The position numbers and the translations under genes are program-made. Shown here piece by piece: positions 1 to 64,000 of a stretch of DNA of 64,000 nt (its first letter is position 1; every line of letters begins with the position of its first letter). The notes under the pieces were generated by a model. It did no database searches. It was not told where the DNA came from and saw only the letters and a program-made list of their open reading frames with translations. Source of the DNA: Stentor roeselii (taxonomy: Eukaryota > Ciliophora > Heterotrichea > Heterotrichida > Stentoridae). The stretch spans positions 62,001-126,000 of the forward strand of contig RSEH01000019.1 of NCBI GenBank assembly GCA_006503475.1, written 5' to 3'.

Positions 1-135
1 TTAATTTTATTGCAACCTCTCTATCTAGGATCATAAAGAATAAACTATATAATTATATAAATTACCGAATTACAAGACACAATACAAATAAATTCTAACT
101 AATCTTAAAATTCTTCTATGAATCAATATTAAACC

Positions 136-779
136 TTACTCTAAACAAAACCTTCTCATATCTTTTTCAGGTCTTTGATTAATCTTCAAACTATCTGATG
201 AAACATTTTTCGAAGTATTTCTCAATATTTCTTCTCTTTTCATACTTTCCGTCAATATTAAAAACGCTTCATCAACCCCAACACCTTCCTTCGCAGAGCA
301 TTCAATATAAATAGCTCCATAAGTCTCAGCAAATTCTTTAGCTTCATCAAAAGTAACAACTCTTTGCTCAGCTAGGTCAAGTTTACTTCCGATAATTATT
401 GTTTTCACATTTTCTGAATAAAAATTTGAGACTTGTTGCATCCAAGTGTTCAAATTCACAAAAGAGTTCTCGTTAGTGATGTCAAAAACAATCACAAGAC
501 CATCAACTCCTCGCCAATTAGAAGGAATCATCATTTTGAACCGTTCATACCCGCCTGTGTCCCAAATTTGAAGCCTGATTAATTCTTGATTTATTTTTAG
601 GATTTTTACTCTCTTTTAGATATTACCAAATCACTCAAAAATCTTACTGTGAAGTGATTTAAGAACTTATTATCGATAAAACGAAATAATAAACTTGACT
701 TTCCCACTCTGTAATCGCCGATAAGAGCAATCTTAAACAAATAGTTACTGTGTAGAGGGTACTATTCTTTGTTAGACAT
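136..779 (-). CDS. Rab-like small GTPase, degenerate copy A (2 introns)
   Basis: A 204-aa Ras-superfamily GTPase of the Rab type, normally a switch in membrane traffic. The coding sequence joins three exons. A 15-nt intron at 748-762 removes an in-frame TAG at codon 6. A 14-nt intron at 613-626 lies exactly where the Rab switch-I stretch D-L/F-R-(V/I)-K begins. The P-loop GDYRVGKSS is intact. The G3 box reads WDTGGYE, so the catalytic Gln is Tyr. The expected NKxD box reads SKLD, and the switch-I Thr is not evident (TVRFLSDL). ECSAKEG is present. The tail RRFCLE has one Cys, two residues before the end, and no usual Rab prenylation motif. It is a tandem paralog of the gene at 1013-1650. It is probably a GTP-locked or weakly acting Rab, or a gene under relaxed constraint. 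Family call is firm; function is inference. Confidence 0.8.
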
Positions 780-1012
780 TTTATTAAGATAAAGCTTTAT
801 CGAATTTGATAGGTTAATCAAGTGGATAGTCTCAAGGTGAATAGTTCAAAACTTATCTTTGATTTTATAATTTAAAGATTAATTTTATTCCAACTTCACT
901 ATCTAGGATCATAAAACAATAAACTATATAATTGACTAAAACTATTGAATTGCAAGACCCAATACAAAAATTCTAAAAAGCTAAAAATTCTTCTATCAAT
1001 CAATATTAAACC

Positions 1013-1650
1013 TTACTTTAAACAAAACCTTCTCATGTCTTTATCAGGTCTTTGATTGATCTTCAAACTCCCAGATAAAACATTTTCTGAAGATTCTCTC
1101 AATATATCTTGTTCATTTTTGATACTTTCCGTCAATATCAAAAACCCTTCATAAACCCCAACACCTTCTTTCGCCGAGCATTCAATATAACTTGCCCCAT
1201 AATCCTCAGCAAATTCTTTAGCTTGATCAAAAGTAACAACTCTTTGCGCAACTAAGTCAATTTTATTTCCGATGATAATTTTTTTCACATCTTCTGAGTA
1301 ATGATTAGTGACTTGTTGCATCCAAGAGCTGAGATTAAAAAATGAGTTCTCGTTAGTGACATCAAATACAATCAAAACACCCTTTACTCCTCTATAGAAA
1401 GAAGAAGTCATCACTCCCCGCCCGACAATGTCCCAGATTTGAAGCATGACCATTCCTTGATATATTTGAAGGGTTTTTATTCTCTTTTAGATGTTACGAA
1501 ATCGATGTTGATTGTTTCTATTATGTTACTTCTGAATTCATTTTCGGTAAAACGTATTAAAAGACTTGACTTTCCCACTCCGCAATCACCGAGAAGCACT
1601 ATTTTGAATAAATAACCACTGAATATATGGTACAAATCTTTGTCAGACAT
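1013..1650 (-). CDS. Rab-like small GTPase, degenerate copy B (2 introns)
   Basis: A 202-aa Rab-type GTPase, tandem paralog of the gene at 136-779. The first intron (1619-1633, 15 nt) contains no stop but sits at the same place as in copy A. The second (1484-1497, 14 nt, GTAACATCTAAAAG) is required to reach the frame encoding INIDF-RIKTLQI, a near-canonical Rab switch-I/beta-2 sequence. The P-loop GDCGVGKSS and NKID box are intact. The G3 box is WDIVGRG where WDTAGQE is expected, so both the catalytic Gln and its following Glu are lost. The tail RRFCLK again has a single Cys in a non-standard position. The body ([26 protein letters not shown]) matches copy A closely. It is a divergent Rab, possibly constitutively GTP-bound. 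The start ATG at 1650 aligns with that of copy A. Confidence 0.8.
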
Positions 1651-2845
1651 TTTTTAGGTTAGAGTTTCTTTATTATAAGTTTGATATATAAGATAGTATC
1701 GAATTCTATTTATACTTTATAGAGAAATATTTTCATTAGATGAAAAGTAAATAGTTGTCGAAAATATGCTATATTAAATTTTGTAACTTTCATAAAAATT
1801 TTATACTTTTGTTTAATTTACTACAAAATACACACTTATCCTTCAATCATAATATTTTTTATTCTTATCTGAGAATCTTAGCCTTATATTCAAGAGTTAT
1901 AAGTCATATATTTACTTTAAGAGATAAACTTCTAATGAATATAGGGTAATAAGGTAGTTTTTTATTAAGATCAACGAATTAAATTAGAGTAAAAGTAATA
2001 AATCAAAATTATAATCAAACGCAGAAATAGTTGATAATTTATCGGGTTGATCTATTCCTACAAATCACCTAATTTTTTTAACAACTTCTCATATTTCTTA
2101 ATCTTCTCTTTGTTATTCCTCAACTATAAAATATCTCAAATTCGAATTAACTCAAGATTTCTTTCCTCCACTGATGAAACTTTAGTGACTATTAAAAAAC
2201 ACTTAATATACTCTATAAATATATTTTAAACATACTGAATGTTGTTTACCCTCAAGACTACTAATTCTTTTCTGTTTCGCAATAATCAATTATTTCTCAA
2301 TGCAAGTTCCTTTAAACTAAAAATTTCCATACTCATTGAAAATAATTACAAACATTCTTCATACAGAAAATAGTGAAAAATTAATTAATTAGAAACTAGT
2401 TGATAATTGTAATATCTTCAGATATTTGGTAGAAATGGAAGTGATCATTCTATTTAAACAAAGTATTTGATCATTCTATTTAGACAAAGTATTTGATTGT
2501 GCTAATAAGAATATTTTTTCATTTAGTATTCATCATTATTTAATACCTTGTTTTATAATAACTGATCGTTTATTTATAAATCTTTTAATAATCTTTCTGT
2601 TAAGAAACCATAGTATTTATCCCTATCCTAAATTCCTTATAAGAACAATAAAAAAATACTAAAAAAAATAATTCTACAGTTTTCACAAATTCATTAATCA
2701 CAAATCGAAAATTCTTAAATAATATCAAAACTTTTAAATCTTTCTCTAATATCCCTTCTATTTCTGATAATCTACCCACCCATAAAATTTCCCATAAAAA
2801 TCCACTAAAAACCTAAAAATCCAGGATCCATCATTATCCTAAAAA
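1651..2845. other. AT-rich intergenic region
   Basis: About 1.2 kb with only short chance open frames. I see no gene, no RNA gene and no mobile element. It must hold the promoter of the Rab copy B gene on the left and of the Rab gene at 2846 on the right. The only ordered feature is a 26-bp tandem duplication near 2442. Confidence 0.6.
2442..2493. repeat. 26-bp tandem duplication
   Basis: Two adjacent near-identical 26-bp units beginning tgatcattctattta differ at one position (taaaca versus tagaca). They lie in the intergenic region about 350 bp upstream of the Rab start at 2846. No function is apparent. Confidence 0.8.
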
Positions 2846-3484
2846 ATGAGTCGACTAGACATAGACAAGACATTTAAAATCATAGTGATCGGAGATTCAA
2901 AAGTAGGTAAAACTTCCATAATCCAACGTTACACAAACAACACGTTCACACATTCAACGCTATCCACAATCGGTTCAGATTTCACAAACAAAATAATCTC
3001 GATAAGCAACTCAGTAATAAACCTAAACATTTGGGACACGGCAGGTCAAGAAAGATTCCGTTGTTTAACATCTCAATACTACAAAAGAGCCTCAGGCATT
3101 TTAATAGTCTTCGACCTGACAAGTCGCGAGTCATTCGAAGGGATCAATGCCTGGCTGGACGACCTGAAGCGAAACAGCGACGAGGATAAAACAATAAAAC
3201 TTCTTATTGGCAACAAATCCGACCTTCCACGTAAAGTTTCCTTTGAACAAGCGAAAAACTTTGCAAGTCGTCGAAGTTTGAACTATTTGGAAACTTCAGC
3301 TTTAGAAGACTTGAACATTTCAAAGGCTTTTGAAGAATTGGCTAATATTATGTGGGAAAATCGTTCAAGTCTTATCAAAGTGCAACCTGAGAACCATGTC
3401 GACTTTAAAGATACGAAAAAGATTGTTTTAAGCAAAACTGAAGTTAAACAAAGAGGCTGCTGCAAAAGAGGAAAAGTGGAATAA
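2846..3484 (+). CDS. Rab family GTPase, canonical
   Basis: A complete 212-aa Rab GTPase in one exon. All five nucleotide-binding motifs are conserved: P-loop GDSKVGKTS (residues 16-24), switch-I Thr in LSTIGSDF, WDTAGQE with the catalytic Gln, NKSD, and ETSA. The C-terminal region has a double Cys (RGCCKRGKVE) followed by seven residues, which is unusual for geranylgeranylation because Rab cysteines are normally at or within three residues of the end. Rabs cycle between GTP and GDP and recruit effectors to membranes. The stop is followed after 10 bp by the kelch-RING gene on the same strand, so the two may share a transcript or have extremely short untranslated regions. It differs clearly from the degenerate Rab pair on the left. 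Confidence 0.9.
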   Translation: MSRLDIDKTFKIIVIGDSKVGKTSIIQRYTNNTFTHSTLSTIGSDFTNKIISISNSVINLNIWDTAGQERFRCLTSQYYKRASGILIVFDLTSRESFEGINAWLDDLKRNSDEDKTIKLLIGNKSDLPRKVSFEQAKNFASRRSLNYLETSALEDLNISKAFEELANIMWENRSSLIKVQPENHVDFKDTKKIVLSKTEVKQRGCCKRGKVE

Positions 3485-3494
3485 GTAATAATTT

Positions 3495-5702
3495 ATGGAA
3501 CTTAGGAACTGGGAATTCCTTGAAAATAATGGAGATGTTTTTGCTCCACGGACTGGCCATACCTTAGTTGCTGATGAAAGCCATATCTATCTTTTTGGAG
3601 GGACTGATGGGGTTACTCGAAAGAATGATATTTATAGGTACCAGGTCGCTAGTGGCATTTGGCAGGGATTGGTTCCTGACGGGCCAGCTCCAAGTGCCAG
3701 ATCAGGTTCACAAGCAGTTCTAGAAGACGAAAACATTTACTTTTTCGGAGGATACACGAAGAAAAACGGTGAATACTTCAACGATTTGTTTAAATTCACA
3801 ATCCCAACATGCAGCTGGTCTCAACTCGAAGTAGCAGGGCCTCTTCCAGAGAAAAGAACAGACCACTCCTTATGCATATTCAAAGGAAACCTATACCTAT
3901 TCGGAGGAAGTGACGGAAACAGCCGATTAAGCGACACGTGGATGTTTTCAATAGAAACTTCAAGCTGGTCCCTTCTTCCTTGCAACAATTCTCCAGAGCC
4001 TCGTTTCGGTCACACGGCAGTGATGTACAAAGACAAGATGTTGGTGTTAGGAGGGTGGAACGGGCACAACACCCTGAACGACGTGTGGACCTTCAGCTGT
4101 AGTACTCGACAATGGAACAAAGCACTTACAACAGGCTTTATCTTTCCAAGGTACCGTCATTCAGCAGTCATTTATGGAAGTTCCATCCTCATCTTCGGCG
4201 GGGTGAATAAAGAACAACTGAGATTCGATGATCTTGTCACTTTTAATGTAAACAGGTCACATTTCACTAAAATCCCAATAAAAGGCGCGGTTCCTTCTGC
4301 AAGGACTTTTCATAAAGCATGCATTGTGGGAAACTTCATGTTTGTCGTTGGAGGATATGATGGAAGTAGAAAAAATGATATGTTTAGAATTTCTTTGCAA
4401 GAAGATAGCCCAGAAGATGACCTGGAAACGAATCCTTTAGCTGAAATGAATCAAATTGAAGAAGATTTACTTGCTTGGAAAGGAATTAAGTTCATGGGAA
4501 AGCCTTATTCTGCTAGAACTGGACATACTGCTGTTTTAATCAATACAAAAATTTATGTATTTGGAGGAACTGATGAAACAACTAGAAGAAATGATTTGTA
4601 TTGTTATGATATCTCGAATAACCTGTGGAATCAGGTTGAAACTTCTGGAATGGTACCAACTCCAAGAAGTGGAGCGAAAAGTGTTACTTGTGGACAGTCT
4701 TTTTACCTGTTTGGAGGGTATACCAGGAAAGATGGGACTTATTATAATGATCTTTATCGATTTGATACTAGCTCAAATTCTTGGAATAAACTTTTTTGCT
4801 CTGGGGAAATTCCTTCTATTAGAACTGATCATACTGCGGTTTTGTATGAAAATGCTATTTATATTTTTGGAGGGTATGACGGAAAAACACGGTTTAATGA
4901 TTTGAGGTTTTGTAGGCTTGAGAATTATGAATGGAAAAGTGTACCGAATAGTAGTGGACTGCAACCTTTGCCGAGGTTTGGACACTCGGCGGTTGTTTTT
5001 AATGATTCTATGTATGTCTTTGGAGGGTGGGATGGGCATGAGACTTTAGATGATTTGTATCAGTACAACTTCACCACAGGATACTGGTACGAACTTAAAA
5101 GAACAGTAGGAAGTCGACCTAGTCAAAGATATCGTCACAGTTGCGTCGTCTTTTCTGGAAGTCTTTTCATTTTCGGAGGTGTTGACAAGAGTCAAAGACG
5201 TTTCAACGACTTACATGAATACAACATCCAGCACAAAGAATGGACACCTAAAAGAGTAGAAGGCGAGATCCCATCACATCGAACATTCCACACTGCCCTA
5301 GTTCACGACAACGTCATGTTTATTTTAGGAGGATTCGACGGAAAGCGACAAAATGACTTATTTTCAATAAAACTCCAATGCGAGGATCTCGATATTTTCA
5401 GTAGAACCAGTTCAAGTATCAGTTCTTTATTTGACTTCGACGACCAAATCGGTGATGATTTTCAACAAGAAATGTCAAAAAGTAACTTTTTATTAAAACA
5501 ACAAGAAAAAGAACTCCGTAAAAGACTCGACAAGGAACAAAAAAGAAGCTTTTGTAAAAATTGCAGAGTAAGACCAGTGAACACAGTAATTCTCGACTGT
5601 GCTCATTTTTTCTTATGTGAAGACTGCGCGAAAGATTTGAAATTGTGTTCACATTGCAACAAGGAAGTATCAAGAATAGTTGTGACTTTTACACCTTATT
5701 AA
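3495..5702 (+). CDS. Double kelch beta-propeller protein with C-terminal RING finger
   Basis: A 735-aa protein built from two tandem kelch propellers of about six blades each (roughly residues 1-305 and 341-640). Blades carry the usual GHT/GHS...YLFGG...NDLY pattern. Corresponding blades of the two halves resemble one another more than other blades, for example PRTGHTLV...FGGTDGVTRKNDIY against ARTGHTAV...FGGTDETTRRNDLY, so the whole propeller was duplicated internally. An acidic linker separates them. After a short charged helix the C-terminus is a C3HC4 RING (CKNC, CAHFFLCEDC, CSHC, residues about 690-725). This layout suggests an E3 ubiquitin ligase that selects substrates through the propellers. 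Only 10 bp separate it from the upstream Rab gene. Kelch-Rab effectors such as RABEPK are known, but a functional link here is inference. Confidence 0.9.
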   Translation: MELRNWEFLENNGDVFAPRTGHTLVADESHIYLFGGTDGVTRKNDIYRYQVASGIWQGLVPDGPAPSARSGSQAVLEDENIYFFGGYTKKNGEYFNDLFKFTIPTCSWSQLEVAGPLPEKRTDHSLCIFKGNLYLFGGSDGNSRLSDTWMFSIETSSWSLLPCNNSPEPRFGHTAVMYKDKMLVLGGWNGHNTLNDVWTFSCSTRQWNKALTTGFIFPRYRHSAVIYGSSILIFGGVNKEQLRFDDLVTFNVNRSHFTKIPIKGAVPSARTFHKACIVGNFMFVVGGYDGSRKNDMFRISLQEDSPEDDLETNPLAEMNQIEEDLLAWKGIKFMGKPYSARTGHTAVLINTKIYVFGGTDETTRRNDLYCYDISNNLWNQVETSGMVPTPRSGAKSVTCGQSFYLFGGYTRKDGTYYNDLYRFDTSSNSWNKLFCSGEIPSIRTDHTAVLYENAIYIFGGYDGKTRFNDLRFCRLENYEWKSVPNSSGLQPLPRFGHSAVVFNDSMYVFGGWDGHETLDDLYQYNFTTGYWYELKRTVGSRPSQRYRHSCVVFSGSLFIFGGVDKSQRRFNDLHEYNIQHKEWTPKRVEGEIPSHRTFHTALVHDNVMFILGGFDGKRQNDLFSIKLQCEDLDIFSRTSSSISSLFDFDDQIGDDFQQEMSKSNFLLKQQEKELRKRLDKEQKRSFCKNCRVRPVNTVILDCAHFFLCEDCAKDLKLCSHCNKEVSRIVVTFTPY

Positions 5703-5740
5703 CAAGTAGATCTATTTAACTCCTCAGAAAATTTAAAACA

Positions 5741-6802
5741 TTAGTGCCTAAAACTATTTCTGGTATTGTACCAGCCCGGCTCGGGAACTGTATAATCGTT
5801 GAACTCAAGTCGTTTCTTGCTACTTCCGAATCGCCAACTTGGGGAAGTTTGGCTTAGAGTTGAAGGGGTGTAACTGCCGGGTCCCTATTTAGAAAGTACT
5901 GGGTCGATACTTTTGCTTTTGAAGTCGAATTTTCGTCTTAAGGATAACTCTGGACCTCCTATTTTTAATTCGTAGTGATAGGCTCCTGGACCTGGGGTGT
6001 CGATTATTTGACTTAGAGGTGGACGGTGGCTTTTTACTGTTCTGTGTAAGGGTTACAGAGCGGATCTTGAGGAACTTGGTCGACTTATCGCGTATGCTCC
6101 GGGCCCTGGACTTTCATTAAGTTTTCTCTTATTTCTATCAGCCTTCGAAACCGAGAACTTAATACTAGAGTCAACAAAGGTAGGAGAATACGACCCAGGT
6201 CCCGGGACTTCAACAATTTTCTTTTCAGTCTTCCTTCTGGGTGTCATGGAGTACCCTATTCCGACAGACAACATCTGAGCCTCATAAGCTCCAGGTCCAA
6301 CAGAATTAGTTTTCCTTTCCCTGACCCTTCTCGCCTTTCCAACGGCATAACTGGCTCCTCCAATATTCAACTCTTTATGATAAGATCCAGGTCCAGGTCC
6401 ATTTTGCAAATCACGAACAAAAGCCTTTGCAGGTCCTTGAAGTTGAACAAGTTTCCTTAAAGAAGAAGTCGTTGGTGACATAATAGAAGGTCTCTGATAA
6501 AAGCTTGATTCAGGGTTATACTGATCTGACTGAGACCTAAGATGTTTGAATCCTGTACTTCTTTGACTTGTTGAGTCACCAGACTGCCCGTTGCTATTTA
6601 AAAATCACTTTAAAGTAGGAGGAAGATGAAGTTTTCGGTTTAACGTGTTTGAGTTCACACTAAGTTTCATCGAATTTCTTAATACAAGTCTTCCAGCTTT
6701 CCCGTTTTCCGCGTTGTAAGGCAACTTTTCAACGGGTATGTCTTTTGCTAGAGATTCAAGTCGTTTGCTTCGATATTGGCCGATGTTTAAAGAGACTTTC
6801 AT
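5741..6802 (-). CDS. STPGR (SHIPPO) repeat protein, probably ciliary microtubule-associated (3 introns)
   Basis: A 338-aa protein recovered by joining four exons. The 15-nt introns are 6594-6608, 6042-6056 and 5885-5899; each contains an in-frame stop. Splicing gives repeated PGPG-x-Y units: GPGPGSY, SVGPGAY, VPGPGSY, SPGPGAY, TPGPGAY and DPGPGSY. The last of these is created by the third splice, which strongly supports it. STPGR proteins of the ODF3/CIMAP group bind axonemal and sperm-tail microtubules, so this is probably a ciliary or cortical microtubule protein. The end at 5741 (PEPGWYNTRNSF, then stop) keeps a decayed final repeat. The N-terminal 100 residues are basic and low in recognisable motifs. 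It converges on the kelch gene with a 38-bp gap and diverges from the gene at 6819 with a 16-bp gap. Confidence 0.85.
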
Positions 6803-6818
6803 TTAAAACTTTATAAAA
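6803..6818. promoter_or_regulatory. 16-bp bidirectional start-to-start interval
   Basis: The start codons of the STPGR gene (minus, 6802) and the coiled-coil gene (plus, 6819) are separated by only ttaaaactttataaaa. The interval contains a TATAAA-like string on the plus strand. Any core promoter must lie here or inside coding sequence. The regulatory role is inference. Confidence 0.4.
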
Positions 6819-8390
6819 ATGAGTGTTCGGCTGAGTTCAAATTATTTAAATGACTCAAGTTGGTTTAGAGGGGAAAAGGTGGAAATTCTGCCCAGGTTTA
6901 ACGAGGCCGGGCTTTTAAAGGGTCTGGAACTTGAAGGAGGAAGGAAAATGCAGAATGTTTGCTTTAAGTGGCTTAGGGTGAGAGGTGAAAAGAGTTACTT
7001 GCTTAAGGAGCAGAATAGTTAGTATGAAGTATTTAGTGCTTATGTTGTCACTTGTGAAGATATTGACGCTTTTTTACAGTTGGAGATCAGTGAGTCCTCT
7101 GGTACTGATAATGCAATTTGCAAGATTGGACCTGTAAGACTTGACAGAAGTGTCAGGAAGTCCTTAGAGTATATCTTGAATAAAGGAACTGCGACCTTTC
7201 CACTCAGCTGCACAGGCGACTTGGACTATAACAATGCAAGTGACTTAATCCTCGATATCACCCCTGATGTCCTTAGACTCACAACTTTTTCAAAAGATGG
7301 AGCAAAAGACGAGAGAAATTCTTTTGAAACACCTTTTTCAGTCACTTTTCCTAAAATCACTCTTCATCCTTTTGAGTCTTCGAAAATTTGCTTTGAGATG
7401 AATGAATTGAAAACTGATGAAAATGACTCAGCTTTTAGTCGAAAACTTCTGGTTTCTTGTCTCAATCAACAAACTAGAGACCTTATCTTAATGTCTATTC
7501 GAGTCTTTGCATTGAAAAACTCGGCGAAAATTGATAAAGCTCTGAGTTTTTACCTTGAAGACTTCGCGAATTGCAAGACTGATCAACTTGTAGACCATTC
7601 TTTAACTTTACAAGAAACGAATGAGTTGTTCTTGGAAAATCTTTCATTGAAAAAACAACTTTCAGATATTTCAGAAGTTGTTAAAAGTCAAAATAATGAA
7701 ATTTTTCAGTTAAGGGAAAATTTTGAAAGACTTGAAATGAATCAGGATGATTCTCGATTAAAGGCGAAAATTGAGAAGTTGAATGAAGAAAAAAGTATTT
7801 TAAAGCAAAAGGTAAAAAATGCCTCTAAAGAAATTAATGAACTTAAGGAGAAAGGAAAGGAACTTAATTCAAGTAGCAGTCGCTCTGAACTCGCTGCTGA
7901 AGAACTCGAAATTGCCTTTGCGAAGAATAAAACATTAACTGAAAAGGTCAGAAGACAAAAAGAAGCACTTGAAGAGGCTGAAGTGAGTAAAAAAGAAAAT
8001 AGGTAAAAAATAAACAGCGAAAAAATCACTCGTTTACAAGAACAGGTCGTTAATTATGCACTTCTTGTCAATGAAAATAAAGAATTCATCAAAAGAATCA
8101 CTAAAAATGCGGAGATACTTCGAGAAAAAGACTTAGAAATCAAACTTTTTCAAGAAAAACTTGATCAAATCACTTCAAGACATGAAAAGTCTAATAGTTC
8201 TTTAGTTCAAGAAATCAATCGACTTGCGGAAGAACTGGAAAATTGTAAAAAGTGCCAAAAATTGCAGGAAAGTTTGAATAAAGCGAAAGAAGAGGTGTTG
8301 TTTTACAGGAATCAATGTGATACTATTTCAGCAAATCTCAGTAGAGCCCAGGCGCAGATAAGGAGAAGTAGCTGCTCGAGGAGAAGTTAG
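6819..8390 (+). CDS. Coiled-coil protein with N-terminal beta domains (2 introns)
   Basis: A 513-aa protein from three exons. Two 15-nt introns, 7022-7036 (GTATGAAGTATTTAG) and 8003-8017 (GTAAAAAATAAACAG), are needed to pass in-frame stops. Residues about 1-100 (SWFRGEKVEI...CFKWLRV...YAYVVTCEDIDAFLQLEI) resemble the Ig-like A9 repeat seen in AIR9-type cytoskeletal proteins. Residues about 105-240 look PH-like (VTFPKITLHPF...NQQTRDLILMSIRVF). From about 260 to the end is a long coiled coil rich in Glu, Lys and Leu, with a small Cys pair (ENCKKCQK). The final residues are Ser/Arg-rich (RRSSCSRRS). It is probably a cytoskeletal or basal-body scaffold. The coiled coil and gene structure are clear, while both N-terminal domain assignments are tentative. 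Confidence 0.75.
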
Positions 8391-8902
8391 ATTACTGTAA
8401 AAGGGTGATTTTTTAGTAATGTAGAATTTTATGAATGGAAAAAGAGAATTTTTGAGTAAATTTGAAGACTTTGAAGATTTCTCTGATTTCGCGAATTGAT
8501 TAAGAAAGAGAATTTAAGATTATTGTAAAAAGGTGATTTTTTAGTAATGTAGAATTTTATGAATGGAAAAAGAGAATTTTTGAGTAAATTTGAAGACTTT
8601 GAAGATTTCTCTGATTTCGCGAATTGATTAAGAAAGAGAATTTAAGATTATTGTAAAAAGGTGATTTTTTAATAATGAATATGCTATAAATCGATAACAA
8701 GGACTTTTGGAGTTAAATTGAAAACTTTGATGATTCCTCTGATTTCGCGAATTGATTAAATAAGAGAAATTAAGATTATTGTTAAAAGGTGATTTTTTAG
8801 TAATATAGAATGTTATAAATGGAAAACAAGGATTATTTGAGTAAATTTGAAGACTTTGATGATTCCTCTGATATCGCGAATCGGTTAAATGAAGCTAAAG
8901 AC
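8391..8902 (+). repeat. Four 128-bp tandem repeats copying the 5' end of the next gene
   Basis: The anchor ggtgatttttta occurs at 8404, 8532, 8660 and 8788, exactly 128 bp apart. The units are about 8391-8518, 8519-8646, 8647-8774 and 8775-8902. Units 1 and 2 differ at two positions; units 3 and 4 are more diverged. Unit 4 contains about 44 bp of upstream DNA plus the first 28 codons of the gene at 8819. Units 1-3 are therefore truncated copies of its promoter and N-terminus. Units 1 and 2 each contain an identical 22-codon ATG-initiated open frame (MNGKREFLSKFEDF...) matching the start of the real protein. Confidence 0.9.
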
Positions 8903-9889
8903 AGGTTTTTAGATAGATTTGACCAGTTTCAGTATTTTTTGGATTTTTTTCATATTGCGCAGAGGACTGTGAATGTTTTTCAGAGTCTTTTACCAAAATC
9001 TAAAGGATTACTTAAAAAACTAGTGGAAAAAATAGAAAGTTTATCTAATAATAAAAGAAATAGTTTTCGGAAGGTGCAGAAACAAGTTGATAAGGTTGAA
9101 GGAAAATTGGAAAAAATTTTGAATGAAGGATGTGAAAATCAAGATGTTTGTTCTAATTTTTATTGTTTTTTTTATGCGAAAAGTAGGTCCAAAGATGTGG
9201 CTTTTTCGAAAGTTGTATCATTTAATGTGCTGACTGAAGTTGAGACTACTATTTGTAAAGGAAATCGATTCAGAAATGCTTCAATTTCATGCCGCATCAA
9301 CGAACAGCTAATTTTCATATATCTTAAAAGCAGTGAAAGTGGATCATTTTTAGTAGACCTAAGTGAAGAAATCTTAAACCCCGAACAACGAAAAAAAAAC
9401 GTTTCTTCATCAAAATACAACCACTACAACTCCGCCTTTTCACTTCTTCAAAAAGACGAAATTGGTTTTTTCGGTTCAGAAGAAAGAAAAAGTGAAGCTT
9501 TTAACTTCAGGTCACTGGTTTGGAGAAGTTTATCTGATTTTCCATTCAACACAAAGCAGCCTTCAGGAGTTTTTTTTAATGAAAAGGTCTGGATCCTCGA
9601 CTTTTCATTGAAATCAATAACGACTTACTCACAAATTAAAGACTCTTTCGAATCATTCGATTCTGGATCTTTGAAAGAAAATTCTCAAAAACTAGTCTTT
9701 GTTGTTAATGATGAGTTGTTTGTTTATACTGAAGAAAGTCTTTTAAAATATGACGGGTCTGACTTTTTCTGTGTAAGAAAAAAGGTAAAAATGAAAAAAT
9801 ATGAAAAAATTATCGCTTTTCCTGTTGTTTATAAGTCAAGGGTTTACTTTTTAACGAATTATAGAAAAGTTGTCAGTTTAGAAGTTTAA
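8819..9889 (+). CDS. Unrecognised protein: helical N-terminus, beta-rich C-terminal half
   Basis: A 356-aa single-exon protein I do not recognise. Residues about 10-115 are helical and charged (NRLNEAKDRFLDRFDQFQ..., KVQKQVDKVEGKLEKIL), suggesting a coiled coil. From about 130 the sequence alternates short beta-like strands (GVFFNEKVWILDF, LVFVVNDELFVYTEESLLKYDG, AFPVVYKSRVYFLTNY). That is compatible with a degenerate kelch- or WD-like propeller, as found in ciliate coiled-coil-propeller proteins. There is no signal peptide or transmembrane segment. The start at 8819 is supported by the repeat boundary: the same N-terminal codons are copied upstream three times. Its stop lies 3 bp from the stop of the converging TRP channel gene. 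Confidence 0.7.
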   Translation: MENKDYLSKFEDFDDSSDIANRLNEAKDRFLDRFDQFQYFLDFFHIAQRTVNVFQSLLPKSKGLLKKLVEKIESLSNNKRNSFRKVQKQVDKVEGKLEKILNEGCENQDVCSNFYCFFYAKSRSKDVAFSKVVSFNVLTEVETTICKGNRFRNASISCRINEQLIFIYLKSSESGSFLVDLSEEILNPEQRKKNVSSSKYNHYNSAFSLLQKDEIGFFGSEERKSEAFNFRSLVWRSLSDFPFNTKQPSGVFFNEKVWILDFSLKSITTYSQIKDSFESFDSGSLKENSQKLVFVVNDELFVYTEESLLKYDGSDFFCVRKKVKMKKYEKIIAFPVVYKSRVYFLTNYRKVVSLEV

Positions 9890-9892
9890 TAT

Positions 9893-11575
9893 TTATTTAA
9901 AATTTTGTAACAGAGGGAAAAAATCTGAATTGATTAAGGAAAGAAGATGGGTTTTAATCACTTCGTCTCCTGATTCTGAAAAATTTTTCAGATTTTTTAG
10001 GTTTTTAAGGATTTTTTCAACAATATCATCCATTTTTTGTATTTGGGTTATAGAGTTTTCATTGAAATTCAATGAAAGAGTTTTTTTTCTCTTTCTGAAA
10101 ACAGAGCCTAGAGTAAATTTTCGTTTTTTCTCTTCTTTTGATTTTTGTTCAAGGTCTTGAATCTCCCAACCATCCTCTATTGCCAATAACCTTCCCTTCA
10201 ACCCTTTCGATTCCAAGTACTCTTTTTCAATAATCGCAATAAAAATCTTATGAACAAACCTAAATATTTTTTACGAAATAAAAAACAAAGCATAGCTATA
10301 ATAATAAACCTGCCCCAACAAACAACTTTCCTTCATAGCCGCAAGCGAGAACGAATAAAGAGAATCTCCATAAACAACTGCATAATTCGCAAGAAAAGCC
10401 ATAGAAGTGCTAGAAAACACTCCCAACTGCCAAAAAGAGCACATCGCTAAAAACGAGTACCCAAAAAACACCGGAAGAAATCCAACCATATAAAAAAAAA
10501 TCGGTTTACAGCTTCTAGTCGCTATTCTAATCAAAGCATAAGAAAACCCATTCCTATCCAAATACTGAATCAAATTAATCCACGAGAAAAAGCACCCAAA
10601 ACCCACAAAAACAAAATATTTTTCATCAGTTTTCGACCTGTTCATAATCGAAACAACTGCTCCAAGCACCTGAAGAAAATTGCTAATCATTGTGATAATC
10701 GTCCAGAAGTTAAAAAAAGTCATTTTTGTTGAAATCGGCAGATCTTTCCAGACACTTGAAAAACTTTTACTTCCAGAAAGTTCTGAAAAAAATTCAAGTC
10801 TTTTATAAAAATACTTTCCTATTAAAAAAAGTGAAGAACAGGCTAAAACAACGACAGAGATATCGACCCAGTAGAAGTTCTTAAGAAAGTTGTCTAATTA
10901 TTTTTTACTGTCCTCACTGAAACAGTCATCAGATCGAATCACGAGTTTCACATCAACAATGCCGTGAAACTGGAAGTTAAAACGTTGAATGATTTTCCAG
11001 TTGTAACAAGAAGAACTTAAATGAATGTGATTGTTTAGTTTGTGGGTTAAAAAGTAAGAAATTTCAAAAGTTTTCACTTGTTCCAGGAAGTCTTTTAGGT
11101 CTGGGCTGGAGAATGGCCCCAGGTCGGAAGGGGTTAAATGGTAAGTCAAGAGAAGGCCTTGGTTGAGTGCTTTTTTATTATTGAAGTATTCGATTAAGAG
11201 CTCTGGTGACTTTTTGTCGCCGTTGTTGAGATAATCGTATTCATAATTAGCAATGGCGATGTTGTTTATGTTGTAGTAAAAATCTACCTTTTGATGAAGA
11301 AAAGCTTTTAAACTTGAGATTCCGAAGATGTTAAAAGAATTTGTTACTTTTTCATCACTGCCACTTGCATTCTCATTCAAAAAATACTTGTTCCATAGAA
11401 TGTACTGGTTGTAGCTGTATTGGGTGCTTCGGTTCACTGTTAGTAATACCTGGGAAGTGCAGGATATTGTGAGAAGAACGTGAATTATCAGCTTCCAGGG
11501 AAATTTACCGGAAATTTCGTATTTTTTCAGAGAAGGAGTGAAAAAATTATGAGAGATTTTTGTTTTGGTTTCCAT
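9893..11575 (-). CDS. TRP cation channel, mucolipin/polycystin-like (2 introns)
   Basis: A 550-aa membrane protein from three exons. The 15-nt introns are 10894-10908 and 10260-10274, each with an in-frame stop. Order of parts: cytosolic N-terminus; first transmembrane helix near residues 25-45 (WKLIIHVLLTISCTSQVLL); a large non-cytosolic loop of about 175 residues with Asn/Cys; then a helix bundle starting at NFYWVDISVVVLACSSLFLI; and the pore region. The pore region is the most telling: FLPVFFGYSFLAMCSFWQLG...AVVYGDSL followed by LFFIS-FVHKIFIAIIEKEYLESKG, the classic TRPML/PKD2 S5-pore-S6 pattern. The second splice falls inside S6. It is probably a Ca2+-permeable endolysosomal or ciliary channel. 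The C-terminal tail is short and basic (KEEKKRKFTLGSVFRKRKK). Mucolipin versus polycystin cannot be settled by eye. Confidence 0.85.
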
Positions 11576-12777
<1,202 letters not shown>

Positions 12778-12813
12778 ATCTAAAAAATGGCTTATTCTTG
12801 GGAATGTTTAATC

Positions 12814-13071
12814 TTAGCCACTTTTACAGAATTCTCTCCTGAGGCTACCGAATACCAGATAACAAAGAACCCAAAGAATCCCGTATAACGAAAAAAAGAA
12901 ATCAATCAACCCAGGTCCCCTAGAAAATCCAAACCAATAAATTCTTTCCCCTGGCAGCCAAGAGGTCTCTAAGCCCTTGCAAGTCGAGTCCAGGTCTTTC
13001 TGAAGAGTCTACAAAGAGCTTTTTCTAGTTCAACAAACCCTCCATGTTAAAGATGGAAATCGTCTTCCCAT
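12814..13071 (-). CDS. Possible 75-aa membrane protein (putative 30-nt intron)
   Basis: Between the zinc finger gene and the coiled-coil gene is a minus-strand frame starting MGRRFPSLTWR, interrupted by two stops 21 nt apart, then open for 64 codons. The open part reads like a real product: GLETSWLPGERIYWFGF, a hydrophobic span (IDFFFSLYGILWVLCYLVFG) and a basic end (SLRREFCKSG). A GT...AG interval at 13009-13038 (30 nt, in phase) would remove both stops; a 39-nt alternative ending at the next AG also works. Both lengths, and the GTTTG donor, are unlike the other introns here. I do not recognise the protein. It may instead be a broken gene. The start lies 7 bp from the neighbouring stop. Confidence 0.35.
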
Positions 13072-13078
13072 TTTTTAA

Positions 13079-14089
13079 TTAATCACTAAACCCCAAATAG
13101 TCTTTAAGCCTCGAAAGTTGCTTACTGACCCTTTCATCACTATGAGTAAAAGCTTTACACTTCTCACAAAGTCGAGCTTCTTGACTCGTTTTTAAAATTC
13201 TTAATTCTTGTTCAAGTTTCTCGCATTTTTCAGTTAAAACTTGAAGTTTTTCACTGTTTTTTTCTGAATTTTCAAGGTTTTTTAAGTTTTCCAGAGATTT
13301 CAGCTTGTTTTTTAAGTCTTCTGCTGAATCTTGAAGGTTTTTACTGTGATCTTTCAAGTAGTTATTTTCTTCTTGTAGGATTTTTATGATTTCTTGTTTG
13401 GAGTCAAGTTCTTTTTGCTTTCTTTTCATTTTTTCATCGAATTCAGCTTCAATAATCACCAGTTCAGTAGAAAAAAACTCTTCAACTTCTTTTTTCTTGT
13501 CTAAAAGTACTCGATTTTGTTGAGTTTTCAGTTTATTTATCAATTTTGAGTGAAGTTTTTCGAATTCTTGCTGAAACTCTTGAAAAATCCTTTTTTTATG
13601 TAGTCTAATGCTGATTTTAAACTGTTTTTCAAGACTTTCTCTCTGTTTTACTAGTTTCGAGTTCATTTCTTGTAAAGAAACACAAGGAAAATTATCTTTT
13701 TTCGTTGTTTTCACTGAATTTTTTTGAAGTTTAAGAATTTTCATCTTAAGACTTTGAATTTCCTCTTTGCAAGCTTCAATTTCACTGTAATAAGCCGAGC
13801 CGTTCAATTTGTTGATAGGAGACAAGCAGTCTACTTCACTATCAGCAGAGTTAAAAGAAAAGAAGCATTTTGAAGGTTCTTCCAGGTTATTTTTGTACTT
13901 TCTTGTGCTGTTAAGTGCCTTTTTTTGTGATCCTGAAGGAAATAACTGGTTAGAACTCATGCTTAGCAGTGATCGAGGACTTTGCATGGTGCTTTCTTCT
14001 TCGTTTATCACCAGCTGGCTTTTTTCCAGGATTTCTGGGCAAGGTTTGAAAAAAGGTGATTTTTTTTCAGGACTGTTGAGAAATTTCAT
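13079..14089 (-). CDS. Coiled-coil protein, unrecognised
   Basis: A 336-aa single-exon protein. Residues 1-105 are Ser/Pro/Asn-rich and probably disordered (SPRSLLSMSSNQLFPSGS). From about 108 to 310 it is a nearly continuous coiled coil rich in Lys, Glu, Leu and Gln, with segments such as KIIKILQEENNYLK-like heptads and EKLQVLTEKCEKLEQELR. A CEKC pair near residue 305 could bind metal, but only two Cys are seen. No catalytic domain, signal peptide or transmembrane segment is present. It may be a structural protein of centrin, basal-body or cortical complexes, which is only a guess from composition. It diverges from the gene at 14192 with a 102-bp gap that must hold both promoters. Confidence 0.7.
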   Translation of the reverse strand: MKFLNSPEKKSPFFKPCPEILEKSQLVINEEESTMQSPRSLLSMSSNQLFPSGSQKKALNSTRKYKNNLEEPSKCFFSFNSADSEVDCLSPINKLNGSAYYSEIEACKEEIQSLKMKILKLQKNSVKTTKKDNFPCVSLQEMNSKLVKQRESLEKQFKISIRLHKKRIFQEFQQEFEKLHSKLINKLKTQQNRVLLDKKKEVEEFFSTELVIIEAEFDEKMKRKQKELDSKQEIIKILQEENNYLKDHSKNLQDSAEDLKNKLKSLENLKNLENSEKNSEKLQVLTEKCEKLEQELRILKTSQEARLCEKCKAFTHSDERVSKQLSRLKDYLGFSD

Positions 14090-14191
14090 GTAAAATAAAG
14101 TTTTTAATCGTTAATCTTGAAGAAGAAGTTAAAAAATCTGAATTAAGAATTTTTTCTGTTTTAAATAAAGTAGTGAAAATAGTCTACATAA

Positions 14192-14698
14192 ATGGACTTT
14201 ACTACTCTTTCACTGCGAAGTACTTGATATTCAGAGGATTTGATGGAGTTTTCTACTGTACCGCAAGAAGTGCTTTATCAAAAAAGACAGATGTGGATCA
14301 CTCCTGGATCACGGCAGGCTGGGGTGGAAAATCACTTGAATCATTCTAAGGACTTTACGGTTAATCTTGCGAAGTTCTATGGAACTACTCCGGCTTCGAG
14401 TTCTCCGAAACCTGGAAGTATGTCGAAGAATGTTGCAAATTTTTATGGACTTACTCCTCCTGCTAGTGGGTCTGATCCAAACTTTGCTAAGAATATGGGA
14501 CAGTTTTTTGGAATTTCTCCTGCTCAAAGCAAAGGACCGTCTCGTCCGCTATCAAACAACACAGGATACGAGCTAAACCAACATCGTTTCTATTCCACAA
14601 CACCTTCCAACTCCCTCCAACTAAAGCAAAACACGAAAGCATTTTACTCAATCCGTAGTCCACTGATATCCGCAGGTCAAAACTCCATATCTAATTAA
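14192..14698 (+). CDS. Short repeat protein with FYGxTP-type motifs (1 intron)
   Basis: A 163-aa protein from two exons. The first exon (MDFTTLSLRK) is joined through a 15-nt intron at 14220-14234 (GTACTTGATATTCAG) that contains an in-frame TGA; the large exon alone would start at a weaker ATG at 14243. The body has four spaced copies of an aromatic motif: NLAKFYGTTPAS, NVANFYGLTPPAS, NMGQFFGISPAQ, and a looser HRFYSTTPSN/KAFYSIRSP at the end. Between them are Ser/Pro/Gly linkers. I do not recognise the family. The short aromatic motifs could be docking sites for a partner. Its stop codon directly abuts the stop of the DMC1 gene on the other strand (14698/14699). Confidence 0.7.
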
Positions 14699-15694
14699 CT
14701 ATTCTTCAACTTCCTCAACTCCTCCAATTCCAATAGAAAAAGTAGCTTCTCCTTCAGGCAAGCAAGGAGAGTCAATGATTTTTGCGACTCTTTGTTCCGC
14801 TTTTCCTTTTCTAAGACTAATGCGAGTAGTTGAAGCATGAGCCAAGATATGTCCTCCAACAGGTTTTTTTGGGTCTTGCACAAAAGTCGCTCCTCCGCCT
14901 GGGTCCGACATGACTTGATTGGTGATGTAAACGGCGACGTTGAATTGTTCAGCGATTTTCATCACGCGACTTAACATTTTTCCAAGAACTTGTTGACGCT
15001 CGCTTAACTCGCCACGTCCTGAGTAGTCGACTCGGAAAAGAGCCATTATTGAGTCGATTATTAAAAGAGCGAATGGGTCTTCAATCATTTTTGCTGCAAG
15101 GTAAGTTAGAAGTTGGAATTGGTGCTCTACTGTGTAGGCTCGAGCGTATGTTATGTTGGAGAGAATGGTTTCTGGGTTTAGATTGTATTTTGATGCGATT
15201 TGGCAGATACGGTCAGGACGGAAAGTACCTTCGGTGTCTATGTATGCCACTTTACCTGAACCTCCTCCGAGACTTCGGGGTAATTGGGCTGTCACACAAA
15301 GCGTCAAAGCGATTTGAGTCTTCCCACACCTAAACTCTCCATAAGCTTCAGTAATACTCATCGATTCAATTCCTCCTCCAAGAAGGTTATTCAAAGCAGA
15401 AGATCCTGTGCTAATCTTAAAGACCTGTTTTCTTTTTTCATTAAGTTCAATACCTGACATGAAAGCCGTCGAATTTTCACTCTTTTGAGCCGCTTCAAGG
15501 ATTTTTTCTACTTTTCCTTCAGATAAGCCTTTGATAGAAATCAAGTCTTTTCGCGTCATCATCAAAACACCGAGAACGGTGCAGACTCCAGCGGATTTCA
15601 ACTTTGAAAGGTCTCCACCGTTGATTCCGAAGGCTAAAAGTTTGTCGAGTTCGCTGAAAGACTGGTGAATCACTTCTGGTTCTTTGACTTGCAT
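14699..15694 (-). CDS. DMC1: Meiotic RecA-family recombinase DMC1
   Basis: A 331-aa RecA/Rad51-family strand-exchange protein. An N-terminal helix-hairpin-helix (residues about 20-70, [19 protein letters not shown]...[12 protein letters not shown]) is followed by the ATPase core. Walker A is GEFRCGKTQ, Walker B is [11 protein letters not shown], and the polymerisation and ssDNA-binding parts are intact ([29 protein letters not shown]). The stretch [33 protein letters not shown] matches DMC1 far better than RAD51. DMC1 carries out interhomolog recombination at meiosis with RAD51 and HOP2-MND1, so this organism probably undergoes sexual conjugation. It is one exon and of normal length. The start ATG lies inside a short direct repeat. 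Expression is expected to be conjugation-specific, but no signal for that is visible. Confidence 0.95.
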
Positions 15695-15745
15695 GGATTA
15701 TAAGTGAATCTTGAGCATTTTGGGAATGGATTATAAGTGAATCTT
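15693..15745. repeat. 20-bp direct repeat at the DMC1 start
   Basis: The 20-mer atggattataagtgaatctt occurs at 15693-15712 and again at 15726-15745, a period of 33 bp. The first copy overlaps the complement of the DMC1 start codon. Perfect identity suggests recent duplication or a conserved double site just upstream of the gene. Function is unknown. Confidence 0.85.
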
Positions 15746-16129
15746 TTTTTATTGTTACCGGATTATGTTAAAAATGGCTGGAATTTAATTTTGGGATGGA
15801 AGAGGGTTGAAGGATTTATGTTTGAGGATGTGAAAGAAGAGTGAAAATAGGAATTTTTAGGGTTTTTTAAGATTTATTATCTGGAAGGTTTTTTTAAGAA
15901 CTTTGGAAAATATGTGATTTAAAGATTTTAATGTTGGAGATTATTTTTTCTTGTATTATTTAATTAGCGAAAGAATAAAAGAAGTTATTAATATAAAGTG
16001 TAATAAGTTTATAGAAAATATTTTAAACTATAAAACTAGTCTCAGTTAGTATTTTTGATAATCTCAACGAATTACAGATTTTTTAATCCGAAATTTATCT
16101 ATTAAATCAGCTAAACTATTCCTAATCAC
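15746..16129. other. Intergenic region upstream of DMC1
   Basis: About 380 bp of AT-rich DNA between the DMC1 upstream repeat and the 3' end of the DUF229 gene. I see no gene or ordered element. It probably contains the DMC1 promoter. Confidence 0.6.
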
Positions 16130-18247
16130 CTAGCATTCACTTCTCAAACAAAACTCAGGAGGGACTCCATTTTCTTGTGCAATCCTCTGACACTTGCCAT
16201 CATACTTATCCAATCTCGCAACATAAATAACCTTCCTAAACAATACCTTTGCATAATAATCAAAATCCTCAAAAAAAAGTCTAATAGTCTTAAACTTGCT
16301 TTTAAACTGTATTAATTTTTTCTTAGAGAAGCTAACAACAAGATTTGCTTGTAATCTAAACCTGCTAAATAAAGAACTTCCATACTGAAGTTTAAATAAT
16401 TCTCGTGAATTATCAATACCAATATGAAAGAACTTTTCAAGTCTATCTAAAACAATCTTATCACAAAATTGACCTTCAGAGTACTTAGGAAAAAAATAAC
16501 TCATTTTATTTAAACCCTTTTCAATTCTTTTTGTAATATTTTTAAGTACAAGATTTAAAGAATCATTGAATTCTTTTACTTCTTCAATGGCATTGCATGC
16601 ACAAAATAAGATATTTGAATGAAGGTCTTTGCAGTCTCTTGAATAATTTGCGATTTCTTTTATTAAGTCAACTCCATAAGGAACACTTGTCGGGATTCTA
16701 GCTAAGGAAAAGATTGTCTTTCTTATGTCAAGTTTCGAGGTAAGCCTTTTAGTATTTTCTGAAAGAGAGTGGTAAGAATAAGGGTAGTGTTCTAGTAAAG
16801 TTTTATCTGCGATTATAAATAATGAAGGTAGGAGGGTCTCTTGGTGGGCTTCGATTGTTGTTAGCCATTCACCATACCTCATTCCATGGTCGGCTCCTAG
16901 AAACATGAAAATGTCTGATTTATCTTTTGTGAGAAAAAATAAGTCTTTTAGGAACTTGGTGACGTCATTGTCTAAAGTGTTGGCGTGTTGACCTGTTTGT
17001 TCATGTCCGGCATTTAAATGGAGATAAACCCACATATTAACCCCTTGATATTGTGCTACCAAATCTAAAGCATACTTAAGTATATAATGGTGTGTCTGGT
17101 ACCTACCAAAGCACCTCTGTTCAGAACTCTGCTTAGCAGATCTAACCTCCCCATAAATATCAACCAAGCAATAAAACTGCCTAATTGAATAATCAACATC
17201 CGGGTTTTGTCCAACATATTCCGGAAACATAGTATCACAGTCATCAAAGCCCATGACAGTAAGAAATCCATTATTTTTCAACTCATACCAAATCGATGAA
17301 TTTCCAAGACCGTCTTTATTTTTCATTTCTTTCTTCAACATCTGAGCAGGTTTTCCATTAAAAATCGGAACTTGGTTATGAACCGAATCAGATCCAAAGG
17401 TGCTATGAAGTTGAAAGTCATAAACTGCCATATGTGGAAGATTATTTTCACTTTCATTCAAATATTTAACCAATTTCGGAAGTTTTCTGTAAAAATGTCT
17501 TCTAGATATTGAATCAAGAGTCAACATGAAGATTATTCTCGGTTTTCCTTGAACAAATGAAATTTTTTCATTGTAAAGATTTTGGTTAAAGATCGGTTTC
17601 ATGTCCCCATGTTGGAACAGTGCAGGATCAATATCATATTTTTTAAATTCACTTAAAGAACTCTTCTCTTTATCAAGGTCTGGACTTTCTGAGCAAAGAC
17701 CTGCAGCAAAAGAAATATTTTCTGCTGAAATTGCTGTTGAATATTTTTTTAGTTTAAATTTAGAAGTACTTGATTTTCTCATCAAGGTTTTGTTGAGAAG
17801 AGGACCTGAGAAGAAGTAACCTGTTGAAGGAAATTCACAGTCTAATGTAAGAAGATTTGACTTTCGATCAATGAAAAGTCTTGAAAGTTTTACACCTGTT
17901 ATGTTTGAACAGTCTGGGTAGTGATATTCGGGAAAGATTTTATTTCCGTCTTTTAAAGAAAATCCAAAACTCACTGGTTGACATGAATAGTCAGAAAGGT
18001 TTAAGTCATTTGTGGAACCTATGTCTAAGTATGAAAAAGTGTAGTTGTAAAAGTTATTTGGGATTTTTAGAATTTCGGTTGTTGTGATCTCTGGTTTTTC
18101 CCAGGGAAAGAATAGGGATGCTTTTGGGGATTTGAGATTTCTTTGGGATCGAGTTTGGGAAGGATTTTCTTCGAATTTTGAATATTGTATTAGGAGAAGG
18201 GACAAAATGATTGAGAATATAGACACCAAAGCACAAGTTTTAACCAT
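16130..18247 (-). CDS. DUF229 family alkaline-phosphatase-fold ectoenzyme
   Basis: A 705-aa type II membrane protein of the DUF229 family, which has the sulfatase/alkaline-phosphatase fold. A short cytosolic start and one hydrophobic helix (residues about 3-22, CALVSIFSIILSLLLIQY) form a signal anchor; the rest is extracytosolic with many N-x-S/T sites. Core motifs expected for metal and nucleophile are present: LTLDSISRRHFYR (about residue 245), the HLNAGHEQTGQH stretch, and FLGADHGMRYGEW. The region GFDDCDTMFPEY also fits the family. A Cys-rich C-terminal part follows (CKDLHSNILFCACNAIEE...). Substrates of DUF229 proteins are mostly unknown; a sulfo- or phospho-ester hydrolase acting at the cell surface or in the secretory path is likely. 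It is single exon and large for the family. It marks the left edge of the looser accessory region. Confidence 0.85.
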   Translation of the reverse strand: MVKTCALVSIFSIILSLLLIQYSKFEENPSQTRSQRNLKSPKASLFFPWEKPEITTTEILKIPNNFYNYTFSYLDIGSTNDLNLSDYSCQPVSFGFSLKDGNKIFPEYHYPDCSNITGVKLSRLFIDRKSNLLTLDCEFPSTGYFFSGPLLNKTLMRKSSTSKFKLKKYSTAISAENISFAAGLCSESPDLDKEKSSLSEFKKYDIDPALFQHGDMKPIFNQNLYNEKISFVQGKPRIIFMLTLDSISRRHFYRKLPKLVKYLNESENNLPHMAVYDFQLHSTFGSDSVHNQVPIFNGKPAQMLKKEMKNKDGLGNSSIWYELKNNGFLTVMGFDDCDTMFPEYVGQNPDVDYSIRQFYCLVDIYGEVRSAKQSSEQRCFGRYQTHHYILKYALDLVAQYQGVNMWVYLHLNAGHEQTGQHANTLDNDVTKFLKDLFFLTKDKSDIFMFLGADHGMRYGEWLTTIEAHQETLLPSLFIIADKTLLEHYPYSYHSLSENTKRLTSKLDIRKTIFSLARIPTSVPYGVDLIKEIANYSRDCKDLHSNILFCACNAIEEVKEFNDSLNLVLKNITKRIEKGLNKMSYFFPKYSEGQFCDKIVLDRLEKFFHIGIDNSRELFKLQYGSSLFSRFRLQANLVVSFSKKKLIQFKSKFKTIRLFFEDFDYYAKVLFRKVIYVARLDKYDGKCQRIAQENGVPPEFCLRSEC

Positions 18248-19426
18248 TTACTAAGAATTCTTACTCAGAATAGAGACACATTATTATACAATTGCAAAAA
18301 TAGTTTAAAATTTGATTTGATGAAATAACCTAAAAAAATCCTTACTCATTTAAATTTCAATCACTTATAATCAGAAGAAAAATAAATTCTGATAGTTAAT
18401 AATATTAAGTTATCTTTTTAAAGCTATATCTCTTATTAAGGCTCAAAAGATTCTGATAAAACTAAGTTTACATCTAAAAAAAATAAATATGCAGTATGAA
18501 AAGTGAATTTTTCATTAGTTTGATTATTTTTAGTATTTTAAAACATCTGAGTTGACTGTAGGATGAATTCAATATAAATTCAAGGAATAAGAAATATCAT
18601 CAGGTTTAGAAATAACGAAGATATTTCAATTGTCTTATTATATTGAAACTATTAGAATAAAAATCTTTGATAATTAAAAAAATAAGCAGTACTCAGGTTG
18701 TAAATAAATTTATTTGAAAGATTTGTAATTATATTGATTATTTTTCCGAAAACCAAAGAAAAAGGAAAATATTTGAGTAGTGAAGCAACTAAATCAAACA
18801 GAAATTTTTTTGAGATTTATTGATGAACTAAATTACTTCAGATGATGCATTAAAGTCAGGAATAACTAGATTATGAATCTACTTCTGATTTAATTTACTT
18901 TACATTAAGTAAAATCTTAAGGTTGAAGATCAAGTTAAGGAACTAAGTTTTTTTAGCAGATTTTTTGATTCGTCTGCTAATCTAGTGAATGTTTCAAAGA
19001 TAAAAAGTAAAAAAAAAAGAAGAAATGTCTTTGTTTCTCTTATTTTTTAAAAAACAAGAAAGATTATGGCTCCTATTAGCTTGACTTTAATATTTTCTTA
19101 GGAATTGTAGGATATTATAATTTAGATTATTAGTTATTTTAATTAGAGATACATTATTATATGTGATTTATTGAAATGAAATCATAAAACTTATCATATA
19201 TCTTTAATTCAAAATAGATATACCAAGATCAATTTGATTAATGATAATTAAATTAGCTGATATTTTAGGAAAATCATATCTTCCTTATATTTAAATTCAA
19301 ATTCTTACAATGAAAGTTTTTTATAAAATTTGAACGAGTATACTTTAATGAACTCTCGCCTAATCTTTAATATTATAGAAAATTCATATTTGAAGCGATT
19401 CTCTAAAATTTCAATATAATTTCAAA
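18248..19426. other. Long AT-rich intergenic region
   Basis: About 1.2 kb of very AT-rich DNA between divergent genes, with no credible gene on either strand and no RNA gene. A clear repeat is not visible. It contrasts with the 0-130 bp gaps common elsewhere in the window. Confidence 0.6.
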
Positions 19427-20869
19427 ATGGATATAAAGCAAGCTCTCTCATTCTTTTCAAGAACTTTGAATTACATTCCAGAAAAAAATCCGATTCAATT
19501 AAAACACTTTCTGATATCAAAGAGCTCAAAACTGATTGCCTCAACAACGAAAGAATATACAATCTCAATTTGGAATATCTCTAAAAATGAATTCCTATTC
19601 AAAATTCATTTCAAATCACTAAGTTTATCTCCAGCTTTCACAGAAGACGACAAATATTTGATCATAGGATCTCAAGGACACCTAAACTTCCTCAACCTTG
19701 AACTAAAAGTATCAACTTTTAAAATAGAAATAAACAGTCCTATAAACAGAATTCTAGACTTTGCCTCTCAAAGCAAATTAATATGCAGTACTTTAAACTC
19801 TCAATTTCTAATAATTGACTTAAATGATCATAAAATTCAAAAGTATCAACTAAAAAACTATGCATCTTGCATGATAAAAGATGACAACTTTGTATATTTC
19901 GGAGAAATTAGAGGGTCAATCGAAAAGTTTTGCCTAACAAGCAACGAAATACTAGGAAATGTGTGTATAAGTGACTTTCGTATAAACTGTTTATGTCTGA
20001 CGGAAGATAAGCAATTTTTAATAGTAGGTAATGACTCAGATTTTATAACTATTGTGAAACTTTCTAATTTAGAGATAGAAAAAACTGTAGGATTCGAATA
20101 TAAAAGAATTGACTCAGTTGCTTTTCTGGACAATAAAATCATTGTCTCGAGCAGAAATGCATGCAGGCAATTAGGAAGAATGAAGCTTTTAGAATGTCTC
20201 ATTCAATTTGATTTAATCACTGAAAAACGTCATGTCATAAACCTTGAAAACTTTGATAACAAGCTGCCAATCCTAGTTCATGACAACAACATCCTTTATT
20301 CTGATATCAAAGGTAATATCAGGAAATTTGATATAAAAAATGAAAAAAATTCACTTTTATTCTCGAATTACTCTTTCAGGTTTGAAAGTATCTGCTTTGA
20401 TAAAGATGATGAAATTTTATATACTGGAGGTGAAGATGGACTGATTCAAATTTGGGATGTTAATAAGAGGATCATTACTAAAGTTCTTGATTATCACAGT
20501 TTTTCTGTTACTTGTTTACATCTGAGTAAAAAGTTTGGGTTGTTGGCTTCTGGGTCGGCTGATGCTGATGTTATCTTCTGGGATTTGGAAACTCATTTAA
20601 TTTCTGCTAAATTTTTGTGTCATTCTCTTTTAGTCAAGACTTTAGCTGAAGGTGTGGAAAGTCGATATCTGGTCTCTTATTCTAATGATGAAACTTTATG
20701 TGTTTTTGATATGGCAAATAGAAAATTTGTGAAAAAGATTTATATTCAAGCTGATACTCCTGTTTCTTTCAAGAGAATTAAAAGAACTAGGTTTCATATT
20801 GAAATTTTTATGATTTGGAATGATTGGAAAATTAGAATTTGGAAGGGTTTAGGATGTGATTTGGATTAA
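19427..20869 (+). CDS. WD40-repeat protein, paralog 1
   Basis: A 480-aa beta-propeller protein, the first of four paralogs in this region. The shared N-terminus (ALSFFSRTLNYIPEKNP...LKHFLISKSS) precedes the propeller. WD-type blades are best seen at YTISIWNIS (about residue 45), ILYTGGEDGLIQIWDVNKR (about 335) and LLASGSADADVIFWDLETH (about 377). The shared end is FHIEIF...WKIRIWKGLG. The whole protein is propeller, with no catalytic domain, signal peptide or transmembrane helix, so it is probably a cytosolic scaffold or sensor. Blades in the middle are weak, but alignment with the paralogs is continuous. It is single exon. Its GC content looks lower than the housekeeping genes. I cannot assign it to a named orthologous group. 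Confidence 0.85.
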   Translation: MDIKQALSFFSRTLNYIPEKNPIQLKHFLISKSSKLIASTTKEYTISIWNISKNEFLFKIHFKSLSLSPAFTEDDKYLIIGSQGHLNFLNLELKVSTFKIEINSPINRILDFASQSKLICSTLNSQFLIIDLNDHKIQKYQLKNYASCMIKDDNFVYFGEIRGSIEKFCLTSNEILGNVCISDFRINCLCLTEDKQFLIVGNDSDFITIVKLSNLEIEKTVGFEYKRIDSVAFLDNKIIVSSRNACRQLGRMKLLECLIQFDLITEKRHVINLENFDNKLPILVHDNNILYSDIKGNIRKFDIKNEKNSLLFSNYSFRFESICFDKDDEILYTGGEDGLIQIWDVNKRIITKVLDYHSFSVTCLHLSKKFGLLASGSADADVIFWDLETHLISAKFLCHSLLVKTLAEGVESRYLVSYSNDETLCVFDMANRKFVKKIYIQADTPVSFKRIKRTRFHIEIFMIWNDWKIRIWKGLGCDLD

Positions 20870-21372
20870 TAATTTAGACTATGATTTTAATTGAATTATA
20901 TAATATTCATTACTTTTCACTACTGATTGTTAGAAATTATATTGATGTCGTTGTCATGAATGTGGCAATCGATTCAGATTCGTTAAAATTTATGAACTAA
21001 TAAATAAATATGTAAAAAACTTAACCGAGCTGAAATGATATGGTTTAAAAAATTAAATGAAATCTTTGGTATAATTAATGAATATTCAAATTTCAGTGAT
21101 AATTAGAAGAATGTTGATATTCACTAATAATTTTTTGTTTAAAAATTATGAATATTGAATGCTTTATAAAAAATTTGATAATTTGCAACAAATAATTTCC
21201 AATCTAAGTAATATAAGTAATTTCCATATAAAGGGTGTGTTTAAGAAGGTTTAAAGAAAAATTTATTGATTTTACTTTAATAAACCAAATTTTCAATGAA
21301 AAATTATAGAGTTAGCTTAGTTAATCTTGATAATAAGTATTTAGAATATTAAGACTTTATAATTATATCAAT
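20870..21372. other. Intergenic region between WD40 paralogs 1 and 2
   Basis: About 500 bp, strongly AT-rich. No gene or RNA is visible. It must contain the promoter of paralog 2. Confidence 0.6.
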
Positions 21373-22818
21373 ATGGATCAGCCTCTTGACCTGACCACTA
21401 TTTTAGAAGATTTGAAAATAACGAATGAGCCATTTTGTGTCAGATTGAGTTCGTTTCTGATATCTAAAAGCTTACTACTCTTAGCATCAATAGACCAAAA
21501 CAAAACAATCTCAATATGGAGCTTGTCCACTTTAGAGTTACTCTTCACCTTTCCCCTGAAACTTTTCATCTCATCTTACACATTTTCAGAAGACGATAAT
21601 CACCTGATTATATCATCAAGAGAAAATCTATTCTTTTATGATATAAAAAACCAGAAACTCGCATTCGAAATAGGAATAAACAACCAAATAAACGGAATAA
21701 TTCATCAAAGAAATCGATTAATTTGCAGTACTTATGAATACAAATTTTTGCTGATTGATTTGACTGATTATAAGCAGCAAGGATATAGTTTGCCAGGGTA
21801 TCCAACTTGTATAACAAATGATGAAGATTTCATTTATTTCGGAAATCATTACGGCTTTGTTTACAAGTTTTGCTTGGAGAAGTTGGAAATTGTGAAAAAA
21901 GTTTCAACACAGACATTTAGAGTTAATTGCATTTGTCTGACTCAAGACAAGGAATTCGTTGTGGTAGGGAAAGACACGAGTTTATTTGTAGTTATCAGTG
22001 CTTTGAACTTGGAATTTATTAAACAGATCAACTGTAAGTTCTTGAAAATCGATTCAATCGTTTCTATTGGTAAAAAAGTTTTTTTAACTAGTCGAGGGCA
22101 AACGAAGAACTTTTTCATAAAAAAACCTCCTGAGAATCAGTTAAACTGCTTGATTCGGTATAACATGGAAAATGAAGAACTTAAGTTAATCCCTCTTATT
22201 AATTTCGACAACGATAAAAAACAGTCTATTTTCTGTTATTCAAACTCGATTATCTATTCAGATACAAGAGGAAAGTTCAGGAAATTCGATGTAGAAACAG
22301 AAGAAATTTCATTATTTTTTCCTACAAACTCTTTGAATATAACAGGATCTTTATTCAATAAAGTCAATGAAACCTTGTTCCTTGGAAGTGAAGAAGGGTT
22401 TATTCAGGTTTGGGACATTAAAACGAAAACTCAGGTGAAAATGCTTGATAATCATTCAATGTCAGTCACTTGCTTCATTTTTATGCAAAATTTTAATGTT
22501 TTAGTGTCAGGGTCTGATGATGCTGATGTTGTGCTTTGGGACTTGGGGAATTATTCTATGATTAAAAAGTTTTGTGAACATTCTTTGGCTGTGAAGGGCT
22601 TTGCTGAGTGTTTGAATAGTAAATATTTTTTGTCTTATTCTAAGGATTTTACACTCTGTTTGTTTGATGTGCAAGAGAAAAAGATGTGTGAAAAAATTTG
22701 GAATGATGGGAATGAACTTCTTTTGATTAAGCATGTAAAAAATACCAGATATCATATTGAAATATTTGTTATTGAAAAAGAAATTAAGCTCAGAATTTGG
22801 AAGGATTTAGGGTGTTAG
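21373..22818 (+). CDS. WD40-repeat protein, paralog 2
   Basis: A 481-aa paralog of the protein at 19427-20869 with the same layout. The N-terminal module is the most diverged of the four (MDQPLDLTTILEDLKITNE in place of the FFxRxxNYIPEK motif), but RLSSFLISKSLLLLASIDQ restores the alignment. Clear blades include TISIWSLST, TLFLGSEEGFIQVWDIKTK and VLVSGSDDADVVLWDLGNY. The C-terminus again reads YHIEIFVIEKEIKLRIWKDLGC. It carries an extra Lys/Pro-rich insertion near residue 250 (KNFFIKKPPENQ). It is single exon and on the same strand as paralogs 1, 3 and 4. It is probably a cytosolic scaffold of unknown partner. Confidence 0.85.
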   Translation: MDQPLDLTTILEDLKITNEPFCVRLSSFLISKSLLLLASIDQNKTISIWSLSTLELLFTFPLKLFISSYTFSEDDNHLIISSRENLFFYDIKNQKLAFEIGINNQINGIIHQRNRLICSTYEYKFLLIDLTDYKQQGYSLPGYPTCITNDEDFIYFGNHYGFVYKFCLEKLEIVKKVSTQTFRVNCICLTQDKEFVVVGKDTSLFVVISALNLEFIKQINCKFLKIDSIVSIGKKVFLTSRGQTKNFFIKKPPENQLNCLIRYNMENEELKLIPLINFDNDKKQSIFCYSNSIIYSDTRGKFRKFDVETEEISLFFPTNSLNITGSLFNKVNETLFLGSEEGFIQVWDIKTKTQVKMLDNHSMSVTCFIFMQNFNVLVSGSDDADVVLWDLGNYSMIKKFCEHSLAVKGFAECLNSKYFLSYSKDFTLCLFDVQEKKMCEKIWNDGNELLLIKHVKNTRYHIEIFVIEKEIKLRIWKDLGC

Positions 22819-23078
22819 GTTTTGGGTTTAATAAGTAGATTAGTGGCTTTTTTAATTATGAAAAGATTTAGAATTATCGATGTCAAACTGATATTTAAGA
22901 AAATGCACCTTTAAGACTTCAAAGAATCTAATTGAAATTCTAAGACGACTAGAATTCTTCCATGTTCAAGAAAATAAGAATTATTTACCATTCGTTCAAA
23001 ATACCCATTGAATAAGCCCAGATTATATTTAATATGATAAATTTCTACAATTTTTAATGGCTATTCTTATTATAATTA

Positions 23079-24893
23079 ATGGAAGGATCCAACGAATCTA
23101 GATCTAGGCCATTCGGACTACAGATGAGTAAAGAAATTCAAGAAAACTGCAAGAGATTCAAATTCGAAATAGAAGATGCATTTGAAGAATACGGAAAAAA
23201 ACTAGAGAAATTATTAAAACAAGTATCAAATAAAGATATCGTCACAATCTTTGGTTATACTGGTGAAGGAAAAAGCACCCTTATGAATCTTTTAATAAAT
23301 TCAAAACTCGTGCCATGTCTTCATGGCTATGAACTATCAAAACAATCATCAAATGTAAAAATAGGAACAGGTTTCAAATCAAAAACCTTTTTCCCGAATA
23401 TTGAGAAAATTAATAATACTTTATTCATCGATTTGCCTGGGCTTAACGATACCAGAGGACAAAAATTTATTATAATGAATTACTTGATTATATACAACAT
23501 ATTAATCAAATCATCATCTGTTAGATTTTTATTTATTACAAGTGAAGCCTCATTTGAAACTGAAAGAGGAGTCATGATAAAAAAATTAATCAAAAAATTG
23601 AATCATTTAGTTGAGCAAGAAGAAATTTTAAATAATTCTAGTATCTTGGTTATCTCGAAGTTTAAAGAAAATGTAACGAAAAGTGAATTTTTAAGTATTT
23701 TAAGTACAATTTATGGAGATTGTGATAATTTTACTAATGTTTTAAGGCAAACTTTTTCAATGGTTTTGAAAAATCCTAAGATTGAAGAGTCTGAGGAAGG
23801 AACAGAGTCTTTAAACATGTTGCAACAAAATAAAATAGGAAAAACTGTATTTTTTTACAGACCGGTCAAAAGAAAAGTTAAAATAAATGAAAGTCTTGAT
23901 TCAGATGATGATGAAAATTTTAAATTTGAAATCGATGAAACCAGAACTTTAAAAAGAAATAATAAAACTAGAGATGAAATTTTTATGTTACTCAATCAAC
24001 TTCAACCGAAGAAGATTACCAGTATTAATCGAAATGCAATTCTAGATGATGAAACTGAGTTAAAAATAAAATTGACATTCAATTATTTAATCGGTACTTT
24101 AGCACAGGAAACTTATGATAAACTAAAAAATGAAACTTCGATTGAAAAAGAAAATATAGAAAAAGTATTCAAAGAAGCACTCTTTGAAAAGATAGGAAAA
24201 CATAATCTTTTTGTGAAATTTAGACTTCTTGATCAAGACTTTTTTAATCAATGCTATGATGCCTTTGATCAGACTTTAATTTTACAGAAACTTTCATCGA
24301 AAATCAAATTTTCGAAATTACAAAAAGACTTGGAAATTTCTCAGAAAAAATTAGAAGAAAAAGCTAAAAAAGTTGATATTCTTTATATCAATATTATTGA
24401 ACTGAATAAAAGTATTTCAGAATGTAAGTCTGAGCAAGAAAAACAGAGACTACTTCAAGAAAAGGAAAAAGAAGAGAACAAAAAGAATTTTGAAAAGGAA
24501 AAGTTAGAATATGAGGAAAAGATCAATGCAGATATTAAGAAAAAAATTGATAAAATTATCTCAAAACAAAGAGAAAATGAAAATCTTTTAGAAGCTTACC
24601 GGAAAACAAGTGAATTTAAAAATCTTATGGATAGAATTATGAGAGGATATCAGAACTATAAAGAATTACATAGAGAGATTAAAGATGAGATTGAGTATAT
24701 CAAAAGAGAGACAAAAGGGAATGCTATTGTTAAAGGGATCTTTTCTTTTGGAATTCATTATATTTATCATTGCAATAGACCAGAAAAATTGCGACTTAAA
24801 CTCGGAGCCCAAAAGCAGGATTTGCAGAGAGATTTGAATTTTTATCAAAATATTTTTAAACAGAAGCATCCAATACATGATGAGGTGGTTTAG
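23079..24893 (+). CDS. AIG1/GIMAP- or dynamin-like GTPase with C-terminal coiled coil
   Basis: A 604-aa protein with a TRAFAC-type GTPase domain in residues about 50-240. The P-loop is GYTGEGKST, a plausible switch-I Thr lies in KIGTGFKSKTF, and G3 is FIDLPGLNDTRG. The usual NKxD is replaced by ISKFKEN or is absent. A charged linker with an acidic patch (SLDSDDDENFKFEID) follows. Then comes a coiled coil (about 430-515) and a C-terminal amphipathic or hydrophobic stretch (AIVKGIFSFGIHYIYHC). The arrangement recalls GIMAP, GBP or other large GTPases that self-assemble on membranes, several of which act in immunity. The closest family is uncertain by eye. It sits between WD40 paralogs 2 and 3 on the same strand and is single exon. 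Confidence 0.75.
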   Translation: MEGSNESRSRPFGLQMSKEIQENCKRFKFEIEDAFEEYGKKLEKLLKQVSNKDIVTIFGYTGEGKSTLMNLLINSKLVPCLHGYELSKQSSNVKIGTGFKSKTFFPNIEKINNTLFIDLPGLNDTRGQKFIIMNYLIIYNILIKSSSVRFLFITSEASFETERGVMIKKLIKKLNHLVEQEEILNNSSILVISKFKENVTKSEFLSILSTIYGDCDNFTNVLRQTFSMVLKNPKIEESEEGTESLNMLQQNKIGKTVFFYRPVKRKVKINESLDSDDDENFKFEIDETRTLKRNNKTRDEIFMLLNQLQPKKITSINRNAILDDETELKIKLTFNYLIGTLAQETYDKLKNETSIEKENIEKVFKEALFEKIGKHNLFVKFRLLDQDFFNQCYDAFDQTLILQKLSSKIKFSKLQKDLEISQKKLEEKAKKVDILYINIIELNKSISECKSEQEKQRLLQEKEKEENKKNFEKEKLEYEEKINADIKKKIDKIISKQRENENLLEAYRKTSEFKNLMDRIMRGYQNYKELHREIKDEIEYIKRETKGNAIVKGIFSFGIHYIYHCNRPEKLRLKLGAQKQDLQRDLNFYQNIFKQKHPIHDEVV

Positions 24894-25234
24894 TTAGATA
24901 AGTAATAGTTAGAGATTCTTCAAATATTATTTCTTTTAGCATCATGATCTTTAGGGAACACTATTTGATGATACAATATTAATATTGATAAGATGCTGTA
25001 GTTAAAAGTAATTATAGTAAGTTCTTATTATTTTAAAATTTGACCAATAATGCATCGATTAATTTCTGAAATTAATATACCAAGAATTGAAATTATGAAA
25101 AGGTATTGATCATTTGAATCAGTCACAAAGAACTTTCAAATCAAGCTTAGTTATTATTGAGTATAATATAATATCCCACAGAAAGGCCTAAACGATTTAC
25201 TAATCAATGAGAGTATAAATATCTGATATTGAAT
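24894..25234. other. Intergenic region before WD40 paralog 3
   Basis: About 340 bp of AT-rich DNA. No gene is visible; it should hold the promoter of the gene at 25235. Confidence 0.6.
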
Positions 25235-26728
25235 ATGAATTTAGAGCAGGCTCGTCAGTTCTTTTTGAAAGACATGAATTACGTCCCAGAAACACGTCCA
25301 AGTAAAGTGCATTTTCTGATATCTAAAAGCATGAAACTTTTAGCCTCAATATCCTCTTTTTATACAATTTCAACTTGGAACCTCTTGAAAAACAAGTTCC
25401 TATTCGAATTTCCTTACAAAACCTCAAGCCCACCATCTACTGCATTTTCAGAAGACGACAAATTTTTAATAATATCATCTCAAACCCAGTTAAATTTTTT
25501 GGATCTAAAACAAAAACAAATAACACTAAAACTAGAAATAAGCTCCAGGGTGTTAAAAATTCTTGATTTCAGTTCTCAAAACCACCTTCTTTGCATAACA
25601 TCAGACTCCCGACTATTGACAATAGAAAAAACTTCCTATTCAATCAAGTATCACCAACTAAAAAAAAATACATCTTGCATGATAGACGACGACAACTTTG
25701 TTTATTTCGGAGGAACGAGCAGGTACATTGAAAAGCTTTGCTTGACTAAAAACGAATTAATAGAAAATGTCTGCACCAAGTCAATCCGTATAACTTGTCT
25801 ATGCCTGACTCAAGACAAACAATTCCTGATAGCAGGAGAAGATCGTGATAAAGTGATAATCATCAGAACTTCTAATTTAAAACTAGAAAAAATTATTACT
25901 TTTCAATGTAAATCAATAAAATCAGTTGTTTCCTTTGACAATAAAATCCTTGTTTCAAGATCAAGAAATGAAAACACTGAAGACTCTTGCACTCTTCTTC
26001 AATTCGACCTAACCACTGGAGACCATCACATTATAAACCTTTTAAACTTCACAGAATATCACCCGATTTTACTTTGTGAGTTTTTAAACTCTTTAATCTA
26101 CTTAGATCAAGAAGGAAATATCAGGAAATTCGATTTAATCACTCGAAAGGTTTCTATGATGTTTTCAAGACATTCGATAAGGTTTGAAAGTATTTGTTTC
26201 GACGAAGAAGAAGGAATTTTATACACCGGGGGCGTGAATGGCTTAATCCAGGTTTGGGATGTGAACAAGAAGGTGTTAATTAAAGTTCTTGAAGAACACA
26301 GCTGTTCAGTCACTTGTTTATTTCTGATGAAGAATCAAAGAATCCTTGCTTCTGGATCAGCTTTTAATGAAATTTTTCTTTGGGACTTGGAAAAAAACTT
26401 TACTATTGCCAAGTTTTCGGTAAATTATTCAGATTTGAAGGATTTTACTGGAGCCATTTATGATTTGAACCTTCCTGATGAAGCTTTTTTTAATGAAAAT
26501 TTGAAGGGCTTTACTCAGGGTGTTGATTGTAGGTTTTTGATTTCTTTTTCAAGATATCAGGTTTTGTCGATTTTTGATGTTGTCAGGAAAAAACTTGTTG
26601 AAAGGATTTTTATTCAGGATGATTGCACGGTTTCTTTTAAAAGGGTTAAAAATAGTAGGTTTCATATTGAGATGTTTAGTGCTAGGAATGAGTTGAAATT
26701 TAGAATTTGGAAAGATTTAGGATGTTGA
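25235..26728 (+). CDS. WD40-repeat protein, paralog 3
   Basis: A 497-aa member of the local WD40 family, closest in pattern to paralogs 1 and 4. The N-terminus MNLEQARQFFLKDMNYVPETRP...VHFLISKSMKLLAS carries the family signature. Blades include YTISTWNLLKN, ILYTGGVNGLIQVWDVNKK and ILASGSAFNEIFLWDLEKN. It differs by an insertion of about 20 residues after the last clear blade (SDLKDFTGAIYDLNLPDEAF), which lengthens it relative to the others. The ending RFHIEMFSARNELKFRIWKDLGC is conserved. The first ATG in frame is at 25235; the preceding TTG is not used. It is single exon and has no membrane or secretion signal. Confidence 0.85.
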   Translation: MNLEQARQFFLKDMNYVPETRPSKVHFLISKSMKLLASISSFYTISTWNLLKNKFLFEFPYKTSSPPSTAFSEDDKFLIISSQTQLNFLDLKQKQITLKLEISSRVLKILDFSSQNHLLCITSDSRLLTIEKTSYSIKYHQLKKNTSCMIDDDNFVYFGGTSRYIEKLCLTKNELIENVCTKSIRITCLCLTQDKQFLIAGEDRDKVIIIRTSNLKLEKIITFQCKSIKSVVSFDNKILVSRSRNENTEDSCTLLQFDLTTGDHHIINLLNFTEYHPILLCEFLNSLIYLDQEGNIRKFDLITRKVSMMFSRHSIRFESICFDEEEGILYTGGVNGLIQVWDVNKKVLIKVLEEHSCSVTCLFLMKNQRILASGSAFNEIFLWDLEKNFTIAKFSVNYSDLKDFTGAIYDLNLPDEAFFNENLKGFTQGVDCRFLISFSRYQVLSIFDVVRKKLVERIFIQDDCTVSFKRVKNSRFHIEMFSARNELKFRIWKDLGC

Positions 26729-27125
26729 GATTAATTTTATTTATTGATAATTATGATGGATGTTATATAAGATTTTTTTTTAAGATTATCAGAATTCTTC
26801 AAATAAAATTTTATAAGATTATTGATTTGATCAACAGGCGTGTCAGATTCAAGAATCAAAACAGGAAATAAGTGAATTTGATATTAAAAAATATATATCA
26901 AGTTTAGGGTGCTATAGATTTATATCTCTAAGATTCATATGAATATTGGTCAGGTTAAAGTAAAATCAATTCAGTGAATTTGAAAATATATAGAATCAAA
27001 TAAGATAGTAAATAGGAATTGCTGAACTAGTATATAGGCCATAAATAATAAACACTAATTTGAAAGCCTTTCAAGTCTCACTCCTTATAACTTAAGAGTA
27101 TTCTTCAATTAAACCCTAACTAAAC
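26729..27125. other. Convergent intergenic region
   Basis: About 400 bp between the stop of WD40 paralog 3 and the stop of the giant receptor gene. It is AT-rich with no gene visible. It must contain two polyadenylation regions. Confidence 0.6.
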
Positions 27126-30100
27126 CTACTTATCTACCATTAAAATCGAATGATGAGAATGATGCGAATCATGAGACCTGCCAAGAGATTCTTTTGCATC
27201 TTCATTAACAGACAAATAAGAAACATTAGGTGCATTCAAATAATGATCTTTTAATTCATGATCAAAATCAACCTTGACAACAACCTGAAAGTGTTTCTCT
27301 TCATCACTCTGAACCTTCGTATTTTTTCTCATTCTCCACTTGGCCCTGATGACTTTTGCAAAGATTATAAAAGATGCAGAAGCCTGAACAGCAACAATAA
27401 AATTAACAAGAACAATCATAGCAAAGTCAATCCCTTCAACCACCTCTTGACTATACCCAGGCAAATACAAAGCAAAAGCAACACCAGTCAACCCTATCAA
27501 AGTCTCAGTGATTAAATTGCAATAATTAAGAACAGCTTCATTGAAAGGTTGTCGAAAGGCGCAGATAAACAAGTTCTAAGTAAAAAATACTGAAAGAGTG
27601 AAAATTTCAAATAAAGTAACTTGAATTAAAGGATAATCATGTAAAAAGAATATACTTAATACAAGAGAAAGTCTTCGAAAAAAGTAAAAAGTGTAAAAAT
27701 TCGACCTTAATGCACCGTTGTCGTCTTTAAACTCATAAAATAAACTCCCGTATAAACTCATGGTGCTTTCATCATTTCGAATCTTTTCTTTGTACACAAG
27801 GCTCAGTAGGAATAACAGAGGAATTGTAAAAACTAAAAAAAACTACTTATTCATTACTGAAAAATAACAAGAAAATAAAAAATTCAAAGCTTGGTTTAAA
27901 TCGTTTAAATCGCTTGTGAGAATTGATAAACCAGCGGAAATTAAGATTTCCAGGTAATTTTGAATCCAAAATCGAATAAAAAAACTGTACCTGTAGTTTT
28001 TGTAGAATTTTCTGAAGTAATCTTTTAACTTGGTCTTTGAAAAGAGCCTAAGAACCTTCTCTAGAAATTTCATTAAAATTAACAAAAAAAGGCCGAATAA
28101 GAACATTGAAAGAATTTGTCCAGAGTTATTAAAAAAAGAGTTTTTTTTTAATTTTAAATCTTTAAGTTTAGAAAAACCATGATTTTTTCCAGGATTATTA
28201 AAGAAATATTCAATAAAATTAGGAAAAATCAGATATTTTCTCAATCCCAGTAAAAGTCCTTTGGTCGATTCAGAGACTGAAAAATTGAGCAGGTATAAAA
28301 AAGTGATAATTTGAATGCTACTTAAAAAACTCCACAATGATGAGAAGTCAGGATTGAAAAAAGAAGCAGCCACTACTGAAGAAGTTGTGACAATAGTGAC
28401 TGTTCCATAGATATTTTCGTTAATTTCATAGAGTTTTACTGTGTTTTTTACCTGAAGTGTATGAAGGGTTGCATTGTATTTAAGAATCAATAGTTTTGAA
28501 CCTTTTGATGATTTTATCTCGCAAATGAAAGATATCTCTAGCAACTGCCCAATTTTTACTGTTTTTGTGAAAGTTATGAAAAGAGAGTACCTTCGTAGTG
28601 ACTTTTGCTCTATTTTAAAATTAACTGATTCGTTCAGGGTCGAGAGAAGAAGACAGGATTTATCTAGTTTTGGTTTCAAGTCTTCTGAAAAAAGGAAAGT
28701 AAGGTCGTTTGATGAGGATACTGAAATATTTAAATGAATCTCTTTTTCCCTGCATTGATTTCCATCGACTTCCTCGAATCCTTCAATACAAAAGCATTTT
28801 TTCATATCTAAAACAGAGTTTTCCTTGCATTCTAAGCATACTCCTCGTGAGCATACATTGCAAAGAGGGTCACATTCTTCAAAGCAAGAACCATCTTCAA
28901 TATAAAATCCTTTACTGCAAGTAAGACAATCCGTTTTATTGCATTCAAGGCATGAGAAACTGCACTCAATGCAAATTTCATCAAGATAAAAACTTTCAAA
29001 GCATTTAAAACATTTTTCTTCATCACATTTCTTGCACCCATTTTCACACTCAAGACATTTTTTTTCATATAAAAAAAAACCATCACTACAAAGACATTGA
29101 TTCAAGTCCAAATTCGAATTTTCAAAGCATTCTAAACATTTACCAAATGAACAAACTTTACAAAGACTATCACATTTTTCATAACACAAGCCATTCTCAA
29201 TATAAAATCCTTCAACACATGTTAAGCAACTATTTTCATTACACTTTACACATGATGAACTGCATTGAACGCAAGATATTTCCAGAAAATAACCTGCCTT
29301 ACATTCAAAGCACTCATTTTCATCACACTTCAAACACCCAGCCTGACACCTCAGACATTTCTTATCAGCTAAATAAAAACCATCATTACAAAAGCACTTT
29401 CCATTCACAAGTCCTGAATTTTTTCTGCATTTCTGACATCTAAAAATATTTTCACATAATTCACATAAAAAATCTCCACACATCAAACATGTCAAACTTT
29501 CTTCACAGCTTTGACAATTCGCATCAATTAAACTTGAATCAACATCACAAATAGATAAACAACTTCCATCAGTCAAACATTCAAAGCACGGGTCTGTACA
29601 AAGACTTGAAGTTTGAGAAGGGGAATTCAAAATCTGTATCAAATAAATAAAACCTGTAAAAAAAATTTCTGAATTTCCCAAGTTGTTTAAACTTGAACCT
29701 ATAAAACAAGAAACTTGATTAATATCATCGATAATGAAATCTTGATTACTAATCAACTGCTCTTGTTGGTTGAGTTTCAATGAAAGTTGAAAATTCTCAG
29801 AAGTTAAAAAATCTTGTCTCAAGCTAAAATAATTCCAAATAAAAAAATTCCCTGATAAAAAATCGATAATCGAAAAAGCTCCATTCGAAAACCTGGCCTG
29901 AATCTTGAGGTAGTTATTCTCCAAGTAAATATTTAAAATTTTATTAAAAGTCCCAATTTCTTGTTTAGAAAACAAACATCCTTCTGTAGAACTAGCTAAA
30001 AACCAGATCTGAAATGAAAATTCCGGAGCAAGTATAAAACCTGAATTGATTTTAAAGGTGTTTTCATTTGAAAAGTAAGCACCTCGCCTGTAATAAAATT

Positions 30101-33100
30101 CAGGTGAACCAGCAGGATTTTTTTCAAGATCAAGTAAGCCACTTCCATCAAACAACAAGTGAATGACAGTCTCTTGTTGAAAAATGCAGTTAAGTCCCTG
30201 CTGAAGGAACCCAGTGGGACATAAGACACAAGCCTGGTTAATAAGAAAGTACCCAGAATTACAAGTAGTGCATCCATTACAACTATCACAAGTAAAGCAA
30301 TTTAAATAGCATTTTTTAGGAATGCATGTAAGTACAACGCATTGAGAACTGACAGTACTCCAAGTATACCCTGGAGCACAGACACAGACTCCTGATTCTA
30401 GCACAAGGCTCCAATAGCAGATTAAACAAACACTTGAATCTGCACAAGTTAAACATTTTGTATCACAGAGCAAAGATGGGTCATTGCTTGAGTAGTGAAC
30501 GTCGCTTAGACTTAGACATTTACTTTCTTTTGGACAGGACCCGGAAGTGATTGAACAAGTGCAACTTAAAATGTCATCAGAGATCAAAGTCAAGTCAAGG
30601 AACATTGAAATGCTCCATAAAAAACCTTGGAATCCTTGAAAGACTTGACTTGAAATAGTTACTTGTCCTACACTAAAATAACTTCTCACATCATTTATTA
30701 AATGAAGGTCAGGTAGTGAAGAGGTCATGAAAATAACTCCGGAATTGTAAAGAGTCATTGAAGTTGCATCGGTTCCTTGAATGAATACTTTTATTACGAA
30801 ATGATACCAGTTGAGAAGAGTGATTGAGAAATCAATTAAAATTGATTGAGATAAAAGTGAAAGGCTTACCTTGAAAGACCCTCCTTGAAATTCAGCGAAA
30901 AGAGCAGTTTTACTATAAAAGACTCCATCAGCTTCTGGTTTTACCCAAAAGCCCAGAATAAACTCATTTGCAATCATGAGGTTTCTTTGAATATAAGTGA
31001 CTGAAGTGAAATAAGCTCCTCTTGCATCTTGATACATTGGATCGTTCATGTCAGGACTTAAGCCATTGCTTCCTAAAGCAAAGTCTTCAATTAAAGAATC
31101 AACTAAGAATAAAGTGCCGAATCGAACATCAAAGACTTTATTTCCACTGCATGAACAAGAACCTGTTACAAGTTGACATGGATCAGGGCAATCAATCAAT
31201 CGTCTTTCATTCAAATTTCCTTTCAAGTATTCTTTTTCTTCCATTAAATCAGAACCAAATTTAACACCCTGGCATTTTCCACTTTTTAAAAGAAAACCAG
31301 GAAAGCATTCAAGACAAGATCCAGAATTAAAATTTGTGCATTTTAAACAATTTTCATCAAAACAAATGTTGCAGTCTGTGCTTCTCACACATCCTGAATT
31401 GCATTTTAGGTCACATGGTGAACAGCTTCCGTTGTTGAAGAAGGAGAAAATGTCACAGTCTTCTATGCAGGAGAGGAATGTTGAGGGTTCGCAGATTTGG
31501 AGAAATTTTGAGAGTTTTTCGAGTTTTCCGATTGTCACTTGGAAGTTGTGAATGAAACCTGCGAATGAATGGGAAGTGTTTGAGGATAGTTGAAAGGATT
31601 GCTTTTTCATTCGGAGTAAACCTGGAAATGATTGGGAAATTATTTGGAGAGTATTTTGGAAGAAGGAGATTATTGATGATTGCTTGTTCGGGGTTACTGT
31701 GATGGTGAAGTAGCTCCAGATAGCTTCGTTTACAGTCCCTGATACATAAACTTCCTTTAAATCACCCTTATAATCAACCAGCACAATCTTTAAAACATTC
31801 TCAGAACTGAAAACACAAATAGAATCCTTAAGGTAAATCAAAGGAAACACACCTAGTTGATTAGATTTGAACAAAATCCTTATTGAAAATTCAATTGCCA
31901 AAACAATCTTCGATTTACTAACCAAATAACTGTTGCCATCAAAGTAAATCCCTCTTCCTTTAGCATGTACCGGCATTCGACTAGTCAAACTAAAATAATT
32001 GTTCAATTCTCCAAAGTCCCCAGAAGTAAAATCCATTTCCAGAACACTAATCATCGATTCAATCGAACCTTGGTACGCGGTGGGTAGTTCAAAGACACAA
32101 TAATCCCAAGTCAAATAGAATCCTGGATTGCACTGAAAGCATTTCGATAAAGAATCACATAAACTGCATCCAAAATCACAACAAAAAGGTGCTAATTCTC
32201 CGTTATCACATGATAAACAGTCATTTGGTCCGTATCCATCACATTCAATACAGTTTGAGCTCATGCAGGTGTTGCAGTCAGTTCCTCTAACGCAGGGTAA
32301 TTCACAGCTGGACATACAAGCTTGGCAACTGTTTCCATCCCAAAAACTTGAATAGTTGCAGATGTTTAGGTTATAGCTTTCAATAGAAGTTAAAATCAAG
32401 CAGTTGGTAATCATTAATTCATAATAAAATCCTGAAGCCGTATCAGCATGATTAAAATCTCCAATATAATAATACTCAGCTTCTCTTTTAACATCTTCAA
32501 ACTTTTCAAGATCCATGAAAATCTGATCCGTCAAAATCTTAGACCATGAGTTTTTTATTGATAATGAAATAAACGAGCCAGTCTTCTGAGAGAAGTAAAT
32601 ATTCAAGTTATTCCAAGCATTTAAATCGCAGATCACTGAAGCTATTCTGATTTCTTCATGAAAACTAATCTGATTAATAACTCTGATATGAAAGTAAACA
32701 ACTGATTCACTGATAAAAACAGTAAAAACTGTATTATAACTAAATATTACTCCATTTGTTTCAGGTTTGAAGTAAATCTGAAAAGTGAAGCTCGGTGCAA
32801 GACTATGCATTTCTTTACTCCTTAATGCACTTGTCTTGTGAGCAAAAAGTCCACGATCTACAGTCGGGACGAAATTTCTAGAATAGCCAGTGAGTGGCAT
32901 CTTTTCTGACACAAAGGCATCTACCTGCTGAGCTTTTAAAGACTTGTACAAGTAAAAAGCTGCCTGAATCGATAGAGGATTTCTTTCAGGTTCACATGAG
33001 AAGTTCGAAATCACTTGAAAGCCATCTGGACACTTTAAGTGGCAGATTCCATAAACAAGGTAAGTCCCAGAAAAACATTCTTTGCATGTTTCAGTAATTT

Positions 33101-33185
33101 TGTCAAAGGTTCTGCACTTCCAAGTCGAACTGTTCGAAGCTAGCAACAAGATCATGATCGTCAAAGCTTTGAGATATATAGACAT
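27126..33185 (-). CDS. Giant Cys-rich, LamG-like multi-pass surface protein (2 introns)
   Basis: A 2009-aa protein. It begins with a signal peptide (YLKALTIMILLLAS). The ectodomain alternates Cys-rich, growth-factor-receptor/furin-like modules with four ConA/LamG-like domains. Each LamG-like domain opens with a RG-(I/A/L)-(Y/F)-F element and continues FSFQIWF or similar. The longest Cys-rich stretch (about residues 1190-1440) has tandem CxxC units such as CLKCDENECFECKAGYFL. The C-terminal 450 residues hold several transmembrane helices and end in a His/Ser-rich tail (SHDSHHSHHSI). Two 15-nt introns near the 3' end (27843-27857 and 27576-27590) contain stops and join the helices. Proteins of this kind are common on ciliate surfaces and may bind glycans or act as receptors or adhesion factors. 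No kinase or cyclase domain is present. Confidence 0.85.
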
Positions 33186-34524
33186 TTATAAGGATTATTT
33201 AAAAAATTTTCAGGTTTGGTATGAAAGAATAAGATTTGAAGAAAAAGTGGCATGCTTTAAGTGATCTTTGGATTTAGGATTTTAAGGGTTGAGGATTTGA
33301 ATGAATTTTAAAATCGATTTTGATGTTTTTTAGAGTTTTTATATGATTTTCAAGAAAAGGTTTTTTTTAATTTTGGGAATTAAGTCCATTATAGATGATT
33401 TCCTTGAATAAGATTTCAAGATGAGAGGGTTTAAGTAAAGATAAACTTGCTGAATGACTAGGAAACCTTCATCTATATGTAAAAAATTATCTGAAACTAA
33501 GTTTTTTGAAGTAGCTAATTAAATGTTTTAAGTTTTCGGAATACCATTATTCAAATTTAAAATTTCTTATTCAATATTTGCAAAAACTCAACCCAGTCTT
33601 AGAGAACTTAACATTATGAAGTTTTTGCGTTTCGAAAAATGAATTTAAATTCATAATATACTAAAATATAGGAATTTAATTATTTAAAGAAATTATATAT
33701 AAACTAGCTATGTTCAGCTTCGAGTATTTGAAAAATATGAATTCTGTTTAATAGGTATAGCGTAAAATTAAATGGATTTTCTTGAATGATTTTCAGAAAT
33801 TTGAATTATTGTTCTAGTAGGGTTGAAGTGATTCAAACTGCTGAAGATCAGAAAGAATGCCTCAAAAAAATGATTTAGTATAAAGTCTAAATACATGATT
33901 AGGTTAATGTATATTTGGTCTGATAGTATGAGATATATATTAAAAATTTTATTGGAATCTACTCTATGATTAGCAGTATCAGCTTCTCAAATCAACAGTT
34001 ATTGAATGATTATTGACTTTCAGTATGGAATTGAGTTTTTTATGTTTTTTCTCATATAAATAATCAAAAAGGTGTAGAGGTATGCATTTCATTTTAAGTT
34101 TTTTGTTATATAGAAACATATTCATCAAATAATTCTGGTGATGTTTTATATACTTGATTTGGGTTTATTATATATAAGCTAATAATTATGATGATGATTA
34201 TGTCAGGGGAAAGCCCTTAGAATGTATCAAAGGCTTTATTCTGATAATTTGATAATCAATCTAATTGGAATTTATCTCAGAAATCTCAGAGTCACTAATA
34301 TGAAAATGATATTCCTTAAATATAATATGAGTCTATGATGATCAGATTTATAATCTCAATATATTCAATAACTTTATTTACTTTAAGTAGAGGTTATTCA
34401 TCTTCATGAAAATTTCATAAAAAATGTTAATATTTTCCAAGCATTTGAAAAAGTACTTAAGATGAATAAAAATCATTGAAAATTCATGCTTCTACTTAAA
34501 GTCTAATAATAGATTGAAGAAATT
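33186..34524. other. Long AT-rich intergenic region
   Basis: About 1.3 kb between the receptor start and the first small secreted gene. I found no open frame with family resemblance, no RNA gene and no clear repeat. It probably holds the receptor promoter. Confidence 0.6.
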
Positions 34525-35028
34525 CTAAGCCATAGTCTTTAAATCAAACCTAAAAATTAAAGCGCCAGGTCCTCCGTAATTAATTGCAGAAAAAATAGCA
34601 GTATTTAACCCAGTAACCAAATAAGGTAAAACATTGCAATCTTTTTCTGAACCTGCCCAATACCCTGATCCATTGCACCCTATATCTTGACCATTTAAAG
34701 TCATTGTGTGATCATCATCACTCGCAATTCTTAAATTTCCTGCAAAAGGAAGCCCTGGAACATAGAACTGAACTTGAAATTTGATAATTTTATAATCATA
34801 AGAATATTTATAGCTTTCCCAAATCCAAGTGGCTCCAGGAACTGATGCACTCCATCCAGGATTCACCCAACAATTAACTGCCTGGCCTATAGACGACATA
34901 TCAGCACCAAGTATTTTAGTAAAGGAGTCGCTGACTACGGAAATGTTGAAGGCTCTAATAGGAGGCTCTTGGCAGGTGACTTGAGAAAAGACTGGAATCG
35001 GATAAATTTGAAGAAAAACAAATAGCAT
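34525..35028 (-). CDS. Small secreted protein, four-cysteine family, member 1
   Basis: A 167-aa protein with a signal peptide (MLFVFLQIYPIPVFSQV, probable cleavage near SQ-VTC). The mature part has four Cys conserved in the family: TCQEPP, AVNCWVNP, QDIGCNG and EKDCNV. Family signatures are ASVPGATWIW, the strand series FQVQFYVPG, (L)RIASDDDHTMTLNGQDIGC and GLNTAIFSAINYGGPGALIFRFDL. The pattern of two beta sheets with a D-D...(V)NG loop and a late G-x-N-x-(I/A) strand resembles galactose-binding-like or PA14-like jelly-roll domains. A carbohydrate-binding secreted or granule protein is therefore plausible but unproven. It is single exon. It is closest to the gene at 35827, including flanking DNA. 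Confidence 0.75.
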   Translation of the reverse strand: MLFVFLQIYPIPVFSQVTCQEPPIRAFNISVVSDSFTKILGADMSSIGQAVNCWVNPGWSASVPGATWIWESYKYSYDYKIIKFQVQFYVPGLPFAGNLRIASDDDHTMTLNGQDIGCNGSGYWAGSEKDCNVLPYLVTGLNTAIFSAINYGGPGALIFRFDLKTMA

Positions 35029-35826
35029 TTTTTAGAATGACTGCTTTAGTATGGATTTTTACATAGAATTCAATAATAAAGGGACTAAATTTAAAATTTT
35101 TAAAAGTTTGAAGAATTAATCGTGCGCTATGTCTTTAATTTAAATAAAAAAATACAAGGAAATTCGAATTTTTTTTCTTTGAGTTGGTTTTTTCACTTTC
35201 ACTGCTTATTTTGTAATATTAATAAATTAATGATACTAAATTGAAGTAGTATGCACGGATTTTTTATTGTTATCGATTTTTCCAAAAATCATTTTGATTT
35301 TCGATTATAATCGGATTATAGACAAATTCATAGAGAGTTTAATAATTAGTTAATTTTGTGTTTGCCTTTTTGCATATCATTAAATATTCCTATAAACTTG
35401 ATTAGTTTTATTCATCATATACTTTTAAAATTTGAGGAAATCTCTACGCATTCAGATTTTTAATAATAAAGGCTTATAATTTTACCACAATTATCTTAGA
35501 CATTTCAAATATGAATTATTAATCTGAACCATAATCTATACATTTCAATTAATAAATCTATTAAAAGTATAAAAAATTTGAATGATTTCAGATGATGAAT
35601 GAAATACCTACTCTAAAATGCTCTTTACAAAGAGTTCTTAATGAATTGATTAAAAATTCTAAAGAAGATTCATGATTTAATAAATAAATTTATCTTCTTT
35701 AATTAAGTATAATTCATATCCAAAAAATTTCTCTATTTCCAGAGTTTTCTATCATCTTAAACCCTCAAGATGAAATAAAATAATAAAAAAATTCTTCTAC
35801 TTAAACCAAATAATTCACTAATTAAC
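35029..35826. other. Intergenic region between secreted paralogs 1 and 2
   Basis: About 800 bp, AT-rich. The part next to the start of member 1 resembles the region upstream of member 2 (both include a taaataaa-rich stretch after a gtgcgctatg/gtgtgcttag-like string). The duplication therefore included upstream DNA. No further gene is seen. Confidence 0.55.
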
Positions 35827-36330
35827 CTAAACCATAGTAATCAAATCAAACCTAAAAATCAATCCACCATTTCCTCCATAATTTTCAACCGAAAAAATAG
35901 CAGTATTTAGCCCATTAACCAAATAAGGTAAAACATTGCAATCTTTTTCCGAGCCAGTCCAAAAACCCGATCCATTACATCCAATATCTTGACCATTTAA
36001 AGTCATTGTATGATTATCATCAGTCGCAACTCTCAAAGTTCCTGCAAAAGGAGCACCTGGAACATAGAACTGAACTTGAAATCTGACAATTTTATTATCA
36101 TAAGAATATTTGTAACTTTCCCATATCCAAGTCGCTCCAGGAACTGATGCGGTCCATACAGGAGCCACCCAACAATTCACTGCTTGGGCTTTAGTTGACA
36201 TATCAGAGTCAAGTATTTTAGTAAAGGAGTCACTGACTATGGATATGTTGAAGGATCGAAGAGGAGGGTCTTGGCAGGTGACTTGAGAAAGAACTGAAAT
36301 GATGTAAAGTTGAAGAGATATGAGTAACAT
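35827..36330 (-). CDS. Small secreted protein, four-cysteine family, member 2
   Basis: A 167-aa secreted protein very similar to the product of 34525-35028. It has a signal peptide (LLISLQLYIISVLSQ), the four family Cys (TCQDPP, AVNCWVAP, QDIGCNG, EKDCNV), the ASVPGATWIWESYKYSYD stretch shared almost exactly with member 1, and the end GGLIFRFDLITMV. Differences cluster in surface-like positions (GADMSSIG versus DSDMSTKA). Equal length and conserved flanks show a recent tandem duplication. The predicted fold is a single beta jelly roll with two disulfides. The function is unknown; a lectin-like or mucocyst/cortical granule cargo role is inference. Confidence 0.75.
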   Translation of the reverse strand: MLLISLQLYIISVLSQVTCQDPPLRSFNISIVSDSFTKILDSDMSTKAQAVNCWVAPVWTASVPGATWIWESYKYSYDNKIVRFQVQFYVPGAPFAGTLRVATDDNHTMTLNGQDIGCNGSGFWTGSEKDCNVLPYLVNGLNTAIFSVENYGGNGGLIFRFDLITMV

Positions 36331-37169
36331 TTTAGAATGGATGATTTTGAGAGGAGATTGGATTGGATTTGTAATAAATGCACCAAATTTTAGATTTTGG
36401 AACTTTTGAAGAGAATTTGGAGTAGTTTGTGTGCTTAGCTTTAAATAAATTTAACATTTTGGAAACTAGGAGGAGGATTGATCTTAGTATGTCTTGTTGT
36501 TTAATAAATGAGTGTAAAAATTATTTAAGTTTTTTTTGAGTCTATTATTTTCTTTCAGTAGTAACTCTCTAATATTATTTATGATTGATACTAAATTTAC
36601 ATATTTTTGATTGTTTTATTAATACTTATGCATACATTTTTCTTTAATCGAATATACTAAAGAATTTCCTTGATCTACGATTATAAACACATCATCGACA
36701 CAAATACATAAAAAGTTTAAGAAAAATCTTTTGATTATGTACTGGCTTCTTTGCATGTCTCTCATTGTTTATATAAGCTAGTTAATAATGATTGATGAAA
36801 GTTATAAATCTATCTTATTCTGCTTATAAGAAAACAATTATGATAAATTGCCAGAGCTAGAAAATTTTTATAAGAATATTAATCTTTAAACTTTTAACTC
36901 AAATAATGAAGAGATGCCGATTATAATTGCTCTTGAAGAAATGAAGACTTAAATGTTATTTAATGTTTTTATTAAGAATATGAACGTTTTTGTAAATTTT
37001 TTTTCTTAGAGGAAATATTAGAAAATCTGTTCATGATATCATAGAATATATAAGAGTTGAAAGCTGATAATTTTACAAATATGATTTCTAAGCATAATAA
37101 TTATTTAGTTGAAATAATATGTTATTCTATATATAGGTAATATTCTGTGACATATTTATTAGGCTTATA
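36331..37169. other. Intergenic region, divergent promoters
   Basis: About 840 bp of AT-rich DNA between secreted member 2 (minus) and WD40 paralog 4 (plus). No gene or RNA is visible. Both promoters must lie here. Confidence 0.6.
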
Positions 37170-38609
37170 ATGAAAAGAGACGAGGTAATAACCTTTTTTT
37201 CAAGAGAGGTTAATTTGATACCAGAAAAGCATCCAATAACTTTGAAGCACTTTCTGATATCTAAAAGCTCATATCATTTAGCTTCGATATCGACAGATAA
37301 TATTATTTCAACTTGGAACTTAGCACTAAACAAATTTTTGTTTAAATTTTCTTTTGGATTCAACATATGGGCTTCAGCATTTTCAGAAAATGAAAAATTT
37401 TTGATCCTAAGCAATCTTTACAAAATAAGTCTCTTAAACCTTGAACTAAAAGCCATAACATCCAAATTTGAAGTATCTGACAATATTTCTCTTATAATCG
37501 ATTTAAGTTCCAGAAATAAGCTTGTACTTGCAAGTTATCACTGTATTTTTTTCATGATTAACTCGAATCAAAATAGATATGAATGTTTTAAAAAACAATC
37601 AGATGAAGATTTTAGTATCAATTGCATGGTGAATGATGAAAAATTCTTATATATTGGAGGACGATCTGGATATATTCAAAAATTGTGTTTATCTACAGAT
37701 GAAATAATTAAAAAAACTTATCTCTGCGGTCATGAGATCAGTTGCATTTGTCTTATTCAAGATCAAAGAAGTCTTTTGGCAGGACATGAATTTGGTGTTG
37801 TTTATTTTATAAGAGTTTCAAATTTCGAAATCATGAGAACTGTTACTTTTGCAGGTAAAAGAATTGACTTTGTTATATCTGAGAGGGATTATATTTTCGT
37901 TGCTAGTTGGAATAGATATGAAGAGAAAATAGTAAACAATTTAGTTCAATTTAATACAGATTCAGGTAACTATCGAGTAATCCCTCTTGAAAAATATGAT
38001 GATAGACTACCAATTTTATATTCAAACTCTTTTAAAATAATGCTATTTGCTGATAAAAAAGGAAATATAAGAAAATATGATATTCAAAGTGAAATTAATT
38101 CTCTCCTGTTTTCTAATATTTCTCTAAGACTTAATTGTTTCTGTTATGATGAGGCTCAAAAAATTCTATATACTGGTGGAAAAGATGGTTTAATTCAAGT
38201 TTGGGATATCTCTGAAAAAACTTTAATGAAAGTACATGATGAGCACTTTTTTACAATCACTTGCATGCTACTTATGAAGGATCAAAGTATTTTAGCTTCA
38301 GGATCCTCAGGTTCTGATATCGTGCTTTGGGATTTAAAAAATTTTTCTATGATAATCAAGTTCCGAGTCCACACTTTAGCTGTTTTAAGCTTAGTGGAAG
38401 GAATAAATAGCCGATATTTGATTTCTTATTCAAAAGATAAAGTTTTGTGCTTATTTGATGTTGCTGAGAAAAGGTTAAGAAAAAAGATTTTATTACAAAA
38501 TGATGAGAAAATTTCTTTAAAGCGTATTAATAATCGGAAATATTTTATTGAGGTATTTTCAGTTAGAAATCAATGGAATGTAAGAATATGGAAAGATTTA
38601 GATAATTAA
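37170..38609 (+). CDS. WD40-repeat protein, paralog 4
   Basis: A 479-aa member of the WD40 family, separated from paralogs 1-3 by the receptor and two secreted genes. The N-terminus EVITFFSREVNLIPEKHPITLKHFLISKSS is nearly superimposable on paralog 1. Blades include NIISTWNLALN, ILYTGGKDGLIQVWDISEK and ILASGSSGSDIVLWDLKNF. The ending is YFIEVFSVRNQWNVRIWKDLDN, keeping the family RIWKDL motif but not the terminal GC. It is single exon and cytosolic by prediction. Keeping the same strand as the other three suggests the insertion of other genes, or duplication over distance, without inversion. Confidence 0.85.
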   Translation: MKRDEVITFFSREVNLIPEKHPITLKHFLISKSSYHLASISTDNIISTWNLALNKFLFKFSFGFNIWASAFSENEKFLILSNLYKISLLNLELKAITSKFEVSDNISLIIDLSSRNKLVLASYHCIFFMINSNQNRYECFKKQSDEDFSINCMVNDEKFLYIGGRSGYIQKLCLSTDEIIKKTYLCGHEISCICLIQDQRSLLAGHEFGVVYFIRVSNFEIMRTVTFAGKRIDFVISERDYIFVASWNRYEEKIVNNLVQFNTDSGNYRVIPLEKYDDRLPILYSNSFKIMLFADKKGNIRKYDIQSEINSLLFSNISLRLNCFCYDEAQKILYTGGKDGLIQVWDISEKTLMKVHDEHFFTITCMLLMKDQSILASGSSGSDIVLWDLKNFSMIIKFRVHTLAVLSLVEGINSRYLISYSKDKVLCLFDVAEKRLRKKILLQNDEKISLKRINNRKYFIEVFSVRNQWNVRIWKDLDN

Positions 38610-38905
38610 ATTAAAGTCCATCCCTTAAATTAATTTCATTTTAGCATAATAGGTAAATCGAATGAAACCTTGAGTCAGGTATTCATTAAACCAAATAAAA
38701 TTCATTAAAATTTCTTATTATCTCCTAGAACTTCTCATAACTAATGAAATTTTTACATCTATAACCTTTACAATAATTGAAACAATCTCTAAACCCACCT
38801 TCAAATAAAAAATTCAAATCTCCAAAAAAAATCTAACTTAAATAAATCAAAACTTCCAAAATCCAAATCCAAAAACATAATCTCAATAACCTAAACCCTA
38901 AACTA

Positions 38906-39409
38906 TTAAACATCAGCTGTAACATCCAGCCTATAAATCAAAGACCCAGGCCCTCCCCAATTAAACACAGAAATGATCAAAGTGTTTAATCCAGTAACCA
39001 AATATGAAAAAACACTACAATCTTTTTCCGAGCCTGCCCAAAACCCTGACCCTGCGCATCCAATATCTTGACCATTAAACATTACACTGAAATCATTATC
39101 AGCTGCGAGTCGAAGATTCCCATCAGTTGGGACTCCTGGAATGTAAAATTGAGCTTGAAACTTCAGTTGTCTGTAGCTATCCCCATCTTTGTAAGTATCC
39201 CAAATCCACGTCGCTCCTGGAACTGATGCCGTCCATGCAGGGTGCACCCAACAATGAACTGCTTGACCTAAACTTGTCATATCTGAACTGATTAATTGAG
39301 TGAAGTAGTTACTTACTATTGTGAAGTTGAAGGAACGAAGAGGAGGCTCTTGACAAGTCACTTGAGAGGTCACTGAGTGCAGAAGGAGAGGGAAGATTAA
39401 TGGTGTCAT
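38906..39409 (-). CDS. Small secreted protein, four-cysteine family, member 3
   Basis: A 167-aa secreted protein of the same family as members 1 and 2. It has a signal peptide (PLIFPLLLHSVTSQ), TCQEPPLRSFNFTIVS, AVHCWVHPAWTASVPGATWIWDTYK, then FNGQDIGCAGSGFWAGSEKDC and GLNTLIISVFNWGGPGSLIYRLDV. All four Cys are kept. Relative to members 1 and 2 the NCW motif is HCW and a His-Pro follows, features shared with member 4. It is single exon. The 5' flank is short and AT-rich. The gene lies between WD40 paralog 4 and member 4, and its function is unknown. Confidence 0.75.
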   Translation of the reverse strand: MTPLIFPLLLHSVTSQVTCQEPPLRSFNFTIVSNYFTQLISSDMTSLGQAVHCWVHPAWTASVPGATWIWDTYKDGDSYRQLKFQAQFYIPGVPTDGNLRLAADNDFSVMFNGQDIGCAGSGFWAGSEKDCSVFSYLVTGLNTLIISVFNWGGPGSLIYRLDVTADV

Positions 39410-39905
39410 TGTTTATTAGGAGATTTTTATTTTCTTGTTGATGGTTGGTTTGAGTTAGATTTATAGCAGAATAGGTTTAAATTAAGGGGAAATATTTAAC
39501 AGTCAGTTCATAATTTGTATTTATTCCCAACAAATAAGATTTTCCTGATATCATAATCAGTTAACATACAATCCATATCACCTTCATCAAATAGTAAAAA
39601 GCCTATTAGACTTATAATGATAAAATATTTAACTAAAAAAATCTGCATATTTTATTATATTTAAAATCCTTTCAAATTTACATTCAATTTTTATCATCTC
39701 CTTTCAATTTCATTCACTATTCAACCATTTCAAATATCAAAATTTTCTAAAAATCTTCTAATTTCAACCATCTATAATCAAGAAATCCATCTCAAATGAT
39801 AAAAACCCCCTATTCTTTAATCATCCTAAACCAACATCGAAGACTATTCACAATTCTTTATAATCTACTCATCGATTTATCTAAACTACTTAACTAGCTG
39901 ACTAT
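39410..39905. other. Intergenic region between secreted paralogs 3 and 4
   Basis: About 500 bp, AT-rich, pyrimidine-biased on the plus strand in its right half. No gene is seen. Confidence 0.6.
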
Positions 39906-40415
39906 TTAAACCTTTGCCTCTAGATCGAACTTGTAAAGTAATCCAGCAGGACCTCCTCCAGTATTAGTGACAGAAAACTGGGCGGTGTTCATTCCGGCAA
40001 CCAGATAAGGATAAACATTACATTGTCTTTCAGAGCCAGCAGTAAAGCTTGCACCTATGCATCCTACACCTTGGCCATTCACAGTCACAGTATATATATC
40101 ATCAGCAGCTATTCTCAAAGTTCCCGCAGAAGGAACTCCCGGAATATAAAACTGGACTTTATAGTAAACAGTCTGTTGAATTCCAGGATTAGACACAGTA
40201 AATCTATCCCAAATCCAAGTAGCTCCAGGAATAGAAGCAGTCCAAGCAGGGTGTACCCAACAATGAACAGCTTGTCCTTGACTTAGCATATCAGGGCCTA
40301 CAACCTGAGTATATCTGTTGCTAACCACAAAAAAATTCAAAGTTTGAAGAGAAGGGTCCCGGCAATTTTGAGAAGAAACAGAAAACAAGCATGCAACAAA
40401 GAAGATTGCAATCAT
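39906..40415 (-). CDS. Small secreted protein, four-cysteine family, member 4
   Basis: A 169-aa secreted protein. It has a signal peptide (MIAIFFVACLFSVSSQ), then NCRDPSLQTLNFFVVSNRYTQ, AVHCWVHPAWTASIPGATWIWD, VNGQGVGCIGASFTAGSERQC, and GMNTAQFSVTNTGGGPAGLLYKFDLEAKV. The four family Cys are kept, while the first falls in NCRDP rather than TCQ(E/D)P. It has a two-residue insertion before the YYKVQFYIPG strand. It is the more diverged of the four clustered members and closer to the distant copy at 50942 in its end (PAGLLYKF against PAGLLYRL). It is single exon and its function is unknown. Confidence 0.75.
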   Translation of the reverse strand: MIAIFFVACLFSVSSQNCRDPSLQTLNFFVVSNRYTQVVGPDMLSQGQAVHCWVHPAWTASIPGATWIWDRFTVSNPGIQQTVYYKVQFYIPGVPSAGTLRIAADDIYTVTVNGQGVGCIGASFTAGSERQCNVYPYLVAGMNTAQFSVTNTGGGPAGLLYKFDLEAKV

Positions 40416-40542
40416 TATTTATAATCAGAAATAAAAACATGTTGCAATAACCAAGAAAAGACAAAAAATCCTAAAAAATCTTTAAATTAAAGAAAAACCC
40501 TAAAAAATCCTGAAATTTCAAAAAAACTTTAAAATCTCTTCA

Positions 40543-40608
40543 TTTGTCCCTTTTTTAATTAACTAGCATATTTTATTTGTCCCTTTTTTAATTAACTAGC
40601 ATGTTTTA
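40543..40608. repeat. 33-bp tandem duplication over the DYRK 3' end
   Basis: Two adjacent 33-bp units beginning tttgtccctttttta differ at one base (gcatatttta versus gcatgtttta). The right copy includes the last codons and stop of the DYRK gene; the left copy is a duplicate lying just downstream. It may duplicate a 3'-end signal, though this is inference. Confidence 0.85.
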
Positions 40609-42070
40609 TTTGATGATTCATTATTTTCTTGAGTTTCGGGTTATGCCTGATGATATCTTCTACACTAATCTTGCAGTACCTTGTGAAGACTTTAGGACTA
40701 GTCATCACTTCTGCGATCCATCCATATTTCAAAGCGTCTTCAGCAGTGATCCTATCCTTCGGGTCCCATTTCAAGCACCTAGAGACAAGTTCAACAAACT
40801 CTTCATCAGCTCCTTTTAAAATACTTCTCAAAGGGCGAGTATTCGGATACCTTCTTCTTCCTTTCGAGTTCTTAAAAGGCTTCAAGGTCCCGTCAGCATT
40901 AAAGTAAAGTCCGGACCTGGTCCCAGTGTATATAAAATCATACAACGGCTCTCCAATCACTTCAGCAACAGCAGATACCAGGTCCTTTTCACTTTCACAA
41001 GGAAAAATAGGAATGCCAGTGAACAATTCCACTAAAATACATCCAAAGCTCCAGATATCAATAGCAGGGGAATATTTCATTCCTAAAACAATCTCAGGCG
41101 CCCTGTAAAATCGACTCTGAATATAAGTAAAACTCTGTCGACTAGAAAAACAAGAAGATCCAAAATCAATCATTTTCACTGAATGGCTTTTCTCAGACAC
41201 CAAAAGAATATTCTCAGGTTTCAAGTCACAATGAATCAAATCATGACCTGCTAAAAAAGCCAAACCTTTCAAAGTCTGATACGCGATTTTTTTTATATTC
41301 GGAAAAGCAAGTCCACGAAAGTTATTGTTTTTGATGTGGTTGTAAAGACAGATATGCAGTAGTTCAAAAGATATGCAGAAATGTTTGCGAAAGATGAAAC
41401 TTGACTCGAAAGTAACGATGTGAGCTTTTACATCTGCATGTTTTTCTTTAAGGAACTTTAAAATTTCTATTTCTGTTTGAGCCTGTTCTGAGTACCTTGG
41501 TTTACTTTTCACGATTTTCATTGCAAGTTCTTTTTTTTCTTTGTGGTCTAAGACTTTGACTACTTGTCCAAAAGTTCCTTTTCCTAGGAAACTGAGAATT
41601 TCGTAGCGGTAGTAAAGGTCGTCTCCTAGCATTATCTTCATCTCGCCTTCCACCTCTGAACTTGAAGGGTCGATTGATGGCTTCTCGTTGGATGAAACGA
41701 AAAAAACTTCCTCGAATGAAGAAAGCTCGGACTTTGCCCAGTTGGGAAGAGTTGGAAGGGCAGTAACGACTGAAATACCTGATTGTGGAAGGTCTAGTCC
41801 TGATATTGCTGATTTGTATTGGGTCTTTGGGAAAACTGACTTTTTTGATAGGGTTGTTATCAGCTTGTTGCTGTGGCTTAAACGGGTTGATAGGGGAACG
41901 TGTCTTGTGGATTGGCTTGGTTTCATTCCAAATCCGATCTTTCCTAATATTGACTTTGTGGATAAGGAAGTGTCCAGGACAGGCTGCACATGAAGCGAGT
42001 ACTTCGGTTTAAGTTTCAGCCTAGAAAAAGGTTTGCAGGTTTCATTAAGGTTATCATGGATAGCATCCAT
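40592..42070 (-). CDS. DYRK-family dual-specificity protein kinase
   Basis: A 492-aa CMGC kinase. The N-terminal 150 residues are Ser/Thr-rich and unlike known domains apart from a short region before the kinase (YYRYEILSFLGKGTFGQVV). Kinase motifs are complete: glycine loop GKGTFGQVVKV, catalytic Lys in LAMKIVK, HCDLKPENILL (CMGC-typical Cys after His), DFGSSCF, and the activation segment YIQSRFYRAPEIVLG. The YxQS form identifies DYRK; the Tyr is normally autophosphorylated during translation. The C-lobe ends at WDPKDRITAEDALKYGWI. The architecture fits class II DYRKs (DYRK2/Pom1-like), which act in cell growth, polarity and cytokinesis. It is single exon. A 33-bp duplication covers its 3' end. 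Confidence 0.92.
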   Translation of the reverse strand: MDAIHDNLNETCKPFSRLKLKPKYSLHVQPVLDTSLSTKSILGKIGFGMKPSQSTRHVPLSTRLSHSNKLITTLSKKSVFPKTQYKSAISGLDLPQSGISVVTALPTLPNWAKSELSSFEEVFFVSSNEKPSIDPSSSEVEGEMKIMLGDDLYYRYEILSFLGKGTFGQVVKVLDHKEKKELAMKIVKSKPRYSEQAQTEIEILKFLKEKHADVKAHIVTFESSFIFRKHFCISFELLHICLYNHIKNNNFRGLAFPNIKKIAYQTLKGLAFLAGHDLIHCDLKPENILLVSEKSHSVKMIDFGSSCFSSRQSFTYIQSRFYRAPEIVLGMKYSPAIDIWSFGCILVELFTGIPIFPCESEKDLVSAVAEVIGEPLYDFIYTGTRSGLYFNADGTLKPFKNSKGRRRYPNTRPLRSILKGADEEFVELVSRCLKWDPKDRITAEDALKYGWIAEVMTSPKVFTRYCKISVEDIIRHNPKLKKIMNHQIKHAS

Positions 42071-42130
42071 TGAAAAAGATTATTTAAACACAAAATCTCC
42101 CAAGAGAAGTAATTTAATGGTCCATCAAGT

Positions 42131-43396
42131 CTACTCAGTGATATCCTTCAAAATGCGATCCTGAGTCTTGCTAAGATACTTCTCGACATTAGCGCAGTTA
42201 GTCCTAACAGCACTAATCTTGAAACAAATCGGGTACTTTCTGTCCTCAATAGCAATACTCAGCATTTTACAGAACTCATCAGGATCATCATTAATTTTAC
42301 ACCCTTCTAAAAAAAGTTCCGAAAGACTTCTATTTTCAGTGACTCCTCTACAAAAAACCTTCAAAACATTTTCATCAATTCTTTCAAAGCTAAAACAATA
42401 CGACAAGTTCAAATGTCTGAGACTTTTCTCATTCGCAAGGAACTTGCTAACAACCATTAGAAACTTCTGGTCACCTATCAAGTTATAAGCGAGGTTTAGA
42501 TGAACAAGTCCAGGAGGTAATTTCCTTAGAAACTTGCTAATTGCAAAGCAAGTCAAACTCGTGTTTTGCAAGTCAAGAAAAGAAAGTCCTAACTGGTAAA
42601 ACTTTTTTCTTAATGTTTTCAGTCCTTTATCTCCGAAGGGCACATTGCTCAATATGATTTTTTCAAGACTTGCTGAATTTTTAACCCCGACACAGAACTT
42701 CTCAAGAAAAGGTAACTTGCTCAAAGGTGTCACGCCACTGAGCTTCAAGCACTGCAGGTTGTTGTTTAGCCCCACCGCGACGGCAAATGTAAAAACAGAT
42801 GATTTTGATGAGAAACAACTGGGATTGTAACTTAAGTCAAGCTTAGTGACGAGCAGGTTCTGTGAAAGCTGGTCACTTAAAGAAATCAACACCTCAGGCG
42901 ACAGGCAACAGTCGTAAAGGTTCAGCAAGTCGAAGGAAACTGAAGAGTTTATCAACGGCGCAAGAGATTCACGGTCTGGGAAAAGGTTTCCTTGAAGTTT
43001 CAGCTTTTTTTCTTCGGATTTTGAGGATTTTTCGAAGACTTTTATGATTAGAGCTGATAAGGATGATGTGAAGGTTATTGAATTGTTGCCTAGGTCCAAA
43101 AGGCTTAAATGAATTTTACCTGGAAATGTGGAAAAGATTGAAAGGAGCGAAAAGGCTGAGGTGCTGGAAAGAAGGCAGTTTTGAAGGATCAGGTAACGAA
43201 GAGGAATCATTGACGTGTAGGTCTTGGTTATCAGTTTTTTTAGAACTTGGATGCAGGAGTCGAAGAGGTATTTGTTGGATAAGTCTAGGAAAGTCTTGTG
43301 TCGGCCGATTGTCTCGTAGATGAAGGATGTTGTTAATTGTATTTGCTTCTGTTTTAACTTTCGGTAAAGATCGTTTAGGTCTTGGATTTCTGTCAT
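42131..43396 (-). CDS. Leucine-rich repeat protein (RNI-like)
   Basis: A 421-aa protein with ribonuclease-inhibitor-type leucine-rich repeats over residues about 35-380. Clear repeats include LRYLILQNCLLSS, LSLLDLGNNSITF, VTKLDLSYNPSCF, LSFLDLQNTSLTC, LVHLNLAYNLIGD, LRHLNLSYCFSFERID and LSELFLEGCKIND. A short helical N-terminus (MTEIQDLNDLYRKLKQKQIQL) and a C-terminal extension frame them. There is no signal peptide or membrane helix, so it is probably cytosolic and a protein-interaction scaffold, as in ciliate basal-body or NACHT-less RNI proteins. It is single exon and lies 60 bp upstream of the DYRK gene on the same strand. Confidence 0.85.
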   Translation of the reverse strand: MTEIQDLNDLYRKLKQKQIQLTTSFIYETIGRHKTFLDLSNKYLFDSCIQVLKKLITKTYTSMIPLRYLILQNCLLSSTSAFSLLSIFSTFPGKIHLSLLDLGNNSITFTSSLSALIIKVFEKSSKSEEKKLKLQGNLFPDRESLAPLINSSVSFDLLNLYDCCLSPEVLISLSDQLSQNLLVTKLDLSYNPSCFSSKSSVFTFAVAVGLNNNLQCLKLSGVTPLSKLPFLEKFCVGVKNSASLEKIILSNVPFGDKGLKTLRKKFYQLGLSFLDLQNTSLTCFAISKFLRKLPPGLVHLNLAYNLIGDQKFLMVVSKFLANEKSLRHLNLSYCFSFERIDENVLKVFCRGVTENRSLSELFLEGCKINDDPDEFCKMLSIAIEDRKYPICFKISAVRTNCANVEKYLSKTQDRILKDITE

Positions 43397-43752
43397 TTAA
43401 TTAGAGGTTTTTTAAGATGATTTTAGGATTTGGGTGATTTTAAGTAGTTTTTATGAATTTTAGGTGATATGATGGAGAGGTTTTCATGGGATTTTTTGAA
43501 ATTTTTTTATGTCTTGATTGAAGTCATCGCTTTTTATTTTAGAAGTCGATGACTTTCGTCAGTGATGAATCGATTCACATGTTTTTTACTTTTTACAAGT
43601 AGTGTTTGTCCTCTTATAATCAAAGTTTCTTAGTTTCCTTCAGTCAAATCAAATTACTAAACTTTATTTCTTAAAATGAAAAACTAGTTGACTTCATACT
43701 CATCCACTTCAGACATTCATCAACTTCTTCTAATGGCTACGAATAAATAAAA
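43397..43752. other. Intergenic region, divergent promoters
   Basis: About 356 bp between the LRR gene (minus) and CLU (plus). No gene is visible. It should hold both promoters. Confidence 0.6.
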
Positions 43753-46700
43753 ATGCAGGGGAAAGCCGAGGCTTCAAGTATTGACTTTACCTTGCAAGAC
43801 CCTTCAGGGAAAACATACGAGATTCAAGTATCTCCATCAGATTCTCCAATAGACCTGAAGGCATATTTGAGTGATTTCGCTCCTTTATCATATTACACAA
43901 ACTACTCTCTAGAAACCAATGGCGAGATCCTTCAGGACTACATCGAGTTCTCCGAGCAGTCAATATCCTCAACAGTATCCATGAAATTCAACAGTTACAA
44001 CGAAAGATCCTCAAAAGCGCACATAAAGCGTTTAAAAGACCTTCTTCATCACCCTCCATCAGTGACATGCCAAGTAGTCAAATCATCTCCTCCGATCCAA
44101 GAGCTTCAAGGCAAGGTAGAAGAATCACTGTCTCCTTTTTCAATGGAGGCGCTCATCCTTCAGCCGCTGGTAAAGTCCCCGTCATCCTTAAACCCTTGGA
44201 GCGACGAAGAAGAAACAGTCGAAATCCCTTCTTGCCTTTCTCTGCTCACCCTCAGCGAGTTCAACCCTCCCAACGCGAAACGAAGACTGGCGGGCGACTT
44301 GCTTTACCTCGTCGTAAGAACACTCGAAGGAAACGTTGTTCATGTGACTTGCGCTGTCAACGGCTTTTGGGTCAATTCAAGCGAAAGTGGCAAGTCGTTT
44401 AAACCTGACCCTTCTTCTGAGTCCTTCGCAAGTAAGACCTTGCCTGATTTACTCTGCAAGTTAAGTGCGGGATTCGCTGCTGCTTTTAGTAAATTATTGA
44501 ATATTGGAGCAGAATGGAATTCAATTCGAAATCTTCCTAGTGTACTGCCTTGCCCTGCTTGGCAAGTCAACTCGGTTGATGAGGACTCGGGAAGTTTTTT
44601 TGATCCTGATGGGTTTGTTTTGAGAGATTGGAATGAAGAGTTTCAAATGGTTAGAAGCTTGCCGAGTGAAACTCCTATTCAGAGGATTCAGAGGGATAAG
44701 GCTATGGGGAAGATTTACTCGGACTTTTTGGAAGCGGCTGTTTCTGGAGCGAAAAATGTGGTACATGGTTGTGTCCAGTCATTGAACCCGATGGACACAG
44801 GAACTCAGCAGCTATTTGTCTACAACCACATTTTTTTCAGTTTCACTGAAGACCTAGAGTACATTGTAATGTGTAAACAGAGCAACAACAAGGTCCAGAA
44901 GCTTCCTTTACCCACGTTTCGGCGAATTTAGACCTGAGAAGTTTAAAGATTTTAAACAGTTTAGAACTTCCATCACTTCACAGCATCTTTTCATGCATCG
45001 TGGACTACCGTGGACATCGAGTTCTTTGCCAGAGCATAATTCCAGGTATTTTAAACCAGAACCCTCAAACAACTGCGCTTTACGGAAGCATCGACGACGG
45101 GCAAACAGTTTCGACTGATCCGGCTTTTCACGAGTTGATGAAAGGAATCTGTGAAAAGCTTTACATTGATAAGTCAGTCCTTATTGACAAGTCCGGAAAT
45201 AAACATGAACTTTGGGGCGCTCTTGACACGAAGGGCATCAAAGGGTCCGACCAAAGGATGTATTTTTTAGAAGCTTTGAGACTTACACCTAGAGACACGA
45301 ATTATTTAGGGGAACAGTTCAGTCTTTGTCTTCTTAGACCTGAACTCATTGAACAGTATCAACAAGTCATGCAGAATAAATTTGTTGAGGAAAAAATGAA
45401 GGAAGCTGTCGCTGGGAAGACACCTGAAGAAAGTAAGATTACTTGGGAAGATCTTCAAGAAATTATTAAAAGTTATCAGAAAGTCACGTTTAACCCGAAT
45501 GTAATGACTTCTTGTCAGTTTGCAGATGAAGACCCTAAACGTCTTGAAAATATTGAAGCACTGTCCAAGTTCGTCCTAACTAATCAAGTCCCATCCCTAG
45601 CAAAGCTTCTAGTCTCCGAAGACGGTTGTTGGTCAAAACTAAGCAACAGTCTCTCTGAGCTCTTCCACCGTTTCGGAGTAAACTTGCGTTACATCGGTAA
45701 GGTCTGCGATCTTCTTTCCCAAGAAGAGCACCGTCATATAAAATGGACATTAGAGCGATACGCAGCAGTTAGGTCCTCAAAGCACATATTCAACAAGATC
45801 TTGCGAGAAACTCCAGATCTTTACCTTGCAGAGACATTCGCAAGTCTCTTAAACGCTTTAGTCCCAGCACAGCCTTCAAAGCCACAAGACAACAAAAAGA
45901 AGCGCAAGCGAAAAAGAGGAAAAAAAGACGAATTAAAAGACCTGATCACGATGAACAAGCCAGAAGAGCAAGACCCTGAAAACATCTGGAAAACCATCCA
46001 ACAATTCACCCTCAGCCATTTCGGAGTCACCCTTCCCAGCAAGTTCGCTTATTGGGAAGCCGTCGGCTCCGCCGGGCTTCTTCTCGCCTTTAAAAAAGAC
46101 ATCTGCCTCGCTCTCGGGGCTCAGGTGGACCAAACAGCGAACCTTTCTCAAAGAATCTCGCCAAACAACGTCCTGGGCTTTGTGGTTAAAACCAAGACCT
46201 TAGAATGGAGAAGCGTTGAAAGTCGCTGGTTGTTTGAAACAGGCATCAAATCAATCAGTGAACAAAGTTTAGACCCTGGAATGGACATGCTCGTTCAAAG
46301 TGCAGCGATTCAAGCTCAGGTCAGTGGAACTTTAAATGCGGAAGTTGCTTCGATTTATCAGAAAATTTCTCAGATTTACTTTAGTCAGAACCAGAATAAC
46401 AAAGCGATTAAATTTCAACATTCTGCTGTTTGCATATATGAGAAAGTACTGGGAATTGACCACCCGGTTGTTGGGAACAGTTATATTAATCTTGCGTGTT
46501 ATTATCAGACTGCTGGGAAGTTTAAGAGAAGTTTGAGACTCTATAGTCATGCATTGCAGGTATTTATGAGGAACTTTGGAGAGATGTGCCCGGAAGTTGT
46601 TGTGGTTTTGGTCAGTCTTGGAATTTTGTATGGGGATACTGGAATGCATGAGGTCTCGATTGGATTACTTTCTCATGTTATTAACCTTTGCTTGGCACTT

Positions 46701-47099
46701 TATGGAGAAAAGTCTTTGTTTGTTGCTGAGTACTCGCATATCTTGGCTGCTGAGTATAAGTTGCTTAAGGAGTTCCCTGCTGCTCAACAGTCTGAGAGAA
46801 GAGCTCTTGAAATTATGAAAACGCATTTTCCACCTGATGATCGACGAATCAAGGAAAGTGAAGGATTTTTAGAAGAATTATCCCGTCAAATCCGAGACGG
46901 TAACCTAGACCAAACGAAGCCAAAAGACACAAAAGCCTACCTAAAACAGCGACTGAATGCTCGAAAGATGAAAGCAAAGCTCGGTATTCCGACACATCAA
47001 CTTCACATGGCTTACCCTCAAATGGACAACCGCGAAGAAGAAACAATTCGAGCGAGACAGCTGACCGAGCAGCTTCAGCGAAGATATCAAGCTAGTTAG
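43753..47099 (+). CDS. CLU1: Clustered mitochondria protein CLU (1 intron, 17 nt)
   Basis: An 1109-aa CLU/CLUH protein, a cytosolic RNA-binding factor needed for normal mitochondrial distribution and for nuclear-encoded mitochondrial mRNAs. An N-terminal ubiquitin-like CLU_N region precedes the CLU domain (DWNEEFQMVRSLP...IQRDKAMGKIYSDFLEAAVSGAKNVV), then the eIF3-p135-like central part, a Lys-rich segment (KKRKRKRGKK), and C-terminal TPR repeats (ASIYQKISQIYFSQNQNNKAIKF..., VVGNSYINLACYYQTAGKF). A frame change at about 44866 is resolved only by a 17-nt GT...AG interval, 44866-44882. Splicing gives LEYI-QQQGPEASFTHVSANLDLRSLK, which fits the conserved CLU sequence at this point. A 15-nt splice at the same donor would leave the wrong frame. 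It converges on the TRIM-like gene with 12 bp between stops. Confidence 0.9.
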
Positions 47100-47111
47100 G
47101 GTTAGTTATGG

Positions 47112-48167
47112 TTAACTAGACAGTTTATAGTTGGACCGTCGAGACTTGTCCAGTTTTTCTAACTTTTCAGCAGTTTTTTCACGTTCTGAACGGTCCAAAC
47201 GACGTTCTTCCAGAGGTTTAAATGAAGATATTTGAAGTTGGACTGATTTTATCGACTCGATATGCTCTGAAAGGCTCTGAGGTGCGACCACATACCTCAA
47301 ATTCGTGCTTTTGTCGATGGATGTCAGAGAAGATAACTCGTTTTCGATGCTGTTTACTAGTTTTTCTTGATTTTCTGAGTAAAAATCTAATAATTCTACT
47401 TGTTCTGCCTCACTTAGCACTTTTTTTAATGTCTCTGAAATGTTTTCTAAAGCTGATATTTTGCTGTTTATTAATCTTGAAAAGTTTTCAGATTCGCGAA
47501 GGGAGTCTTGCACGGTTCTGTCGATTTGGCTGATGAGTTCGCGTTCTTTTTTGTCTAAACGGTTTTTTAGGTCTTCGAAACTGACCAAAATTTGCTGCTT
47601 TGCCGAATTTCCCTGATCAATAATTTCTTTTTTCTGATTCTCAAGTTTTTCACTTCTAAGTTCAACCTCATCAATTTTATTAGTAACAAGCAAGAAAATT
47701 TCTTCAAGCTTGTCTTTGAAAATCGGGTAGGCTTTTTTAATAAGCAGTACATCATGCCCCTTATGTTCTCCATGAACGACACACTCCGAGCAGATGCATT
47801 CCGAGCAGCAGTCCAGACAATAATAACTAAGCAGTTCATCGCTATGTTCTCTGCAAAATTCAGCAGCTCCAGAATATTCTTCTCTTTGAAACTGAACTTC
47901 GCGTTCAAATCGAGATTCGCTGAAGTCTTCTTCGCAGAGTTTTAAAAGTTCGATGACACTTGAAGGGTCGAGTTCTGTAGTTAAGGAACAGATTTCGCAT
48001 GCAACTTTCTAAGTGACTTTTACGTGCTTTTCTTTGGAACCTGTCGACTCACTGACCATTTCTTTGCAGGCACACATAAGACAAAGGTTGTGTCCACAAA
48101 CGAGGATTAACATGTCGGAAGGCTGTCTTCCACATTTGGCACAGATCATACTTGAGAGTTTTTCCAT
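47112..48167 (-). CDS. TRIM-like RING-B-box-coiled-coil protein (1 intron)
   Basis: A 346-aa protein in two exons. A 15-nt intron (48009-48023, GTAAAAGTCACTTAG) removes a stop inside the RING. The first exon has C-x2-C (CAKC) and CGHNLCLMCAC; the second continues with CEICS, completing a RING-type domain over about 95 residues. A B-box follows (CREHSDELLSYYCLDCCSECICSECVVHGEHKGHD). The remainder, from about residue 155, is a long coiled coil ending in a charged tail. The RING-B-box-coiled-coil order is that of TRIM E3 ubiquitin ligases, although a C-terminal recognition domain is missing. It is likely a cytosolic E3 that oligomerises. The start at 48167 is the first ATG before the zinc ligands. 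Confidence 0.85.
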
Positions 48168-48226
48168 TGTTTTATAAGTTTATTGATGGAATTTTGAGAA
48201 ATAGTTAACTTCATTAGGGGTTCTAG

Positions 48227-49744
48227 CTAAAAGTCTGCAAACTGGTCACTGTGCTGAGCTACTAGTCGTAACTTGTGCTCTGGGACTACGGAGTTTATTG
48301 GCTCTTCATTGGTGAACTCTTTATCAAAGTTCTCCGCACTCATAGCATTAGAAATCCTTGGCTGAAAAGGTGTAGGTAATTTCTTCTGTTCCAACAAAGT
48401 CCAATTAATCCCTTCAAAGAAAGGATGTGCTTTAATTTCATCAAATCCACGAGATCCCAGTCTTCTAGTCGGGTCCCTTTCCAATAATTTAGAAATAATA
48501 TCCTGTGCCTCCTTGGACAAAGGATTTCTTTGAGGGAATCTAAGATCTCCATGTTGAATGAGTTCATACATGAGTTGAATATTTTGATTATAAAACGGAG
48601 GAATGCCGACCATCATCTCATAAAGTAAAATTCCGAAACTCCACCAGTCAGCCATGATATTATGCCCTACACAAGCAATGATCTCAGGTGCAAGATACTC
48701 CGGAGTTCCAACAAAGCTCGAAGTTGATCCTCCTTCTGGAAGCATTTTCGCCATTCCAAAGTCAGTCAAATAAACATTTCCCAATTCATCCATCAAGATA
48801 TTTTCAGGTTTCAAGTCACGATAAACAATGTTCCTCGAGTGTAAGTGACCGAGACCTAGTCCGATTTGGGCTCCGTAGAACCTTGCTCGTTCTTCAGTGA
48901 ACTTTCTGGATTCTTTCAAGTGGAAAAACAACTCACCTCCTTTCATGAAGCCCATCACGAAGTAGATTTTTCCTGGAGTGGTGAAAGCGTATTCGAGACT
49001 TACGAGGAATGGGTGGTTAATATGCTGCATGATCATTTTTTCAGTCTTTGTATGTTCGATTTGTTCTCTTTCGAGTAATGCGTCTTTTCGAAGACTTTTC
49101 ATTGCGTATAAGGCTTTTGTGTCTTTCTTTTGAACGAGCATCACTTTTCCGAAACTACCTCTTCCAAGGACCTTCACCATGTTAAAGTCGTTTAAAGTGA
49201 CTTCTTGACTGTCGCCCTTGGCAGCGAAGATCGTTTGAGACCTTTTTCCTCTTGGTTCTTTTTTTTCTTCTTCAGGGGGAGGGGGTCGGGAGTTGATGGC
49301 AGAGTCAACAGGAGGGATTTTTGAGATTCCTTTCTTTTTATCTGCTTTTGTTGTTGCCAGGTCTTTCAGGTTTAGTTCTTGAGTCTCCCAGATGTAAATG
49401 GTCTTTCCCAGGTTCTTCCCTGCCTTGACCACCACGTTGATGATCTGGTCCTTCAGCTGAGATGAGAAACGGTAGTCGTACTCGGAAGGACAGTGAACGA
49501 TGAACTCGTCGCTGTGCTTTGATTTGGATACGCCAATCACTGAGGAGATTTCAATGCGACGCTGGATTTTTTTGCCTTTCAGGTTTAGAATCGCCTTTGT
49601 TGTCACTACCACTGTTCTTTCTTGAGCTCTGTTTCGCTTGTTGAATTTTGTTATCTTACAACTTAGAAGTAATGACTCGTCTTGGTTTAAAGCTTTTGTA
49701 AAGGCACGGTCGCCTGCTAGACTCATGTGGTCTTGGGGTTCCAT
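48227..49744 (-). CDS. AGC-family Ser/Thr kinase with N-terminal PH-like domain
   Basis: A 505-aa kinase. Residues about 20-125 (LLLSCKITKFNKRNRAQERTVVVTTKAILNL...RRIEISSVIGVSKS) form a PH-like or myosin-TH1-like lipid-binding domain common in protist AGC kinases. A Pro-rich linker follows. The kinase domain has GRGSFGKVMLV, AMKSLRKDALL, YRDLKPENILMD, TDFGMAKM, the activation loop TSSFVGTPEYLAPEI and C-lobe LLERDPTRRLGS. The AGC tail ends in HSDQFADF, close to the FxxF hydrophobic motif. The layout resembles AKT/SGK or PKA-like kinases that need PDK1 and lipid signals. I place the start at 49744 because the frame upstream runs antisense through the RING domain of the next gene, and the two start codons are then 4 bp apart. 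Confidence 0.92.
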   Translation of the reverse strand: MEPQDHMSLAGDRAFTKALNQDESLLLSCKITKFNKRNRAQERTVVVTTKAILNLKGKKIQRRIEISSVIGVSKSKHSDEFIVHCPSEYDYRFSSQLKDQIINVVVKAGKNLGKTIYIWETQELNLKDLATTKADKKKGISKIPPVDSAINSRPPPPEEEKKEPRGKRSQTIFAAKGDSQEVTLNDFNMVKVLGRGSFGKVMLVQKKDTKALYAMKSLRKDALLEREQIEHTKTEKMIMQHINHPFLVSLEYAFTTPGKIYFVMGFMKGGELFFHLKESRKFTEERARFYGAQIGLGLGHLHSRNIVYRDLKPENILMDELGNVYLTDFGMAKMLPEGGSTSSFVGTPEYLAPEIIACVGHNIMADWWSFGILLYEMMVGIPPFYNQNIQLMYELIQHGDLRFPQRNPLSKEAQDIISKLLERDPTRRLGSRGFDEIKAHPFFEGINWTLLEQKKLPTPFQPRISNAMSAENFDKEFTNEEPINSVVPEHKLRLVAQHSDQFADF

Positions 49745-49748
49745 ATTT
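49745..49748. promoter_or_regulatory. 4-bp start-to-start interval of a divergent gene pair
   Basis: Only attt separates the presumed start codons of the AGC kinase (minus) and the RBR ligase (plus). Promoters and any 5' untranslated sequence must overlap the coding sequence of the opposite gene, or one start lies further inside. Both frames remain open beyond these starts, so exact initiation is inferred from domain positions. Confidence 0.4.
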
Positions 49749-50843
49749 ATGGACAACAATATTGAGAGGACCGGTGAGATAGTCTCCCCACTTATCGACC
49801 CAAATCTATGCCGAATCTGCTTCGAATGCAAGCCAGGACTAAACCCCTGCAATAAGCATGGTTTCTGCGACATTTGCATAGAAAACTACATCAAAGAACT
49901 CATAAAAGACGGTAAAATTCTTTCAATCAATTGTCCCTGTTCTCAATGTTTTTACATTTTTTCGCATCAAGACATCCAACAATCCTTATCCGAAGACTGG
50001 TACTTAAAGTACATGGAAATGTTTAACAAGAAGTCTTATGAAAGCAACATTTACTTTCGATGGTGTCCTGACAAGAACTGCTCAGGTTCTGACCTGTTCC
50101 GAGGAAATAATAAATTAACTTGCCAGACCTGCAGCAAGGACTTTTGCTTTTTATGTGCCGAGGACTGGCACCCTGGACAGAAGTGCAAAGGGTTTTTGGG
50201 AAAAGAGTTTAAAAATTGGGCTAAGAAAGGAAATGTTAAACTTTGTCCTCAATGTAGAATGCCTGTGCAGAAAAATGGAGGGTGCCCTCATATGCAGTGC
50301 ACTAAATGTGATTTTCACTGGTGTTGGTATTGCTTGCAATGTTATTATAATCATGATGAAGCGAAATGCTTTAGGGAAAGTCAGGAATTTGATCAATACT
50401 GGTTTTTTATTCTTTTTGCAATGTTTTTACCTCTCTCAATCTTATTTGGTTATTTTATATTTATAGTCACAGTACTAATTATGACAGATGAGAATGTCAC
50501 GGCCGATAGATTCATAACTTCAATCAGAAGATTCAAAATTTTGTATCTTGTGAGTAGTTTTCTTTTATCTCCCTTTTTAATGATTCTCATTTTTAGCCTG
50601 GCACCTTTCGTGATGACTTTTGTAGTACCTGTGATTCTTGCGTGTTTAACCGAATTTAGCTTCTTAAGGTATTTTTTGTGGCAATTACTATTTCTTGTCA
50701 TGCATCCCCTAACAGTTGGATTGTTTTATATTGTTATAGGACTTGTAATGATTATTGCACCTGTTGTTGGGTTTTGTGCATTTTCTTATAAGCTGTTTCA
50801 TTATCTGAGAAATAAAAATAGAAGAGGACTCAAGGTTAATTAA
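49749..50843 (+). CDS. RBR-type E3 ubiquitin ligase, membrane-anchored
   Basis: A 364-aa RING-between-RING ligase. RING1 starts near residue 21 (CRICFECKPGLNPCNKHGFCDICIENY...CPCSQC). The IBR covers about 88-150 (WCPDKNCSG...CQTCSKDFCFLCAEDWHPGQKC). RING2 spans about 166-205 (CPQCRMPVQKNGGCPHMQCTKCDFHWCWYC) and contains the GGC-P-HM position that carries the catalytic thioester Cys in this family. The last 150 residues have four or more hydrophobic helices (WFFILFAMFLPLSILFGYFIF, FLLSPFLMILIFSLAPFVMTF, and others), as in RNF19/RNF217-type ligases of the ER. It is probably an ER or endomembrane E3. The start at 49749 is the ATG immediately before MDNNIERTG; upstream in-frame sequence is antisense to the kinase. 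Confidence 0.92.
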   Translation: MDNNIERTGEIVSPLIDPNLCRICFECKPGLNPCNKHGFCDICIENYIKELIKDGKILSINCPCSQCFYIFSHQDIQQSLSEDWYLKYMEMFNKKSYESNIYFRWCPDKNCSGSDLFRGNNKLTCQTCSKDFCFLCAEDWHPGQKCKGFLGKEFKNWAKKGNVKLCPQCRMPVQKNGGCPHMQCTKCDFHWCWYCLQCYYNHDEAKCFRESQEFDQYWFFILFAMFLPLSILFGYFIFIVTVLIMTDENVTADRFITSIRRFKILYLVSSFLLSPFLMILIFSLAPFVMTFVVPVILACLTEFSFLRYFLWQLLFLVMHPLTVGLFYIVIGLVMIIAPVVGFCAFSYKLFHYLRNKNRRGLKVN

Positions 50844-50941
50844 TCGAAATTAATTCTGATAAAATAGTTTAATGAATTAAAAGGCATTGTTTTTTAGATA
50901 AATAAGCCTTCAACCACTCACAATCTCCACCCATTTAAACC

Positions 50942-51466
50942 CTAAACTAAAGTTAAAATAGTTAACCTGTAAAGCAAGCCAGCCGGATTCTCATCATCAT
51001 TTATACCAGCAGGGCCATTACTAACCTTAAACTCAATTTTATTCAAGTCAACCTCCACATACTTACCAACATCACACTTGAACTGAGTTTCCCTAGTAAA
51101 ACTACTTTCATGTCTAAAGCACTCTGTTTTTTTCCCATTAATTCTAACCCATACTGCATGATCAGCAGCGATATCAAGAACAGCACTTTGAACCTTTCCC
51201 TCAACAGCGAAGAAGTTAGTAAAAACAACAGTTTCCTTACTTTCCGGCTCTTTCACCTTCTCCGAGTCCCAAATCCAAACAGCTCCAGGAATCGAAGCAG
51301 TCCATTTTTTGTGCCTGTCCCAGGCCTGCACAGCTGATCCTTGAGCCTGCGTAGGTCCATTCACAAAGTTGTAAATATCACTGAAGACGTAAAAAAGAAC
51401 TTCTTTGCTGCCTGTTTCAGAAGAAATGTGTGCGAAAACAGCTGATATGAGGAAAGCGAATAACAT
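50942..51466 (-). CDS. Small secreted protein, divergent fifth family member
   Basis: A 174-aa secreted protein with a signal peptide (MLFAFLISAVFAHISS). It aligns with the four proteins at 34.5-40.4 kb through TASIPGAVWIWDSEKV, the DIAADHAVWVRINGKKTEC strand-loop, and NPAGLLYRLTIL. It lacks the first two family Cys (the TCQ(E/D)P and (N/H)CW positions) and keeps the second pair (TEC, FKC). It therefore should have one disulfide instead of two. It is more charged than the others (KVKEPESKETVV). It lies 11 kb from the cluster, 5 bp downstream of the gene at 51472 on the same strand. It may be the older, dispersed copy. Function is unknown. Confidence 0.65.
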   Translation of the reverse strand: MLFAFLISAVFAHISSETGSKEVLFYVFSDIYNFVNGPTQAQGSAVQAWDRHKKWTASIPGAVWIWDSEKVKEPESKETVVFTNFFAVEGKVQSAVLDIAADHAVWVRINGKKTECFRHESSFTRETQFKCDVGKYVEVDLNKIEFKVSNGPAGINDDENPAGLLYRLTILTLV

Positions 51467-51471
51467 ATTTA

Positions 51472-52734
51472 TTAAGAAGAGTTTATGTCTAGAGTTCTTA
51501 CTGGAGATCGAAGTGGTGAAGGAAAAATGAGGGAATAAGGAAGTTCTGTAGGAGAAACAAGATGAATTTTTCCTTTTGAAGTACCGAGAATTATGTTTTT
51601 TTCTTGAGATGTGAGACTTTTCATGAGAATTTCTAGACTTTCATAGAACTCGTTGAAGTTTAGAACTTCTTCGAGTTCTTCTAGTTCTTTTAGAAGTGGG
51701 CTTAGAATCTTTAACAAAGGTGAAGGCATCGTTGTTTTGTAGACAGTTTCTTTGCTGATGTACCCCATTGAGTCAGGTAGTAGTCCTTGAAAGATCTGAA
51801 AATACCGAGTTTTCTTTAATTTCTTTAAAATCTGCTCGTTTCGCTCTGAGGATGAGGTCCTTTTCTGAATATCATGTACCTTAGGAGAAGCACTTGAGAA
51901 AACCTTTTTGAAAACAGGATCATTTTCTCGTTTCGCTGAAAGTTGAGCATTTTTCTTACGAGTTAATCGAAGATCAGGTTCAAAAGGACATTCTTTCATC
52001 TGTCTTCTTAGATCTTACATTTCATTCTTTTTCTTATTCTGCTTTTCTCTAAAAATCACAGCATCTCTGTAAAGGTTATCAAAAGTCTCATCTTTTTTCA
52101 GCCGATTAGATGTTTTTGCCTTGTTTTTATTGATTTCAGGGGAAAAAGGACATGCTGCTAACAGTTCCAGCTTTTTTTCTGACTTACGTCGTCTTATTTT
52201 CTCTGATGTTTGTTTTCCTTTCTGGATCAACAAGTCTTCAATGTTTTGACCTCGCCTTAAAGGCGAGTTTGTTCTCGGCTGAAAAGTCAAGTTTTTGCTT
52301 TCTTCAGCTAAAAAAGTCTCTCTTCGCTTTTGGTTCTGAGTTTCTACTCGTTTTCGCATTATTAAACCTTTTTCGTATAGCTTTGTTCCGATGTTCTTCT
52401 CCGTTGGATGCAACTTTAGAGAGAAAAATGCTGGAGCGTTTGGGGATGTTTTATGGGATGCGCTTGTCAGCGCATCTTTTGTACTTAGGAGAGTGTCTAG
52501 ATGGTCGCATATCGCGATTTTTATTGCTGGACCGAGGTTATGGTTGTGGCAGAATTCTATTGCTTGGAGTTCTGGGTTGTCGTTTTCGTTTATGGTTAGT
52601 GTTTCTTTGCGACCATCACCAAGATCTATAGAAAGCTGAAAAAGGGAGTTAGATGAAAGGATTGAACTTAGTGAGCTTGAATCAAGTTCTGCTAATTTGA
52701 ACGATTTCTGGCTTGAAGTGAACATGTTCGACAT
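51472..52734 (-). CDS. Protein with ubiquitin-like N-terminus and FxP repeats (1 intron)
   Basis: A 415-aa protein in two exons. The 15-nt intron 52004-52018 (GTAAGATCTAAGAAG) contains the stop that splits the frame. Residues about 32-90 (LFQLSIDLGDGRKETLTINENDNPELQAIEFCHNHNL) look like a beta-grasp, ubiquitin-like domain. Then come spaced basic repeats of the form (L/C)-x-F-x-P-(R/E/D)-(T/I/L)-N: NLTFQPRTNSPLRR, ACPFSPEINKNK and, across the splice, ECPFEPDLRLTRKKN. Such repeats are common in protist cytoskeletal and ciliary proteins. The C-terminal 130 residues are helical (LKILSPLLKELEELEEVLNF). I do not know the function; a microtubule or cortex-associated role is a guess. Confidence 0.7.
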
Positions 52735-54018
52735 TTTAAGATTAGGAGATGATCAATATTTAATTGATATAAATTTTATATTAATTTAGATGAGAGGATA
52801 CTTAAATTATGTATTTTAGATTCGATTAGAATTAGCAGAAAGTGTTTGTTAAATTTATTTGAAAAATCTATATTTTTATTCAATTTTGAATATAAAAAAA
52901 CGTTGATTGATAATATCAAGTTGCCAACAATACTTTTTAACTTCACATAAAATTAATAGCATCTCGCGCGCTACTTACAAGAAAAAATATTTGGTAATAA
53001 TAAAACTTCTATTGATTTTTGAATCAAGGAAATATAATTCCATTCATTAGCATCTCGAACTACTTCTAAGAAAGAATATTAATTTTAAAAACTATCTCCA
53101 TTGGCTTATAGTCAAATGAACAATATTCTTAGACCCTATCAGAGATATCTTCTTTGATAAACTTAAATTATCAAAGTTTACTTAAAAATTCTATCAGAGA
53201 CATCAAAACGACAGTAGTTTAAGCATCAAGCTTTTATCTGATATAAGATTTAGGGATATTCTAGAGAAAGGATAGTGATTCCAAAGTTCTTTCAACGATA
53301 TAACTTGAGTCATATTCATCTCATATTTTTCTCTATTTTTTTTTAAAATATGGAGAAAGTAGTGTTTATCTTTAAAAATGAGGATATTGAAACTTTTTAA
53401 ATGGAAACAAAATTCCTATAAATTTTAGAATATCTTAGCCTTTTAACTATCCAATATCGAATCAGAATTCATTATTAGGTATAACTTCTCTAGATTACGA
53501 AGATAAATGATATAAATCGAATTCTAAAGGAAAAAAAATTCTATAATTTAATATAATATCTTTTTCTTTACATATGAGGTTAATTTGTTCATTTTTCTGT
53601 AAAATTCTGAATTTTGGAGACATGACTTAAACTCAAAAATTTTAATTAGTAAAATAAAATATTTGAGAAACAACAAAGTCTTTTACAGATTTATGAAAAA
53701 TACTCTTGTAAATTATTTAGAGTTTTTGTATGATTTACAGGTATCAGCGATTCACTTTGAATACTTAACCTTTGATAAACAACGTAAATTGTAGAAATTT
53801 TAATAATCCCTTCATTCGTAAAAAGAAGACATAATCGATAAGAAATAGAAGGTTAACTACTATTAATACATTTATTCAATATTAATGACTAGATTAAATG
53901 TTTTTCCTTGAAGCCCGATATTAAATTACAATATTTCTAACAAACAACATTCCAAAAGAAACCAAATCCTTCCAATCCATCTCCACCAAACCCAAACTCC
54001 ATTAAAAACCTTCTAAAG
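52735..54018. other. Long AT-rich intergenic region
   Basis: About 1.3 kb with no credible gene or RNA. A loosely repeated element beginning tagcatctcg occurs near 52960 and 53047, each followed by ctactt and an A-rich run. Otherwise nothing ordered is visible. Confidence 0.55.
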
Positions 54019-54852
54019 CTACCTAGCTCCAAACCCTTCCAAATTTTCCTCAACAATCTGCGGATACAAAACTTCATCAATCGCTATCTCCTTCAATTCC
54101 TGTACTCCAAAGCAAGCCCATTTCATTTTTTCCTCCCAATTTCTTTTTTTCTTCATATCAAACCTCAAATTATAGAGTCCCTTAAACTCCCTAATCCAGA
54201 CACTTTCAATATTATCCAACCCAAAAACAATACCTTCCTTAGCCGCTTGACTTCCAGTGAAGACATCTCCTTGTTGCACCTTCTCCAAAATCTACTCAAA
54301 AATTACACTTGCGCCTTTATTCTGCCTCAACAAAAACTCATTCAAAATTTTCTGTCGATGCTTGAGTTGACTTTGAGCCCAGGCCTCATCTTGCGAGGTG
54401 ATTTTCTGAAAAGGGTCAAGTCGAGTAGGTGCTGTTGAGATGTTGGTGCTTTTGACCTTCCACTTCTCCAGCAGCTTCACCAGTCCCACAGTTGTGATGT
54501 TTGAGGACAGTCCGCCGATGATTGAATGAGGATTCGCGAAGGACTTGTCGCCGGAGGAGAGTAAAATGAAAGCTGGACCCAGGGCGTAAGTTTGTGCAAA
54601 GGTGTAAAATGGAATCTGAAGAGATTTTGATTTGGACTTCAAAGATTCAATGATGGACTCGGTGCTTACTATTGAACCTTCAGTGCTGTTGATTGATAGG
54701 GTTAGCAACTTTGGGTTGTAATATTTTAATCGGTTTAAGCTGCTTTGGATGTAGTCGGAGCTGTTTGGAGATCACGTTTCGTGAGTTATTTTTCCGGAGA
54801 TTTTTAAGTTGATTGAGTGTTTGTAGTAGTCGTTTAGGAACTTTCGCAGCAT
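54019..54852 (-). CDS. S49 (SppA/SohB-like) family protein, probably catalytically inactive (2 introns)
   Basis: A 267-aa protein from three exons. The 15-nt introns are 54761-54775 (GTGATCTCCAAACAG) and 54292-54306 (GTAATTTTTGAGTAG); both contain stops. The ClpP/crotonase-like S49 pattern is recognisable: LLTLSINSTEGSIVSTESIIESL, PFYTFAQTYALGPAFILLSSGDKSFANPHSIIGGL, STAPTRLDPFQKITSQDEAW, and QQGDVFTGSQAAKEGIVFGLDNI. In active S49 proteases the second stretch carries A-S-G-G-Y with the nucleophilic Ser, and the third a Lys. Here they read A-L-G-P-A and TAPTR, so Ser and probably Lys are missing. No signal peptide or membrane helix is seen. It may be a pseudoprotease with a scaffolding role. 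The start at 54852 gives a product near the length of the single-domain family. Confidence 0.8.
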
Positions 54853-55005
54853 TTATAAGGGTTTGGAGGAGGTAGAGGAGAACTGGGGATAAAGGAGAAG
54901 TGAAAGGGTGGAAAAGGGATGGCAAGTGGAAATATGACTTGAAGAGGGTATTGTTGAATGTAAAGGGTTGGAAGATAATTAAATGATGTTAAGAAGAATA
55001 TTTTG

Positions 55006-55240
55006 TATCTCATTCTATTCAAGTGATAATCCTTTATCAATAAAAAATTTCGCATTCTTCAAATTCTCCTTTCAAAGTTCCTTAAAACTCTAGTAATTGA
55101 CTCGTTCAGTTCAAATAAATCCATATCTCATTCTTTTCAAATAATACCCCTCCATCAATAAAAAATTCATTCTTCAAATCTCATTTCAACTTCCTTAAAA
55201 AAACTTCTATTAATTTCTCATGCAGTTCAAATAAATCCTT
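55006..55240. repeat. 118-bp tandem duplication upstream of tRNA-Lys
   Basis: Two adjacent diverged copies (about 55006-55123 and 55124-55240) start tatctcattct and end cagttcaaataaatcc. They share aatccctttatcaataaaaaattt-like and attcttcaaat blocks. The right copy ends 16 bp before the tRNA. The stretch 54853-55005 contains nothing else recognisable. Confidence 0.75.
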
Positions 55241-55256
55241 TCAGTCCTTCTATAAA

Positions 55257-55329
55257 GCCCGTCTAGCTCAGTCGGTAGAGCGCAAGGCTCTTAACCTTGT
55301 GGTCGTGGGTTCGAGCCCCACGGTGGGCG
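55257..55329 (+). tRNA. tRNA-Lys(CTT)
   Basis: A 73-nt cloverleaf without intron. The acceptor arm GCCCGTC/GGTGGGC pairs with two G-U-type pairs, the D arm is GCTC...GAGC, the anticodon stem CAAGG/CCTTG encloses CTCTTAA with anticodon CTT at 55290-55292, and the T arm GTGGG/CCCAC encloses TTCGAGC. The discriminator base is G; CCA is not encoded. Internal promoter boxes are present (TAGCTCAGTCGG and GGTTCGAGCCC). It reads AAG lysine codons. Confidence 0.97.
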
Positions 55330-55336
55330 TTTTTTT
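55330..55336 (+). terminator. RNA polymerase III T-run terminator
   Basis: Seven T residues directly after the tRNA 3' end form a standard polymerase III stop. The next protein start codon is only 12 bp further on. Confidence 0.85.
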
Positions 55337-55348
55337 ATTCCCAATAAA

Positions 55349-56002
55349 ATGTCAGATTCAGGTGTCTCTCCTTTTCCAATATCCAACACATTGATTTATT
55401 CAAAGAGCCAGAACAATTTTTACTCATCAAAACCAGTGAAAATCCCTTCAATCGAAGAAATTGCTCGCTTGTCTGACGGGCTGGTCCATTCAAAAAAAGC
55501 CTGTCCAGAGACGTTTCCAGCTCCCCCAGCAGTGAGAAGTGAAAGAGAGATAAAATTGCCAAGAATTCAACTAATCAGCAGTCAAAAAGGTATAAATAAG
55601 CCACTTTGGTACCCTGAACATTCAGAAATTCCTCAAGATCACGGCTCAAGCAGATTTTCTTCAAGACCCACGCAATTTTTAGACTCTTCTAAAAAGATCT
55701 TCCCTACTCTCTCCTTGAAATTCCATCAAATCCCTACAACCACCTGTGAAAGATTCACTGAAATCAATCCAAAGCAAGACCAAAAACTTGCAAATTACGT
55801 TGTGAACTCTTCAAACGCCTTCAGAACAGAATGGATAAAAAATAAAGACTTAAAAGACAGAAAGTTTTACCCTGAAAAGCACCCTGAGTTCACAGGGATC
55901 TCAAAAGAAAACAACATGAGAAGAGATAAAATAGTTGAATATCGAGAAGCCATGCTTAAGGTCAAGGCAATGATGAACCAAGCATGGGGAGTAAAAAAGT
56001 AA
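55349..56002 (+). CDS. Unrecognised basic Ser/Pro-rich protein
   Basis: A 217-aa single-exon protein with no recognised domain. Residues 1-140 are Ser/Pro/Lys-rich and probably disordered (SKPVKIPSIEEIARLSDG, ETFPAPPAVRSEREIKLP). The C-terminal 80 residues are helical and charged (QKLANYVVNSSNAFRTEWIKNKDLKDRKFYPEKHPE, VEYREAMLKVKAMMNQAWG). There is no signal peptide or membrane helix. The composition resembles small ciliary or cortical microtubule inner proteins, but this is a guess. The start ATG is 20 bp after the tRNA-Lys gene, so its promoter or leader must overlap the tRNA. A second small gene follows after 25 bp on the same strand. Confidence 0.65.
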   Translation: MSDSGVSPFPISNTLIYSKSQNNFYSSKPVKIPSIEEIARLSDGLVHSKKACPETFPAPPAVRSEREIKLPRIQLISSQKGINKPLWYPEHSEIPQDHGSSRFSSRPTQFLDSSKKIFPTLSLKFHQIPTTTCERFTEINPKQDQKLANYVVNSSNAFRTEWIKNKDLKDRKFYPEKHPEFTGISKENNMRRDKIVEYREAMLKVKAMMNQAWGVKK

Positions 56003-56027
56003 AACTAGTTATTAACCTCTTCCATAA

Positions 56028-56420
56028 ATGGCAAAAGGCATCAAGTCAAAACGACTTCAAAAGTTCAAAGCTATGAAAAGAGAAGCCGTGAGAAAGACTG
56101 TCGATGCTGATCGCCTTGCTAGTCTTGGTACCAACCAAGCCAGAAAAAAAAACGCGTTTTTACATCCGAGTGACCCGGAAGCTGAATTTCCTCAAAGAAG
56201 ACCAAAAATCGGAATGGACTTCAGGTCTGAAGCGATTGCTCCTTTTGAAACTATTGTGAAAAGTCAGAAGTTATTTGACCAGCGTCAAGAAAAAGTGATG
56301 GTTGAAAGAATGGTTGGAAGAGAGTTTGAAGAAAATGAGATGTATATGGGAGAACTGGGCAATGCACTTAAAGGAATTGAACGAGGAATAAACAAGAAAC
56401 AAGCAATGAAGATAGATTAA
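56028..56420 (+). CDS. Small basic protein, possibly LLPH/DUF2423-like
   Basis: A 130-aa protein. The N-terminus MAKGIKSKRLQKFKAMKREAV matches the style of DUF2423/LLPH proteins (MAK-S-(I/L)-RSK...R-A-x-KRE), which are nucleolar and linked to ribosome biogenesis. The middle (SDPEAEFPQRRPKIGMDFRSEAIAPFE) and the helical C-terminus (QEKVMVERMVGREFEENEMYMGEL) do not help. It is single exon, rich in Lys, Arg and Met, with no membrane or secretion signal. It lies 25 bp after the gene at 55349 and 57 bp before the gene at 56478, all on the plus strand. The family call rests on the first 20 residues only. Confidence 0.6.
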   Translation: MAKGIKSKRLQKFKAMKREAVRKTVDADRLASLGTNQARKKNAFLHPSDPEAEFPQRRPKIGMDFRSEAIAPFETIVKSQKLFDQRQEKVMVERMVGREFEENEMYMGELGNALKGIERGINKKQAMKID

Positions 56421-56477
56421 GTAAAATAATGATTTTAATGAGACTCAACTCACTGATTGATTAATGAAATATAATAA

Positions 56478-56825
56478 ATGGATAAAAGAGTTCAGTCATT
56501 TTCAAACAAGTCATTTGACTACAAACTTCCTCTTCTTCGACACAAAAAGGGTTTTTCTTATTCAAGACTCACTCCTTTAAAGCAAAAGTCAATCTTCGAT
56601 CATCTTCACAGGGCTCGAGCAGGTTTTTACTTCTGCAGTTCAAGTCTATCAATAACAGGTCTAACTGACCAGGTGAAAGACCATCACCAGAAAAAAGAGC
56701 AAAAAAAAATGAGTTCAACTCAAAGTTTCTTTAAAAATCGTTTTCAAGTAAAAAAAATTCCTCAAGTCCTAACAGAAATTCCAGATAAATTAGAAGATGA
56801 TTTAAAAGGATGGGAAGTTTCCTAA
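56478..56825 (+). CDS. Unrecognised small basic protein
   Basis: A 115-aa single-exon frame beginning MDKRVQSFSNKSFDYKLPLL. It is rich in Lys, Ser, Phe and Gln, with a central HLHRARAGFYFCSSSLSITG segment and an acidic end (EIPDKLEDDLKGWEVS). No domain, signal peptide or membrane segment is seen. Coding potential is supported by position in a compact row of plus-strand genes, an AT-rich leader ending in tataata-like sequence before the ATG, and a 21-bp convergent gap to the STRIP-like gene. The function is unknown. Confidence 0.55.
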   Translation: MDKRVQSFSNKSFDYKLPLLRHKKGFSYSRLTPLKQKSIFDHLHRARAGFYFCSSSLSITGLTDQVKDHHQKKEQKKMSSTQSFFKNRFQVKKIPQVLTEIPDKLEDDLKGWEVS

Positions 56826-56846
56826 TGTAAATAAAAAATGTCCTAA

Positions 56847-58322
56847 TTAATACATATAAGAATATCCCCACACGTTGTCCTCCAGCCACTCCTCATAACT
56901 TTCCGAAAAATCCTTTGGTATCTGCGGTGATTCAGGTGGAAGTCCTTCGAGTGGTTGCCAGTAATTGTAATAATTAAACTCCTGGTTTAGTACTTTTTGT
57001 TCTTCTGAGTTTCCAGATTCTTCACCTAAGTCACTTATCCAATCTTCTTTACTAGGCCGGAGCTTCTGATAGATCTCAGAAATAATTTTCATATTCGAAG
57101 CGTAACTTTTCCATTTTTTCGTAAGATACTTGATTTGAATTCGCAAGATCTTCAAACAAGGAATTTCAAGTCTTTTTCCAGGGTACCTTCCAAGTAGTTT
57201 TTTAAAGATCAGGTGAGATTTAAACTGCACCAAATTCGTCTGAATCCGGTCAGGGTGGCTTTTATTAACTTTATAACACACAAAAGTCAGCGCTTTTAAA
57301 GTCTTTTGAATCAAAACTTCTCGGTCCACTTCGCCTAGAGCTTTAAAAACTGCAGTTTTTGGCAGTTCTGGAATGTCAAGATTGAGAAACTTCAGCAGGA
57401 CCAAAGCGCCGCTGGCGTCGTTTACCAGTTGGCTGAGGTACTCGAATTGAAGGAAGTGGTTCAGTCTGAACTTTTTCAGCAGGATTCGAAGGACTTTAGA
57501 TATGGAAAAGGCAGTGATGAACCTGTGGCGGTTCTCGTCAGGGTGGTCCTCGCCGTAGGCTTCTTGATTGGAAAGAAGCAGGGGGGAGTTCCACTCTTGT
57601 TTTACTTCTACTCCAGAGGATGCCGCTCCTGGGCAACATGCGAGAAGACCTCTGAGGAGACCGACGATGACTTGTGACATCAGATTTTCTCTTGAAATCA
57701 TCCTTTTCTAATTAAGTCTTACGTAAAAACTCTCCACTGCCGAGCCTTGGATCCTGCATCGAGGAAGGTCTTGTTTTAAAGAGTTTTTTATGAACTTGTG
57801 TTTGGATGGACTGTCTAGAATGATTTTCAAGTACTGGTGGAAGAGAAGACAGATCTTTTTGATGGGAATGTAAGAAAGTTCAGTTGAAATGTGAATCATT
57901 GAAAAAATGAAGTCTTCTAAATTTGAGGTGTTTTGAAGTAACTCGCTTTGAACCTCGTCACTAGGATGAAAGAGGAACAAAGAGTATAAAATGTTTAAAA
58001 GCACTCGTAGCTCCTTTTCAGTCTCCAAGTCGCGGTATTCTTCGAGACTTGAAGAAATAAACGACAGGTGGTGAATCAGAATTGAAAGACCTCCTTGATC
58101 TAATATCTGCTTCACGGTTGATTTAATTGAAATTAAGAAAAGTGAAGGCTCTGATGAGTGCTTCAAGATCTGAAGGTAAAGACTTTCCAAGCCTTTATTT
58201 CTGATTTCTTTTGTAGCTCCTTCCAGACATTCCAACATGTCACTTACCGATTCCAGGTTCTGAGAAGCAGCTTTCATCTCAGTTTCTTCAGTATAGCTGA
58301 AGAAAAGTTCAAATTTTTCCAT
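56847..58322 (-). CDS. Striatin-interacting protein (STRIP/Far11-like), STRIPAK subunit (1 intron)
   Basis: A 486-aa helical-repeat protein in two exons. The 15-nt intron 57708-57722 (GTAAGACTTAATTAG) contains a stop. The C-terminal part shows the STRIP1/2 and Far11 pattern: LSQLVNDASGALVLLKFLNLDI, then CLKILRIQIKYLTKKWKS...NMKIISEIYQKLRPSKEDWISD, and near the end PKDFSESYEEWLEDNVW. In human STRIP proteins the corresponding parts read close to ALKLLKVQTKYLGRQWR...MSAIYQKVR and DFQMNYDLWLEREV. STRIP binds striatin and links PP2A to GCK kinases in STRIPAK, which regulates Hippo-type signalling, cell fusion and vesicle traffic. It is shorter than the animal protein (about 830 aa), with a reduced N-terminal half. 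A gap of 130 bp to the divergent gene at 58453 holds both promoters. Confidence 0.75.
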
Positions 58323-58452
58323 TATTTTTATTGAATGGATTTTTAATGCCGAGTTGAAATCGATTAAAGAGGTTTAAAGACTGAGAAAAAAAATCATTAT
58401 TGATTTTGATTAATGAAGAGTTGTTTTTCTTTAGATCCGATTTTTTTTATAA

Positions 58453-60339
58453 ATGGCCAGCGATATTGTGAACTGCTTTGGCGTCAACTTGGAGAATCTA
58501 AACAAGGAAAACTCGACCGTCTCAGTCATTCCGATGAATAAGGACTCGAGGTTGAAGTTCGATGAAGGTTTTGTTCAGCGCTTGTTCAAACTAGTCCCTG
58601 ATCACATCTTAAAAAAGCAAGATTTGGTGGCGACTAACTATCAATACTCGATATTCTCTTCTGCAAACTCAGTGCTTATCAATGACCAGAGCTTTTCTCT
58701 AGACTCAAGAATTATCGACATTCAAGCCTATCAAAACACTTTATACGTCCTGCACAATGAAAAGGTATCAATTTACAAGCTACCTCAAATGAAGATCTTT
58801 AAATCGTATCCAGTCAACCCTTCAAGCTGTTCAATCAAAGTCAGGAATTTCGGAGACTTGGTCTATATCCAGTCTTCGATGTCGATTCTTAGAATTGACT
58901 CTTTGAACTACGTCCATACTCAGTCTTTTTCAAGTGCTTTAACTGCAATGGACTCAGTTTTTGGGTCAGATTCACAAGTTTGTGTTTGTTTTGAAACAAA
59001 AGAACTGAAAATTATTGACTTTTGCAGTTCTGAAGTTTCTCTCTCATTCAAAACTTCTGATGTCGTTGACCAGGTTTTCAGTGTAAGTGAAAAAGTGATA
59101 TTTTTTTATAGTTCAAAAAGTAACACCCTGGCTTCTTTTTCATGTGAAAATGAAGAAGTGTCTTATGTAATCAGTTTTAATTCAAATGTGGCGAAAGTCT
59201 TCAAATATTGTGAAGAAACTGAACAGTTTTTATTTCTTAATAAAAACTCTTGCAAGTTTTTTGTGTTGTCTTTAGATGAAGATGCCAGAGTTTCCAAGTA
59301 CGTGGCTTTTGCAGTGAACAGGCCAGTGAGTAACTTTTTTCATATGGTGATCGCCAATGATTTGCCTGACCAGGCTTTGTATGAGGGAAACAGTGCTCAC
59401 AAGGTCTGGATGTCTCATGAAGACAACATTGGAGTATACAGTTTGGACGTCGTTTCTACGAAAACTGCAGGATACAGATTTGGACCTGCCAATGAGCCTT
59501 TAAGTCTCGACCCTAGTTACTTGGTAGGCCAGTCAGAAAGCAGTGTCAATGAGACACTTCCTGTAATGACTGAAAATTCAAGACTGCATCTTTTCGACTT
59601 GCCTTCAGAATCAGTTTATAACGGAAGACCTTCATCACATGATCAGAGCCCTTCAAAGGTTTACTATTCCCAAGCCTCTCCTGTAAGATTAAGACCGGAG
59701 AGCCCCCCCTTGTCAATACAAATGATTGAAAACTGTATAAAAAAAGAGCTTTCAAGTGAGAAAGTCAACATTATCACTTCTCAAATTGCATTTAAACTTG
59801 AAGAAATCCTTCCTGATTCTTTAAAAAGCGCCTTTTCTATTGCAGCACCTTCTATTTCAACTAATATTAGAGAACTTGTACAAAGTTCAGTCCCTGAACT
59901 CAAGTCAACTCTAGCCATTGGCTTAGAAGAACTGAAAAATCTGCAAAGAGAAATGTTTTTGACCCTGGAAAGCTTGAAATACTCTGAGAATAACAGCAAT
60001 ATTCATCCAGATATGACTCTTGTTCCTAAAGAAACTGAAAAAATCACCTTAAAGGCCTTGGTCCTGTCAAAAGATGATGAAAAATTCAGAAAATTTCTTG
60101 TTTCTGGAGAAGTTTCACAGATGATTTTAGAAACTCCTCCGGAAGACTTGTTTGAACTTGGAAATATTTTGTTTGATTCTAGTTTGGCTGGGAGTGAAGC
60201 GGCTGCTGGCATTTTGGAGATGGTCTGTAAGTGTATTCCTGAGAACAGTGAAAATTTTGCTGCTTTTTATGTAAGAATCAGCAATACAGGCTCGATGCTA
60301 TTAAGGGAATCACAGAAGATTTTAGAACAGAAGTTTTAG
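58453..60339 (+). CDS. Propeller plus helical C-terminus protein, possibly EDC4-like decapping scaffold
   Basis: A 628-aa single-exon protein. Residues about 55-360 are beta-rich with propeller-like strands (VLINDQSFSLDSRIIDIQAYQNTLYVLHNEKVSIYKL, VCVCFETKELKIIDFCSSEVSLSF). A Ser/Pro-rich linker follows (about 365-425, DQSPSKVYYSQASPVRLRPESPPL). Then come amphipathic helices (QMIENCIKKELSSEK..., LKSAFSIAAPSISTNIRELVQSSVPELKSTLAIGLEELKNL) and a C-terminal helical repeat (ITLKALVLSKDDEKFRKFLVSGEVSQMIL...FELGNILFDSS). This order of propeller, low-complexity linker, self-association helix and alpha-repeat is that of EDC4/Varicose, the scaffold of mRNA decapping in P-bodies. The animal protein is about twice as long. 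Sequence similarity is weak, so the call is tentative. Confidence 0.5.
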   Translation: MASDIVNCFGVNLENLNKENSTVSVIPMNKDSRLKFDEGFVQRLFKLVPDHILKKQDLVATNYQYSIFSSANSVLINDQSFSLDSRIIDIQAYQNTLYVLHNEKVSIYKLPQMKIFKSYPVNPSSCSIKVRNFGDLVYIQSSMSILRIDSLNYVHTQSFSSALTAMDSVFGSDSQVCVCFETKELKIIDFCSSEVSLSFKTSDVVDQVFSVSEKVIFFYSSKSNTLASFSCENEEVSYVISFNSNVAKVFKYCEETEQFLFLNKNSCKFFVLSLDEDARVSKYVAFAVNRPVSNFFHMVIANDLPDQALYEGNSAHKVWMSHEDNIGVYSLDVVSTKTAGYRFGPANEPLSLDPSYLVGQSESSVNETLPVMTENSRLHLFDLPSESVYNGRPSSHDQSPSKVYYSQASPVRLRPESPPLSIQMIENCIKKELSSEKVNIITSQIAFKLEEILPDSLKSAFSIAAPSISTNIRELVQSSVPELKSTLAIGLEELKNLQREMFLTLESLKYSENNSNIHPDMTLVPKETEKITLKALVLSKDDEKFRKFLVSGEVSQMILETPPEDLFELGNILFDSSLAGSEAAAGILEMVCKCIPENSENFAAFYVRISNTGSMLLRESQKILEQKF

Positions 60340-60379
60340 GATTGCAGATTTTTGTTAAGTTGATTATTCTTTAACCTAT

Positions 60380-61396
60380 CTACTTGTTGCAGACCCTCAA
60401 ACACGCATTCACAACATTATTCGATCGTGGTATGAAAACGTCTTCCAAACTTTTCGAGTACGGTGCCGGTACATCAGCTGAAGTAAGTCTTTCAACAGGT
60501 GCATCCAAGTAGTCAAAAGCTTCACTTTCCATCATAAGTGCACAAATTTCAGCCCCAATTCCACTATAAGGCCATCCATCCTCAACAGTGACGAGTCTAT
60601 TCGTTTTCTTAACCGACTTGATGATAGTTTCACTATCAAGAGGTTTCAAAGAGCGAAGATTAACAATTTCAGCTTTAATTCCTTTCTTCTCCAATATTTC
60701 CGCAGCTTCCAAGGCGACAGCGACGGCTCTAGAATGAGCGACAATAGTGACATCATTCCCTTCCCTCATAATTTTCGCTTTTCCAATAGGCAGTACAAAG
60801 TCCTTATCAAGTACTTTCTCATCAACTTCAAATTTTTTGTTGTACATGATTTCATTCTCAAGGAAAACAACAGGATCATCTCCTCTAATCGCTGCTTTCA
60901 AAAGTCCTCTCGCGTCTTCAGGGTCAAAAGGACTGAGCACTATAAGTCCAGGGACATTGCAATACCAAGAAGCGAAGCACTGAGAGTGTTGAGCGCCGAC
61001 TCCAGCAGCAGGTCCATTGATTCCTCGGAAGACGATACTTCCATGAAGCTTTCCTCCAGACATGTACCTGATTTTAGCAGTGGAGTTGATTATGTGGTCA
61101 ATGGCTTGCATGGCGAAGTTGAAAGTCATGAACTCGCAAATTGGCTTCAGGCCTCCAAGAGAAGCTCCAGATGCAAGGCCTGTGAATCCAGCTTCTGTGA
61201 TTGGGGTGTCCCAAATTCTTTTACTTCCGTGTTTCGCCCACAGGTCCTTTGAAACTTTGTAGGCGCCGTTGTATTGAGCGACCTCCTCACCTATCAAAAA
61301 TACTCGAGTGTCTCGAGCGATCTCCTCGTCCATCGCGCTGTTTATCGCTTCTTTCACTGTCATTGTCACTCGTCGGCGAAGGAAGGCTCCTAACAT
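60380..61396 (-). CDS. PDHB: Pyruvate dehydrogenase E1 component, beta subunit
   Basis: A 338-aa mitochondrial protein. A very short basic presequence ([10 protein letters not shown]) precedes [19 protein letters not shown]. Thiamine-diphosphate and subunit-interface motifs are complete: [98 protein letters not shown], and the C-terminal [16 protein letters not shown]. With the alpha subunit it decarboxylates pyruvate and reductively acetylates E2 lipoyl groups, feeding acetyl-CoA to the TCA cycle. Length is normal. It is single exon. It converges on the gene at 58453 with a 40-bp gap and lies 26 bp downstream of the gene at 61423 on the same strand. Confidence 0.97.
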
Positions 61397-61422
61397 TATT
61401 ATAATGGCTAATGATTAAAGAA

Positions 61423-61980
61423 TCAATGGGAACCTCGTGAAGAAAAATACTCTAAACTTGCTCGGGCTTCGCTTCTTTTTTTTATTCTTTCGTATATTGC
61501 TAAGAAGGATGGAGGGGGAGGGGGAGATAGGGAGATGGATTCTGCTTGCTTTAAGGGTTTTGATGGGTAAAGCTGTTCTATGTATTGGATCTGGGTTCTT
61601 CTTGGCTTTTCGACTTCATAGAGACCAGGACCTGTTATAACTGTCTCAGGTCCCCAGGCTAATTTGCTAAAAGGCAATTCAGTTTTCACTTGGTAGTCTT
61701 TTAATAGGTTGGAAGACTGACGGTAAGTCTGATAACTTGAGTTTCGAAGGCTGGGGAGAGTTTTGAATGTATCATCAGCAAGTTTCAGCATTGGTAGTAC
61801 TTTTTTGTGTTCTTCATTCTGAGTTCTTTCAATTTTTGACAGGTGAAGTTTTTTCATAACGATTGGAAATCTTCGAGTTTTTATCGCTGCACCTATTTCA
61901 TTGAGAATAAAGCTGTTTTTTATGGTTTTTGCATAAGCTTCTTTGTTTGTTATTAGTTGATGAGGAGAGCTAACTTGCAT
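61423..61980 (-). CDS. Unrecognised small protein with one STPGR-like motif
   Basis: A 185-aa single-exon protein. The N-terminal part is helical and basic (KTIKNSFILNEIGAAIKTRRFPIVMKKLHLSKIERTQ). Near residue 118 is WGPETVITGPGLYEVEKPRR, whose TGPGLYEV resembles a single STPGR (SHIPPO) unit. A poly-Pro run (SPPPPPSF) and a charged helix (FLAIYERIKKRSEARASLEYF) end it. It could be a small microtubule-associated or ciliary protein, but one motif is weak evidence. The ATG at 61980 is preceded by an AT-rich leader. PDHB follows after 26 bp on the same strand. Confidence 0.6.
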   Translation of the reverse strand: MQVSSPHQLITNKEAYAKTIKNSFILNEIGAAIKTRRFPIVMKKLHLSKIERTQNEEHKKVLPMLKLADDTFKTLPSLRNSSYQTYRQSSNLLKDYQVKTELPFSKLAWGPETVITGPGLYEVEKPRRTQIQYIEQLYPSKPLKQAESISLSPPPPPSFLAIYERIKKRSEARASLEYFSSRGSH

Positions 61981-62996
61981 AATTACTTTTTATATATTAT
62001 GTGAATTTTCAGTGTAGCTGAAAGGAACATTTACTTGATGAATTTTTTAGGGAAAGTTAAATGATTATAAAAATGAATTGTTTTTTGATTAAGAATAGAG
62101 GATTAATTTTGTAAATTTTATTGGGTTTTAAGATTAATACCTTGAGAAGAAATTATGATTTTATACCTTGAGATGAAAAATTCAATTTTTGGATTTATAT
62201 CTATAGAATAGAGATTGTATTGAAAATTTTATGAATTTTGAGAATTAGGGTAGAAATTTTGATGAATTTAACATCGACAATTGCAGAGGTAGTTGAAAAT
62301 GAAAAGCAAGCTTCCTCTAGTAATTATTTGAGAATAAAGTTTAATGATTAATAGAAAAAATCTTTTCCAGTCTATTGAACACACCCTTGTGCATTGGCCA
62401 TCTAACTATTATTATTTATTTATTGGTACTTTGAGAGAATATTATTCAGATGAAATGATTTATCATAATTATAGTCTTTTATCATAATCTAAAGTATTTC
62501 GATTTTTGGAATCGAAGCTCATATGATTCACTCTTTTAAATTTATTTTCGAGGAATATTATGCAGAATGAATTTAAATTATATCTGAAATTAAGTTAAGA
62601 AATATCTACTAGACACTCTAAACAAAAAATAGAACCTTCTTAAAGAAATTATACACTCTAACTACTAAACTATAGCAAATCTCGAAGAGTTTATGATTTA
62701 GACCTAATTCATAACTAAAAGTCCATTTATTTAAATACCTTTATCCTTAATAAAATATCGATTATTAGCTTGCAGAGGTGAAGACCAGTCCTTATCCGAG
62801 TACCCCGAAATATTCAATAAATTCATTTCTCTATCTCAAAATTAGCTCTTCAGTTCAAAATAGTCATGCTATGCAACTCTAATATTCTTCTCCGAAAATC
62901 AAAATTTAAAAATTTCACACATCAAACCAATGAAAACCTTTTTAAACTGCGATAAACTCATTCTATTTTAAATTTGTGATAAATAATTAATAATTA
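61981..62996. other. Intergenic region, divergent promoters
   Basis: About 1 kb of AT-rich DNA between the gene at 61423 and the CDPK. I see no gene, RNA gene or clear repeat. Confidence 0.6.
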
Positions 62997-64000
62997 ATGG
63001 GTATTTGTGTTTGTAAACGTTACTGCCCTTCCACAAAAGAAACCAAATCCACAGTGTTAAATTCCGAGCCAGTCTTAGAACTCAATCCTTTATCCAACAG
63101 CACCTTATCCGACAAATACATCTTAAAAAAAGTCTTAGGCCAAGGAAAATTCGGAACAGTTCGCAAAGCAATTCACAAAAACAACCCAGACCTGGTAGTT
63201 GCAATAAAAACAATTCACAAAAACCAGAAAGTTTTCGACTTAAAAACCCTTCTACGCGAAATCAACATTTTAAAGGTGATCGATCACCCAAACATCGTAA
63301 AATTTTACGAGTTTTTCGAAGACGAGTCCGAAATCCACATCGTGATGGAATTTTGCTCAGGTGGAGAACTTTTCGAGAAAATCGCTCAAAAAGGTCGATT
63401 TTCCGAAGAAGAAGCTTCAAAGTACTTAAAAAAAATGTTCGCAGCAGTCAATCATCTTCACCTTCTCGGAATCTGTCATCGAGACCTGAAGCCTCAGAAT
63501 TTTTTATTTGAAGACAAAAGTGAAGAAGCAGAGTTGAAACTGATTGATTTTGGTTTATCAAATAAAAGTTTCAGTAATGTGAGTGGCTTTAAAATGACGA
63601 GTCTTGTTGGGACACCTTTTTACCTGGCTCCTGAGATACTTCAGGGAAAATACGACATAAAATGTGACTTGTGGAGCTTGGGGGTCACAATGCACTTTAT
63701 GCTCGTTGGGGATTATCCTTTCAAAGGTCGGACAAACGACGAAGTCTTTTCGAAAATCAGTTCAGCGACTGAGGCAAACATGAATTTACTTGAAGGTGTC
63801 AGTCCTCATGCTTGTGACCTTCTGAAAAAACTACTTGTTAAAAACCCTCAGTTTCGAATTGGCGCTAGTGAAGCTTTGATCCATCCTTGGCTTAAAAATT
63901 CTTATAAAAATCGACCTGCTAGTCAAGATCTCGAGTTTTTTGTCAAGTTTAAACCTATTGGCCTGCTTAGATTCGCTGCTTTAAGTGTTGTTGCGAAATA
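62997..64000 (+). CDS. Calcium-dependent protein kinase (CDPK-like), 3' end beyond the window
   Basis: The frame opens at ATG 62997 and stays open for 334 codons to the window edge. The N-terminus MGICVCKRYC has a Gly at position 2 and nearby Cys, fitting N-myristoylation plus palmitoylation and membrane attachment. The kinase domain is complete: KVLGQGKFGTVRKA, VAIKTIHK, HRDLKPQNFLF, KLIDFGLSNK, activation segment TSLVGTPFYLAPEIL, and the C-lobe ending LLVKNPQFRIGASEALIHPWL. After it comes FVKFKPIGLLRFAALSVVAK, matching the autoinhibitory junction and first helix of the calmodulin-like domain of CDPKs. EF hands are expected beyond base 64000 but are not seen. CDPKs in alveolates couple Ca2+ to secretion and motility. 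Confidence 0.9.
   Translation, partial: MGICVCKRYCPSTKETKSTVLNSEPVLELNPLSNSTLSDKYILKKVLGQGKFGTVRKAIHKNNPDLVVAIKTIHKNQKVFDLKTLLREINILKVIDHPNIVKFYEFFEDESEIHIVMEFCSGGELFEKIAQKGRFSEEEASKYLKKMFAAVNHLHLLGICHRDLKPQNFLFEDKSEEAELKLIDFGLSNKSFSNVSGFKMTSLVGTPFYLAPEILQGKYDIKCDLWSLGVTMHFMLVGDYPFKGRTNDEVFSKISSATEANMNLLEGVSPHACDLLKKLLVKNPQFRIGASEALIHPWLKNSYKNRPASQDLEFFVKFKPIGLLRFAALSVVAK

Follow-up and report, generated by a model that had tools for sequence, protein, structure and literature searches.

Two Rab genes in the window need a 14-nt cut

Can a spliceosome remove an intron of 14 nt? The question is raised by two Rab genes on the minus strand of the window, i.e. the whole 64,000-nt stretch of DNA that was analysed, which corresponds to bases 62001-126000 of contig C119 in a genome of 44.4 Mb and 522 contigs. 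Read without a cut, both genes reach a TAA at +18 from the donor. When 14 nt are removed at one shared position, Rab sequence crosses the joint in both, and in the gene c62779 SDL is then followed by RVKILKINQELIRLQIWDTGG. The sequence-only reading had claimed that this removal is required in both genes and that the next AG, at 16 nt, gives the wrong frame. Our analysis agrees on both points: the AG at 14 is the sole frame-restoring AG within 80 nt in c62779 as well as in c63650. The predicted structures are, in window coordinates:

136..612 (-), exon 3 of c62779, ends at the stop codon
613..626 (-), candidate intron 2 of c62779, GTAATATCTAAAAG, 14 nt; placed by frame, Rab homology and the sole frame-restoring AG within 80 nt
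627..747 (-), exon 2 of c62779, holds the P-loop GDYRVGKSS
748..762 (-), predicted intron 1 of c62779, GTACCCTCTACACAG, 15 nt; its donor divides an apparent in-frame TAG; position derived from the ATG at 779
763..779 (-), exon 1 of c62779, MSNKE plus 2 nt
1013..1483 (-), exon 3 of c63650, ends at the stop codon
1484..1497 (-), candidate intron 2 of c63650, GTAACATCTAAAAG, 14 nt; placed by frame, Rab homology and the sole frame-restoring AG within 80 nt
1498..1618 (-), exon 2 of c63650, holds the P-loop GDCGVGKSS
1619..1633 (-), predicted intron 1 of c63650, GTACCATATATTCAG, 15 nt; position derived from the ATG at 1650
1634..1650 (-), exon 1 of c63650

The 14-nt form had been described as a feature of two paralogs. 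Both carry it, but the tandem block to which they belong actually holds ten copies, named here by their starts on C119.

The apparent stop at codon 6

With the decayed copy set aside, nine copies of the block remain, and seven of these, c62779 among them, have a TAG at codon 6 when read straight (c63650 has TTG and c54517 has TCT). A 15-nt intron 1 of the form GTAC...AG is predicted in nine of the ten copies, with A at position 10 in all nine, and in the seven it starts at the G of this TAG; in c62779 the order is GAATA, GTACCCTCTACACAG, T. Since the 15-nt intron begins at its G, the codon-6 TAG is no defect. Excision gives a Rab-like start, e.g. YDYLFK in c61901 and YNYLFK in c62779. Stop-codon reassignment was considered as the cause of the TAG and rejected, as the intron-1 donor divides it. 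In-frame stops inside the G domain were found in 3 of 30 Rab loci (L014, L023 and L031), each at an intron place, and the Rab genes are readable under the standard code. This and the 15-nt introns would suit a heterotrich similar to Stentor. The stop counts of the open reading frames (40 TAA, 31 TAG and 9 TGA) are no test of the genetic code, because the frames were delimited by these stops.

Ten Rab copies in tandem

The ten copies start at positions 63650, 62779, 61901, 61022, 60156, 59262, 58410, 57510, 56626 and 54517 of C119. Excision of a 14-nt intron 2 turns seven of them (c63650, c62779, c60156, c59262, c58410, c57510 and c54517) into full-length Rabs of 195 to 206 residues, and no other cut length suits all seven. 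Three of them, c60156, c59262 and c54517, could also stay in frame through an AG at 53 or 59, but 13 or 15 domain residues would then be lost. The spliced c58410 protein, the only copy scanned against Pfam, matched PF00071 (Ras/Rab G domain) with an E value of 8.4e-47, over the cut-off.

The three other copies show different states of the same position. The intron 2 of c61022 is GTAATCTCTAAAAAG (C119:60869-60855, minus strand), 15 nt long, in frame and without a stop; it has a run of five As and the acceptor AAG. In c61901 (C119:61901-61256, minus strand) the 14-mer is present and one exon base is deleted just 3′ of it, and the frame is kept only with a 16-nt intron to the next AG, which could be a compensated acceptor switch or beginning decay. 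Finally, c56626 (C119:56626, minus strand) has decayed: several gaps break its frame, it has a short deletion close to its start, and the intron-2 donor is absent. An AG at 16 is found in eight of the nine motif-bearing loci, namely all but one of the eight Rab copies and, in addition, the cyclin-L-like gene described below. Leaky use of this second AG is therefore expected. The eighth Rab copy is c58410, where AC follows the 14-mer and there is no AG at 16.

A C-terminal CC in Rab GTPases serves double prenylation. It ends the proteins of three Rab1-like genes outside the block (L006, L010 and L014) and none of the nine non-decayed block proteins, six of which end in CLK or CLE and the others in CFK, QKS and RGK. 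Furthermore, NKxD is changed to SKxD in three block copies, and switch II is shortened in c63650. Because CC is absent from nine proteins and SKxD is present in three, the membrane anchoring and nucleotide binding of the block Rabs may differ from those of ordinary Rabs.

Selection on the exon downstream of the cut

Only when the 14 nt are cut out does exon 3 share the frame of the start codon. For the six close 14-nt copies, i.e. the seven without c54517, exon 3 (159 codons) gave an omega of 0.474, and omega = 1 was rejected (2dlnL 25.2, p 5e-7); the null used the same tree, with kappa chosen on a grid of five points. The estimate was 0.487 when the last columns were left out (p 1e-5), 0.406 when c54517 was added (p 1e-10) and 0.457 with c61022 and c61901 (p 4e-9). 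Pairwise exon-3 dN/dS within the six ranged from 0.40 to 0.85, indicating moderate selection; between c54517 and each of the six it was 0.29 to 0.42, at dS values of 1.4 to 2.0 that are near saturation. For exons 1-2 of the six copies (47 codons) omega = 1 was not rejected (omega 0.71, p 0.22, pairwise values up to 3.25), and with c54517 included it was (omega 0.44, p 8e-4).

The six copies and c61022 form 21 pairs, in which gaps were counted. Exon 3 contained 18 gaps in 9,891 bases (1.8 per kb), 12 of them multiples of three, whereas the spacers contained 125 in 4,830 bases (25.9 per kb), of which 10 were multiples of three. Gaps of other lengths thus amount to 0.61 per kb in exon 3 and 23.8 per kb in the spacers, and the six found in exon 3 all involve c59262, close to the C-terminus. 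Taken together, exon 3 is under purifying selection.

Introns of 15 nt at the same codon boundary

Four Rab1-like genes outside the block (L006, L010, L014 and L015) resemble the block copies in their Rab motifs and in both intron positions. They differ in that their intron 2 is 15 nt long, like the intron at the first position; L006, L010 and L014 were read from the full extraction, and the introns of L015 from translation and motif. In L014 the 15-mer at the intron-2 place contains an in-frame TGA and an in-frame TAG. Since four Rab genes carry 15 nt exactly there, the 14-nt form appears to be that very spliceosomal intron with one base less.

In a set of 21 homology-supported 15-nt introns, all have A at position 10, a pyrimidine at position 9 and a YAG end; GTA and AG were demanded by the search, nine of the 21 are intron 1 of the block, and the 15-nt intron 2 of c61022 is not in the set. 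The 14-mers have T9 and A10 as the 15-nt introns do, but their acceptor is AAG, not YAG.

A query with a block protein gave 228 matches, of which the best 150 were scored. Every one of the eight scored matches that start no earlier than residue 38 lies in the C119 block, and 140 outside the block span the intron-2 position in one frame, in a best-first list that favours unbroken genes. Thirteen of these 140 have an internal stop, which in three (L014, L023 and L031) can be attributed to an unspliced intron.

When L006, L010 and L014 served as the outgroup in trees, c54517 fell outside the other block copies with a support of 100, and c61022 paired with c57510 within the 14-nt group (support 66 and 71); most other branches were weak. 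The simplest reading would be that one A was lost before c54517 split off and that c61022 later went back to 15 nt. Gene conversion within the tandem block could mislead this reading of a single loss and a reversion.

The 14-mer in a cyclin-L-like gene

A 14-mer identical to that of the Rab block is found at C517:43879-43892, where it joins MNEELLLVKDIGILLEL and DQLCISTSLSLY. It sits between GILLEL and DQLCIST, the counterpart in cyclin-L2 being GILLRL-PQVAMAT with a gap-free joint. The sole PDB match up to E 1 was cyclin-L2 chain 31zn_C (E 0.013). The end of exon 1, LVKDIGILLEL, scored 27 against LIQAAGILLRL, compared with 16 for the next best among 3,066 six-frame windows of the locus, and this score was reached by 20 of 100,000 shuffles. 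Exon 2 alone gave no match up to E 10. For the protein, Pfam Cyclin_N stayed below the cut-off and NCBIfam gave no match; a close second copy was not found in the genome, where the next match had E 0.24. The frame would likewise survive the removal of 32 nt, at the price of DQLCIS, which has a counterpart in the homologue. As judged from these comparisons, the 14-mer fits as an intron of the cyclin-L-like gene.

Frequency of the 14-nt form

The exact 14-mers GTAATATCTAAAAG and GTAACATCTAAAAG occur at 5 and 3 places in the genome, and their reversed controls at none. The looser pattern GTAANNTCTAAAAG occurs at 18 places and its reversed control at 42. As this pattern is rarer than its control, the motif count alone proves nothing. 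Eight of the 18 places share one Rab codon boundary in the block, and such a placement of candidate introns is not chance; the other ten are the C517 case and nine that are not intron-like. Two further patterns were searched. GTAANNTCTAANAG gave 29 places against 70 for its reversed control; none of its 11 new places was a clear intron, with L062 open on the left only. GTAANNNCTAAYAG gave 19 against 77, and again none of 11 new places was clear (two were clipped by contig ends, and L078 and L080 were ambiguous). Together the three patterns mark 40 distinct places, eight in the block (including c61901) and 32 outside it, among which C517 is the sole clear case. Among CTAA-type motifs the predicted 14-nt form is thus rare in this genome; other 14-nt introns would escape, because all three patterns fix CTAA. 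The sequence-only reading had suggested a 14-nt class. The predicted form does fit seven Rab copies and one other gene, but it is rare, and the 22 further motif places yielded no clear case.

All three patterns of intron-like 14-mers are less frequent than their reversed controls, which might reflect avoidance of accidental introns or mere composition.

An ab initio scan of intron lengths covered 266,551 bases in 33 sequences, with eight control motif pairs. At 15 nt it listed 11 GTA-AG candidates versus 2 over the eight control pairs together. At 14 nt there were 7 candidates versus 28 over the eight pairs, or about 3.5 each, which is no clear excess, and two of the seven (c54517 and C517) lie in sequence chosen because of the finding. 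The scan is insensitive, as the seven other 14-mers of the block went undetected. It gives no evidence for a common 14-nt class.

The scan also listed 17-nt candidates in L014 and L026. An intron of 17 nt had been proposed in the window, and it is supported here: GTAATGTGTAAACAGAG at 44866-44882 (plus strand) lies within a CLU domain that resumes in another frame after it, with profile positions 1-76 before and 88-225 behind. Two ends, 15 and 17, were tried for it, and the frame is kept with 17 only. The 15-nt-like end of this intron (CAG at 15) would give the wrong frame and is seemingly skipped for the AG at 17.

Competing explanations

Other accounts of the Rab block were weighed against these data. 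The copies could be decaying pseudogenes, in which splicing ceased when a 15-nt intron lost one base, and the open frames would be relics. The drifted motifs (SKxD in three copies, the short switch II of c63650), the lack of CC in nine proteins, the decayed neighbour c56626 and the moderate omega would suit such decay. We nevertheless consider it improbable, as exon 3 of the six close copies rejects omega = 1 (p 5e-7), frame-breaking gaps are few there (0.61 per kb against 23.8 in the spacers) while c56626 has several, the form is common to c54517 at pairwise exon-3 dS above 1.4, and the same 14-mer is found in the cyclin-L-like gene. A second rival makes the AG at 16 the working acceptor and the 14-nt cut rare or absent. 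Introns of 16 nt are a known class, all motif-bearing Rab copies but one (seven of eight) have this AG, as does the cyclin-L-like gene, and c61901 is in frame only with 16. This rival is still quite improbable: if 16 nt were removed, the frame would be lost in six full-length Rab copies and in the cyclin-L-like gene, and the AG is missing from c58410.

A ribosomal -1 frameshift without splicing would meet the need for a frame change in an A-rich stretch, and yet about five extra residues would remain in the protein, no in-frame X XXY YYZ heptamer was seen on inspection by eye, and paralogues have a 15-nt intron at the exact codon boundary, one of them containing in-frame stops; we rate this as highly improbable. 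An assembly error, i.e. one A missing from a run, is suggested by the difference between A4 and A5 in a homopolymer. It is barely conceivable, since the same error would be needed in eight Rab copies and one unrelated gene with one motif, and c61022 has A5. The earlier argument from conservation, that a sequencing error is unlikely, holds up: among the best 150 of 228 matches scored, which favour unbroken genes, 140 other Rab matches cross the position in one frame.

Proposed route to a 14-nt intron

The spliceosomal reading is supported by the 15-nt introns at the same site, the seven full-length Rabs, the missing AG in c58410, the selection on exon 3, the shared form in the deeply diverged c54517 and the cyclin-L-like gene. 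On this evidence the 14-mers are very probably genuine GT-AG spliceosomal introns, derived by the loss of one A from a Rab1-like 15-nt intron at the same codon boundary. The loss would have changed CTAAAAAG to CTAAAAG. It would have left the spacing between the 5′ splice site and A10, the presumed branch point, unchanged, and with it a loop of 10 nt, and would have cut the tail between A10 and the acceptor from 5 to 4 nt; with A11 as an alternative branch point the tail would be 3 nt. The copy c61901 may depend on the AG at 16.

More broadly, it seems likely that a spliceosome of the heterotrich type stably excises 14-nt introns with a 10-nt lariat loop and a 4-nt tail. Such introns would have arisen by single-base loss from 15 nt, would be older than the c54517 duplication and would be present in at least two unrelated genes. 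They may need the strong branch and acceptor stretch TCTAAAAG, and c61022 has maybe gone back to 15 nt and c61901 on to 16.

If true, this puts the lower bound for spliceosomal introns at 14 instead of 15 nt and suggests that the tail from branch to acceptor, not the lariat loop, is the distance that can still shrink. An annotation limited to 15-16 nt would label such genes broken. With options of 14, 15 and 16 nt and a dead copy, the block forms a natural series for a single intron position. Thus, the physical limit of the spliceosome can be tested in one gene family.

Comparison with known tiny introns

Introns of 15-16 nt, described in heterotrichs, had been taken as the shortest spliceosomal introns, which agrees with the available text of three papers. 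In Stentor, 8,173 of 8,806 annotated introns are 15 nt and 633 are 16 nt long (PMC9505925); heterotrich introns are 15 bp long in about 95% of cases and otherwise 16 bp (PMC11441545); Blepharisma introns are predominantly 15 and 16 bp (PMC9942806). In an excerpt of a 2025 paper the 15-nt Stentor intron is counted among the shortest known (PMC12316389). In the literature searched, which left out most subscription papers, no report of a 14-nt spliceosomal intron came up. The wording "14 bp" or "14-nt intron" in the accessible parts of PMC8752655 and PMC13134632 refers to retained intron pieces, not to 14-nt introns. The 18-nt introns of Bigelowiella natans are also extremely short, but longer than 14 nt (compared in the same excerpt of PMC12316389), and for Arabidopsis the available part of PMC6161759 gives no confirmed intron below 59 bp.

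The closest likeness is to the 15- and 16-nt introns of Stentor coeruleus and Blepharisma stoltei. The branch A of Stentor introns is mostly at position 10 in the 15-nt form or 11 in the 16-nt form, with a 5-nt tail (PMC9505925, available text). Like these, the 14-mers have GT and AG ends, here at a place where homologues have an intron, and the A at position 10 of the 15-nt form; the genome also has a U2 snRNA match (C18:116696-116887, 142.6 bits, over the cut-off). Unlike them, they are one base shorter than 15 nt, their presumed tail is 4 nt instead of 5 if A10 branches, and the acceptor is AAG, compared with YAG in the 21 introns read here. Because their length is neither 15 nor 16 nt, we regard the putative 14-nt introns as a variant of the heterotrich tiny-intron kind and not as an ordinary member of it.
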